Shown here: positions 1-41,382 of the stretch, piece after piece
How positions within the stretch are numbered: position 1 is the stretch's first letter
Layout: every line of letters begins with the position of its first letter
Origin: Patescibacteria group bacterium
GTDB lineage: Bacteria > Patescibacteriota > Microgenomatia > UBA1406 > GWC2-37-13
Reading direction: 5' to 3'
DNA: 41,382 nt
NCBI GenBank assembly: GCA_026415975.1
Contig: JAOAFZ010000008.1
Coordinates: 1 to 41,382 of the forward strand
Position numbers and translations under genes: made by a program
Notes under the pieces: model-generated
What the model was told of the DNA's origin: nothing
The model's database searches: none
What the model saw: only the letters and a program-made list of their open reading frames with translations

Positions 1-74
1 GGGCGTAGCTCAGATGGTAGAGCGTGCGGTTTGGGACCGCAAGGTCGCAAGTTCAAGTCTTGTCGCCCCGACCA
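1..74 (+). tRNA. tRNA-Pro (anticodon UGG), first two bases outside the window
   Basis: The cloverleaf can be folded by eye. The 3' acceptor strand CGCCCCG needs CGGGGCG on the 5' side, but the window opens at GGGCG, so two bases are missing upstream. The anticodon stem TGCGG/CCGCA closes the loop TTTGGGA, giving anticodon TGG (Pro). The T arm is GCAAG-TTCAAGT-CTTGT. The CCA end is encoded. The gene lies at the edge of a decayed accessory island, as is common for tRNA genes, but I found no second copy of its 3' end that would mark an attachment site. Confidence 0.95.
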
Positions 75-156
75 ATCGAAACATTGCGAATAACCGTGTT
101 TTTAGGAGGGTAGCGAATGGCTCTTTGATTTGATAGGACACTACATTCTTTTCATC

Positions 157-178
157 AACAAATAAGTAACAAATAAGT
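157..178. repeat. Tandem 11-bp direct repeat
   Basis: AACAAATAAGT occurs twice back to back (157-167 and 168-178) in the AT-rich spacer between the tRNA and the recombinase remnant. Nothing else is supported between 75 and 306, apart from a weak GC stem near 223-246 (GGCCT/AGGCC) followed by a short T-run. That stem could be a poor terminator. The repeat may be a recombination footprint or chance. Confidence 0.5.
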
Positions 179-306
179 TCGAGAACACATTTCTAACAAT
201 GCGATCTTTTGTGATCGGATTGCCGGCCTTGAGCCTTGCCGAGGCCTCTTTTGAATAGTTCAAGAAATTATTTATCCCCATATACTGAGTAGGTTCAGCT
301 TCTAGT

Positions 307-997
307 TTAGATTTTATTTTTTTTTATATCGTTTTCCAAGCTGCTCGCCTCAGCTTGTAGCTCTAGAATCTTCTTTTCGTTCGCTCTATAAATGGGGCTG
401 TCTTCCTCGATATGTATTATCTTCAAGCTCCGTTCATTGATTTCATGAGTTAATTGATTTAGTACTCCTTGCTTATTCAAGCATTGCCTTTGCAATTCTT
501 CATGCTTTTTTTCTAAAATGACTTTTATTTTTTCTAAATATTTCCGGTACTCATGCTCTGAAAAATTTAATCCTTCAGAGAAAAACGAATAAAGGTAATC
601 CAACACAACCTTGATCCGTATCGATTTTTTTGAACGCTCACATCTTTTTGTACCACACCGTGCATAGAGATAAGGCCTTGCTCCTGTTGAGGGAGCTATC
701 CACATGTTCTTTTTGCAATATACGCATGCAATTAGTTGTCTGAAGGGATAGAAGTTCTTTTCTGTTCTATAGCCTTTTTTTCGAGTTGTTTTTTTGTATT
801 TTAAAATAATCTTCTTCTGATACTGTTTGGCTGAAATCATAAATAGATCTTAGATCAGTATATTTGTTATTTTTTTTAGAATAGAGCATTCCATAGTAAA
901 ACGGATCACTGAAGATACGAGAGAGCGCATGAATATCTATTCTGATTTTTTTTATCTGATTTTGTCGTTCGAACATAACCCCGCTCTCAAACTTCAC
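307..997 (-). pseudogene. Large serine recombinase, broken C-terminal remnant
   Basis: Two minus-strand reading frames make one protein when joined. The upstream frame (997 down to about 790) carries the recombinase-domain signature around SRIFSDPFYYGML. The downstream frame (about 800 down to 307) carries a zinc beta-ribbon with CVYC and CGTKRC, then a Lys/Glu-rich coiled coil, as in the C-terminal half of large serine recombinases. The frame changes near 790-800, between the DYFKIQ and KKTTRKKG segments. The N-terminal catalytic resolvase domain is missing: upstream sequence runs into the HEPN-like remnant on the other strand. Such enzymes move phages, integrative elements and some transposons, so this is probably the dead integrase of the surrounding island. 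Confidence 0.8.
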
Positions 998-1048
998 TTA
1001 CAATGTTCTCGAGGGTATAGCCCTGAGGTTATTATCTATGATTACCGT

Positions 1049-1766
1049 ATGATCGAAGAGGCGAGAGAAATTTTCGATTATCTCCCCATAAACACAACAA
1101 GCCTTGCCGAGAGCGAGTATATTTCTCATCTTTAGTCCGCTATTGAAGGGCTTTCAAACGGTGACGATATTGCCCAGTACTTCATCATCATGCCATTTCA
1201 TCTTCTTTTCATGTTGTCACTTCAATGTAAGGTGATGAGAATAGCCAGGAATAAAAACAGGAGCTATAAAGCAGCATTTACGTTGAATGTGTGTCGTGAC
1301 CATACTCCAAAAGTTGCAAGTCCCGACTCCGTTTTTATACTTACGAAACTACCGGAAAGCACGATGGCAGATCTCTTCAAGTTGGTTAGTGTACCAAAGG
1401 AAATAATAAAAGATATCAAAAACATCATAAAATACAGAAACGACAATTTGGCACACGCAAACGGGGAATGGCGATCAACTTAGAGGATAAAATAAATCAA
1501 TATATTGACGTTTTGCGGAAACTTCAAGCTTACTTTCTGGATATGAACAATGGTCTTGCTAATCGCTGGAAAAAAGAACTTTCTCCGGAAGATGAGAAAA
1601 AAGAATTTGTGGGAATAAGAATTGCTGAAGAGTATTTATGTCCAGCGGATTTTATGACATGGAGACTGTGTAGCGGCTTTTCCGAGGCAAACTAAATCCT
1701 AATGTCAAGGAGAACGGTAAATCTACAGAGCCTTTTCGTGTTCTAGATCTATCTCGAGTAGATTGA
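1049..1766 (+). pseudogene. HEPN-like protein, broken by two nonsense codons and two frameshifts
   Basis: A coherent protein can be followed through several interruptions. It begins near ATG 1049 (MIEEAREIFDYLP), meets TAG at 1133 where a Trp codon would fit, and continues (SAIEGLSNGDDIAQ, then IMPFHLLFMLSLQ). It reaches RNDNLAH at 1436-1456, which fits the R-X4-6-H catalytic motif of HEPN ribonuclease domains. It then shifts frame near 1465 (INLEDKINQYIDVLR), shifts again near 1650, crosses TAG at 1671, and ends with FRVLDLSRVD at TGA 1764. HEPN proteins are often toxins or abortive-infection effectors. The neighbouring restriction remnant fits a defence island. The HEPN call rests on one short motif and an alpha-helical look. 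Confidence 0.5.
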
Positions 1767-2246
1767 TTGCCATCCCATCCGCTTTCCAATTCCCCCGGTT
1801 TCCCTTCTTCACCATCGAACGTATCGTCTCCCGTAATGTCTCCGGATCGCTCTTCGCCCACTTGTACAGGATTGGGTGTTTCTCCTTTGTCACCGACTTG
1901 TTTATTATCTGTATCGGTTTGCTCATCACTTTTCAATCTGCACAGTTTTTTTGTCGACTCGAACACCCTTTGTTCTGTCGCCTGGTCTTGGGACTATTTC
2001 TGTATTGATAACGGTGTTGCTCGTACCTTACGAGGATTTGTTCTGACTTATTTACGGAGTCTCTGCTTTCTGTTTTATCCCCTCCTGAGAGCTTTGAGAT
2101 ATTCTACCGCCCACAGGGTTTTTCTGCCGGCAGCAACTTCTTTATATTCACCTGTTTGATCCTATATTGTTTTTCTTGTCTTCTTTCATATTAAATAAGA
2201 ATTGCAAGAGCTCTATACCTTATTGCACATGCTAGAATATGGCTAT
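1767..2246. other. 480-base stretch without a supported gene
   Basis: This gap lies between the HEPN-like and GmrSD remnants. The only reading frame with protein-like composition is on the minus strand (1929 down to 1723, about 68 codons, including ILYKWAKSDPETLRETI). Its end overlaps the HEPN-like remnant, and a competing minus frame and two plus frames are also open here. I cannot choose between them. It may be the tail of another decayed island gene. Confidence 0.3.
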
Positions 2247-4137
2247 ATGAGTAAAAAGCTCGAGCACAAGATTGAGGCAAATGATACATCAATCGGCGCA
2301 CTGCTCAAATAACAAAAGTTCACAATAGAATATTTCCAACGTGAATATCGCTGGCAAGAGAAGCACATGAGGCTTCTCATAGATGATCTCACATCAACTT
2401 TCCTCAAATCATTCAGGCCAGAGCACAAGCGGTCAGAGGTCGAAAATTACCAAAACTATTATTTGGGCCCGGTGGTATTTAGCGAGCGGGATGGTCTTAA
2501 GTCAATTATTGACGGTCAACAACGGATTACATCCATCACGCTCTTTCTTATTTTTCTCAACCATCTACAGAGAGATTTTGCAGAAAAGGTGTCGATTAGC
2601 GATCTCATTTACTCAGAAAAATACGGGGAGAAATCGTTCAATATGATTGATGAAAATAGAAGAGCATGTTTGACCGCACTATTTGAGACGGGCGAATACT
2701 CTCTCCAAAAAGAAGATGATGAGACAGTGCAGAACATTGTGGCACGTTATGAGGATATCGATCAGGTGTTTCCGGAAGAAATGAAGAAATGAAGCAGTGC
2801 TTCCGTACTTTATCGATTGGTTTAAGGAGAATGTTGTTGTCGTCAAGATAACGGCATACTCAGATGAAAACGCCTACACTATCTTTGAGACGATGAATGA
2901 CCGTGGTCTCAATGTCACACCGACCGAAATGCTTAAGGGGTATGTACTCTCAAAAATTACAGACCCATATCAAAGAAACGAGATGAACGATATCTGGAAG
3001 ACCCAGATTCAGAGACTCCATGAGGTCGAGGATAACGCTGATCAGAATTTTTTTCAGGCATGGTTTCGGGCAAAGTATGCAAAAAGTATCAGGCCGGGAA
3101 AAGCCGGGTTTGAAGATCAGGATTTTGAACTTATTGGTTCCCGATTTCACAACTGGTTTAAAGAGAATCATAAAGCGCTATCTGACATACATACCTCAGA
3201 TGACATGTATTCCTTTTTCAAAGAGCAGTTTCCCTATTTTGTAGATATTTATCTTCAGATTATTTCCGCACAAAATTCACTGAATGCGAACATTCCCCAT
3301 GCCTACTATATCGGCAGATGGGTGATCGGAGAATCATTGCAACATCCACTTCTTCTTGCTCCCATACAATTTGGAGACGACCTAAAGACGATTGAGCGAA
3401 AGATTGATTTTATGGCCAGATATATCGAGACTTTTACTGTGCGACGATCAGTAAATTATCGGAAGTTCGGTCATTCCTCAATAAAATACACGATGTTCAA
3501 CCTTGTCAAAGCGGTCCGTGACAAGGACCTCACGTCATTGGCAAAAATTCTAGTAAAAAAAGTGCGCGAGATTCCAGAAACTTGGGAGGGGATCATGAAT
3601 TTTGGCCTTCACGGCATGAATGGTGTCTTCGTAAAGCATCTGCTATGCCGGATCACGAGCTATCTTGACAGAATTGTGGGGAAAGATACTACATACGTCA
3701 CATATTACCATTCCAACCGGGAAGCAATTTGAGATTGAGCATATCTGGGCAAATAAGTTTGAACAACATACCGATGAGTTTGATCAGGAGAATGAGTTTT
3801 CCGCTTGGCGCAATTCTATTGGAGCGCTCGTATTGTTGCCACAAGGCACAAACCAATCCTTCAGCAGTGATCGGTACGAGGACAAGCTTGCGCACTATTT
3901 GAAGGAGAATACCTATGTACAGACACTTCACCCTTCCTTTTACGAAAAGAATCCGACATTTGTCAACTCTGCGATAATTCAGAGTTGGGTTTTAAACCCC
4001 ATGAGCACTTTACCAAACAAGATATCCTCGATAGGAAAAGATTGGTACAGCGCATTTGTGAAAAACTGTGGTCAGAGGAGTATTTTTTTGAGAATTTGTT
4101 AGAAACGAAACATGTAGAGAGTAATCAACATGAATAG
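2247..4137 (+). pseudogene. GmrSD-type (DUF262 + DUF1524) restriction protein, inactivated
   Basis: The reading frame starts at ATG 2247 (MSKKLEHKIEAND), meets TAA at 2310, and continues with IEYFQREYRWQ and the DUF262 signature DGQQRITS. It shifts frame near 2790 (into LPYFIDWF and TIFETMNDRGLNVTPTEMLK). A second shift near 3700 leads into the DUF1524 HNH-like segment (FEIEHIWANKF, WRNSIGALVLLPQGTNQSF). A third shift near 3975 restores KPHEHFTKQDILDRKRL to the stop at 4135. In the GmrSD/BrxU family DUF262 is the NTP-dependent half and DUF1524 the His-Asn-His nuclease half, together cutting modified (often glucosylated 5-hydroxymethylcytosine) phage DNA. One nonsense codon and three frameshifts mean it is very unlikely to work. 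Confidence 0.88.
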
Positions 4138-4421
4138 CAAACATTTAGTATCACATCTTTCATAATTGGCAGTTTTGTTCTATTGTCAGGCTATATTGTG
4201 TCGAAGAAATTATCTTAAGGTCAAAAAGTATAATTGTTGTTACAGAGTCAGCTTGAGTTTTGTAATGATGAAGCAAAAACTAACAATATGAATAATAAAA
4301 TGTTTCTTTCAACACAATGTGAGAATACTGTTTTGCTCAAGATCAGTGTGAGGAGTTAAAAAAGTCTTCAGAAAACGAATATATTAAGGCACTGCAAGAA
4401 TGTGAGATAAAATTTAGATAA
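4130..4421 (+). pseudogene. Small membrane-anchored protein, frameshifted remnant
   Basis: ATG 4130 overlaps the stop of the GmrSD remnant, an arrangement typical of operons. MNSKHLVS is followed, after a one-base shift, by a hydrophobic segment (FIIGSFVLLSGYIVSKKLS). A hydrophilic tail (QLEFCNDEAKTNN, then FAQDQCEELKKSSENEYIKALQECEIKFR) ends at TAA 4419 after further breaks. The pattern is one N-terminal membrane helix plus a short charged, Cys-containing tail. No family is recognised. Its place suggests an accessory gene co-transcribed with the restriction gene. Confidence 0.45.
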
Positions 4422-4459
4422 CTATCGAATAACTGTCAAAAATCGCAGGGCTTCGATAG
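4422..4459. repeat. 8-bp inverted repeat (CTATCGAA/TTCGATAG)
   Basis: CTATCGAA (4422-4429) and TTCGATAG (4452-4459) form a perfect 8-bp stem with a 22-base loop, right after the stop of the small membrane-protein remnant. There is no T-run, so it is a weak terminator candidate at best. It could be an operator or a chance palindrome in AT-rich DNA. Confidence 0.4.
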
Positions 4460-4505
4460 CTCCAAAATTTAGAAACGATGTCGCTATTTAGGATTTATTA
4501 GTGAG

Positions 4506-4679
4506 ATGAGAAATAAAATAATTAGAACTATACTGATCGCTCTAAGCAGTCTCATAGCAGTTGGAAGAAGTGCTCTTTTGTGATTTATGAAAGCCGAATA
4601 TAAAAACGAGTTTCAGAACCCTCAGAGTATCCATGCGAATGAGCTTATAAGTGTTAAGCATCAATACACAAAACTCTGA
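4506..4679 (+). pseudogene. Second small membrane protein with an in-frame TGA
   Basis: From ATG 4506 the frame reads MRNKIIRTILIALSSLIAVG, a clear N-terminal membrane helix. It meets TGA at 4581 and then continues without a break for 31 more codons (FMKAEYKNEFQNPQSIHANE) to TGA 4677. The intact flanking frame suggests one gene of about 57 codons with a single nonsense change (TGG to TGA would be Trp). No family is recognised. It may belong to the same decayed operon as the gene before it. Confidence 0.4.
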
Positions 4680-4771
4680 ACACAATTCTTCTCAAGCTCC
4701 GCTACACGAGGATCTTCTTTTTGTTTTTTCCAATTTTCTAGTATTTTATCGAGTAAAAGTTCGAGATCCAT
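4661..4771 (-). CDS. Possible short hypothetical ORF
   Basis: The minus strand can encode about 36 residues from ATG 4771 (MDLELLLDKILENWKKQKED), strongly helical and charged. The frame stays open upstream to about 4873 but becomes Leu/Ser-rich and less convincing. It converges on the small membrane-protein remnant and overlaps its end. It could be the C-terminal tail of the decayed gene on the same strand to its right (4884-5338). I cannot assign a function. Confidence 0.2.
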   Translation of the reverse strand: MDLELLLDKILENWKKQKEDPRVAELEKNCVQSFVY

Positions 4772-4883
4772 TGCTTCTTCCCGACAAGGTACAGATAGAG
4801 AGTACAAAAGCAACAAAAGAAGAGAAGACAAGGTCGGAAGTTTATCCTGTGTACTTCCAGGGTTTTCTGGCAATTCTTTTAGG

Positions 4884-5134
4884 AGGAACTACCGGAGTGT
4901 ATGTCTGCTCTCTAGGTGAGGCACGTGTTTTGTTATCTAAATACCCTTTATCCACCACAATTGAGCAGCCAGTGCTCGTCCTTTTGGTGCGTCATGTGCA
5001 TGTCTCGGCCCTATTTTGTTGATTGGTAAACCACCCCGTGATCTTCCCAGCGATTGCACCCCCTTTTTTAACCGCATCTAAAAGCTGACTGGTGACTTTC
5101 TGCTTATGCAACTTGCAGCATCTTTCCAAATACT
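4884..5134 (-). repeat. Dispersed repeat, copy 1 (inverted partner at 11491-11700)
   Basis: About 190 bases (4884-5071) match the reverse complement of 11513-11700. By hand, a 119-base core around the 20-mer at 4950 differs at about 15 positions, roughly 87% identity. A further 22 bases (5113-5134) match 11491-11512, with about 41 bases between them absent from copy 2. The two copies face each other around the P450/helicase module. They could be remnants of one duplicated gene, or a repeat through which the module was inserted or inverted. Confidence 0.8.
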
Positions 5135-5338
5135 CCCGATTTTGACCATCTCTTGAACCGTGTGTATGCCGCGTGCGTTACTCAGCCGCAGGTATTCTAC
5201 TTCGTGTTTAAAGCCCATGTTGCAGGAGACCAATGCATGAGTAGACGGTTTATGTCGGGTCGTGCCATATGTTTCCGGCGGTTCAGCTTGTCGCTGATTT
5301 AGTTTTGCAATACATCCCCCCAGCTTCTGAATGTGTTG
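4884..5338 (-). pseudogene. Decayed gene of unknown function, overlapping a dispersed repeat
   Basis: On the minus strand a frame is open from 5338 to a TAG at 5078. It reads QKLGGCIAKLNQRQAEPPE, then THALVSCNMGFKHEVEYLRL and SNARGIHTVQEMVKIGS. In a shifted frame the protein seems to go on (QKVTSQLLDAVKKGGAIAGK, then ITGWFTNQQNRAETC) before a TGA. There is no ATG at the 5' end; an in-frame TAA lies at 5339. The protein-like composition and the shift point to a pseudogene, but no family is recognised. Its 3' half recurs in inverted orientation at 11491-11700. Confidence 0.4.
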
Positions 5339-5377
5339 TTAACTATAAATACATATTTAATACGTATTATATTGTAG

Positions 5378-5383
5378 TATAAT
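5378..5383 (+). promoter_or_regulatory. Probable -10 box for the P450 gene
   Basis: A perfect TATAAT lies 16 bases before ATG 5400, in an AT-rich stretch (5340-5383). A start about seven bases downstream would leave a leader of roughly ten bases with no Shine-Dalgarno sequence. No convincing -35 box is seen. Confidence 0.55.
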
Positions 5384-5399
5384 TACTTCCCTAACACTT

Positions 5400-6692
5400 A
5401 TGTCAGAAATATACGAGAGATGGCGGCTTCCCCGTAGTCTTAACACAGGGGAGATAGTTGGAAGATTGCTTCAATTGCGCGATCCTTTCCCCGTACCCAT
5501 GGGTTTGAGCGGAATTGTGCTAACAACCGCAAACAGAAAGTTAATTTCATATTGGAGCAATCCTGATTATTTTAATAAGGTTGGGCCTAGATGGCAGCCG
5601 ATAAATGAATGGACCGGTCCCAGATCCGCATTTATGCCAACAGGAGAAGACTGGGGTATACGCAGTAAGGGCGCAAAAGACGCGTATAGAAATGATCTAT
5701 TTGGTCAATGGCAAGGAGAACCAATCGCGGAAATTACAAAGGCTCTAAACATACCTTCCGATGGCATGGTGGATAATTTGTATTCCAAGGTAAAAGCCTT
5801 AGCCTTACAGATTGCGGCAGACTTATTATACGGAGTGAAGATCGAGATGGCACAAGCAGAAAGAATTGCATCTGCTTATGGGACTCTTAATGCTTACAAT
5901 GCGCGCAACTCGCTTACCGGGGGATTGTTGGACCGTCTTAGGTGCCCTCCGACTAATTTTGATGCCTTTGCAGCGTTTAAAGAGGATGAATTGCCTCGGG
6001 CTTCTGCGAGTCCTTTCGATTGGCTTCATGGCGATTTTACCGAAAGCCTGAAAGCAATCTGGAACTTTGGTCGAATGCTTGTGCAACAGTCGAAGCAATC
6101 GGCAATCGCAGAAAAAATGCGCAATGCGGGTTTATCCGAGGATGATCAGATACGGGAGGCAACTGTTCAGATTGGGGGTGCGCACGGGGCACCCGGAGCC
6201 CTTATCAGCAGCGTATTAACATGTTTGGCAATGCCCGAAAATATACAATACCAAAGAATGTTGCGATCTCAACCGGATCTTTTGCCGTCAGTTATCCAGG
6301 AAACATTGCGGCTTTACCCGCCATTCTGGGTGCAGTTGCGACATTGCGTCAGCAATGTGAATTTGCCGGGAATAAGCATCGGGGCAGGCACAGATGTGTT
6401 ATTCTGCACCTATGTTGCAGATAGGGATCCTAAAATATATGGACCCAAAGCCGACCGGTTCATGCCGGAGCGTTTTGCAAGTAACCCCATTCTTAGAAAA
6501 CACCTTACCTCATTTGGATTCGGTCAAAGGCGCTGTCCCGCAGGTCATATTGGGGTGGAAATTGCAAGGCTGGTTGTGCAAGAAATAGTTGAAAAATATT
6601 CTTTCGAAGCGGTTGGCACCCCTCGTTTTACCTTTGGTGACACACTGCATCCGAGTGATACGAATCGTATGCTTTTTATCGCTCGAAGTTGA
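5400..6692 (+). CDS. Cytochrome P450
   Basis: This 430-residue protein has the full P450 signature. The K-helix ExxR is ETLR (301-304), the PERF motif is PERF (356-359), and the heme loop FGFGQRRCPAG (372-382) supplies the thiolate ligand Cys379. There is no signal peptide or membrane anchor, so it should be soluble like most bacterial P450s. The I-helix, where the acid-alcohol pair (A/G-G-x-D/E-T) normally activates O2, reads GGAHGAPGA (259-267) and lacks both residues. P450s without that pair often use peroxides or rearrange them (CYP152 and CYP74 types), so a reductase-independent reaction is an inference; no ferredoxin or reductase gene is in this window. P450s are unexpected in such reduced genomes. 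The substrate is unknown. Confidence 0.93.
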   Translation: MSEIYERWRLPRSLNTGEIVGRLLQLRDPFPVPMGLSGIVLTTANRKLISYWSNPDYFNKVGPRWQPINEWTGPRSAFMPTGEDWGIRSKGAKDAYRNDLFGQWQGEPIAEITKALNIPSDGMVDNLYSKVKALALQIAADLLYGVKIEMAQAERIASAYGTLNAYNARNSLTGGLLDRLRCPPTNFDAFAAFKEDELPRASASPFDWLHGDFTESLKAIWNFGRMLVQQSKQSAIAEKMRNAGLSEDDQIREATVQIGGAHGAPGALISSVLTCLAMPENIQYQRMLRSQPDLLPSVIQETLRLYPPFWVQLRHCVSNVNLPGISIGAGTDVLFCTYVADRDPKIYGPKADRFMPERFASNPILRKHLTSFGFGQRRCPAGHIGVEIARLVVQEIVEKYSFEAVGTPRFTFGDTLHPSDTNRMLFIARS

Positions 6693-6858
6693 ATGATGCC
6701 GGCTTTTTCTTATACATGCCTAAGGCAATACTGTCATTCTGTAGAACATAGAGCCGATTAACTTTTCAATGGCGGTAGGGAAAGAACTTGCATTAAGTAG
6801 TTAGTACTTCACCGGGGCCGAGTTATGAATCCTCGATAAGGGTTAGTACCATCGGGAG

Positions 6859-7116
6859 CTACACTAATAGGAAAAACCAGACGGCAAAACTAAATCCGCC
6901 CCGGTGACCAGTCTGCAGCCTGCCGCTGCCTGCGATATCGCATAACTCCGGGTTCCGGTCTCCGGTCGAGGAAAAGGAAAGCGCATCACCAAATTTGCCG
7001 TTTGCATAGACGGGATCGGTAATTGTGCCGGTTGTACCATTCCCGCTTGCATCAGACGCACTGGTGCCGCGAGCAGGGAATTGTCCATCCTCACGCCGTA
7101 TCGCAACCTCCCTCTT
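6859..7116 (-). pseudogene. Remnant of a LamG/concanavalin-like surface domain
   Basis: One minus-strand frame, open from 7116 to TAG 6859, reads DASGNGTTGT, then YANGKFGDALSFSSTGD, and ends with GGFSFAVWFF. This matches the opening of LamG-like jelly-roll domains (an SGNGNxGT-type strand, GKFGxALSF, then FTIxFWF). The rest of the domain and any signal peptide are absent, and an in-frame TGA at 7117 closes the 5' end. It is the only recognisable content of the 490-base gap between the convergent P450 and helicase genes. It may be the remains of a secreted protein, like the LamG protease at 22031. Confidence 0.5.
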
Positions 7117-7182
7117 TCAACCAGGCGAGTGCCGCGTTTTCACATTTACAGCATTAAATGAAAAAATTATATGGCTTGGCAG

Positions 7183-10100
7183 TTACGTTATACCACGAAT
7201 AAAATACCTTTTATCACCACTACTGATGATAAGGGCTGGTAACCCTCGGGATGTAAACTCTCGATTAAAGCTATAGATCGCGTTTTCGAAACTTCCCAAT
7301 ACAAAACCTTTTATAGTTCGCATCTCAAAAGAACTGAACGAACCTTTTTCCATTGCTGTATCAAGATAATCCACAAACCGGCCCTTTGGTACGATCACAA
7401 AAGGTTGTATACTAGATTTAGTAGGGAATACAACAATGCGGCGTGCCCTCTGTTCAATTGTATTTTCCCCGGTGGGTTTTCTCCAAACTACCTTAGCCTC
7501 CGGCAGTTCTATAACGTGTGCGTTCGTACGATCACTTGTGCTGGTGGCCCAGCGCAGCGCTTCTCTGTTTACCGCTTCAGGCAGGTTAAGCTGAGCTAAA
7601 CAAGCGTATGTATCATCTCCTGTTCCTTGAAGCCTTTGCCACACAACAAGCCTTACCCCGAACGCATACTCAATTCTACGTAACTCATTTCGAGCTGGGG
7701 GATTATACTCAGCGGCTTTTCCCATTAATTTTTCTACTATAGTATTGTCTAAAAATCCCCGATTATTAATGAGCTCCTTGATTATATGCGACAATTCCGG
7801 ACACTGTCTTGATACTGGGATAAAAACTGGTGATTGAGCTTTGTTTTCACTACAAACTAGCACGAAATCGTTTTGAAAGACCCCGTTCGTTTCTTCGGCT
7901 TGTATATACCGGACTCGCAGTCTTTCATCAAATAATTGATGTGTCGTTTCTAACAACTCTGGTTGAAATTCACTTAGGTATTCAACCACGCTCTTGAGCC
8001 ACTCAAGATTAATTGATTTAGCATTTAGATTCTGTTCCCCAGTCGGCAACATCAGAAGCCCTCTAGCATACCAGTAGATGGTATTTTTGTATTTAAGTGT
8101 AGACCCTTTTTGATAGTCTTTTTCAGGAGGCTTATAACGATCCAGCGTTGTAACGGGTACTCTTCTACTCAGTTCATCATTTATATAGTCATAAAGCGTT
8201 GGAGGACCCAGATGAGGAAAGTGCATATTAAGAAGCCAGCCGGGAATAAATCCGCCATTTTCGGCGGCTTGTTCCAGAAGTGCGTTTGTAATTTCGGAAG
8301 CAGGAACCTGTTCGACAGCTTTTAAGCGCCTGCAAAGTGCCACCACGCCTCCGGGAGCATTGCTCTCTGTTGATTCCTTGCTGGTGATACATTGTAAAAT
8401 GTATGGCCCCAGGGAATATTCGGCCTTATCGGTCAGCGGTTTTCCTTTACCCGTTGCAGATCTGGTCTTTGGTACAGGCATGGTCTCCTGCATGCCCATT
8501 TTGCCACCGTCTTGCACCCCTTCCAAATGATCACCCCCATGAGCGAAGAGACTAGAAGCGGGAGCCTGGTCAGGATTACCGGTGATTGGAGGTTGCGCGG
8601 CTTCTGCCAATTTAGTTATTGCTGCAGCTCCCTCTTGATTTTCCCGCTCCTGTTGATTGCGAGTAGTTTCTTGTTCGGACCACAGCCTGATAACATTCCT
8701 GACGAATGCCAAAACGGTAGCATTGTCAGGTTCCTGTGCAGAGGGTATATTCTGTGGATTCCGCTTTTCTTCCTTGGCCTTCCGCTGTTCATTCATTTTT
8801 GCAATCAGCGATTTCCGTTCTTCCCGCTGGGTTAGTAGTGACTTTGCCAGAAAAAAAATATGAGGAGGTATTTCCTCAAATCCTGGCTCAAAATGCAGTT
8901 TAAAGAATCTACTATATTCTTCAAGGAGCACGATCGCATCACGTATTGGTTGTTCATGTGCTTGATAATACTTGTCGAATATGTTAGCTAAAGCAATCTG
9001 AGTTAGTTTCTCATCGGGTAACTCATCAAAAGCGTTTACGTCCTTTAAGATTCGCACTCCTTCATTCCGGTAGTAGTTGGCTATACGCCTGAGGCAGCGT
9101 TCCATAAAGGTTTTATGGGCTTGAGAATCTACTAAACTTGGAAATGATAGGTCTTTTAAAACTTGTCTGCCGGATAGCTCGCTTCTGATCTGGGCATAAA
9201 TGTGAAATGTATCAATTGTTACTTCGCGATCGAGTAAACCATTTTCAATCCAATACTCCATATGTTTCAAAAGATCTTCTCTGGACATTTCACTATTGAG
9301 CCAGGTGTTTGAAGTTAAAAAATCACCGGGCGAGGGGAAAACAGGGGAGAATGGTATTGGTTCCGGAGCCTCTTGTAGATTCGCTTCAGTTTGAGGGTGT
9401 GTGGTAGTGTACACGGGTATATCAGGTTTCAGCGTCTGTGGATTTAGAATTTGAGGGTCATTTGATATCATTATTGCCCAGATATCAGGTTTGTATCCCC
9501 ACGTTTCCCAGCTTGAAAGCAGGCTCTCGATAAATGAATTAAGATTAGCAGCTTGGGTACCAATCTCTGTTGCTTTTGGTGTGAACATGGGATTTGACCG
9601 CTGCCACAACCACACCATATATTGAAGCCGCATACCAAGAGTACAATATTCGCCAAGATCCACATGAACACCTTGATCTTTCGACCACTCTGCGAGCGCC
9701 TGTTGCGTGTTTAGTTGAGTAACAAGAAGGCCCTCAGAGCCAAACCTGCCAATTAACTTCAGCATAAGTGGTGCATACTCCCGAAATCTGGTTGCCCTTA
9801 AACTGTCAAGTTGCTTTGAAAGTTCTTCAATAGCAACATCAGGGGAAATGGCGGGCACAGCTGGCGGAGCTGATATTTCGGATATATCTTCCATCCATGG
9901 GGGCTTTTGACCGGTGATACTAGCATTTACCCTTATGTTTTCTATTATACGTTGCAGAAGTAAAGTACCTTCTGACCCTGAAGACCCGTTGGTAACCAAG
10001 GGAATAATAATGGTATTTTGCTGAAAACCTCTATTCGGGCGGTGAATCCTGTGTACAGCCTGATCAAACTGGGCGCCGTTTGGCGGTAATGTAAGAAAAA

Positions 10101-11316
10101 TTACGTAGGTTTTCGATTCTATCGGGTTCAGTCCCAGAGACGCAGCAGCTGATTCATAGGTACAAAGAGCCACTCTGTTTTGTTGGAGTGAAGCTATTTC
10201 CGTTGAGAGCCTAAAAGCACCACTGTAAAGTTGCGTTGCTCTGATGCCTTTTTTTTGTAATAATTTACGCAAAGATTCAAGCGAGTACGGGGCCGTTTCG
10301 GATTCACTTTCTGCGAACCTTGAAAAAACAATAATTGTGGCGTTCGGGTTTTCAAGAAGCTGATCGATAAGGTGTGCTACCCACGGATACAGTATCGAAG
10401 CCTCATCTTGAAGCGTTGTATTTTGCTTATCTGTGGGAATACGTAGAATAAATGTCCTAATTGGTGGCATTTCAAAAAAATCTTCCTGATGGCGACATAT
10501 AGCAGGAATTTGAACATTATCTGTACCCGTCCACATTTTCAGCTCGGAAACATCTTTGTTTACCGGTGTCCGAGTTGTTATCATAAGATGACCACCGCGT
10601 CTTCGTAACCTAGACCATAGATTAAGTAGTGCCTGAGTGCGCTTTGCCTCGGGATTCGCACCGCCTAGTTGTAGCTCCTGTGCTTCGTCTATTACCAGCA
10701 GATCAGGCGCAATCGTACTTTCCAGGCTTTCCGTTAGATTTTCAAGAAGAAAAGCCTCATGGGAAAGAAATATCACTCCTGAGGAAAACCGGCCTAATTG
10801 GTCCAATTGTTCCCGTGGTGTAAGGTTATTGTTAGGGTCATTCCATAGGAACATTTCGTAAGGGCTTACTCCCGCTTCGAGGTAATCTTTATGGGCCTGC
10901 TGAATCTGACGGTTTGTTCCGACAACGATCATTCTACTTTCTCCGGCTCCAAAAGTGGGTTCGAAACGGTACGCTAGCCAAGTGAGGAGCGACGTATAAG
11001 TTTTTCCCATGCCATAGTCATCGTGGTTTGCAACGATAGAGTTTCCAATTAGCATGTGAATTAATTCCATTGCTCCCGCCAGCTGATATATATAAGGGTC
11101 TCGGCGGAGACCGAGACGCTGAAATTCCGGAGCGATTTTAATCCAAAAATCCCGTATCGTACGGAACAATTCCGGGTAGGGAACAGCCTCTTCTTGAAAA
11201 CCGCCAAGTAACACACGTTGAGGAATGCCTTTGTTTCCAAAATAACGATGAATAGCAGCCAGTTTGGGAACGTAATTTTCATGTGAAAAATCAAATTCAG
11301 GTCCCCGTGATGACAT
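7183..11316 (-). CDS. Giant SNF2-type helicase/ATPase with a large unassigned C-terminal region
   Basis: This 1377-residue protein starts with a superfamily 2 SNF2-like motor. Motif I is DDYGMGKT (99-106), motif II is VIDEAQ (208-213, DEAQ in place of DEAH), motif III is ITTRTPVN (246-253), and motif VI is QAVHRIHRPNR (419-429). About 900 residues follow that I cannot assign. A polar, probably disordered linker at about 820-960 separates a helical middle part from a C-terminal part with mixed helix and strand character. No nuclease, methyltransferase or protease motif is evident. Such motors remodel or translocate on DNA, for example as RapA-like factors or in defence systems such as DISARM and Dpd. 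The gene has its own strong promoter and converges with the P450 gene. A role in defence or regulation is inference only. Confidence 0.85.
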   Translation of the reverse strand: MSSRGPEFDFSHENYVPKLAAIHRYFGNKGIPQRVLLGGFQEEAVPYPELFRTIRDFWIKIAPEFQRLGLRRDPYIYQLAGAMELIHMLIGNSIVANHDDYGMGKTYTSLLTWLAYRFEPTFGAGESRMIVVGTNRQIQQAHKDYLEAGVSPYEMFLWNDPNNNLTPREQLDQLGRFSSGVIFLSHEAFLLENLTESLESTIAPDLLVIDEAQELQLGGANPEAKRTQALLNLWSRLRRRGGHLMITTRTPVNKDVSELKMWTGTDNVQIPAICRHQEDFFEMPPIRTFILRIPTDKQNTTLQDEASILYPWVAHLIDQLLENPNATIIVFSRFAESESETAPYSLESLRKLLQKKGIRATQLYSGAFRLSTEIASLQQNRVALCTYESAAASLGLNPIESKTYVIFLTLPPNGAQFDQAVHRIHRPNRGFQQNTIIIPLVTNGSSGSEGTLLLQRIIENIRVNASITGQKPPWMEDISEISAPPAVPAISPDVAIEELSKQLDSLRATRFREYAPLMLKLIGRFGSEGLLVTQLNTQQALAEWSKDQGVHVDLGEYCTLGMRLQYMVWLWQRSNPMFTPKATEIGTQAANLNSFIESLLSSWETWGYKPDIWAIMISNDPQILNPQTLKPDIPVYTTTHPQTEANLQEAPEPIPFSPVFPSPGDFLTSNTWLNSEMSREDLLKHMEYWIENGLLDREVTIDTFHIYAQIRSELSGRQVLKDLSFPSLVDSQAHKTFMERCLRRIANYYRNEGVRILKDVNAFDELPDEKLTQIALANIFDKYYQAHEQPIRDAIVLLEEYSRFFKLHFEPGFEEIPPHIFFLAKSLLTQREERKSLIAKMNEQRKAKEEKRNPQNIPSAQEPDNATVLAFVRNVIRLWSEQETTRNQQERENQEGAAAITKLAEAAQPPITGNPDQAPASSLFAHGGDHLEGVQDGGKMGMQETMPVPKTRSATGKGKPLTDKAEYSLGPYILQCITSKESTESNAPGGVVALCRRLKAVEQVPASEITNALLEQAAENGGFIPGWLLNMHFPHLGPPTLYDYINDELSRRVPVTTLDRYKPPEKDYQKGSTLKYKNTIYWYARGLLMLPTGEQNLNAKSINLEWLKSVVEYLSEFQPELLETTHQLFDERLRVRYIQAEETNGVFQNDFVLVCSENKAQSPVFIPVSRQCPELSHIIKELINNRGFLDNTIVEKLMGKAAEYNPPARNELRRIEYAFGVRLVVWQRLQGTGDDTYACLAQLNLPEAVNREALRWATSTSDRTNAHVIELPEAKVVWRKPTGENTIEQRARRIVVFPTKSSIQPFVIVPKGRFVDYLDTAMEKGSFSSFEMRTIKGFVLGSFENAIYSFNREFTSRGLPALIISSGDKRYFIRGIT

Positions 11317-11321
11317 CCCAT

Positions 11322-11350
11322 ATTATACTATAGGACTATATACAATGCAA
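11322..11350 (-). promoter_or_regulatory. Strong promoter of the helicase gene, likely leaderless
   Basis: On the minus strand TTGCAT (11345-11350) and TATAAT (11322-11327) are separated by exactly 17 bases. Only five bases lie between the -10 box and ATG 11316, so transcription should begin at or within a base or two of the start codon. There is no room for a ribosome-binding site. Confidence 0.75.
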
Positions 11351-11490
11351 ACTCCGCAGAATTTGCACTGGCATAAGATGGGAGTTCTGGCACCACCGCA
11401 AGGTTGTCTCTTTAGCCGATGTTTATGGATTGATCACCAGATTCAGCGACTGTTCCTGGTCTATGTATAGCAGGCATGTTGCCGCCTGGG

Positions 11491-11700
11491 GAGTACTTGG
11501 AAAAATGTTGCTCAAAAAAAGGGGAAGCAATCGCCGGGAAGATCACGGGGAGGTTTACTAAGCAACAGAATAGAACCGGAACACGCACATGACGCACCAG
11601 CAGGACGAGCACTGGTTGCTCAATTGTGGTGGACAAGGGTATTCAGATAACGGAACACCTGCCTCACTCAGAGAGCAAACACACTCTCCGGTAGTTCTTC
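11491..11700 (+). repeat. Dispersed repeat, copy 2 (inverted partner at 4884-5134)
   Basis: This copy matches the reverse complement of 4884-5134 as described there, but lacks about 41 internal bases. Both copies keep a TGA in the frame that reads KKGEAIAGKITGRFT, so the shared sequence was either already non-coding in that frame when duplicated or is not a gene. It fills the spacer between the helicase promoter and the surface-protein gene at 11748. The rest of that spacer (11351-11490) shows only short unconvincing frames. Confidence 0.8.
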
Positions 11701-11735
11701 ACAAATCAAAAAGTCTGTTTATCCAGTCACTTTGG

Positions 11736-11741
11736 TATCAT
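11736..11741 (+). promoter_or_regulatory. Possible -10 box close to the start of the surface-protein gene
   Basis: TATCAT ends six bases before ATG 11748, repeating the short -10 to ATG spacing seen at other genes here. No good -35 box is visible, so the assignment is weak. Confidence 0.35.
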
Positions 11742-11747
11742 GGATAC

Positions 11748-14018
11748 ATGAGAAGCTACCATGATTCGTTCCATATCTTAATCAGCTCCTTCTCTCTTTT
11801 GATTAAGGGCATGGTGATCCTTGCACTCATAACGCTTGTTTGGCCACTTGCCGCTTACGGTGAGGGGGTAGCAGCGCCTCGTGTGGAAATTCAGGTTATA
11901 CAACGTCTCGAAGGACAGGAAATCCCCCTACCGGGGATCTACGTTGAGACGTACACACTCACCAACGCTCCTATTCCAGGCCAAAATCCAAATGATACTT
12001 CGAAGGGGAACGTTATAAACATGCGTTACAGACGTACGAATCCTCAAGGGATCGTTAGTCTTGATCCACTTGCTCCTCAACCATACAACACGATAACACA
12101 AATCGACATTAACGGGGACGGGCGGCTAGACACATTTTTTTTCCCAACTTTACCTAATGCATATACAGCTGCTATAAACAAACAGCTTATGACAATAAAC
12201 GGGGAGCCAGTCACCGAAGACCTGACGTACTGTCAAGGAGATCCAGGCTACAAGTACACCAAAGTATACAAGAACGGCGTCACGGTAGAAGATCGCAACG
12301 GACATGACTGCCGGGTTCTGTCTCGTATGAATATGCTCTGTTACAGCTCTCCGTTCTACTCGAGTCCCATTTTACGAACCGACATGAGAGGAAAGTTTGA
12401 ATATACAATGCGGGTACCAGCAAAAAGCGATAATCTGATTAAGATTGAACGATGCAATGGTCCGTACACGAGCAATTTCGGCGAAGGTAAGGGATACACC
12501 GCATGTACAATGTCCGATCCACTTGGCAGGGGTTTTGATGTATTGCGGTACGGATATGGTAATACTTTTGACAGCATCCGGTTCACTGCGGTGTTTATAC
12601 CAGATATCACACCGACTCCAACACAAACTCCAACATCCACGCCGCGTCCCACGAATACCCCAACATTAACGCCTACTCCTACTCCCACGCCCACTCCTAC
12701 TCCCACGCCTACGCCCACCCCCACTCCCACACCTACGCCAACACCTACCCCAAAGCCCATCCGCACTGAATCGTTTCGCGACGAAACCACACTAAAACAA
12801 CAGGCGAGTAAGGGGTCAATACGGATATATTGCCCAGAAACCGCGATTTGTGCTTCTGCCGTAGCACCGGACGGGGAAAGATGCACTACTTCTCGGGCCA
12901 GCAACTCCGGTAATATCCATATCAAACGGGTCAAGATCTCCGGCATCGCCAGCATATTTGGGCGCATTTTCCGAGAAGATAAAAAAGAGTTGTGGATCAT
13001 GGAGTGCTACAGGGGTCTAGAGGGTGACTCTACCTACACCTGTACCACGGGGAGCGATGACACAGACGAAAAACTCATGGGACCAGGCCGAAAGAATACC
13101 ACGAAACTTAAGAACGCGATCGGCTACCAGTCGAACTTGTTCCAGATCGTAAATGGAAAAGCAGTACCTGTCGCTCCGGCGGCAATAACAGAACGATCAG
13201 TATGGCCAGAATACGAACTAGAAACCGTCCTTACTCGTGCCGCCGCAAGTGTTGTGGTGATTGCACATAAAACGAATATGCCCGATCGGGTTGATCCGGG
13301 CAGTATTGGCGGCCAACAGTTTGGCACCTTATCGTTTGGTTCGGAATGTAAGATTGTTCACGATCCATACGGACGGGTATTTGATGCAGTCACACTAGAA
13401 CCACTTGAAGGTGTTCGCGTTACGCTCTTCCGCCTGACCGACTCTGGCTACGAACCTCTCCCAATGGAAAGAGTAATAGAAGGCGTTGATCCCGTGTTTG
13501 CAAATCCCATCACCACCCGGGCCGACGGAGCATTTACATTCCATGTGCCGGACGGAACATACCGTCTGTCAGCGGATCGTCCGGGGTATAGCACACTCAC
13601 AGACACCAAACACACATCCACACGGGGGTTATATTCCGGGGGAATATATCACGGTGGTGATATCGTGCAGTTCGGGCATGCTGTCGAAACAAATATTCCA
13701 TTGATGCCGGAAGACCGGGGTGCCGCAGAACGATTCGCGCGACAAAACCGGGTCTCATTGGTCGAAGGAAAGGTAACAACCATCGGCACAACACGTCGCG
13801 TCAGCGGCGTCACATCCCATCCCCACAGTCGAGTCACTTTGGAAATGGTTACTCCGGAGGGTAAATCCTTAGAAACCCGATCCTTAACTGCCGACAACTG
13901 GGGAGGGTTTTCTACAGTGTTTAACCTGCCGGAAGATCGTACCGCCAGAATACGGATAAGCCTCGAAAAAACGCCTCCGTACCGCCCTGCACCTCGCAAC
14001 ACGTTCTGGATGGAATAG
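11748..14018 (+). CDS. Large secreted surface protein with a Thr-Pro linker
   Basis: I place the start at ATG 11748 because a signal peptide follows at once (hydrophobic core MVILALITLVWPLAAYG). Upstream codons in the same frame lie inside the dispersed repeat. The mature protein has an N-terminal Cys-containing domain with a calcium-loop-like DINGDGRLD, and a Thr-Pro linker at about residues 288-335. A Cys-rich middle follows, then a SIGGQQF segment and a carboxypeptidase-regulatory-like Ig fold (DPYGRVFDAVTLEPLEGVRV, then TRADGAFTFHVPDGTYRL). A second such fold seems to end the protein. It is a paralog of the convergent gene ending at 14162. It probably sits on the cell surface; binding target unknown. 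Confidence 0.8.
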   Translation: MRSYHDSFHILISSFSLLIKGMVILALITLVWPLAAYGEGVAAPRVEIQVIQRLEGQEIPLPGIYVETYTLTNAPIPGQNPNDTSKGNVINMRYRRTNPQGIVSLDPLAPQPYNTITQIDINGDGRLDTFFFPTLPNAYTAAINKQLMTINGEPVTEDLTYCQGDPGYKYTKVYKNGVTVEDRNGHDCRVLSRMNMLCYSSPFYSSPILRTDMRGKFEYTMRVPAKSDNLIKIERCNGPYTSNFGEGKGYTACTMSDPLGRGFDVLRYGYGNTFDSIRFTAVFIPDITPTPTQTPTSTPRPTNTPTLTPTPTPTPTPTPTPTPTPTPTPTPTPTPKPIRTESFRDETTLKQQASKGSIRIYCPETAICASAVAPDGERCTTSRASNSGNIHIKRVKISGIASIFGRIFREDKKELWIMECYRGLEGDSTYTCTTGSDDTDEKLMGPGRKNTTKLKNAIGYQSNLFQIVNGKAVPVAPAAITERSVWPEYELETVLTRAAASVVVIAHKTNMPDRVDPGSIGGQQFGTLSFGSECKIVHDPYGRVFDAVTLEPLEGVRVTLFRLTDSGYEPLPMERVIEGVDPVFANPITTRADGAFTFHVPDGTYRLSADRPGYSTLTDTKHTSTRGLYSGGIYHGGDIVQFGHAVETNIPLMPEDRGAAERFARQNRVSLVEGKVTTIGTTRRVSGVTSHPHSRVTLEMVTPEGKSLETRSLTADNWGGFSTVFNLPEDRTARIRISLEKTPPYRPAPRNTFWME
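12609..12752 (+). repeat. Degenerate ACNCCN repeat encoding the Thr-Pro linker
   Basis: About 24 consecutive Thr-Pro-like codon pairs (act-cct, act-ccc, acg-ccc and variants) encode the linker of the surface protein, with a few Gln, Ser, Arg, Asn and Leu substitutions near the start. The 6-base unit repeats in phase, so slippage would lengthen or shorten the stalk by two residues without a frameshift. The antisense strand gives a spurious Gly-Val open frame. Confidence 0.9.
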
Positions 14019-14161
14019 CAGGGAGTACGGTTTAATGGTACATCAACAAGCTAGACATGCCGCATTAACTCGTTGGCTTTCCCAGTCTTTCCCAAACGCA
14101 AGAATGGGTTATACGAAACACATAATCGCGGCACAGATAAAAAACAGCGATATTCTTCCGA

Positions 14162-15955
14162 CTATTTACTAGGCACCGACATTAGGGGGATATTGCGACG
14201 AACCGGCTCTCCCTTTTGTACAATCCAGGTTCCGTCATAGAGAGGACCATATTTACTTGATATCTGAGGGTCGAGAGGTATGGTTGCAGGAAACTGATAG
14301 CCCGGCTTTCTAACGAATAATTTATAATTTCCGTCAGGCACCATAAAAGCAAACGCACCGTCAGCACCGGTTGTAACGGGATTTGTAAAGGTGCGATTCG
14401 TCCTTTCGCCGTAAACGTCTCGAGCAGTAACGGGGACTTGCGTACCCGCGGGAGACTTCATTGTCAACAAAACCTCCGCATTTGCCAACGGAACTCCGGT
14501 TACAGAATCGAAAACTATACCATATGGATCTTTCAGGACAGTGCACCCAGTAGCAGATGTTAATGTTGCGAATTGTTGGCCACCTATGCTCCCATCTGGG
14601 GCGGATGTCGTTAATCCGGGTCGAAATCCGAGCATAAACATGCTGGTCGTGTCGGGAATAGACAGAGATTCCCACTCAACCTCGTCAAGACCTGCGTTTG
14701 TTGATGCCCGAAGATTACGATCAGCAAGTGGTACCCCGTTCTTACCGAAAACAGCAACGGGGAAGTTTCCCGCTTCTATGCCTAGCCTTGAGTCTATCGC
14801 GGGATCCCCCGTTGTGCAGGAGTAAGAATTGCGGGAGCTCAAATCGGTACCGTTTGCGGCCACACACTCGACCAGATAGATGGGTTCTCCAGTTGGCAGG
14901 GCATTCTGCAAGCGGTCAAGTACCGCAAGAATACCACCAACCTTAACACGTTTCTTACCCTCAGACGCCTTGGCAGTACAGCCCGCTGCTTCGTCAGCGC
15001 AACTTCGCGACTCGGTGCAATAGAAATTTTGCCATTCTGTTTCCTTGATATTTGCATCCATCCGTTCAACGGATTTACTGGGTGTCGGAACTTCCGATAC
15101 AAACTCGACAAAGAAGGTAAGGTTCGCGATTGAATTGCCGTGCCCCCAACGAACCACTTTAAATCCACGACCTAAGGGATCGTCGGTTACACACGCGCCA
15201 TAATTGTTGCTTTCTCCAAAATCCTGGGTGTAAGGTCCGGTACATTCGGCAAGTGGCTTCTGTTCACCATTACTGTGCGATACCGCCTTGAATACGAATG
15301 TCCCCTGCATATCCTTGCGCATCACCGGACGGGCATAAAACGGGGAAGTTCCGCAGAGGAAATTCATACCCGATTCAAGTTCACAATCACCGCCGCGGAC
15401 GTTTCGAGTATCGTTTTTAAGACGGGTAAACTTGTAGTTACCACTCGCCATGCAATACTTCGGGTCTTCCGTGATCTCTACACCATTAATATTGACAGTC
15501 AGTTCTTTGTCCGGGTTTGCCGTGTAAGCTTTAGGTGAACCAACGATCCTGAAGGTGTCCATCTGACCGTCCCCGTCGATATCGATCGGTGTTGTGCCGT
15601 ACTGAGCACCTTCCGGGGATAACGTTTCAAACGTGGTTATGCCGTCAGCGCCTGTTTTACGGAATCGAAAATTGACAATATTCCCCTTTGAATCCACTTT
15701 ACCCAAATCCGAGGGGGTGATCGGATGATTTGTCAAGGTAAAAGTTTCGAAATAGATGCCCGAAAGGGGAGTAGTGGCTCCGTCTTTGGTTGCCACTATA
15801 GAAAAATTGATGAGGGGACCTTGGCCTTCCTCTGCGTGTACCACAAAAGGTGCGACAAGTAAAACAAACCCAGCGAGTGCACAGTATATAACGCCTACAA
15901 ATGCAGATTGTTGTATCGAGCAGGAAAAAAAACGCTCAATAACGTTCGATTTCAT
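14162..15955 (-). CDS. Secreted surface protein, paralog of the gene at 11748
   Basis: ATG 15955 is chosen because a signal peptide follows (MKSNVIERF, then a hydrophobic run ending VVHAEEG). Farther-upstream starts would overlap the preceding gene by over 100 bases. The 597-residue product shares its plan with the convergent paralog: an ETFTLTNHPI segment, a DIDGDGQMD loop, a Cys-rich domain (CGTSPFYARP, then CTGPYTQDFGE and DPLGRGFKV), SIGGQQFATL, and a C-terminal carboxypeptidase-regulatory-like fold (DPYGIVFDSVTGVPLANAEV). It lacks the long Thr-Pro linker. The start overlaps the end of the foldase gene by 20 bases, implying coupled translation. It is probably exported and displayed; the role is unknown. 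Confidence 0.8.
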   Translation of the reverse strand: MKSNVIERFFSCSIQQSAFVGVIYCALAGFVLLVAPFVVHAEEGQGPLINFSIVATKDGATTPLSGIYFETFTLTNHPITPSDLGKVDSKGNIVNFRFRKTGADGITTFETLSPEGAQYGTTPIDIDGDGQMDTFRIVGSPKAYTANPDKELTVNINGVEITEDPKYCMASGNYKFTRLKNDTRNVRGGDCELESGMNFLCGTSPFYARPVMRKDMQGTFVFKAVSHSNGEQKPLAECTGPYTQDFGESNNYGACVTDDPLGRGFKVVRWGHGNSIANLTFFVEFVSEVPTPSKSVERMDANIKETEWQNFYCTESRSCADEAAGCTAKASEGKKRVKVGGILAVLDRLQNALPTGEPIYLVECVAANGTDLSSRNSYSCTTGDPAIDSRLGIEAGNFPVAVFGKNGVPLADRNLRASTNAGLDEVEWESLSIPDTTSMFMLGFRPGLTTSAPDGSIGGQQFATLTSATGCTVLKDPYGIVFDSVTGVPLANAEVLLTMKSPAGTQVPVTARDVYGERTNRTFTNPVTTGADGAFAFMVPDGNYKLFVRKPGYQFPATIPLDPQISSKYGPLYDGTWIVQKGEPVRRNIPLMSVPSK

Positions 15956-16904
15956 AGGACTTCTTTGCCATTTGTAACCATTCTTCATAACTTCCGGCTT
16001 CACCCTTCGGAGGATTGTTTCGGGTAACCTGAGCAAACATATACAGAGCTTCACGACGACCGTCGCCCGATCCCACACTTATTAACCTGACCGGAGAAAC
16101 CTCTCCTGGCTTCAGGGAGCGGATTATTTTGTCGAACTCCGGGTCGAATGTAATAGCTTCAGCGGCGGGAACATCTTCAAAAGTAAAGATCGCGTTTTGT
16201 TGCCACACCGGATCGAGCTGGGCAAGCGACGTATCATCCTTAATAATGCGCGCAACCTCGATAATCGATCGATCGCCAGACACAACCGAAGCTCGAGCAG
16301 CTTCTATTTTTTGTTTAGCAATCTGCTTTCCGCGTTCATACCCAATCGGACCCGCAGTGCCGTTGTTGAAGAACCAGATCGATATCACTGCTCCGCTTAC
16401 GGATCCCGTTTGCGCATCGACGGCAGCTTTCACCTTATTGATAGCGTCGCTACGGGCCGTGTAATTTTTATTCATACTGTTATAAAAAGACGGTGACAGT
16501 GTGATCATACCAGCCTTCGCTCCCGCCTGGAGCGCTATGGATTCGTTAATAATTTGTTCGAGAGCTACATCGCGTGATGATTCACGCAGGCCAGCAGGAT
16601 ACAAATCAAGGATTCGTTTCAAATCGGTTGAGTAGAGTACTTCGTCACCTACGACAGCAACGGCTCCTGGCGAGGGGGGTTGCTTAGCAAAGGTGGGATT
16701 GGCGCTTGGCACAACAGAGTTCTCCACCTGATTGCCGGTGTTGTTTTGTGCGGAACCTTCCCGGTTTGTTTCGGCACGCTTGTCCGTATTCCGCAGAATA
16801 GATATCATAAGCACCAGGGCGACAAGCAGTATTACTAACACGCCGCCGATTGCGATCATAAGTTTCGGGTTAGGTCCGGATGACGATGGTAGGGTTGGGT
16901 CCAT
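15936..16904 (-). CDS. Membrane-anchored SurA/PrsA-like parvulin foldase
   Basis: This 322-residue protein has a short cytoplasmic N-terminus, one membrane helix (about residues 16-37), a polar linker, and then a SurA-N-like helical region (VAVVGDEVLYSTDLKRIL, NESIALQAGAKAGM). Its C-terminal segment (FDPEFDKIIRSLKPGEVSPV) resembles the end of a parvulin peptidyl-prolyl isomerase domain. ATG 16904 is preferred over an upstream TTG at 16934. Because its stop overlaps the start of the secreted protein gene, it may fold that client outside the membrane. The parvulin part is divergent, so catalytic activity is uncertain. Confidence 0.65.
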   Translation of the reverse strand: MDPTLPSSSGPNPKLMIAIGGVLVILLVALVLMISILRNTDKRAETNREGSAQNNTGNQVENSVVPSANPTFAKQPPSPGAVAVVGDEVLYSTDLKRILDLYPAGLRESSRDVALEQIINESIALQAGAKAGMITLSPSFYNSMNKNYTARSDAINKVKAAVDAQTGSVSGAVISIWFFNNGTAGPIGYERGKQIAKQKIEAARASVVSGDRSIIEVARIIKDDTSLAQLDPVWQQNAIFTFEDVPAAEAITFDPEFDKIIRSLKPGEVSPVRLISVGSGDGRREALYMFAQVTRNNPPKGEAGSYEEWLQMAKKSYEIERY

Positions 16905-17288
16905 GGTTATACCAGTGTACAGAATATAAACCAAATTGTGAAGTGCATTACGCTACCTCAATCACGATCAAACTAAAACTATCACATCTGCAGAGGGACG
17001 CAGTAAGATAGAGATATCTTCTACTGTGTATACCGGCAAAAATCCATCACAGAACTAAACAATTTCATCGTTAAGAAAACTCTTTGAAATGTCTTAACCC
17101 GCATCAGACCTACCTCGCGTATTCTTGGGGGCAATGGACATCCGATATTAGGTGATGGATAAAAACATGCTTCGACCGTATCTCCGTTTTTACAGAAAAC
17201 AACTACAACGGGGACACCTACAGTCACCAAAAACAATGGTGGGCACTATTACACTTGGAAGCCAAGCCGTATTTTTAGGGTTAGAATC
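16905..17288. other. 384-base spacer without a supported gene
   Basis: This spacer lies between the foldase gene and dps, both on the minus strand. An open frame at 17236-17021 (minus) has poor composition and no recognisable similarity. TATATT at about 16924-16929 (minus strand) may be a -10 box for the foldase operon. I see no clear terminator for the foldase side and no RNA gene. Confidence 0.3.
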
Positions 17289-17726
17289 TTACCGAGAACT
17301 CTGTAGCATCCAGATAAACTTCTCATGGGTTTGAATCCGCTCGATAGCCATATCCATGGTTGCATCATCCTGTTCTTTCTGGGCTTCTTCTACAACTTTT
17401 TTCGCGGTCTCTACCAAAATCTTATGATCCGAAATCAACGATTCGATCATCTCCCGGTCTTTGGTCTGTACCGCTTCGGAGTTTATCTGTGACAGTGACT
17501 GAAACTGGTTAAAGGTGCCGGGTGCAACGGCCCCAATGGCCCTGATTCGCTCCGCCAATTCGTCTACTGCTTGAAACATATTCTCGTAATGCTCCTGAAA
17601 CATCACGTGAAGTGCATGAAAGTTACTTCCGGTAACATTCCAGTGATAATTTTGTGATTTAAGCATAAGAATGTACGTCTCCGAGAGGAGATTTTTCAGG
17701 TTTTGGATAAGAACTTGATTAGTCAT
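17289..17726 (-). CDS. dps: Dps family ferritin-like DNA-binding protein
   Basis: This 145-residue protein is the normal size for Dps. The intersubunit ferroxidase ligands are all in place with canonical spacing: His28 (NYHWNVTG), His40 (FHALH), Asp55 and Glu59 (AVDELAERIRAIG). Dps dodecamers oxidise Fe(II) with hydrogen peroxide, store the iron and protect DNA. The short N-terminus has few basic residues, so DNA binding may be weak. The gene is divergent from the P-type ATPase gene and has its own promoter with a very short leader. Confidence 0.93.
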   Translation of the reverse strand: MTNQVLIQNLKNLLSETYILMLKSQNYHWNVTGSNFHALHVMFQEHYENMFQAVDELAERIRAIGAVAPGTFNQFQSLSQINSEAVQTKDREMIESLISDHKILVETAKKVVEEAQKEQDDATMDMAIERIQTHEKFIWMLQSSR

Positions 17727-17734
17727 ATACCCTT

Positions 17735-17762
17735 AGTATAGCTAATGGGTTTTACATTGCAA
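17735..17762 (-). promoter_or_regulatory. Promoter of dps
   Basis: On the minus strand TTGCAA (17757-17762) and TATACT (17735-17740) are 16 bases apart. The -10 box ends eight bases before ATG 17726, so the leader would be one or two bases at most. An AAGGG just before the ATG could serve as a Shine-Dalgarno only if transcription began earlier. Confidence 0.65.
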
Positions 17763-17819
17763 GGCGCAGGCCTGATATGGTAACAGAGTGTGCAATGCTT
17801 AGTATACGGCGGAGAATGG

Positions 17820-17828
17820 TGCTATACT
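17820..17828 (+). promoter_or_regulatory. Extended -10 promoter for the P-type ATPase gene
   Basis: TG-C-TATACT is an extended -10 element, 43 bases before ATG 17872. The remaining leader of about 37 bases has no clear ribosome-binding site and no obvious Mg2+-sensing structure such as that of the enterobacterial mgtA leader. Confidence 0.5.
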
Positions 17829-17871
17829 GATTTAATTACAAAACTAGTGATTCTAAAACGCGTTACATCCC

Positions 17872-20421
17872 ATGTCTTCTCCCTCCCGGTTGCGCTATAG
17901 CACCGCAGAGCGTTTTGCCCGCCTTACTGTTAATGAGGCACTAATGGAGACTGCTTCCGGGCAGGATGGTATTACTCACGCCGAGGCTAAACGAAGATTG
18001 CGTACCTATGGGCCTAATACGCTTGTAATCCGCAAGCGGCAGACAGCGGTGCAAGAGTATCTAAGTAAATACAAAAATCCCCTTACTCTTACACTTCTCG
18101 TAGTGGCGATTATTTCCTGGCTATTAGGTGAAAGGGTGGATGCGGGAATTGTTTTCTGTATGGTGCTTTTAAGCACCACGCTTGATTTTATTCAAGAACA
18201 CAAGGCGACACGGGAAGCAGAAAAGCTTATGGAGCGGGTTGCCACAACTGCGGTAGTGGTTCGAGGCGGTGAAGAGGTAAAAGTGCAGGCAGCACATCTG
18301 GTTCCGGGAGATATCATTCTCCTGAATGCCGGAGATCTGGTACCTGCCGATGCCCGAATATTGGAAGTAAAAGATTGTTTCGTGAATCAATCTACACTCA
18401 CCGGCGAATCGTTTCCGGTGCGTAAATCCCATCGCCCCGTGCACGAGGAACATCCGGACCTGACTGATATGAACAACCTAGTCTTTATGGGAACAGGTAT
18501 AAACACGGGTACCTGCAGGGCAGTTGTATTTCAGACAGGTATCCAGACGATGTTCGGCACGATTTCCGCATCCTTGGCGGTGGCATCGGAAGAAAATGAT
18601 TTTACCCGAGGTATGCATTCTTTCGGGCGGCTGATTCTACGCGTCATTATGCTCTTTGTGCTTATTATTTTTACTGCAAACTCTCTCCTTAGCCAGGACA
18701 TACTACAGGCACTGCTGTTTGCGATAGCTGTAGCTGTGGGCATGACACCGGAGTTTCTCCCGATGATTATGTCCATTACCATGGGACAGGGTGCAGCATC
18801 TATGGAACGGCACGGCGTAATAGTAAAAAAGCTCACCGCAATACCTGCTTTCGGGAGTATGGATGTACTCTGTACCGACAAAACAGGAACTCTAACCAGA
18901 GACAAAATAGAGCTGGTACGCTATCTCGATGGAAACGGTGTTGAGTCTGATGAAGTATTTACGTTCACCTATTTGAACAGCCATTTCCAGACAGGTATCA
19001 GCAGTCCGATGGATCAGGCAGTTCTCGATTTCAAGAAAATAAGTCTAACAGGATACGAAAAAGTAGATGAGATTCCATTCGACTTTGAACGCAGGAGGAT
19101 GAGTGTTATTGTTCGGCATACGGAAAGGAATATCCTGATCACGAAAGGAGCTCCGGAAACGGTACTTGCAATCTGTTCGGAATATGTACTGAATGGCAAA
19201 GTTCATGGTCTTACTTCCTGCGAACGCGAGAAGTTTGCGGCCCTGGCACAACAGCTGAGTGCCGAAGGATTTCGGGTGCTGGCACTCGCACGAAAATACG
19301 AGGATAACCATTTAGGGCATTATTCCCGGCATGACGAAACAGAGATGTGCTTTATGGGATTTACGGCCTTTCTTGATCCGGTCAAGCCTGGTGTTAGGCA
19401 ATCCATAAAAGCCCTGGAAGAACTTGGTATAGAGGTGAAAGTTATTACCGGCGATAACGAACTGGTAGCACAAAAAATTTGCAGCCAGGCCGGAATTCCC
19501 GTGAAACGTTATCTTCTGGGCCACCAGATTGATCATCTCACAGCAGAAAAATTGCGCCAGGTTGTCGAAGAAACCACTATTTTTGCCCGGTTTTCACCTG
19601 TGCAAAAAAACCGTGTCATAGCTGCGTTGCGGGATAACGGTCATGTGGTTGGCTATATGGGAGACGGGATAAACGATGCGCCCTCTTTAAAGACTGCGGA
19701 TGTCGGAATCTCGGTAACAAACGCGGTTCCAGTGGCAAAAGAATCTGCCGATCTTATCCTCACCGGAAAATCGTTTGAAGTGCTCGGTCAGGGGGTAACT
19801 CAGGGGAGAAAGACCTTCGGGAATACCATGAAATATATTCATATGGGTCTTAGTTCAAATTTCGGGAATATGCTTTCGCTGGCAGGAGCTATTTTATTTT
19901 TACCGTATCTGCCCATGCTTCCCAAACAGATCTTGCTGAATAATTTTCTTTATGACTTTGCCCAGATGGTCTTGCCTGCCGATCGGGTTGATACAGATTA
20001 CCTTAAAAATCCAAAGAGATGGAATATACGAGAAATCCGAACAATGATGCTCATATTTGGACCGGTCAGTTCTATTTTCGATTTTCTTACCTTTTTTCTC
20101 CTCTACCGACTTTTCCCAGCCAATCCGGCAGCGTTTCAGACGGGCTGGTTTATCGAATCTCTGGCTACCCAGGTATTTGTGATTTATGTTATCCGTACCC
20201 GGAAACTGCCATTTATTCAGAGTATGCCCAGTCCCGCGCTCCTAATTTCTACAATTGCAGTTGTGGCTACAGGGTGGGTTCTGCCATTTACTGCGCTGGG
20301 AGCCATGTTCGGATTTGTGCCGCTTCCTGTGCCAGTACTGATTCTATTAGCGGGAATAACAGTTGCATATTTACTCATTGCGGAAATCGCCAAACGGTTT
20401 TACTACCGGATTGTCAAATGA
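17872..20421 (+). CDS. mgtA: MgtA-type magnesium-translocating P-type ATPase
   Basis: This 849-residue P-type ATPase has all core motifs: the TGE loop (TLTGESFPV), the phosphorylation site DKTGTLT with Asp336, KGAPE in the nucleotide domain, and the hinge GDGINDAPSL. Family-specific features point to the P3B magnesium group: TPEFLP in TM4, TYLNSHFQTG after the phosphorylation site, and LNNFLYDFAQ...LPADRVD near TM6. About ten membrane helices are expected. Members import Mg2+ at ATP cost. No MgtC or MgtR partner is seen. The symbol is given on motif similarity; a Ca2+ pump (P2) is less likely. Confidence 0.85.
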   Translation: MSSPSRLRYSTAERFARLTVNEALMETASGQDGITHAEAKRRLRTYGPNTLVIRKRQTAVQEYLSKYKNPLTLTLLVVAIISWLLGERVDAGIVFCMVLLSTTLDFIQEHKATREAEKLMERVATTAVVVRGGEEVKVQAAHLVPGDIILLNAGDLVPADARILEVKDCFVNQSTLTGESFPVRKSHRPVHEEHPDLTDMNNLVFMGTGINTGTCRAVVFQTGIQTMFGTISASLAVASEENDFTRGMHSFGRLILRVIMLFVLIIFTANSLLSQDILQALLFAIAVAVGMTPEFLPMIMSITMGQGAASMERHGVIVKKLTAIPAFGSMDVLCTDKTGTLTRDKIELVRYLDGNGVESDEVFTFTYLNSHFQTGISSPMDQAVLDFKKISLTGYEKVDEIPFDFERRRMSVIVRHTERNILITKGAPETVLAICSEYVLNGKVHGLTSCEREKFAALAQQLSAEGFRVLALARKYEDNHLGHYSRHDETEMCFMGFTAFLDPVKPGVRQSIKALEELGIEVKVITGDNELVAQKICSQAGIPVKRYLLGHQIDHLTAEKLRQVVEETTIFARFSPVQKNRVIAALRDNGHVVGYMGDGINDAPSLKTADVGISVTNAVPVAKESADLILTGKSFEVLGQGVTQGRKTFGNTMKYIHMGLSSNFGNMLSLAGAILFLPYLPMLPKQILLNNFLYDFAQMVLPADRVDTDYLKNPKRWNIREIRTMMLIFGPVSSIFDFLTFFLLYRLFPANPAAFQTGWFIESLATQVFVIYVIRTRKLPFIQSMPSPALLISTIAVVATGWVLPFTALGAMFGFVPLPVPVLILLAGITVAYLLIAEIAKRFYYRIVK

Positions 20422-20460
20422 TATCCCCTTGAATATGAAGACCCTTGTATAGCACGATCC

Positions 20461-21279
20461 TTACCGGTGTAGATTGATCGTATCCCGCAGCTTACCTGCC
20501 TCCGCCCGTGCCGCTTCTGCAAAGTCCGATTCCTTCGACGCGAAGATAACCCCGCGCGAAGCCGCAATCACAATACCTCGTTTTTGCTCATCGAGCCCGA
20601 CTGCCAGTGTTTTCTCCAGATCTCCGCCCTGCGCACCGATTCCCGGCACCAGGAAAGTTACGTTTGGAGCGAGCCTGCGGACATTTCCCAGCTCTTCGGG
20701 GTACGTTGCGCCGATAACCAGCCACACGTTGTCGTTCGTATTCCACTTTGTCGCAAATGCTTCTGCCACTTTCATATAAAGCGGAACGCCATCTACCAGC
20801 AGATTCTGGAATTCGCCACTGTCGGGGTTGGAGTTTTTGCACATGATGATACAGCCCTTTTCGGTGCGGTTCAGGAAGGGAGCAAGCGATTCGCCGCCGA
20901 AGTAGGGTTGCAGGGTTACGCAATCGCCCTGAAGATAGTCAAACGCAAAGCGGGCATACCCGACATTCGTGCTACCAATGTCACCGCGCTTCGGGTCCAG
21001 GATAATTACCACTTCCGGATACGTTTCACGGAGATAGTCGCAGGTCATCTTCAACTGGCGTATACCTTCCAAGCCATATGCTTCGTAAAAAGCCGTATTC
21101 GGTTTGTAGCAGCAAACCAGGTCGTGAGTGGCGTCGATGATCGCCTTGTTGAAGGCAAAGATCGGATTGGGAAGCGAGCGGACTGATTCCGGAAGCTTTT
21201 CCAGATCGCTATCTAGACCAATACACAATAAAGAATTATTTCTTGAGACTACGGCATTCAGCTTTTGGCGGATATGCAT
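20461..21279 (-). CDS. pyrF: Orotidine-5'-phosphate decarboxylase
   Basis: PyrF makes UMP from OMP, the last step of de novo UMP synthesis. The 272-residue length and the motif DPKRGDIGST (Asp95, Lys97, Asp100) fit the longer pyrF subfamily 2. Phosphate-binding segments IGLDSDLEKLP near the start and VPGIGAQGG near the end are present. The gene begins 30 bases after the pyrE stop, so the two probably form an operon. No other pyr genes are in the window. Confidence 0.93.
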   Translation of the reverse strand: MHIRQKLNAVVSRNNSLLCIGLDSDLEKLPESVRSLPNPIFAFNKAIIDATHDLVCCYKPNTAFYEAYGLEGIRQLKMTCDYLRETYPEVVIILDPKRGDIGSTNVGYARFAFDYLQGDCVTLQPYFGGESLAPFLNRTEKGCIIMCKNSNPDSGEFQNLLVDGVPLYMKVAEAFATKWNTNDNVWLVIGATYPEELGNVRRLAPNVTFLVPGIGAQGGDLEKTLAVGLDEQKRGIVIAASRGVIFASKESDFAEAARAEAGKLRDTINLHR

Positions 21280-21309
21280 ATCGGAGGAAAACGGATAATC
21301 AGCCCGGAC

Positions 21310-21942
21310 TCAGCGACCGGCAGCTTTTGCTTCCATATACTTTTTACCATGACCGACCTTTGTGTTTATCGGGCGTTTCCTGATCCGATCCGGAAGGTCC
21401 GATTCTTCCCAAGACTCGGCCCGGATAACTCCCAGGGAATCAAAGGGAGCTCCAATTGTCTCTGTGGTGACGGCTTCGGGATCGCGATTTACCATTACGC
21501 ATGCGGCAACTACATTTCCACCGGTAGCACGAACCAGATCCACAACTTTTTTAAGCGAGCCGCCGGTTGTTGCGAGATCTTCGATCACCAGCACATTTTT
21601 TCCCGCAATCAAGCGGTCATAGCCCCGTGTAAATGCCATACTCTTATCGGGCATTTTCTCGGCGTAGACTCCCAGTACCTCCTTTCCCTTCATCTGGGTC
21701 AGATGATACGCGGTCCAGGTTGTAAGAATTATTCCTCCGAGAGCGGGAGCTGCAACCACATCGATATCCATTGTATGGTACTTTTCCGCGAAGAGCTTCC
21801 CCACCCGGGATGTATATTCGGGGTGGGGATATAATGCGTCTTTATTGATATAGACCTCCCCGTGCTTCCCTGAGGTGTATACAAAATGGTCGTCGGTAAT
21901 AACAGCTCCCAGTTTGCGGAGAATATCAACAACGGCACTCAT
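21310..21942 (-). CDS. pyrE: Orotate phosphoribosyltransferase
   Basis: PyrE joins orotate and PRPP to give OMP, the substrate of the adjacent pyrF product. The 210-residue type I phosphoribosyltransferase has the PRPP-binding motif VLVIEDLATTGGS (Glu121, Asp122) and a hood region with TSGKHGEVYINKD. The start at ATG 21942 is the first in frame after a good -10 box. The C-terminal extension after the core is Lys/Arg-rich and slightly longer than in the E. coli enzyme. Confidence 0.93.
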   Translation of the reverse strand: MSAVVDILRKLGAVITDDHFVYTSGKHGEVYINKDALYPHPEYTSRVGKLFAEKYHTMDIDVVAAPALGGIILTTWTAYHLTQMKGKEVLGVYAEKMPDKSMAFTRGYDRLIAGKNVLVIEDLATTGGSLKKVVDLVRATGGNVVAACVMVNRDPEAVTTETIGAPFDSLGVIRAESWEESDLPDRIRKRPINTKVGHGKKYMEAKAAGR

Positions 21943-21975
21943 GGGAATGGTGGGTAACTACTGGTAACTGAGCTC

Positions 21976-21981
21976 ATTATA
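21976..21981 (-). promoter_or_regulatory. -10 box of the pyrE-pyrF operon
   Basis: TATAAT on the minus strand lies 33 bases before ATG 21942. The leader has no clear Shine-Dalgarno and no visible attenuator. The -35 region is not convincing. Confidence 0.5.
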
Positions 21982-22030
21982 CCCCATACATGCCCCTATT
22001 TTGATCTGTTTTCGTTACAATGGAGAAGAC

Positions 22031-24235
22031 ATGTCGAACCGATTCAGACGGATTTTTCACCTCTTTACTGCAGTTGTTTTTCTTGTGGCTTTTTCAGATG
22101 GAGCTGTCCTTGCAGAGAAGACGGGTACGCCACAGACGATACATTCTGTCTCCTTTTCGTCTCCCCGGCCCACACCTGATCCGATGAGAAAGGCACCACA
22201 AATTGTGAATGGAACAGTTGCACCAGCGGGGAAGTATCCATATCAGGTAGCACTGGTTTCAGAGCAGTTTACACCGGGAAATCCGAATTCTACTCCAATT
22301 CTTCGTCAGTTTTGCGCGGGCTCGCTAATACATCCGCAGTGGATAATGACTGCTGCCCACTGTCTTGAGCCACCGATTACCCCCGCTCTCATCAAAGTAA
22401 TCTCCGGACTTCAAGACCTGAACAGTTTTCCCGATGGCAGCACGTCGTTTCAGTCGGATACCGATCAGTGGATCGTGCATCCGGATTACGGCGAGGGCGC
22501 TTTGTACAATAATGACATTGCTCTGGTGCGGCTTGCCGCCCCGCTTCCCTCCCTGATTCCCACCGTGGCACTTACCGATACACTGGTAGAGCAGCCCAAC
22601 AATGCCGATGTCCGTATACACGGCTGGGGATATATACAGGATGGCGGACCACGCAGTGCGCAGCTTCTTGAGGCAGTTATGAAGATCCGGAGAGATCTGT
22701 ATACCGGCGATTCGAACGTAACTAGCAGTATGATCCCTTTTGATAATTTTTATGGTTCGGGCGGGTGTCAGGGGGATAGCGGAGGACCGTCAACTATTCT
22801 GGTGAACGGTATGCCGAAGGTTATCGGGATTAATTCCTGGGTTTACTCTTGCGGTGGGGATCTGTTTAATTCCAGCGTTTATTCTTTCCGGAGCTGGATC
22901 AATCAAAATATACCGGCGACGCAAACCTCGATACGTTTTTTCGGCTACGGTAACGACGATGCTGACCGGATAAAAATCCGGCTAGACGCTCCGGAAAAAC
23001 CTATTGATATTGGAGGCGACTTTACAATCGAGTTCTGGATGAAAGCCGATACTACTGCCAACAGTACCGGCTCTTGCGAGACCGGAAACGATGGCTGGAC
23101 AAATGGCCATGTGATCGTGGATCGTGACATATTCGGAAGCGGGGATAATGGTGACTATGGTATCTCGCTGGGGAGTGACGGCCGGCTTGGTTTTGGCACC
23201 AATAATGGCAGTTCCGGAAACACAATCTGTACTACCGGTGTTAATCTAAAAGATGGTGGCTGGCACCATATTGCTGTTACCCGGACACAAAGTACCGGTG
23301 CACTGGCAATATTTGTGGATGGTGTGCAACGGGCGAGCGGTGCTGGACCAACCGGAGATCTATCATACCGGAATGGCCGCAGTACCAGTTATCCCAACGA
23401 TCCCTACCTAGTTCTCGGTGCGGAAAAACACGATTATGTACCGGGATACCTGTCTTATAGCGGGTGGCTGGACGACTTGCGGATATCGAATAATGTACGC
23501 TATACGGGGACATTTTCAATCCCTCTCGCACAGGTATCCTCTGATGCAAATACGGTGGGATTGTATCGTTTTGATTCCATTCCGGGAAACTGTTTTGAGG
23601 GGCAGGTGATCCCGGATGTTTCCGGAGCGGCTGGAGGACCATCAGACGGGAGGTGTGAATATAATCCGACCGGCCCAAATAATGGTCCGCAATTTTCGAC
23701 AGATATCCCGTTCCCCACTCCTACTCCAACGGTCACTCCTGTTCCCTCCAGCACTCTTACTCCTACACCGGTATCAAAGGCTGCTGTGTACCGATTCTGG
23801 AGCGATACTTATCGCGGGCATTTTTATACCGCAAGCGAGGGAGAAAAGAATTACATCCAACGTACCTTTCCGGTGTCGGTATGGCGTTACGAAGGAATTG
23901 CTTACTCTGCCTTTGTAAATAGCGCAGTCAGTGTTGTTCCGGTTTACCGCTTTTGGAGCGATACTTATCGTGGGCATTTTTATACCGCAAGCGAGGGAGA
24001 AAAAAACTTTGTCGAGACAACCTTCGATGCCAAGGTCTGGCGCTACGAAGGAATCGCATATTATGTATATCCGACAAATTACACCGGTCCTGCAAAGAAT
24101 GTGTACCGATTCTGGAGCGATACCTACCGGAAGCATTTCTATACCGCAAGTGAGGGGGAAAAGAACTTTGTCAAGACAGCCTTCAATGACAGGGTCTGGC
24201 GCTACGAAGGGGTAGCGTGGATGGTTCCGGAATGA
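22031..24235 (+). CDS. Secreted trypsin-like protease with LamG and three DUF5648 repeats
   Basis: ATG 22031 is chosen because a signal peptide follows (IFHLFTAVVFLVAFSDGAVLA) and GGAGAA-like bases lie just upstream. In the 734-residue product a propeptide leads to the activation site QIVNG (Ile58). The S1 triad is His110 (TAAHC), Asp162 (NNDIALVRL) and Ser250 (GDSGGP), with Cys95-Cys111 and Cys246-Cys274 as likely disulfides. A LamG/concanavalin-like domain follows (about 305-500; FTIEFWMKAD, GWHHIAVTR). Then come a Pro-Thr linker and three DUF5648 repeats. It should act outside the cell, the appended domains probably binding glycans or surfaces. Trypsin-type proteases with this tail are notable in such a small genome. 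Confidence 0.9.
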   Translation: MSNRFRRIFHLFTAVVFLVAFSDGAVLAEKTGTPQTIHSVSFSSPRPTPDPMRKAPQIVNGTVAPAGKYPYQVALVSEQFTPGNPNSTPILRQFCAGSLIHPQWIMTAAHCLEPPITPALIKVISGLQDLNSFPDGSTSFQSDTDQWIVHPDYGEGALYNNDIALVRLAAPLPSLIPTVALTDTLVEQPNNADVRIHGWGYIQDGGPRSAQLLEAVMKIRRDLYTGDSNVTSSMIPFDNFYGSGGCQGDSGGPSTILVNGMPKVIGINSWVYSCGGDLFNSSVYSFRSWINQNIPATQTSIRFFGYGNDDADRIKIRLDAPEKPIDIGGDFTIEFWMKADTTANSTGSCETGNDGWTNGHVIVDRDIFGSGDNGDYGISLGSDGRLGFGTNNGSSGNTICTTGVNLKDGGWHHIAVTRTQSTGALAIFVDGVQRASGAGPTGDLSYRNGRSTSYPNDPYLVLGAEKHDYVPGYLSYSGWLDDLRISNNVRYTGTFSIPLAQVSSDANTVGLYRFDSIPGNCFEGQVIPDVSGAAGGPSDGRCEYNPTGPNNGPQFSTDIPFPTPTPTVTPVPSSTLTPTPVSKAAVYRFWSDTYRGHFYTASEGEKNYIQRTFPVSVWRYEGIAYSAFVNSAVSVVPVYRFWSDTYRGHFYTASEGEKNFVETTFDAKVWRYEGIAYYVYPTNYTGPAKNVYRFWSDTYRKHFYTASEGEKNFVKTAFNDRVWRYEGVAWMVPE
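23785..24232 (+). repeat. Three tandem DUF5648 repeats within the protease gene
   Basis: Each unit of about 50 codons contains YRFWSDTYR, HFYTASEGEKN and VWRYEGIAY-like segments. Parts of the units are nearly identical at DNA level, for example around 23805, 23960 and 24115, indicating recent duplication or gene conversion. DUF5648 modules occur at C-termini of secreted bacterial proteins; a binding role is inferred. Confidence 0.85.
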
Positions 24236-24556
24236 TTACCTGCGATGTTGGAAAACGATAATGCCGGCTGAGAAAAGTATCTGCACAATAATTACCGCGA
24301 GAGAGAAAGTTGTCTGAGCAATATAGACCCCTATTTGTGCCCGATTGAACGAGTTGCTGAACGGTTCGATTGTAGACAGGAATACTGCGGCAATAAACGA
24401 AGTACAAGAGAGAGCTGCGAATGCCGAGGCATAGAGAAATTTTTTCCTGACAGTGAACACCACTACCGGTATTGCCATCGCGGAAGCGGCCATGATAACC
24501 AGAAGAATGGTCACAGTAAGGTGAAGCCGGTCCGCGAACGCCTGAATTTCCTGCAT
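24236..24556 (-). CDS. Small integral membrane protein
   Basis: The 106-residue product shows three hydrophobic segments of helix length (about residues 13-35, 42-62 and 76-100) and no soluble domain. Its stop codon abuts the stop of the convergent protease gene with no spacer. A TATCCT ends six bases before ATG 24556, again suggesting a leaderless start. No family is recognised. Many reduced genomes carry such small multi-pass proteins near pilin genes. Confidence 0.6.
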   Translation of the reverse strand: MQEIQAFADRLHLTVTILLVIMAASAMAIPVVVFTVRKKFLYASAFAALSCTSFIAAVFLSTIEPFSNSFNRAQIGVYIAQTTFSLAVIIVQILFSAGIIVFQHRR

Positions 24557-24618
24557 ATCCCAAGGATACCAGACAGGTAAACGCGGCTACATTTGTGAAT
24601 CGTAAAAGCACGCAACAA

Positions 24619-24642
24619 AACGCCCCGGTTTCCCGGGGCGTT
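24619..24642 (-). terminator. Strong intrinsic terminator after the pilin gene
   Basis: AACGCCCCGG and CCGGGGCGTT form a perfect 10-bp stem with a 4-base loop. On the minus strand the stem is followed by a short T-rich tail (TTTTG), 35 bases beyond the stop of the pilin gene at 24677. It would end the pilus transcription unit and insulate the small membrane-protein gene. Confidence 0.85.
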
Positions 24643-24676
24643 CTGATGAGAAGTTATAATTTTCGGGTTCGGACAC

Positions 24677-25123
24677 TTAGCGCGTAACCGTGATCGGCTG
24701 GCCACTTGAGCTGGTTGCACTGACCGAGATACGGCTATCCGTTGTTGACCGGACGACGGTATAGCCGGTTGTGTACCCTGCAGGACAGGTAGCCGGAATT
24801 GGTGTACCATTGTTGAGTGACGGATCTGCAGGAAGCTCCGCAATATAGGTCGGAACAAGAGCCGCACAGATATCAATTCCCGCATCTGAAATTACCCCGG
24901 CAGTGGTAGTGATTGCAGCTGGCGGCGATCCACCGTTTTCTGCCATATATTGGTGTATAGCATTCAGAATCGCGTTGACGTCACTGCGGCGCTTGGTATC
25001 GTTTGCCTGCGCAAACTGGCGTGCCGGGTTGATGGCAATCAGAACGATTGCTAACAGAACCGCAAGGATACCAATGACCACGAGCAGCTCGATGAGGGTG
25101 AAACCTTTCTTATTATTCACCAT
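24677..25123 (-). CDS. Type IV major-pilin-like prepilin
   Basis: The 148-residue protein has a class III signal: MVNNKKG followed by FTLIELLVVIGILAVLLAIV, with cleavage expected after Gly7 and Glu at mature position 5. A helical stalk (ARQFAQANDTKRRSDVNAIL) leads to a Thr/Ser-rich globular part with two Cys that could form the D-region disulfide. It is the last gene of the pilus cluster, 106 bases after the previous gene and followed directly by a strong terminator. That suits a highly expressed major subunit. Confidence 0.85.
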   Translation of the reverse strand: MVNNKKGFTLIELLVVIGILAVLLAIVLIAINPARQFAQANDTKRRSDVNAILNAIHQYMAENGGSPPAAITTTAGVISDAGIDICAALVPTYIAELPADPSLNNGTPIPATCPAGYTTGYTVVRSTTDSRISVSATSSSGQPITVTR

Positions 25124-25229
25124 AGTGATGTCTTTGAAAACAGGTAATACTGTAAAGGTACTAGAAAATTGATAAACAAGTCAACAGTGATTTTTTTGCA
25201 AGGTGAATTTAGTATGTATATGATATGTA

Positions 25230-26393
25230 TTACTCACCATCATCTTGCTCTGATGGCTTATTCTGTGTAGCCTGACTCCCTGATCGCGATCCAGTGAGTA
25301 TAATTACATCAGCTTCGCCGGTGCCAGCCTCACGAATATCAATCTCTCCTTCTATCGTTTCGAGAACTGTACGAAGCTCATCACGAAGCTGTGAAGGCAG
25401 ATTTCCCGTAAACGTAATCTGCGTTTCACGAGGGTTGGGGGAGTCTGCATTTCCGGTAGTAATATTCCGGTAGCCTTCATCTTCCAGAAATGAACTTACC
25501 CGGTTGGCATCACCGGATCTGCCGGAGCCGTTCAGTACCCGAATAGTGAGTTCAGTTTTCCGCTTTCCTGCAGGCCCAGGGGTAGCGGTCGCAGAAATTA
25601 CGGGTGATACTGCCGGAAGTGTCGGAACCGCTTCCGGTTGCGGTGTCTGTGATACCACCGCTGGGGCGCTGAACTGCTGATAAATCACAAATCCAAGTAC
25701 ACCGAGTAATAACAGAAGAACCGGAACGGCAAAAGTGAGTGAAGAGGGTTTCGGCTTCGGTGACTGTGTCACCATTGGACCGCTGATACTATCTTCGGGT
25801 TCCTGCACTGAACCTGTTGCAACATCTGCCGATCCGGCCACTGGTGCAATAGAGTTCTTTTTTAGGTACTCGAACTTTTTTAAGACCTGCTGGAAGCCGT
25901 ATGGGGAATTGGCCGCAATCTGACCGTCACTTAAACCTAGAAGTATTTCAGGCACTGCACAGGTAACAAGATATCTGTTTTTTTCCAGTGCAAGCTTGAG
26001 GGTGTAGAACATATCAGCGTTTACGACTGTCAAATACGATTTGTTTCCGACTTCATACCTTCGGGCAAACGCAGTCTCAAAGGGCACTATTTCAGCAAAT
26101 TTTTCATCTGCTTCCGGACTGATATCTTTCGTTTTATCGTTCGGATCCGGTGAAACGTCTTTGGTAAAGTAGGTAGCATCCAAGAAAACTATAATAGTTT
26201 CCGCTTCCGGCTGCTCGCCTGCCAATGCCTGCTGCAGAAGCGATACAAGTCCGTCATCATCTATGACTTCAATCGCATCCACGATTTCCGGCGGAAGTTC
26301 AATCGATATAGGTGTGGTAGAATCAGAACGATATATAGAAAGTATGCTACGGTCAACGAACACGCATGCGTAGCTGGAAGACTTACCTGCCAT
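25230..26393 (-). CDS. Pilus-cluster membrane protein with C-terminal LytR_C domain
   Basis: I prefer ATG 26393 (MAGKSSSYACVFVDRS) to a GTG at 26411 that overlaps the upstream gene. The 387-residue protein has a cytoplasmic N-terminal part of about 210 residues (strands such as ETIIVFLDATYF and YLTVVNADMFYTLKL) resembling an actin-like PilM/GspL fold. It has one membrane helix (LTFAVPVLLLLLGVLGFVIY, about 220-240), a Pro-rich linker, and a LytR_C domain (LTIRVLNGSGRSGDANRVSS). The position between prepilins and the major pilin suggests it replaces PilM/PilN as assembly platform. The PilM-like fold is inference. Confidence 0.6.
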   Translation of the reverse strand: MAGKSSSYACVFVDRSILSIYRSDSTTPISIELPPEIVDAIEVIDDDGLVSLLQQALAGEQPEAETIIVFLDATYFTKDVSPDPNDKTKDISPEADEKFAEIVPFETAFARRYEVGNKSYLTVVNADMFYTLKLALEKNRYLVTCAVPEILLGLSDGQIAANSPYGFQQVLKKFEYLKKNSIAPVAGSADVATGSVQEPEDSISGPMVTQSPKPKPSSLTFAVPVLLLLLGVLGFVIYQQFSAPAVVSQTPQPEAVPTLPAVSPVISATATPGPAGKRKTELTIRVLNGSGRSGDANRVSSFLEDEGYRNITTGNADSPNPRETQITFTGNLPSQLRDELRTVLETIEGEIDIREAGTGEADVIILTGSRSGSQATQNKPSEQDDGE

Positions 26394-26397
26394 GTAT

Positions 26398-26805
26398 TCA
26401 GTATACTTCACGCCATGAAGTTATTGTCATGACGTTGTTTATGTAGGTTACTTCTACCTGAACCGACCGGGTAAAGGTATCTAGATTGGATGTTGATGTG
26501 ATAGTTCGGTTTGATCCCGCTCTGGTAACACTTACTGTTACGGTACCTCCATCAAGTGTCAGGGTTTCCCCCGTATAACCCGGGTTGCGCAGCAGAGTCA
26601 GTAATGCGTTTTCCGCACCGCTTTCGGCCATCGCATAGGCCCTTGTCCCGTATTCGTACAATGTTGTATTGCGGGTATTTACAACAGTAGTCAGGGTAGC
26701 TGCAGTGGTGATTAGGATTGCAACCATCATAAACACTACAACAGTAATGACGATCATCCCTGACTGGTGCCCTGCCATCGGTACCGATTGAAACTGGTTT
26801 TTCAT
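26398..26805 (-). CDS. PilX-like minor pilus protein
   Basis: The 135-residue product has a short N-terminus (HQSGMIVITVVVFMMVAILI) with a long hydrophobic helix and AYAMAESGAENALL, the region typical of PilX-type pilus-assembly proteins. The usual GFTLIE cleavage motif is not present; SGMIVITVVV takes its place. The rest is a small Thr-rich beta domain. It starts three bases after the PilW-like gene ends, so both are co-translated. Minor pilins of this type prime fibre assembly. Confidence 0.7.
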   Translation of the reverse strand: MKNQFQSVPMAGHQSGMIVITVVVFMMVAILITTAATLTTVVNTRNTTLYEYGTRAYAMAESGAENALLTLLRNPGYTGETLTLDGGTVTVSVTRAGSNRTITSTSNLDTFTRSVQVEVTYINNVMTITSWREVY

Positions 26806-26808
26806 GGG

Positions 26809-27309
26809 CTATCTGAGCGAAACGGTTGCTGAAACTGTTTGAGTACGGGGAGCAGACTCTCCCGGTTTCAGTGCTGTGCTGACAAGCTGAATAGTATATC
26901 GCACTGTGGGAAGGCCTCCGGGATTGCCGAATCGTTGAAACTGCACCGAGGCAACACTGGTTCCGTCCCCGTTTAAGCGGTATGATTCTCCGCCGGTAGT
27001 CAGGAAAAGGTTTCCGTCGATGATTGCATACTGGTAGGTTTCACCGTCGATACGTAGCTGAAGTGTGGAAGAGCTATCCCCCTCTCTGGCGGGCAGCAGT
27101 ATATCCTCTGCACGGCGAATGTCATAGGCAAAGCGGTTCACCAGAAATGATTCATCCTGTGAAATTGCTGAGGTTGATTCGCTCTCGATTTGGATTTCCG
27201 TAATAGATGAAAACATCATCGATACGACCATAATTACTACGGTAAGCAAGCCGGTATAAAGCAGGAATTCCACGAGAGTAAATCCGCTCTGGCCGGTATC
27301 GGTCTTCAT
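26809..27309 (-). CDS. PilW-like minor prepilin
   Basis: The 166-residue protein begins MKTDTGQSG then FTLVEFLLYTGLLTVVIMVV, a clean class III prepilin signal with Glu at mature position 5. The stalk (SISQDESFLVNRFAYDIRRAE-like) and beta-rich globular domain fit PilW/GspJ minor pilins. ATG 27309 overlaps the end of the propeller prepilin gene by four bases (ATGA-type), indicating translational coupling. Confidence 0.8.
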   Translation of the reverse strand: MKTDTGQSGFTLVEFLLYTGLLTVVIMVVSMMFSSITEIQIESESTSAISQDESFLVNRFAYDIRRAEDILLPAREGDSSSTLQLRIDGETYQYAIIDGNLFLTTGGESYRLNGDGTSVASVQFQRFGNPGGLPTVRYTIQLVSTALKPGESAPRTQTVSATVSLR

Positions 27310-29198
27310 GGCGAATAGTTAATAGTAACATCACGGAAGATCGGAGTATTGGCAGGTTCATTTGCAAGGAGGTTTACCCGGTATCGCATGCACTGACCCG
27401 GGTTTATGTAGGATGCGCCATATGACCCAAATGGTACGACTGCTTCTGCACCGGTGTCAAACCAGGTTCCGGTATCACCTCCGGGGCCTACATACGTATA
27501 GGTTGCTGTGCCGCAATCTGAGCCGAAAGTCGGGTTGGCAACTGCTATCTGCATACGGAATGCGGTCTGCGAGGGAATGGTAGCATTCCAGATCATACGG
27601 TTAAAGGCAACTGGATAGCCCACCGTAAATGGAGCCGACTCGTACATTCCATTGCCGGTAAATGCACCGCCCAGCCCTCCGCCAATAATCTTCAATTCGG
27701 AATTCGAGTCGCCGGTGATTATATACGAAAAAGCGTCACCATCGGACTCGAGAACAAATGAAACCCCCCGAATTCCGGTATTCACTTCTGCACCGCCGCA
27801 GCGCCGGAGGTTTGTTTCGTCTGTGATATTGATTACCTGATACTCTTCTGCGTTGTCGCCAACGATAACCGCGAGATTCCCTGGTACCACTGCAACTCCA
27901 TTGGGATCCATCCCCGATGTGTCATAGCTTGCGATTATGGGCCGGGAACCGGATTTTGACTCAGTGTTGATAATAAAAAGTTCAGGTTGATTGGCATCTG
28001 CGCCGGTTACGATGTAAGCGCGAGTGCCGGTACCGTTCACAATAACTCCATACGAAGCTGCCCCGTTTACATCTGCCCACCCCGAGATTGTTGGATTGCT
28101 CGGGTTGCTTATATTTACTATTTCTAGCTCCCGGGCAGCTCCAGCAATCGAAACATAGGCATAATTTCCTACTACCTTGATATCGGTTCCTCTTCCGGAT
28201 AGGGTTCGCGTGCCCACCTGGCTCATGGTGTTAACATTAAAAACCCGAAAGTCCCGGTTCTGGGTAACATACCCGTAGGCTCCCGAAATAAAAACTGCAT
28301 CGGCGTCGGTTGATCCATAACCATTGAATGCGCCAACCTCCGTGTAGGGAGTAGTCGAAACATTGATTTTTACTACTTCCTTGCTGTTATTATCAGTCGC
28401 CACATAGGCAAAGTTGCCGTCTCCGAAAATATCATTTGTTTTGTATCCGTTGAATGTACCTGCAATAACTGCTGCCGGCGGGCGTCCCTGATCCACGTTT
28501 ACCCGTGCAAAAGACACACCGGATGAGTTTTCCCCGGTACCCACGAAAATAATGCCCTCTGTTGCGGAAATTGCGTTTGCTGTACCATTTTTGGGAAGAT
28601 CTACGGTTACATCGGTGAAAACGGGATTACACCAGTTGCCGTAACCACCGGAGGCAAGCACTACTTCGCCACCATCGTAGAGGTCGGTAACCGCGGTGCT
28701 GGTAGTGGTGCCGTTAAAGTCGGCCGCAGTGGTATGAGTCAGAGTTTCATTATCGCTGTAGCGGGTATAATACATCTCTGTAGAGACACTGGCCGGAAGC
28801 GGAGTATTCCACGACACACTGATCAGCACCCGTCGGGTAGAGGGATCTCTTGTTCCTCCGGCTATAACGATAGTCCCGTTACTGTCGCGGTATACATCGC
28901 TAATGGTAACTCGCCGGGTAAAGTTTCCGATGGTCTCCGCACCGGCTACCAGCGACCACTGCGAACCGTCCTGTACTGGATGCCATGTGCCATTTACGGC
29001 AAATAGCGCCCATCCACGCTCGCGGACGCTCCGTACCGAGTCGATAGTATCGTTGAGTATCGTAGTTGCCTCCTGACGCCGTTCTGCCTGGGGTCTGCCC
29101 TCACGGGATGTGATAACGGCACCAACAATCACCGGTGCCAGAATTGCCAGCAACCCGATACCGATCACCACTTCTACCAGTGAGTATCCATTCCGCAT
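27306..29198 (-). CDS. Prepilin fused to a beta-propeller: probable pilus-tip adhesin
   Basis: ATG 29198 is chosen over a TTG at 29213, since it gives MRNG followed by YSLVEVVIGIGLLAILAPVI, a prepilin signal. After a stalk and a beta domain (to about residue 200) comes a run of LVIVD-type propeller blades: AYVATDNNSKEVVKINVS, then AYGYVTQNRDFRVFNV, AYVSIAGAARELEIVN and AYIVTGADANQPELFI. A final jelly-roll-like domain ends the 630-residue protein. Oversized minor pilins with propellers resemble PilV/PilY1-type tip adhesins in function, but here both parts are in one polypeptide. It is encoded among minor pilins, so it should be built into the fibre, probably at the tip. Confidence 0.8.
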   Translation of the reverse strand: MRNGYSLVEVVIGIGLLAILAPVIVGAVITSREGRPQAERRQEATTILNDTIDSVRSVRERGWALFAVNGTWHPVQDGSQWSLVAGAETIGNFTRRVTISDVYRDSNGTIVIAGGTRDPSTRRVLISVSWNTPLPASVSTEMYYTRYSDNETLTHTTAADFNGTTTSTAVTDLYDGGEVVLASGGYGNWCNPVFTDVTVDLPKNGTANAISATEGIIFVGTGENSSGVSFARVNVDQGRPPAAVIAGTFNGYKTNDIFGDGNFAYVATDNNSKEVVKINVSTTPYTEVGAFNGYGSTDADAVFISGAYGYVTQNRDFRVFNVNTMSQVGTRTLSGRGTDIKVVGNYAYVSIAGAARELEIVNISNPSNPTISGWADVNGAASYGVIVNGTGTRAYIVTGADANQPELFIINTESKSGSRPIIASYDTSGMDPNGVAVVPGNLAVIVGDNAEEYQVINITDETNLRRCGGAEVNTGIRGVSFVLESDGDAFSYIITGDSNSELKIIGGGLGGAFTGNGMYESAPFTVGYPVAFNRMIWNATIPSQTAFRMQIAVANPTFGSDCGTATYTYVGPGGDTGTWFDTGAEAVVPFGSYGASYINPGQCMRYRVNLLANEPANTPIFRDVTINYSP

Positions 29199-29205
29199 AT
29201 TCAAG

Positions 29206-29679
29206 TCAATCAATATCGGTTATAACTCCAAGTCTATTGATCGTAATGGTGCGCGATTCGCCATTTGCTGTGTTCCGGAGGGTGATTGTCTCTACCTGAT
29301 CAGTTGTCACCACTTCTCCACTTCCCGCTGAAAATACAAGCGAATTCCCGGTAAGTGTCGTTGAATCAATCCTGATATTCTGCTCGGTAGTAATCACGAA
29401 ATTTGTGGAATCTCCCGGATCATAAGCCGGCCCGGAGAACAACACATAGCGATCCGGTAAAAAATGGACACCAAACGGACCTCTGATACCAATATTTCCG
29501 GTATCACCCACCATCGCCTTCAGTTGCTGCTGTTTAATATCGCTGAGCATCGATCCGGTGGCAGCCTGTATCGAGGCGAATTGCTGGAAACGGAGCAGAC
29601 TGACAGAGCCTAGTTGCATAATGATTCCCATGACTCCCATAACAATAAGGAGCTCTACCAAAGTAAAGCCGCGTCTCAT
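29206..29679 (-). CDS. FimT/GspH-like minor prepilin
   Basis: ATG 29679 follows the pilC stop by one base and gives MRRG then FTLVELLIVMGVMGIIMQLG, a standard prepilin signal; earlier in-frame starts would extend into pilC. The 157-residue product has the size and beta-rich C-terminal part (PDRYVLFSGPAYDPGDS, ITINRLGVIT) of FimT/GspH pseudopilins, which help initiate the fibre. Confidence 0.8.
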   Translation of the reverse strand: MRRGFTLVELLIVMGVMGIIMQLGSVSLLRFQQFASIQAATGSMLSDIKQQQLKAMVGDTGNIGIRGPFGVHFLPDRYVLFSGPAYDPGDSTNFVITTEQNIRIDSTTLTGNSLVFSAGSGEVVTTDQVETITLRNTANGESRTITINRLGVITDID

Positions 29680-29680
29680 A

Positions 29681-30763
29681 CTATCGTGCACCAACTGAGC
29701 CGATGAGTCCATAGATCGGCGCAATGATCGAAACCATAATCCCTCCGATCAGTAATCCAACTGTAATCAACATTATCGGTTCAAGTAAAGCAGTAACTGC
29801 ACGCAGATCATTTGTGGCGGAGTAATCCATATATTCGGATATCTCGCCAAGTGACCTATCCAGTGAACCTGAACGCTCTCCAGTCTCGATAATTTTTATC
29901 ATGAGTGTCGGTATTTCCCCTTTATTTGCCTTCAAACCTGCGGAAAACGACTTTCCGGCAAGAATCATCTCTTTGCACATTCGAATCACTCGTGAGATAT
30001 CTTTTTTTATTACAACGTTTTCGGTAAGTTCCAGAGCTGAGGTAATGGGGATACCAGCACTCAGGAGTGAAGAAAGGCTCCGGGAAAAGGTAGTCAGGTC
30101 GATTTTTGTGACCAAACTGGTTATGAGTGGAAGCCGGATGAGTGGTTGCAGAATTAGGTTTTTATTCCGCCGGTACAGGTACACGCTGGCAAATCCGATT
30201 GCCACCAGGCCGATTATTATTGGAATGGTATTCTGGAGAAGGGTATTCGACAACCAGACCAGGATCTTGGTAGGTAAGGGCAGGTCAACGTTGAGTTTGG
30301 AAAACACCTGCGAGATCTTCGGTATTACCACCACAAGCATCATCAGCATCATACCGACAAGCAGTATCATGATCAGAGCAGGGTAGATCATTGCGAAAAC
30401 GATCTTATCATGAAACTCCATATCCTTGACCATCTGGTTCTTCACCTGTTTGAGTGTGGTGTCCAGCCCTCCGGCCTCCTCTGCCGCTTTTACTACGTTT
30501 ATAGTTACCTGTGAAAATACGTTTGGAAAACGGGAAAAGGCTTCGTAAAGATGTTTTCCCTGGATTATGTCCTCCCGGATAAGCTTGAGAATCCTTTTCT
30601 GCGGTCCCCGGATGTCTTCCAGAAGTGAGTCGATCACCTCCAGAAGTGGGATGCCTGCGCTTAACATAGTAGAAAGGTTCGTCAGAAGAGCAACCTTATC
30701 CTGATTACTCAAGCTGACCGGATCTGTTTTGAAAGCAGGTTTTGTTGGACGAGAAGTGCTCAT
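29681..30763 (-). CDS. pilC: Type IV pilus inner-membrane platform protein PilC (GspF family)
   Basis: The 360-residue protein has two tandem GspF domains (LLTNLSTMLSAGIPLLEVID and FSRSLSSLLSAGIPITSALE) and three membrane segments (about 123-150, 177-195 and 328-350). PilC forms the rotating platform that couples the PilB motor to pilin insertion. Its start overlaps the pilB stop by four bases, so the two are translationally coupled. Length and layout are normal. Confidence 0.95.
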   Translation of the reverse strand: MSTSRPTKPAFKTDPVSLSNQDKVALLTNLSTMLSAGIPLLEVIDSLLEDIRGPQKRILKLIREDIIQGKHLYEAFSRFPNVFSQVTINVVKAAEEAGGLDTTLKQVKNQMVKDMEFHDKIVFAMIYPALIMILLVGMMLMMLVVVIPKISQVFSKLNVDLPLPTKILVWLSNTLLQNTIPIIIGLVAIGFASVYLYRRNKNLILQPLIRLPLITSLVTKIDLTTFSRSLSSLLSAGIPITSALELTENVVIKKDISRVIRMCKEMILAGKSFSAGLKANKGEIPTLMIKIIETGERSGSLDRSLGEISEYMDYSATNDLRAVTALLEPIMLITVGLLIGGIMVSIIAPIYGLIGSVGAR

Positions 30764-32448
30764 ACGTTTTCGGTTTTCGTAACACGCAATACTTCTTCGA
30801 GGGTTGTCACACCGCGTTTTGCTTTATCGATGCCGTCTTCGAGCATTGTTGTCATCCCTTCTTTGCGCGCCTGATCAAGAATCACGTCAGAGTCTGCTTT
30901 CTGAATAATTAACCTCCGTATTTCGCGGGTGACTTCGAGTACCTCGTATACACCCATACGTCCGAAATACCCGCTCTGGTGACAGATCTTACACCCCTTT
31001 CCGTAGAACAGTTCTATGTCTTTTGAGTTTCCAAAGTATTTTTTGACAACATCTTCAGGAATATTCTTGAGCAATTCCTGCCGTGAAATACCGATAGCGG
31101 TACGGCATGAATTACAAATTTTTCTGACCAGACGCTGCGCAACGATTACGCTCACCGTAGAGGCTACCAGGAAGGGCTCTACCTTCATATCGGTAAGTCG
31201 CGGAAGTGCGGTCGGGGCATCATTTGTGTGAAGAGTAGAGAACACAAGATGTCCTGTCAGAGCAGCATTAACGGCAATTCCCGCTGTCTCCGTATCCCGG
31301 ATTTCACCGACGAAAACGATGTTTGGATCCTGTCGCAGGATGGAGCGTAGACCCTGTGCAAAGGTGAGATTGGTTTTCTGATTTACCTGGATTTGATTGA
31401 GCCCTTTAACCCGGTACTCGACGGGGTCTTCGATTGTAGTTATATTCTTTTCGCGGACGTTTAGGATACGTAGAATGGCATAAATAGTGGTTGACTTTCC
31501 CGATCCGGTGGGACCAGTGGAAAGTATCATTCCATACGACTTATTAAACGCATTGGTAAGCTTCTGTAAGTCCGCCTGGCTCATTCCGAGGTCGGAAAGC
31601 GAAAGTTGATCGTTCTGTGAGGTCAAAAGACGCATCACCACCTTCTCGCCATCAACAATAGGTATGATCGAAACGCGGATGTCCAGATACTCATCCAGGA
31701 TTTTTGTGCGGATCTTTCCATCCTGTGCTGCAAGGTGTTCATCGGTCCGGAGGCGGGACAAAACCTTGATACGGGTCAATATCCGTTCCTGAAGAGACTT
31801 GGGGAGAAACAGCACATCGTGCAGAATACCGTCTATACGGTATCGGATTAGAAAATTCTCTTCCTGTGGCTCCATGTGGATATCAGACGCCTTGTCCTGA
31901 TATGCATAATCTATGATCATATCAACGATCTTGATCACCGAGACACTCTCGAAGTTTTTACTGTTGGAAAGATGTGCTGCTTTTACCAGCATTTTGTTAA
32001 CTGCTTTCTGCAGGTCTTTTTTATAGAGGTGATGGACATCAGCTATATCCTGATCCGTTGCATAAAAAACCTCGATCTGACATCCGATTTTCTTCTGCAG
32101 CATTGCGATTAGGTCCGGATTACGCGGATCTGCAAATGCTATCCGCACGGATTGCTCGGTACGGGCGAACGGCACTACCTTCTGACGGCGTGAAAATGTT
32201 TCCGGTACAAGCTGTAATACATTCTGTGGAATACTTTGTTTTGTGAGGCGGACGTAGGGTAGTTTAATATATGCTGCAATCAACTCTCCGAGTTTTTCGT
32301 CGGTAATCACGTTTTTCTCGCGCACCAACACCCGGAAGAGTGGGAGATTGGCGTTCCGGCAGTAATTCTGTATTTCTGCAAACTGCTTCTCGTCAAGAAC
32401 CTTCGCCGATACAAGCAACTGTTGCAACTCACTTTCCGTAATGATCAT
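30760..32448 (-). CDS. pilB: Type IV pilus extension ATPase PilB (GspE family)
   Basis: This 562-residue ATPase drives pilus extension. It has an N-terminal MshEN-like domain (to about 145), Walker A GPTGSGKST (312-320), an Asp box (IEDPVEYR), Walker B region IVFVGEIRD (377-385), a His box (STLHTND), and the tetracysteine zinc site Cys445, Cys448, Cys486 and Cys489. All catalytic motifs are intact. A retraction ATPase (PilT) and prepilin peptidase are not in the window. A TACAAT about 20 bases before ATG 32448 may give a promoter inside the cluster. Confidence 0.95.
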   Translation of the reverse strand: MIITESELQQLLVSAKVLDEKQFAEIQNYCRNANLPLFRVLVREKNVITDEKLGELIAAYIKLPYVRLTKQSIPQNVLQLVPETFSRRQKVVPFARTEQSVRIAFADPRNPDLIAMLQKKIGCQIEVFYATDQDIADVHHLYKKDLQKAVNKMLVKAAHLSNSKNFESVSVIKIVDMIIDYAYQDKASDIHMEPQEENFLIRYRIDGILHDVLFLPKSLQERILTRIKVLSRLRTDEHLAAQDGKIRTKILDEYLDIRVSIIPIVDGEKVVMRLLTSQNDQLSLSDLGMSQADLQKLTNAFNKSYGMILSTGPTGSGKSTTIYAILRILNVREKNITTIEDPVEYRVKGLNQIQVNQKTNLTFAQGLRSILRQDPNIVFVGEIRDTETAGIAVNAALTGHLVFSTLHTNDAPTALPRLTDMKVEPFLVASTVSVIVAQRLVRKICNSCRTAIGISRQELLKNIPEDVVKKYFGNSKDIELFYGKGCKICHQSGYFGRMGVYEVLEVTREIRRLIIQKADSDVILDQARKEGMTTMLEDGIDKAKRGVTTLEEVLRVTKTENV

Positions 32449-32478
32449 AGGGCCTACATTTCATTGTACAGAGCCCGA

Positions 32479-32961
32479 TCAGAAAAGTATAGAAAAGCCG
32501 TATTCCTTGGTGAGTGGCATATTCAGAAGCAGAAGAGCCGTGTCAAAAAGCAAGAGCGCTCCCCCTTGCACTTGAATTGCTCTTCCGAAGCCAAGAAGCA
32601 CCGGTTTCTTTTCGTGGGCACCGCACGCCGAGAGAAAGGCACCGATTGCCACATAGGCGATATTGAGTCCCATGCTAAAGACCAGAATCTTTTCGAAGTT
32701 AAACATGAGGTAAATAATCTGACGTAGTTCCATCTGGGCAGGCTGGATAGTGCCAAGAAAAAAAATGGCGCCACCAGCAATTGCGGTGTTAATACCGCCC
32801 CACATTGCGTTCATAAGAAAGAACCAGTGCATTTGCTGTTTTTTGTTAAAGCGAAAAGCAAGGAATAAGCCAACTACCAAGTTCAGTATCCCCCAGGCAA
32901 GCAGTACATTCATACCAGTGGTGTTCAACGCGATTTGCCGGAGTGCGATTTCAGATGACAT
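32479..32961 (-). CDS. Four-helix membrane protein upstream of pilB
   Basis: The 160-residue product shows four hydrophobic helices (about 17-36, 43-70, 87-110 and 128-147) with short loops. It begins the minus-strand cluster, 30 bases before pilB, so may be co-transcribed with it. No family is confidently recognised. The place suggests a role at the membrane linked to pili, but this is inference. Confidence 0.65.
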   Translation of the reverse strand: MSSEIALRQIALNTTGMNVLLAWGILNLVVGLFLAFRFNKKQQMHWFFLMNAMWGGINTAIAGGAIFFLGTIQPAQMELRQIIYLMFNFEKILVFSMGLNIAYVAIGAFLSACGAHEKKPVLLGFGRAIQVQGGALLLFDTALLLLNMPLTKEYGFSILF

Positions 32962-33045
32962 ATTTTATTGTACACCTGCTGTTGTTTTTTTGCGGACTTT
33001 TTTACGTAGATTCTAATTATACGATGGTTGCATCTGTTTGTGGTA

Positions 33046-33073
33046 TTTACAAGTGCTATAAAAATGATACAAT
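33046..33073 (+). promoter_or_regulatory. Promoter of radC
   Basis: TTTACA (33046-33051) and TACAAT (33068-33073) are 16 bases apart. The -10 box ends nine bases before ATG 33083, leaving at most a two- or three-base leader and no Shine-Dalgarno. Confidence 0.6.
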
Positions 33074-33082
33074 TATACCAAT

Positions 33083-33748
33083 ATGCAGATACAAACAATT
33101 CCGGTATGGGAGCGCCCCCGCGAAAAACTATTACGGAAAGGCGGATCTGCCTTAACGGAAACAGAACTTATTGCAATATTGCTCCGGACCGGAACTGCTT
33201 CCTATCCGGTTTTGACCTTAGCAGCAAATGTTGTTCGGGCGTTACCCGCGCGAAAAGACCAACTATCACCAGTTGAATTACAGGCTATACCTGGAATCGA
33301 CTCGGCAAAAGTAACGACACTACTGGCGGCTGCTGAACTCGGGGCACGTTGGTTCGCACCTGCGGCAGTGGTGGTACCGACAATTGATTCACCGGAAGAT
33401 GCCGTGCGGGCAGTTAGACATATCCGCGACCGTAGGAAAGAACACTTTCTGGCAGTTTATCTGAATGCACGCAATCAGATTCTCGCTACCGAAACAGTCT
33501 CGATAGGAACACTAAATGCCAGTCTGGTACATCCCCGGGAGGTATTCGAGCCAGCGATACGCCTCCTTGCATCCAGCGTACTACTTGCCCATAATCATCC
33601 TTCTGGGGATCCTTCTCCTTCCGATGCGGACACTGCAATCACCGGTAGGCTGACAGAGGCAGGCAAGATTCTGGGAGTAGAGATAATGGATCATATTATC
33701 GTCACAACTTCGCGGTATTATAGCTTTCGTGAATCAGGGAAACTCTGA
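33083..33748 (+). CDS. radC: RadC-family JAB/MPN protein
   Basis: The 221-residue protein has a helix-hairpin-helix-like segment (LQAIPGIDSAKVTTLLAA, 67-84). It also has a JAMM metal site, HNHPSGDPSPSDAD, with His170, His172 and Asp183. RadC/DUF2466 proteins are widespread; the DNA-repair role first proposed was later doubted, and the JAB fold suggests a metal-dependent hydrolase. The gene stands alone with its own promoter. Length and motifs are normal. Confidence 0.93.
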   Translation: MQIQTIPVWERPREKLLRKGGSALTETELIAILLRTGTASYPVLTLAANVVRALPARKDQLSPVELQAIPGIDSAKVTTLLAAAELGARWFAPAAVVVPTIDSPEDAVRAVRHIRDRRKEHFLAVYLNARNQILATETVSIGTLNASLVHPREVFEPAIRLLASSVLLAHNHPSGDPSPSDADTAITGRLTEAGKILGVEIMDHIIVTTSRYYSFRESGKL

Positions 33749-33930
33749 AAGCGCCTCCGGGTATAAAGCCCGCCTCGCCATTTGTGAAAGAGGCTTAATT
33801 CGAGGTATTCTCTTCGGGTAAACCCGTCATATTGAAAACTTGGCCCCGGCCCGGCTGATTCGGGGTGGTGAAGCAGTCAAGCCGGGGCCATTGGAGTAGG
33901 GGAGGTCCACTCCACGAATAGAATACTATA
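33749..33930 (+). ncRNA. Candidate structured RNA between radC and typA
   Basis: Several stem-loops can be drawn in 180 bases. They are GCCTC/GAGGC (about 33771-33793), CGGG-TAAA-CCCG (about 33818-33829), a perfect 10-bp stem TGGCCCCGGC (33841-33850) with GCCGGGGCCA (33881-33890), and TGGAGT/ACTCCA (about 33892-33914). The large stem has no T-run after it on the plus strand, so it is not a standard terminator. No reading frame covers the region. It could be a small RNA, a radC 3' element or a leader of typA. I recognise no known RNA family. Confidence 0.4.
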
Positions 33931-33935
33931 AAACC

Positions 33936-33941
33936 TATAAT
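33936..33941 (+). promoter_or_regulatory. Possible -10 box for typA
   Basis: TATAAT lies about 119 bases before ATG 34060. A second candidate, TATGAT at 33975-33980, is closer. Neither has a well-spaced -35 box, so the typA start site is uncertain. Confidence 0.35.
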
Positions 33942-34059
33942 AATCAAGTATCGGCTTGCAGGACAGTAGTAATTTATGATAAAATTACCGCTTCAAAGAG
34001 TATCGCACATTCCCTGTGTGTCCTCGTTTTTCACCAGCGTTTCCATTTCACCCATTTCT

Positions 34060-35901
34060 ATGCAAATCCGCAATATCGCTATTATCGCCCATGTTGACCA
34101 TGGCAAGACCACGCTCGTTGATGCGCTACTTAAACAAACCCACACCTTTCGGGATAACCAGAAAGAGATGTCGCAGGAGCTGATCATGGATTCAAACGAT
34201 CTGGAGCGCGAAAAAGGAATCACGATTCTGGCGAAAAACACATCGGTGTTCTACAGGGACGTTAAGATCAATATTATTGACACTCCCGGTCACGCTGATT
34301 TCGGTGGCGAGGTAGAGCGTGTGCTTGGCATGGCCGATGGCGCTATCCTTCTTGTGGACTCAGCAGAGGGGCCACTCCCGCAGACCAAGTTCGTTCTCAA
34401 GAAAGCTCTCGAACTCAAGCTGAAGATTACCCTGCTTATTAATAAAATTGATAAAAAAGACTCCCGACCCGCTGAAGTGATTTCCGAAGTGGAGAACCTG
34501 TTTCTCGAGCTGGCACATGATGAAGATGCGTTGCACTTTAAAACACTCTATGGCGTCGGCCGCGACGGGAAAGTCTTCTACGAGCTCCCGGAAAACTACA
34601 CATCCGAAACCACGGGCACACTGGAACCGCTTTTTGATACGATCATCTCCGAGGTGCCGAACGCCGCAGTTGGAGAGGATAAGCCGTTTCAGATGCAGAT
34701 CTCCACGCTGGACTACGACCCTTACGTTGGACGTCTGTGTATTGGCCGGGTGCGCCGTGGTACCCTTGCCAAGAATGCACCGATTGCACTGGTCACTCCA
34801 GAAAAGGGAGTGATTGGAAAATTCCGTGCGGTAAAGCTCTATACCTCCGTCGGACTCAGCCGCCAGGAGGTGGAAACTGTATCCGTCGGTGATATTGTTG
34901 CCATTGCTGGAATTCCCGAACTAAACATCGGCGAGACAGTAACCGATCCGAACAACCCGGAAGCACTCCCCATGATCGAGCTGGAAGAACCGACCATCAA
35001 GATCTCGATTGGCCCGAACACCTCCCCGTTCTCTGGAAAGGAAGGAAAATACACCACGTCCCGCCAGATCAAAGAACGGCTGCTTAAAGAAAAGGAAACC
35101 AATATCGGCCTCAAAATCGAGGAGGACACCGAAGGGACCAAGTTTGTGGTTCACGGCCGCGGCGAGCTGCACCTTTCAGTACTCATCGAGACGATGCGTC
35201 GCGAAGGGTATGAGTTGGAAGTCTCCCGCCCGCAGGTAATCTACAAGGAAGTAAACGGGGTTATAAGCGAGCCGTTCGAGGAGGTCACCATTGATGTCCC
35301 TGCAGACTACATGGGAGCGGTTACCGAAGAGCTCGGGCGCCGGAAAGGCATTATGGAAGATATGCACACCGACCACAACAACAATACACGGCTCCGCTAC
35401 AAGATTTCCAGTCAAAACTTGCTGGGAATCCGGAATATCCTGCTGACGAAGACCCGTGGTACAGCTATCATGAACACGTACCTCCTCGGCTACGAACCCA
35501 AAGGCCACAAGATGGATAACATGCGAAATGGTGCTATTATTTCTTCCCATACCGGCACTACAAACACGTATGGTCTGCTGGGAGCCCAGGAACGTGGTAT
35601 TCTCTTTGTCGGCCCCGGTGTTCCGGTGTATCAGGGGATGGTTGTCGGACTCAGTGCCAAAGAACAGGATCTGGAAGTGAACGTGACTCGCGAAAAGAAG
35701 CTCACAAATAATCGCTCTTCCGGAGAAGGTGTCTCCGAGGTCCTTACGCCGCCCACGATCATGTCGCTCGAGCAGTGTCTGGACTTTATCGCAGACGACG
35801 AGCTGCTCGAGGTTACCCCGAAGAATCTCCGTGTTCGGAAACGCTACCTAACCGACTGGGAGCGGAAAAACGCACAGCGCGCTGCTGCGTCGAAGGTCTA
35901 A
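34060..35901 (+). CDS. typA: Ribosome-associated GTPase TypA/BipA
   Basis: ATG 34060 (MQIRNIAIIAHVDHGKTT) matches the usual TypA start; an upstream ATG at 33976 would add 28 atypical residues. The 613-residue GTPase has G1 HVDHGKTT, G2 and switch region ITILAKNTSV, G3 DTPGHADFGGEVER and G4 NKIDKKDSRP. EF-G-like domains II, III and V follow, then the TypA-specific C-terminal domain (VGLSAKEQDLEVNVTREKK). BipA aids 50S subunit assembly and translation under stress. No Shine-Dalgarno is seen upstream. Confidence 0.96.
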   Translation: MQIRNIAIIAHVDHGKTTLVDALLKQTHTFRDNQKEMSQELIMDSNDLEREKGITILAKNTSVFYRDVKINIIDTPGHADFGGEVERVLGMADGAILLVDSAEGPLPQTKFVLKKALELKLKITLLINKIDKKDSRPAEVISEVENLFLELAHDEDALHFKTLYGVGRDGKVFYELPENYTSETTGTLEPLFDTIISEVPNAAVGEDKPFQMQISTLDYDPYVGRLCIGRVRRGTLAKNAPIALVTPEKGVIGKFRAVKLYTSVGLSRQEVETVSVGDIVAIAGIPELNIGETVTDPNNPEALPMIELEEPTIKISIGPNTSPFSGKEGKYTTSRQIKERLLKEKETNIGLKIEEDTEGTKFVVHGRGELHLSVLIETMRREGYELEVSRPQVIYKEVNGVISEPFEEVTIDVPADYMGAVTEELGRRKGIMEDMHTDHNNNTRLRYKISSQNLLGIRNILLTKTRGTAIMNTYLLGYEPKGHKMDNMRNGAIISSHTGTTNTYGLLGAQERGILFVGPGVPVYQGMVVGLSAKEQDLEVNVTREKKLTNNRSSGEGVSEVLTPPTIMSLEQCLDFIADDELLEVTPKNLRVRKRYLTDWERKNAQRAAASKV

Positions 35902-35957
35902 ACGGCTCGATGAACTCCACAGGTAGTTACGGCGGGTATGTAATTCTCGGCTGCTGA

Positions 35958-35966
35958 TGTTATACT
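35958..35966 (+). promoter_or_regulatory. Extended -10 promoter, likely leaderless
   Basis: TG-T-TATACT ends six bases before ATG 35973, so the transcript would start on or beside the start codon. No -35 match is needed for an extended -10 element. Confidence 0.6.
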
Positions 35967-35972
35967 GTCCGC

Positions 35973-36533
35973 ATGACGAAGGGAGATCCAGAACCGCAGC
36001 ATCCTCTGGTACGGTATATTCCATTTTTTGCCGGTGCCCTGGTAGTAGCGATGGTTGTCGGCGTGCTTTCGAACCGGAACGAATCGCCTTCCGTCTCAGA
36101 CGAATCTACCTCACCCTCTCCTGAATTTCCCGCTCCGGACGTACCTGCCGACTGGCGTACTTATGTAAATATTAACGGTTACTTGATTGACTATCCTCCG
36201 AATCTGGTACCACAGGAAGTTACTGAAGATCCTTCTGCAGCCCAATTCGGTCCGGATATCCGCAGCCAGATAGTGAAGGAACCGTACACTGCCTGTAGCG
36301 AGGATTGCCCCATTATTTCCGAGGAGACGAAGATTACGCTGGCGCGGCGTGAATGCATGGCGGTAATTGCGGAACCGGCCGCAACCGATAGCAGGCCCGG
36401 GCCGATTTACTTTTACGAGTGCCCGCACGAGGGACAGTATTTCCGGTTCACCTATCGTCCTGCAAACGGGGTTGAATCCATACCGCTTCGGCGCACATTT
36501 GCCCGAATGGCGAATTCTCTATCCTTCCAGTAA
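35973..36533 (+). CDS. Membrane-anchored hypothetical protein
   Basis: The 186-residue protein has one N-terminal membrane helix (YIPFFAGALVVAMVVGVLS, about 15-33). A Ser/Pro-rich linker and an extracytoplasmic domain of about 125 residues follow. The opening of that domain (YVNINGYLIDYPPNLVP) resembles small PsbP-like lipoprotein domains common in Patescibacteria, but I cannot confirm a family. Four or five Cys could form disulfides. Its stop codon abuts the stop of the convergent cupin gene. Confidence 0.65.
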   Translation: MTKGDPEPQHPLVRYIPFFAGALVVAMVVGVLSNRNESPSVSDESTSPSPEFPAPDVPADWRTYVNINGYLIDYPPNLVPQEVTEDPSAAQFGPDIRSQIVKEPYTACSEDCPIISEETKITLARRECMAVIAEPAATDSRPGPIYFYECPHEGQYFRFTYRPANGVESIPLRRTFARMANSLSFQ

Positions 36534-37067
36534 TCAGTCCCGCTCCGGTTGCCAGAAGTCCGGCAGGAAGGCGTCCCACGGGATACGTCGCTCATCCGGT
36601 TCCTCTATACTGAATTTGTTATTTACGAAGTAGAACAGCTCGATGTTCTGTTTTGAGAAGTTTGCCATTCCGTGTGCGACACCACGCGGGATATACAGCA
36701 TCTTCGAGTCGCCGCCTCCCAGTTGCAGGCGCATCCAGTCGTTTGCGGTCGGGGATTCGGCACGGATGTCCCAAAGTCCTACAAAGACCTGAAACGACGG
36801 TGGTACGTACCAGAACTCATCCTGATTGAAGTGAAAATGCCAGGCTTTAACTGCACCCGGGAATATCGTAGTCCGGTTGATCTGTGCAACCTTGAACTCC
36901 GGCATGATCTCAAATCCGCCCTCGGGTGTAAAGCGCATTACCTCGGAGAAATCCCCCTCATCCGCGGTAAATCGCTTCAGATCAAATATTTGAACACCGT
37001 CAATTTTACGGCGTGGCTTGTAACTCTGGACATATGCCTTTTCTTCGGCGCGAGGAATGAGTTTCAT
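36534..37067 (-). CDS. RmlC-like cupin (dTDP-4-dehydrorhamnose 3,5-epimerase family)
   Basis: ATG 37067 (MKLIPRAEEKAYVQ) gives 177 residues, the usual size; longer starts would add over 50 unrelated residues. Cupin motifs include WHFHFNQDEFWYV and YIPRGVAHGMAN, with a C-terminal DERRIPWD as in RmlC enzymes. RmlC epimerises dTDP-4-keto-6-deoxyglucose on the way to dTDP-rhamnose, a cell-wall sugar. Other rml genes are absent here, and the divergent His/Asp context leaves room for a related sugar isomerase. A TATAGT or TATAGAAT-like -10 lies just before the ATG. Confidence 0.75.
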   Translation of the reverse strand: MKLIPRAEEKAYVQSYKPRRKIDGVQIFDLKRFTADEGDFSEVMRFTPEGGFEIMPEFKVAQINRTTIFPGAVKAWHFHFNQDEFWYVPPSFQVFVGLWDIRAESPTANDWMRLQLGGGDSKMLYIPRGVAHGMANFSKQNIELFYFVNNKFSIEEPDERRIPWDAFLPDFWQPERD

Positions 37068-37204
37068 AGATGATTCTATAGTACTATACCTAACGGAAAA
37101 TGCAATCTGAAGGTGTGCGCAGGTAGCTGTAGGTGCAGACGATCCGTATAATGTATACATCATGATTAGCAAATGATCAGCAAAGTCCGCACTCTCAAAA
37201 TCCC

Positions 37205-37804
37205 ATGAATAATAAGCACAAAATACCGGGTATGCCAATTCTATTGATAAGTGCAGGTTTCGTTGTCATTGTTGGTATCGGGTATCGGTATTTCTGGCAA
37301 TCGCCGCCCAGGGGTCGCACGCTACCGATTAGTGTACCGTATTCTCAACCTCCTTCCCCAACTCAAGATCCGACTGGTGGTTCCCAGGTTTCAACTGTAC
37401 CGATGCGTACCGAAGCTCCATCAAGTCCTGGGCGGGAACAGAGTGTACCTGTTCCCATCACCTCCGGCAGGTGGGCGGGATACACTGAGATTACCAAAAA
37501 CGTAAAAGGCACTTCTTATCGTCTGATTATTGCAGACACGCCTCGGAAACAGTCGCGCGGGTTGATGGATGTGACTGATCTGGGAGAATACGATGGCATG
37601 ATATTTCTTTTCCCGAACCGGGAGACGAGGACATTCTGGAATATGAATACCCTGATGCAGCTCGATCTACTCTGGATGGATGGTGAGGAAATTATCGGCC
37701 GTTCGGTGCTGCCGTCAATCACCGACTCAAAAGAGGTGGTAACCGTTTCTTCTCCTGGTCCGGTGGATGCAGTTATTGAACTTTCTGCCTCCGGGCGGTT
37801 ATAA
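37205..37804 (+). CDS. Membrane-anchored DUF192 protein
   Basis: The 199-residue protein has an N-terminal membrane helix (ILLISAGFVVIVGIGYRYF), a Pro/Ser-rich linker to about residue 85, and then a DUF192 domain. The domain shows RLIIADTPRKQSRGLMDV, GMIFLFPNRETRTFWNMNT and LLWMDGEEIIG. DUF192 is a small beta-fold of unknown role, usually exported. The next gene begins eight bases after the stop, so the two are likely co-transcribed. Confidence 0.8.
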   Translation: MNNKHKIPGMPILLISAGFVVIVGIGYRYFWQSPPRGRTLPISVPYSQPPSPTQDPTGGSQVSTVPMRTEAPSSPGREQSVPVPITSGRWAGYTEITKNVKGTSYRLIIADTPRKQSRGLMDVTDLGEYDGMIFLFPNRETRTFWNMNTLMQLDLLWMDGEEIIGRSVLPSITDSKEVVTVSSPGPVDAVIELSASGRL

Positions 37805-37811
37805 TAAAAAC

Positions 37812-38711
37812 ATGTACGAAAAGCCGTCATCTGCCGATATTGCGCGACTTATGGTTGCCCTGGTTCTGGCGCTTGTAGCGGTCGGTTCATTCACGTATCT
37901 GGTTGTCCGCTTTGGCCCGAATCCAATGGCTCGGCGGGGGCAGGTTTCGATCTTTGAGCTTGTTGGTATTCCTACTCCGATTCCCAGTGCTACTCCTACC
38001 CGGGCAGAGGTAGCCGGTGCACGTGCAGAGAGCAGTACCCGCTTCAAGATAACACCTGTATCTGCCGACTCTCTAAAACAGGCAAAACGGACTGTTGATC
38101 TTGCCCGAATAGATGATCAGATGCTCGTCAGGTACAATGGTGTTGTCTATGCACCACAAGTAGGTACCACCATGCAACCTGTTAAGGTAACAGATGAAGA
38201 ACGCTTTCCATGGAAACCAGTTATCCCCGCACCGGTGAATGTTGGAGGAATAGATGAGATCTATAGTTACTATGCCTCCCCTGATATGAATAACTTGACA
38301 ATCGTCATGCGATGGGGGAGCAATCAGATAGATGGAGATACCCGATATGCCGTGTATGTGTACAACGAGTTCGGGGGCAGCGACAAGGTCCGTCTGGTTC
38401 ACACCTTTGTCGAACGAGACGGACAACCGACCGTGCCCTTGGCCTTTGGCATGAGCCCTTCCGGCCGGTATATCGCTCTTTCTCTCTTCAGCTGCGATGA
38501 CTGTATCGGGGAGATTCCCGAAACCCTAATCGTTGATTCAAAAGAAGGGGGTACCCGCCGGATCGGGCAGATTTCCCTTCTTGAGTGGCTTACCGGAAAT
38601 CAGTTCCAGTACAAGGTATATCAGGCTGCAGAATGCCCTGATACGACCCAGGCCACCAAGTGTGCAGTCGATCCAGAGTACCTTCCTTTCAAGCTTGATC
38701 AGATACGTTAA
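37812..38711 (+). CDS. Membrane-anchored hypothetical protein
   Basis: ATG 37812 (MYEKPSSADIARLM) follows the DUF192 gene by eight bases. The 299-residue product has one N-terminal helix (LMVALVLALVAVGSFTYLVV), a short Pro/Thr linker, and an extracytoplasmic domain. The second half (DEIYSYYASPDMNNLTIVMR, then LAFGMSPSGRYIALSLFSC) looks like WD/TolB-type beta-propeller blades, though too short for a whole propeller. A CDDC motif and further Cys could be disulfide-bonded. The role is unknown. Confidence 0.65.
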   Translation: MYEKPSSADIARLMVALVLALVAVGSFTYLVVRFGPNPMARRGQVSIFELVGIPTPIPSATPTRAEVAGARAESSTRFKITPVSADSLKQAKRTVDLARIDDQMLVRYNGVVYAPQVGTTMQPVKVTDEERFPWKPVIPAPVNVGGIDEIYSYYASPDMNNLTIVMRWGSNQIDGDTRYAVYVYNEFGGSDKVRLVHTFVERDGQPTVPLAFGMSPSGRYIALSLFSCDDCIGEIPETLIVDSKEGGTRRIGQISLLEWLTGNQFQYKVYQAAECPDTTQATKCAVDPEYLPFKLDQIR

Positions 38712-38832
38712 GCTTTTCTCCCAAACTGGAGTGAAGTGACTGTTGCACAAACTCATAACCCGTTGGGCAACCCCACAGTACCGATGCATGTATCACCAGT
38801 GCAAAGAACAGTTCAGTAGCCGGTGCTCCGGC

Positions 38833-40011
38833 TTACTTTCGCAACGCCTCGATGCCGGGCAATGTTCCTTTTTCGATAAACTCGAGCATTGCACCGCCGC
38901 CAGTGGAGATGTGGGTTATCTTGTCCAAGTACTCTTTTTTGGAAATTGCCGAGAGAGTGTCTCCACCACCCACGATGGAAACTGCTCCCGTATTTTCAGT
39001 TATCGCGTAATAGATAAAATCGGTACCGCGCCGGAACGCCGCGTTCTCAAAATAGCCCACCGGACCGTTCCAGACAATAGTACGTGCCGTTGCGAGAATA
39101 GTACCGATCCGTGCCTGGGTCTCCGGGCCAATGTCCAGAATCATCATGTCTTCCGGTACCTCCGTGATTCCTTTGACCTCACCGCTTTGCCAGTCTAAAC
39201 CACCTGCAACTACGACATCTGCTGGAAAGATAATCCGGGTGTTCTTTTGCACTGCCTGGAAGAGCATCTTGCGGGCAGCTTCTTCTTCCTCGTATTCTGC
39301 GATCGATTTGCCGATTCCGTATCCCTGCGCCTGCAGGAACGTATTCGCAATCCCGCCGCCGAGCACCAAATAATCTGCGATCTCCAGAAGCCGCTCTACC
39401 AGATGGATCTTACTAGAGATTTTCGAGCCGCCCAGAATGGCAACCACGGGATGTTCCGGGTTTTCGGTTATCCTCGAGATCATCTCAATTTCTCGCTTGA
39501 GCAACAATCCGGCATAACTGGGCAGATACTCTGTAATCCCGACCACCGACGCATGTGCACGGTGACTGCATCCGAAGGCGTCGTTTACATATACATCGCC
39601 CAGATGGGACAGTTCGCGGGCGAAACCGGCGTCATTTTTCTTTTCCTCGGGATAAAAGCGGATGTTTTCCAAAAGCAGAATTTCGGTATCCTGCTGATTC
39701 TCCAGTGCGGAGCGATCCGAGAGGAAATCATCTACCAGTTTTATTGTGTGGCTAGGGAGATACTCTTGCAGTTTTGCCGCTACAGGAGCAAGCGAAAACT
39801 GCGGATCGCGTCCTTTTGGTCTTCCCAGGTGGCTCATGAGTACCAGTTTGTTCTTGTGTTCCAGAAGGTACTTTAAAGTAGGGATTGCTGCCTGAATCCG
39901 GGCATCGTCTGCTATGGAGTGATCCGGGTTCAAAGAAACATTAAAATCAACGCGCATTATCACTCGCTTCCCGGAGATGTCGGTTCCGTCGATGGTGTGG
40001 ATATCCGGCAT
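38833..40011 (-). CDS. pgk: Phosphoglycerate kinase
   Basis: ATG 40011 (MPDIHTIDGTDISGKRV) lies four bases after the gap stop; a TTG at 40023 would overlap it. The 392-residue enzyme has the substrate loop RVDFNVSLN, the GGSKISSKIHLVE segment and the C-terminal nucleotide loop GGGDTLSAI. It makes ATP and 3-phosphoglycerate from the product of GAPDH, so the pair carries out the first energy-yielding steps of lower glycolysis. A short hairpin (AGCCGG/CCGGCT) overlaps the stop but lacks a T-run. Confidence 0.96.
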   Translation of the reverse strand: MPDIHTIDGTDISGKRVIMRVDFNVSLNPDHSIADDARIQAAIPTLKYLLEHKNKLVLMSHLGRPKGRDPQFSLAPVAAKLQEYLPSHTIKLVDDFLSDRSALENQQDTEILLLENIRFYPEEKKNDAGFARELSHLGDVYVNDAFGCSHRAHASVVGITEYLPSYAGLLLKREIEMISRITENPEHPVVAILGGSKISSKIHLVERLLEIADYLVLGGGIANTFLQAQGYGIGKSIAEYEEEEAARKMLFQAVQKNTRIIFPADVVVAGGLDWQSGEVKGITEVPEDMMILDIGPETQARIGTILATARTIVWNGPVGYFENAAFRRGTDFIYYAITENTGAVSIVGGGDTLSAISKKEYLDKITHISTGGGAMLEFIEKGTLPGIEALRK

Positions 40012-40015
40012 GGGC

Positions 40016-41029
40016 TTACACAAAATCAGATACGCGCTCGACTAGGTCAACAAGGCGGGTGCTGTAGCCCCACTCGTTGTCATACCAGCCGAACACCTTT
40101 ACGAGGGTTCCCTCGATGACCTTGGTATAGTTCTCGTCGTAGATACACGAATATGGCGAACCAATAAAGTCGGAGGATACCAGCATTTCTTTTTCGTAGG
40201 CCAGTATTCCCTTCATCGGGCCGTCAGCAGCTTCCTTAAAGATCCGGTTTACTTCTTCTACCGTGGTGGGGCGTTCGGTAATCACCGAGATATCGGTGAA
40301 CGAAACAGTGGGAACCGGAACACGGACAGCCATGCCATCGATGCGATGGGTGAGTGCCGGGATAACCTTGACAACTGCCTTTGCCGCACCGGTGGAAGAG
40401 GGTGCAATGTTTTGGGCTGCGGCGCGGGAGCGATCGGGTTCCTTGTTGTTCTCGTCTACGAGCACCTGACTTGCCGTGTAGGCGTGCACGGTTGTCAGGA
40501 AGCCAGACCATACCTTGAAGTGCTCATGCAACACCTTAAAAAGCGGCGCAGAACAGTTGGTGGTGCAGGATGCATTGGAAATAACCGTACTGCCGGCGAA
40601 ATCGAATTCATGGTCGTTAACGCCCAGGACAACATGGGGCGTTTCATCGTCTTTCGACGGCGCAGTCAAGATCACCTTCTTCACCGTACCACGGATATGT
40701 TTTTCCAGATCGGATTTCTTTACAAACGCACCCGTAGCATCAACAACCACGTCAACTTCCGCTTCCTCCCATGGGATCTCGGACGGATCGGATGCTTCCA
40801 TGAATCGAATCTCTTTGCCATCGATCACTAGCGAGTCCTCGGTAGAGCCCACGTGTTTCCCGTATTTACGGTACACCGAATCATACTGCAACAGGTATGC
40901 AGACATGACCGGATTCTTACGGCGCGTATTGATCGCCACGAGGTCGAAGGTGTCGCGCACGAGGGCGATTCTGGTAAAGGCGCGGCCGATACGGCCGAAT
41001 CCGTTTAATCCAACGCGAATACGTTTCAT
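40016..41029 (-). CDS. gap: Glyceraldehyde-3-phosphate dehydrogenase, type I
   Basis: The 337-residue enzyme has the Rossmann motif GFGRIGR (10-16), the catalytic SNASCTTNC with Cys155, and WYDNEWGYS near the end. It oxidises glyceraldehyde 3-phosphate for the adjacent pgk. After the second strand, where NAD enzymes normally have an Asp (about position 34), the sequence is AINTRRKNP: the acid is gone and two Arg follow. This suggests NADP or dual coenzyme use, by analogy with GapB-type enzymes; activity is not shown by sequence alone. The leader (41030-41060) has no Shine-Dalgarno. Confidence 0.95.
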   Translation of the reverse strand: MKRIRVGLNGFGRIGRAFTRIALVRDTFDLVAINTRRKNPVMSAYLLQYDSVYRKYGKHVGSTEDSLVIDGKEIRFMEASDPSEIPWEEAEVDVVVDATGAFVKKSDLEKHIRGTVKKVILTAPSKDDETPHVVLGVNDHEFDFAGSTVISNASCTTNCSAPLFKVLHEHFKVWSGFLTTVHAYTASQVLVDENNKEPDRSRAAAQNIAPSSTGAAKAVVKVIPALTHRIDGMAVRVPVPTVSFTDISVITERPTTVEEVNRIFKEAADGPMKGILAYEKEMLVSSDFIGSPYSCIYDENYTKVIEGTLVKVFGWYDNEWGYSTRLVDLVERVSDFV

Positions 41030-41229
41030 AGCGGCGGGTTGTTGTGTAATTCGTGAACCGGAAACTCCGGGTCATAACTCTTTCATTATGAACGAAAAAT
41101 ATGGCTATGGCAAGTGCTTGTGCGGACTCTTATGGTGAAAGAACTCCAGCTTGCTCGCTGTAGCACGCGTATATTTTCCCTCTTTTAGCTCGTGGGCAGG
41201 AAATGATTCCGGGTTGCGTTGCCGGGAAA

Positions 41230-41284
41230 CCCGCGATACCCGCGTCCTCTATGCTCGATACGCCCAGGACCCCGCGATACCCGC
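41230..41284. repeat. 14-bp direct repeats in a GC-rich block
   Basis: CCCGCGATACCCGC occurs at 41230-41243 and again at 41271-41284, exactly 41 bases apart. Partial copies (CTATACCCC, CGATACGCCC) lie between and beside them. The block stands out from the surrounding sequence. It may be an operator array, a short tandem duplication or part of an RNA leader for the next plus-strand gene. Confidence 0.6.
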
Positions 41285-41340
41285 TATACCCCGGGATGTC
41301 GGCAGTAAGTGATGTAATGCTGCCATAACTTTCGAATCTC

Positions 41341-41349
41341 TGCTATACT
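41341..41349 (+). promoter_or_regulatory. Extended -10 promoter reading out of the window
   Basis: TG-C-TATACT is the same extended -10 form as at 17820 and 35958. It should drive a gene that starts beyond position 41382, so its target cannot be seen. Confidence 0.5.
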
Positions 41350-41382
41350 ACCGCCTGAATATCTTTCGCATTTCGTGTCGAT

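Follow-up and report, generated by a model that had tools for sequence, protein, structure and literature searches.

A divergent cytochrome P450 without the I-helix acid–alcohol pair in a reduced Patescibacteria genome

P450s without the acid–alcohol pair

In cytochrome P450s, an acid–alcohol pair in the I-helix normally protonates the ferric-peroxo species, and P450s without this pair are already known. The CYP74 (allene oxide synthase) type is marked by an insert in the Cys loop and an Asn in the I-helix, and the P450-derived glycosyltransferase activators have lost the axial Cys and keep the fold without catalysis. CYP families are usually defined by a 40% identity rule, and P450s generally go together with haem synthesis, electron transfer and O2. 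According to the available part of PMC5377825, the CYP152 peroxygenases have no pair, use H2O2 and carry Arg-Pro in the I-helix instead. In OleT, His, Arg and the substrate carboxylate were computed to supply protons (available text of PMC10988616), and CYP107A1 (P450eryF) works with Ala in place of Thr, the 5-OH of its substrate being the likely proton donor (available text of PMC10741444).

An intact and very divergent P450 gene

The P450 gene analyzed here lies at positions 5400–6692 (+ strand) of the window, by which we mean the whole 41,382-nucleotide stretch of DNA that was analyzed. It is an open reading frame of 430 codons with an ATG start and no internal stop, and its coding score was best in the right frame (0.003, with 0.007 for the intact helicase-like gene of the window), from which the broken stretches differed. 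The product matched PF00067 with an E value of 6.4e-21 and 75.1 bits (cut-off, 22.8), over residues 293–404 only. The ExxR motif (E301-T-L-R304; 6300–6311, +), whose Glu and Arg were invariant in 35/35 comparators, and the PERF motif (P356-E-R-F359; 6465–6476, +), recognized by sequence and comparator alignment, were both present, as was the Cys loop FGFGQRRCPA (residues 372–381; 6513–6542, +), with Cys379 as the axial Cys of FxxGxRxC. A reading made from the sequence only had called the haem loop, ExxR and PERF complete. All three are there, but the Gly found two residues after the Cys in all 35 comparators is replaced by Ala381, turning CxG into CxA.

An AF2 model based on an alignment of 30 sequences (pLDDT, 76.8; pTM, 0.81) was of high confidence over most of residues 211–430 and poor at 1–50 and 175–205. 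Its Foldseek and VIA-align matches were P450s. The top structural match was CYP175A1 (1wiy, 1n97; Z, 33.5; rmsd, 2.6; 341 aligned); its sequence identity was only 18%, however, and the Z scores of the 50 matches listed lay within 3, so that the comparison speaks for the P450 fold only. In the model, the 430-aa protein adopts the P450 fold, which is a prediction and does not speak for haem binding. Together with the open reading frame, the PF00067 score and the three motifs, these results bear out the earlier view that this is a real, intact P450.

It is also the sole PF00067 match in its genome (1,312,130 bases in 10 contigs; 96.6% complete, with about 3% possibly missing; contamination, 0), and hence, as had been proposed, a lone P450 in a reduced genome; a size of 1.31 Mb fits Patescibacteria, relatives having 0.6–1.8 Mb. 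A protein search of 57 genomes revealed a match in 3, and PF00067 had 2 carriers among 372 genomes of the class and 2 among 379 of the phylum, the own genome being included in each of these three samples, which overlap. P450s are rare in relatives of the source genome. Elsewhere in the phylum they were carried by three small genomes, G017 (P450 locus L003), G045 (L004) and G467 (L006). These P450s were 17–19% identical to ours; L004 and L006 keep (D/E)T, whereas L003 has Glu-Pro at the pair and heads an operon-like run.

In that run (L103:7019-13854), the P450 was followed in the same direction by amidohydrolase-like, AsnRS/asparagine-synthetase-like, methyltransferase, S66 peptidase (LD-carboxypeptidase) and HAD genes. 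Presumably the S66 peptidase is of the MccF kind. The run looks like a small-molecule biosynthetic operon. This phylum thus has rare P450s, including one in an apparent biosynthetic operon.

In a tree of 36 rows, our P450 had the longest end branch (2.82), and no row was more than 23% identical to it. Its position is uncertain: a 92/75 fork joined it with L003 and three actinobacterial P450s, and L004 and L006 were placed elsewhere. Full-length identity reached 29% at most (L008, two-sequence alignment), and local identity in C-terminal stretches up to 40%. The best sequence relatives were mostly actinobacterial, and the nearest by score were terpene-type bacterial P450s, chiefly through the conserved C-terminal part. 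No close relative was found in genome contigs by single-protein search or in viral contigs; the 408 plasmid records retrieved were all below 60% identity, and a probe built from a two-sequence alignment gave no matches. The family search and tree that the sequence-only reading had called for thus point to a very divergent P450, rare among relatives, which would found its own CYP family by the 40% rule.

Likeness to known families was partial. P450s of the CYP170A1/pentalenene-oxygenase type gave the best PDB sequence match (3dbg; E = 5.2e-18) and the best NCBIfam match (3.5e-19), and the best plasmid match adjoined a terpene synthase. The likeness was, however, almost confined to the last third of the protein, and no terpene synthase was present among the scanned window proteins. 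Membership of CYP170 or the terpene P450s was rejected on that C-terminal limit and on the score with the NCBIfam albaflavenone model (68.7 bits; cut-off, 700). CYP74 membership was rejected because the Cys loop is of standard length and the I-helix motif has no Asn, as judged from the P450 sequence alone. The model of the P450-derived glycosyltransferase activators (TIGR04515) was rejected at 44.6 bits against 343, Cys379 being present.

P450s were also seen on viral contigs. In L011:4075-8478 (IMG/VR), one with GHETT lies beside SDR-like, luciferase-like and 2-oxoglutarate-oxygenase-like ORFs, as identified by eye, and L012–L014 hold additional ones. Among the literature matches listed, no paper on a Patescibacteria P450 was found; the available parts of PMC12416667, PMC7125106, PMC5816076 and PMC11610984 do not describe one, the term P450 does not occur in the available part of PMC7507113, and 9ULW had no literature match.

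The I-helix and the haem pocket

The predicted I-helix (residues 247–277; 6138–6230, +) was one unbroken helix in the AF2 secondary structure. It holds GGAHGAPGA (residues 259–267; 6174–6200, +), where the sequences and alignments of relatives mostly have AGH(D/E)T(T/S), and residues 256–269 include no Asp, Glu, Ser or Thr. MAFFT set Gly263-Ala264 on the acid–Thr columns; alignment by hand gave Ala264-Pro265 from the N-terminal anchor (DQIR) and His262-Gly263 from the C-terminal anchor (P-E past the helix), and an HMM of the homologs left the stretch unaligned. The pair of canonical O2-activating monooxygenases is missing whichever register holds. The absence of Asp/Glu-Thr from GGAHGAPGA, which had been read from the sequence, was thereby upheld, and neither the MAFFT alignment nor either hand register placed the pair elsewhere in the modeled helix.

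The homolog set comprised 90 loci, of which 3 were dropped as cut short. In the 87 aligned, the acid column held Glu 60 times, Asp 22 times and other residues 5 times, the Thr column had Thr in 85, Ser in 1 and Pro in 1, and 81/87 had the (D/E)T pair (the others being HT twice, GT, QS, EP and NT); these proportions are valid for this set only, since most members had been collected by searching for DRF[MD]PERF or GGAHGAPGA and do not form a random sample of P450s. The set also included 4 viral loci, 3 plasmid and 3 same-phylum sequences, and 80 were retained from the 192 confirmed P450s that a masked-motif probe had yielded. GGAHGAPGA was absent from all 87 homologs.

The same reading had gone on from the loss of the pair to a peroxygenase or a peroxide-rearranging enzyme. 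This step was not supported: the CYP152 Arg is missing, and CYP107A1 works without the Thr by using a substrate OH. Because CYP152 and CYP107A1 both depart from the pair, its absence does not decide between use of peroxide and substrate-assisted use of O2. The CYP152 enzymes OleT, P450BSbeta and CypC resemble our P450 in lacking the pair and in having a Pro in this region of the I-helix. In CYP152, however, Arg precedes this Pro, whereas Pro265 has no Arg near it. CYP152 membership was rejected, the I-helix Arg-Pro being absent and the NCBIfam CypC equivalog scoring 25.9 bits against 600.

CYP107A1 offers the other comparison, since it has Ala (Ala245) in the Thr column, where MAFFT sets Ala264 of our P450. 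A reductase-driven monooxygenase with substrate-assisted protonation of this kind, receiving electrons from either a FAD/NAD reductase-like protein encoded on contig 8 or a non-Fer2 carrier, is an alternative to peroxide use, and departures at the pair do occur in other P450s (G-T in L010, E-P in L003). CYP107A1 nevertheless retains its acid, Glu244, where our P450 has Gly, meaning that the acid has been lost as well. We regard this alternative as rather unlikely.

Across the 35 comparators, the P450 kept 12 of the 14 columns conserved in at least 90%, the two lost being those of the I-helix Thr and of the second residue past the Cys, a Gly. In addition, the C-helix Arg/Lys present in 35/35 comparators is Ser89, adjoined by Arg88. 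At the 80% level it kept 20/30 columns, and the comparator L003 kept 18/30; since L003 is a P450 in an operon and keeps fewer columns, losses of this sort have no diagnostic value by themselves. The changes are located at the haem, and they resemble a remodelled active site within a preserved scaffold more than random decay. What marks this P450 is the combination: both residues of the pair lost, C-x-A, the C-helix Arg/Lys lost, and no relative exceeding 29% identity along the full length.

The lost haem-pocket residues, the long tree branch and the regions of poor AF2 confidence also fit a P450 that is non-catalytic or dying, either a recent import that binds a ligand without chemistry or a decaying gene, in a cell unable to make haem; the weak TIGR04515 match may be set beside this. 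The 430 open codons, a coding score that favours the correct frame and the retention of the axial Cys, ExxR, PERF and nearly all of the most conserved columns argue against it, and we likewise consider it rather unlikely. The P450 comes from one genome assembly, and no orthologs were found.

Gene neighbourhood and probable acquisition

The left 5 kb or so of the window is AT-rich and decayed. It begins with a tRNA cut by the contig start (1–71, +; Rfam RF00005; anticodon TGG by eye; no ARAGORN call), no second copy of whose end was found as an island border. It continues with a probable serine-recombinase remnant with a zinc ribbon (307–840, −; PF13408, E = 0.0017, below the cut-off) and a GmrSD restriction gene that is disrupted and spread over three frames (2367–4102, +; PF03235 and PF07510 in successive frames; PADLOC). 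An inverted repeat of about 190 bp (left arm, 4883–5069; right arm, 11515–11700; 86% over 187 columns) encloses the P450 gene and, convergent with it, a gene for a 1377-aa helicase-like protein (7183–11316, −; Helicase_C, E = 2.7e-4, below the cut-off; phrog_62 DNA helicase, E = 5.2e-7). No relative of the helicase-like protein was found among viral contigs, phages and plasmids or in the 56 other genomes. The repeat occurred in two copies only in the genome, with no target-site duplication of at least 6 bases, and its arms resembled the terminal 3′ part of a decayed gene that Pfam did not name.

To the right of this cassette, the window encodes an 809-aa surface protein, of which the genome has paralogs; it was matched in 54/57 genomes, many of these matches being confined to its low-complexity stretch; by eye, some 30 of the 56 other genomes matched beyond it. 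The sequence comparisons indicate that the genes on this side are native to the lineage. The decayed left flank, the inverted repeats and the native genes on the right together make lateral acquisition of the P450 likely, so that the earlier suggestion of an acquired trait is probably right. Within 11589–16078, the window also encodes a convergent pair of secreted proteins that carry CarboxypepD_reg domains and are related to each other (41% identity over residues 76–347); one of them has a long Thr-Pro repeat.

An orphan sequence with mostly actinobacterial relatives, next to a first 4.5 kb of lower GC, might also have come from another organism through assembly or binning. The reported contamination of 0, a GC content (0.470) and codon score of the P450 near those of its neighbours, the paralogs and matches of the gene to the right of the cassette and the P450s of G017, G045 and G467 argue against such an artefact, which we hold to be very improbable.

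Haem, redox partners and the favoured chemistry

No Fer2 ferredoxin, ferrochelatase or COX1 match was detected in the 96.6% complete genome, and none of the four P450-carrying genomes (own, G017, G045 and G467) had a ferrochelatase match. No redox-partner family was found among the 31 distinct window ORFs scanned (GAPDH and many short ORFs lay outside the scan), so the earlier remark that no ferredoxin or reductase gene is nearby held and, for Fer2, extends genome-wide. Two NAD_binding_1 proteins are encoded: a stand-alone FAD/NAD reductase-like protein of 253 aa (L095, contig 8), on another contig than the P450, and a 239-aa protein that we take to be PyrK-like. Haem auxotrophy and missing respiration have been described for Patescibacteria (available parts of PMC11139205 and PMC7507113). 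Missing haem synthesis is ordinary for these bacteria, but its combination with a P450 is unusual. The cell is probably host-dependent, and without ferrochelatase its haem must come from elsewhere.

These findings bear on the readings in different ways. The reductase-like protein favours a reductase-driven monooxygenase, against which stands the lack of Fer2. Missing ferrochelatase and decayed neighbours (the GmrSD frames and the recombinase remnant) favour a P450 without function. Our tentative preference is for a laterally acquired orphan haem-thiolate P450 whose distal oxygen-protonation relay would be replaced by His-Gly-Ala-Pro. Such a P450 would be made in the cell, take its haem from outside and dispense with the standard O2/ferredoxin cycle, reacting with H2O2 or an organic (lipid) peroxide, and His262 or a group of the substrate might serve as acid–base in place of Asp/Glu-Thr. 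We rank peroxide use first because the acid is lost too, no Fer2 ferredoxin was detected and the altered residues lie close together at the haem; a P450 without function comes next, then substrate-assisted monooxygenation and, last, an artefact.

A peroxygenase is thus possible by analogy with CYP152, which likewise lacks the pair that is absent here in every register. The missing CYP152-type Arg-Pro and the low CypC score count against peroxide use, as does the existence of L095, and haem might be bound less firmly now that the C-helix Arg/Lys and the Gly of C-x-G are gone. Action on host lipids is speculation. We think it improbable, though worth stating, that the locus represents a family of His-Gly-Ala-Pro P450s acting on peroxides, carried on a cassette between inverted repeats in an epibiont that is poor in ferredoxin and auxotrophic for haem, and whose host supplies it with haem as well as oxidised lipid; were peroxide use by such an epibiont true, the P450 would be freed from both electron supply and O2 activation. 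If the P450 works at all, it probably does so through unusual chemistry with borrowed haem. A P450 without the pair, in a genome without ferrochelatase, Fer2 or COX1 matches, would test how small a cell can be and still carry out haem-thiolate chemistry, and also how P450s leave the monooxygenase cycle.

Follow-up and report, generated by a model that had tools for sequence, protein, structure and literature searches.

Genes and repeats of a tRNA-linked island

The window, meaning the whole stretch of 41,382 nucleotides that was analysed, begins in a decaying genomic island beside a proline tRNA gene, which is the probable edge of the island. The features of the island are collected in Table 1. 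Behind the tRNA gene lie a serine-recombinase-like remnant and a decayed GmrSD-type restriction gene, followed by an inverted repeat whose arms enclose two intact, convergent genes. One of these encodes a cytochrome P450 and the other a large protein with an SF2 motor, hereafter the motor gene and motor protein. No structural or transfer genes were found in the island. To the right of the motor gene we noted secreted proteins, Dps, an Mg2+ ATPase, type II secretion/pilus genes, BipA, PGK and GAPDH, together with pyrF- and pyrE-like genes named by eye from their sequence. A repeat of the tRNA-Pro 3' end that could serve as the far attachment site was sought and none was found, and the right border of the island is unfixed.

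The first-pass annotation had placed the motor gene in an accessory module between inverted repeats and beside a decayed defence island, and this description held. The GmrSD gene is broken across three reading frames, the repeat arms form a 187-nt pair of 86% identity, and the setting is borne out by the tRNA-Pro edge, the recombinase remnant, low GC3 and absence from all sampled relatives. The two arms are the only copies of the repeat in the genome, and none were found in 18 relatives or in plasmids; the idea of a common mobile repeat was dropped. Each arm has the same orientation relative to its adjacent gene, 200-330 nt upstream of the gene start. The pair may therefore have arisen by duplication of an upstream region as well as from the ends of an element.

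An operon of the P450 and motor genes was ruled out because the genes are convergent and each has its own promoter-like site. P450 genes were found in 2 of the 380 genomes of the phylum, the present one included. The P450 of the other genome (L015) is of another type, and no SF2 gene was seen near it among ORFs of at least 150 aa in 4.1 kb.

Table 1. Coordinates of island features and of the domains and motifs of the motor protein.
Feature	Position	Strand or molecule	Basis or remark
tRNA-Pro (TGG), 5' end cut by contig edge	1..73	plus	Rfam RF00005, 57.6 bits; sequence
Remnant with recombinase zinc-ribbon match, serine-recombinase-like	307..840	minus	E 0.0017, below cut-off
GmrSD-type restriction gene, decayed, split over three reading frames	2367..4102	plus	sequence, profile match
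Inverted repeat, left arm	4878..5069	plus	~330 nt upstream of P450 start
TATAAT of P450	5378-5383	plus	sequence
Cytochrome P450, intact (ETLR, PERF, FGFGQRRCPAG)	5400..6692	plus	convergent with motor gene
SF2 (SNF2-like) motor gene with orphan C-terminal region	7183..11316	minus	1377-aa ORF, uninterrupted, single copy in genome
C-terminal region, residues ~961-1377, predicted alpha/beta	7186..8436	minus	no library match, no confident fold
Linker, polar and poor in order, residues ~836-960, predicted to be mostly disordered	8437..8811	minus	charge-hydropathy
Middle region, residues ~480-835	8812..9879	minus	no library match
Motor, residues ~75-460	9937..11094	minus	motifs I, II, III, V, VI; profile tests; motif spacing
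Motif I, DDYGMGKT	residues 99-106	motor protein	sequence
Motif II, DEAQ	residues 210-213	motor protein	sequence
Motif III, TRTPVNKD	residues 248-255	motor protein	sequence
Motif V, AAASLGLN	residues around 390-397	motor protein	sequence
Motif VI, QAVHRIHRPNRG	residues 419-430	motor protein	sequence
Sigma70-type promoter-like site, TTTGCA-18-TATAAT	11322..11351	minus	sequence; ends 5 nt before motor-gene ATG
Inverted repeat, right arm	11515..11705	minus	~200 nt upstream of motor-gene start

The motor gene, present once within the 1.31-Mb genome, runs from an ATG at 11316 to a stop at 7183, and its 1377 codons contain no internal stop; an open frame of this length has a chance probability of about 3e-35 (computed at 44% GC). 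The 1377-residue frame of the first-pass annotation was seen, and its coordinates were right; the minus strand had been left unstated and is added as a correction. The base composition is coding-like (G 0.295 at codon position 1 and 0.163 at position 2). A host codon table, trained on genes from the right-hand side of the window, favours frame 0 over both alternative frames of that strand in 12 of 13 segments of 100 codons, albeit weakly. This small margin, together with a GC3 of 0.38 as against 0.42-0.62 in the genes to the right, suggests foreign codon usage. The promoter-like site ends 5 nt ahead of the ATG. No obvious ribosome-binding site was seen, and the mRNA is therefore likely leaderless.

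Such a gene could be an orphan that is no longer under selection for any function, a recent acquisition heading for decay like its GmrSD neighbour. The decay of GmrSD and of the recombinase, the foreign codon usage and the lack of a conserved partner all fit this picture. It is made highly doubtful by 1377 codons free of stops and frameshifts where GmrSD is broken twice, and by the intact motor motifs and promoter-like site.

Motor domain and unrecognised tail

The motor carries GMGKT, DEAQ, TRTP, AAASLGLN and QAVHRIHR in order over two RecA-like lobes, which hhalign matched at 90% and 93%, and its place in the SF2 superfamily is secure. Two signatures point further to the SNF2 subfamily, namely the TPxxN wording after motif III (TRTPVNKD) and QAxxRxHR in motif VI (QAVHRIHRPNRG). 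The profile scores are less specific. Pfam gave Helicase_C alone on the motor protein, at a sub-threshold 21.6 bits (cut-off 23.5), and PF00176 matched no protein of the genome. Against a reference set of eight SNF2 proteins, from which the motor protein and its nearest relative were left out, hhalign returned 97.2% for the motor protein compared to 96.2% for both E. coli RecQ and HsdR and 99.8% for a true SNF2 protein; hmmsearch with the same set gave 26.7 bits for the motor protein, 35.2 for RecQ and 148.7 for a true SNF2 protein.

The spacing of the motifs was also examined. Motifs III to VI span 175 residues in the motor, compared to 230-249 in six SNF2 proteins and 142 in RecQ, which leaves the segment for the SNF2 helical inserts 55-75 residues short of its length in those SNF2 proteins. 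From this span, SNF2-type helical inserts would be absent or strongly reduced, and a reduced multihelical insert between the lobes is possible. Because the SNF2 score does not set the motor apart from RecQ or HsdR and the III-VI span is short, we regard SF2 membership as secure and the SNF2 subfamily as only probable, though the likeliest of the SF2 subfamilies. The first-pass annotation had called this a complete SF2/SNF2 motor: the SF2 motifs are indeed all present, but a complete SNF2 motor overstates the Pfam result, the RecQ and HsdR scores and the span. PDB matches to SNF2 proteins from a two-row profile (A3) were discarded as proof of membership, because its second row is itself a clear SNF2 protein and a fair test leaves that row out.

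The remainder of the protein matched nothing in the libraries. Residues 460-1377, searched whole or in pieces, had no match in Pfam, PHROGs, NCBIfam, PADLOC or PDB sequences, which confirms the roughly 900 unrecognised residues previously reported. The long disordered linker reported with them was recovered as well, with residues ~801-940 falling on the disordered side of the charge-hydropathy plot. Structure prediction, which had been proposed for the tail, yielded no confident fold. The last 355 aa, predicted without homologs, reached a pLDDT of 36.5; a 79-aa piece (residues 1168-1246) gave a best pLDDT of 66.5, with five models that disagree (38.8-66.5), and its model had no PDB match at E <= 0.001.

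A motif scan of the tail found no nuclease, PLD, HNH, methyltransferase or zinc motif, one loose PD-(D/E)xK pattern excepted. That pattern matched twice in the protein, once across the DEAQ of the motor and once in the tail, and the tail match is taken as chance. Tandem winged-helix domains at residues ~1175-1240 and ~1306-1377, an idea formed by eye, were dropped because there was no Pfam match, because the two pieces align no better than shuffles, and because the 79-aa model consists of two helices and three strands and, as noted above, had no PDB match. A sigma-factor remnant, an idea taken from the SNF2-sigma70 relative discussed below, was also rejected, as no sigma match was found. In the libraries searched, the tail did not resemble any housekeeping remodeller, a likeness named beforehand as a refuting result. 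The motor is of a known kind, as judged from its sequence, and the architecture with its tail of about 900 residues is an orphan.

Relatives and a candidate role in DNA conflict

We sought relatives of the motor protein in several collections. Overlapping samples of 185 genomes of relatives, 380 of the phylum and 373 of the class contained no full-length relative, and one match was to the motor only. Peptide-pattern scans of GTDB genomes and IMG/VR also found no full-length relative, noting that these scans require short peptide matches and can miss distant relatives. A tblastn search of 50,697 phage and 72,556 plasmid records returned no relative. Motif-anchored scans of viral and GTDB contigs produced 597 and 87 pattern matches, none of them confirmed; the alignments used (A1, A2) contain artificially varied rows and are search devices, not real proteins. 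The sole match in the relatives was the motor of an SNF2-sigma70 fusion from another genome of the class (E 9e-7 per genome). Weak matches in other phylum genomes (E 0.002-0.07) were taken as chance, because a search of 380 genomes should yield about one match at E 0.002-0.003 anyway. No homologs were seen in core operons, with no full-length homolog found in the samples searched.

The open frame is intact, the SF2 motifs are present, the gene lies in an island and the sampled relatives do not have it; we infer, in addition, duplex DNA as the substrate, translocation as the activity and conflict as the role. The best explanation, which we put forward tentatively, is a horizontally acquired, ATP-driven DNA translocase whose orphan tail would serve for targeting or as an effector, in conflict between the cell and mobile DNA. 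In such a protein the SF2 motor, which is probably SNF2-like, would track along duplex DNA using ATP without unwinding it. The tail, with its helical middle, flexible linker and alpha/beta end, would bind a target or carry an effector. It would recognise a particular DNA or DNA-protein state, on which the ATP-driven translocation would then act. The gene would be cargo of the decaying island by tRNA-Pro, most likely with a part in the conflict between cell and mobile DNA, on one side or the other.

Several observations count for this explanation. The catalytic motor residues are all present in an intact frame, and the gene has a promoter-like site of its own. The SNF2-type wording and the collinear two-lobe alignment with the SNF2-sigma70 protein are consistent with the proposed motor. 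The island signs, the GC3, the single copy and the absence in relatives also agree, as do the match of the motor to the phage helicase family phrog_62 and the wide occurrence described for SNF2 ATPases among phages, conjugative elements and systems of the restriction type (PMC5512222). Against it, a second recognised conflict domain is absent throughout the protein, no same-direction partner gene adjoins, and the phrog_62 match covers mainly motifs V-VI, which are common to SNF2 helicases at large. The motor is also inseparable by profile from other SF2 helicases, and it may therefore act on RNA or separate strands instead. The phrog_62 match and the defence-relic neighbour are weak evidence as to the side on which the motor protein serves.

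An alternative is that the protein is a single-gene anti-phage defence, whose tail would act as the sensor for phage DNA or protein and also bear an effector powered by the motor. A large SF2 protein in an island, next to what is left of a type IV restriction gene, would suit this; defence genes are reported to be enriched among the transferred genes of Patescibacteria (PMC12455944), a group to which this genome would belong, going by its size and content; and the weak PADLOC matches of the motor are to the defence proteins PLD_Helicase and PbeA. However, those matches (E 0.01-0.05) reflect generic helicase motifs, the tail has no convincing nuclease, PLD, HNH, methyltransferase or zinc motif, and the sole intact neighbour is a convergent P450, no defence gene. 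Homologs in defence islands were not seen either, the searches having found no full-length homolog. We consider this alternative unlikely.

A bolder possibility is an undescribed single-gene conflict system. Here the 900-residue tail would be driven by a pared-down SF2/SNF2-like motor, and an ultra-small bacterium would have kept the system in a tRNA-Pro island whose other defence gene has decayed; this possibility we rate as quite improbable. The accessory setting is supported, and a link of the motor protein to defence is possible, being neither supported nor refuted. If the tail is an effector or sensor, it would add an undescribed architecture to the SF2/SNF2-driven conflict proteins. A single accessory protein taking up 4.1 kb is costly in a 1.3-Mb genome. 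One orphan without a family nevertheless makes a candidate and no general rule.

Comparison with known systems

By sequence, the motor comes closest to the SNF2-sigma70 fusion (L020:4646-9256, 1536 aa, same class), whose two-lobed motor is collinear with that of the motor protein and shares 27% identity over 158 residues of lobe 2 (residues 302-459; E 9e-7 per genome in 373 genomes). The motor of the fusion is clearly SNF2 (PF00176, E 7e-16) and is followed by sigma70 regions 2 and 4. In the motor protein the motor alone aligns, and there are no sigma regions. This relative raises the alternative of a RapA-like motor associated with transcription or the chromosome, whose target would be RNA polymerase or stalled complexes. 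Such a role is very unlikely, as the similarity is limited to the motor, the tail showed no sigma, RNA-polymerase-binding or HTH family, and the distribution is accessory. RapA/HepA and other bacterial SNF2 ATPases share the order and wording of the motifs, and the SNF2 profile covers both lobes; the motor protein differs from them in a profile score no better than that of RecQ or HsdR and in its III-VI span of 175 versus 230-249 residues.

Among defence proteins, PLD_Helicase (NF042964, PDLC02193) and PbeA show weak similarity to lobe 1 in PADLOC. The whole motor protein matched no PADLOC model, and the motor alone gave E 0.01 and 0.05 over generic helicase stretches. At 12.9 bits of 1100 the match lies far under the curated cut-off, and the motor protein has no phospholipase D HKD motif.

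Phage and mobile-element proteins offer a further comparison. The best family match of the motor is phrog_62 (phage DNA helicases, 1881 positions), over motifs V-VI of lobe 2 (E 2.5e-8); short motor stretches are matched, and the rest of the 1881 positions are unmatched by the motor protein. This match, and an island with a recombinase remnant and inverted repeats, would accord with a mobile-element protein that travels with its element, protects or processes the element's DNA in the polyvalent manner of DarB and is here a stranded remnant. Such an origin is not likely: no relative was found in the phage and plasmid records or the IMG/VR pattern scans, and the island has no structural or transfer genes. 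The partner domains of DarB-type polyvalent proteins (adenine methyltransferase, metallopeptidase, ArdC-N) were also unrecognised in the motor protein by Pfam, PHROG and motif searches. The likeness to the DarB type lies in the large size, the SF2/SNF2-like motor and an island with mobile-element traces, and SWI2/SNF2 ATPases, which the polyvalent proteins of phages and conjugative elements use much as proposed here, are a hub domain of that class (PMC5512222).

Genes and repeats flanking the motor gene

It was noted that the inverted repeat enclosing the P450 gene and the motor gene is present only at its two listed positions. Each arm is found upstream of its adjoining gene, 200-330 nt from the gene's start, and has the same orientation relative to that gene; the arms may represent the ends of an element or a duplicated upstream region. 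To the right, both secreted proteins possess carboxypeptidase-regulatory-like domains. One of the two contains a long TPTPTP repeat; the start listed for this protein is probably placed too far upstream, the signal peptide being near codon 75. The tRNA-Pro at the contig edge was detected by Rfam and missed by ARAGORN.

Coordinates of the features described
Feature	Location	Strand or orientation	Remark
tRNA-Pro (TGG)	window 1-73		cut off by contig edge; Rfam
Inverted-repeat arms, 187 nt	window 4878-5069 and 11515-11705
P450	window 5400-6692	+
Two secreted proteins	window 11589-14018 and 14162-16078	facing each other	mutually related
SNF2-sigma70 fusion, 1536 aa	L020:4646-9256 (genome G584, contig C14)	-	single ORF
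Apparent primase-sigma ORF, 856 aa	L071:13-2583 (genome G642, contig C11)	+	single ORF

The P450

P450s were found to be rare in the phylum (2 of the 380 genomes sampled), and that of the window shares about 22-30% identity with the nearest plasmid P450s. It carries the heme-ligand motif FGFGQRRCPAG; the I helix seems to lack the usual acid-threonine pair, reading GGAHGAPG.

A sigma factor fusion and a possible second one in other genomes

Within its one frame, the primase-sigma ORF appears to encode a DnaG-like primase together with a complete RpoD sigma factor. In another genome (G565, locus L072), DnaG-like primase and RpoD genes are separate and side by side; the joining may be a true fusion or an assembly effect.

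We found that the L020 protein, the nearest relative of the window's motor, joins sigma70 regions 2 and 4 to an SNF2 motor (PF00176 at 298-448, Helicase_C at 604-724), with a weak HTH match in its C-terminal part. A search of the 14 other genomes of that genome's family did not find its motor, and the titles and abstracts of the papers listed on the subject revealed no SNF2-sigma70 fusion. The protein calls to mind the RNA-polymerase-binding SNF2 ATPase RapA.
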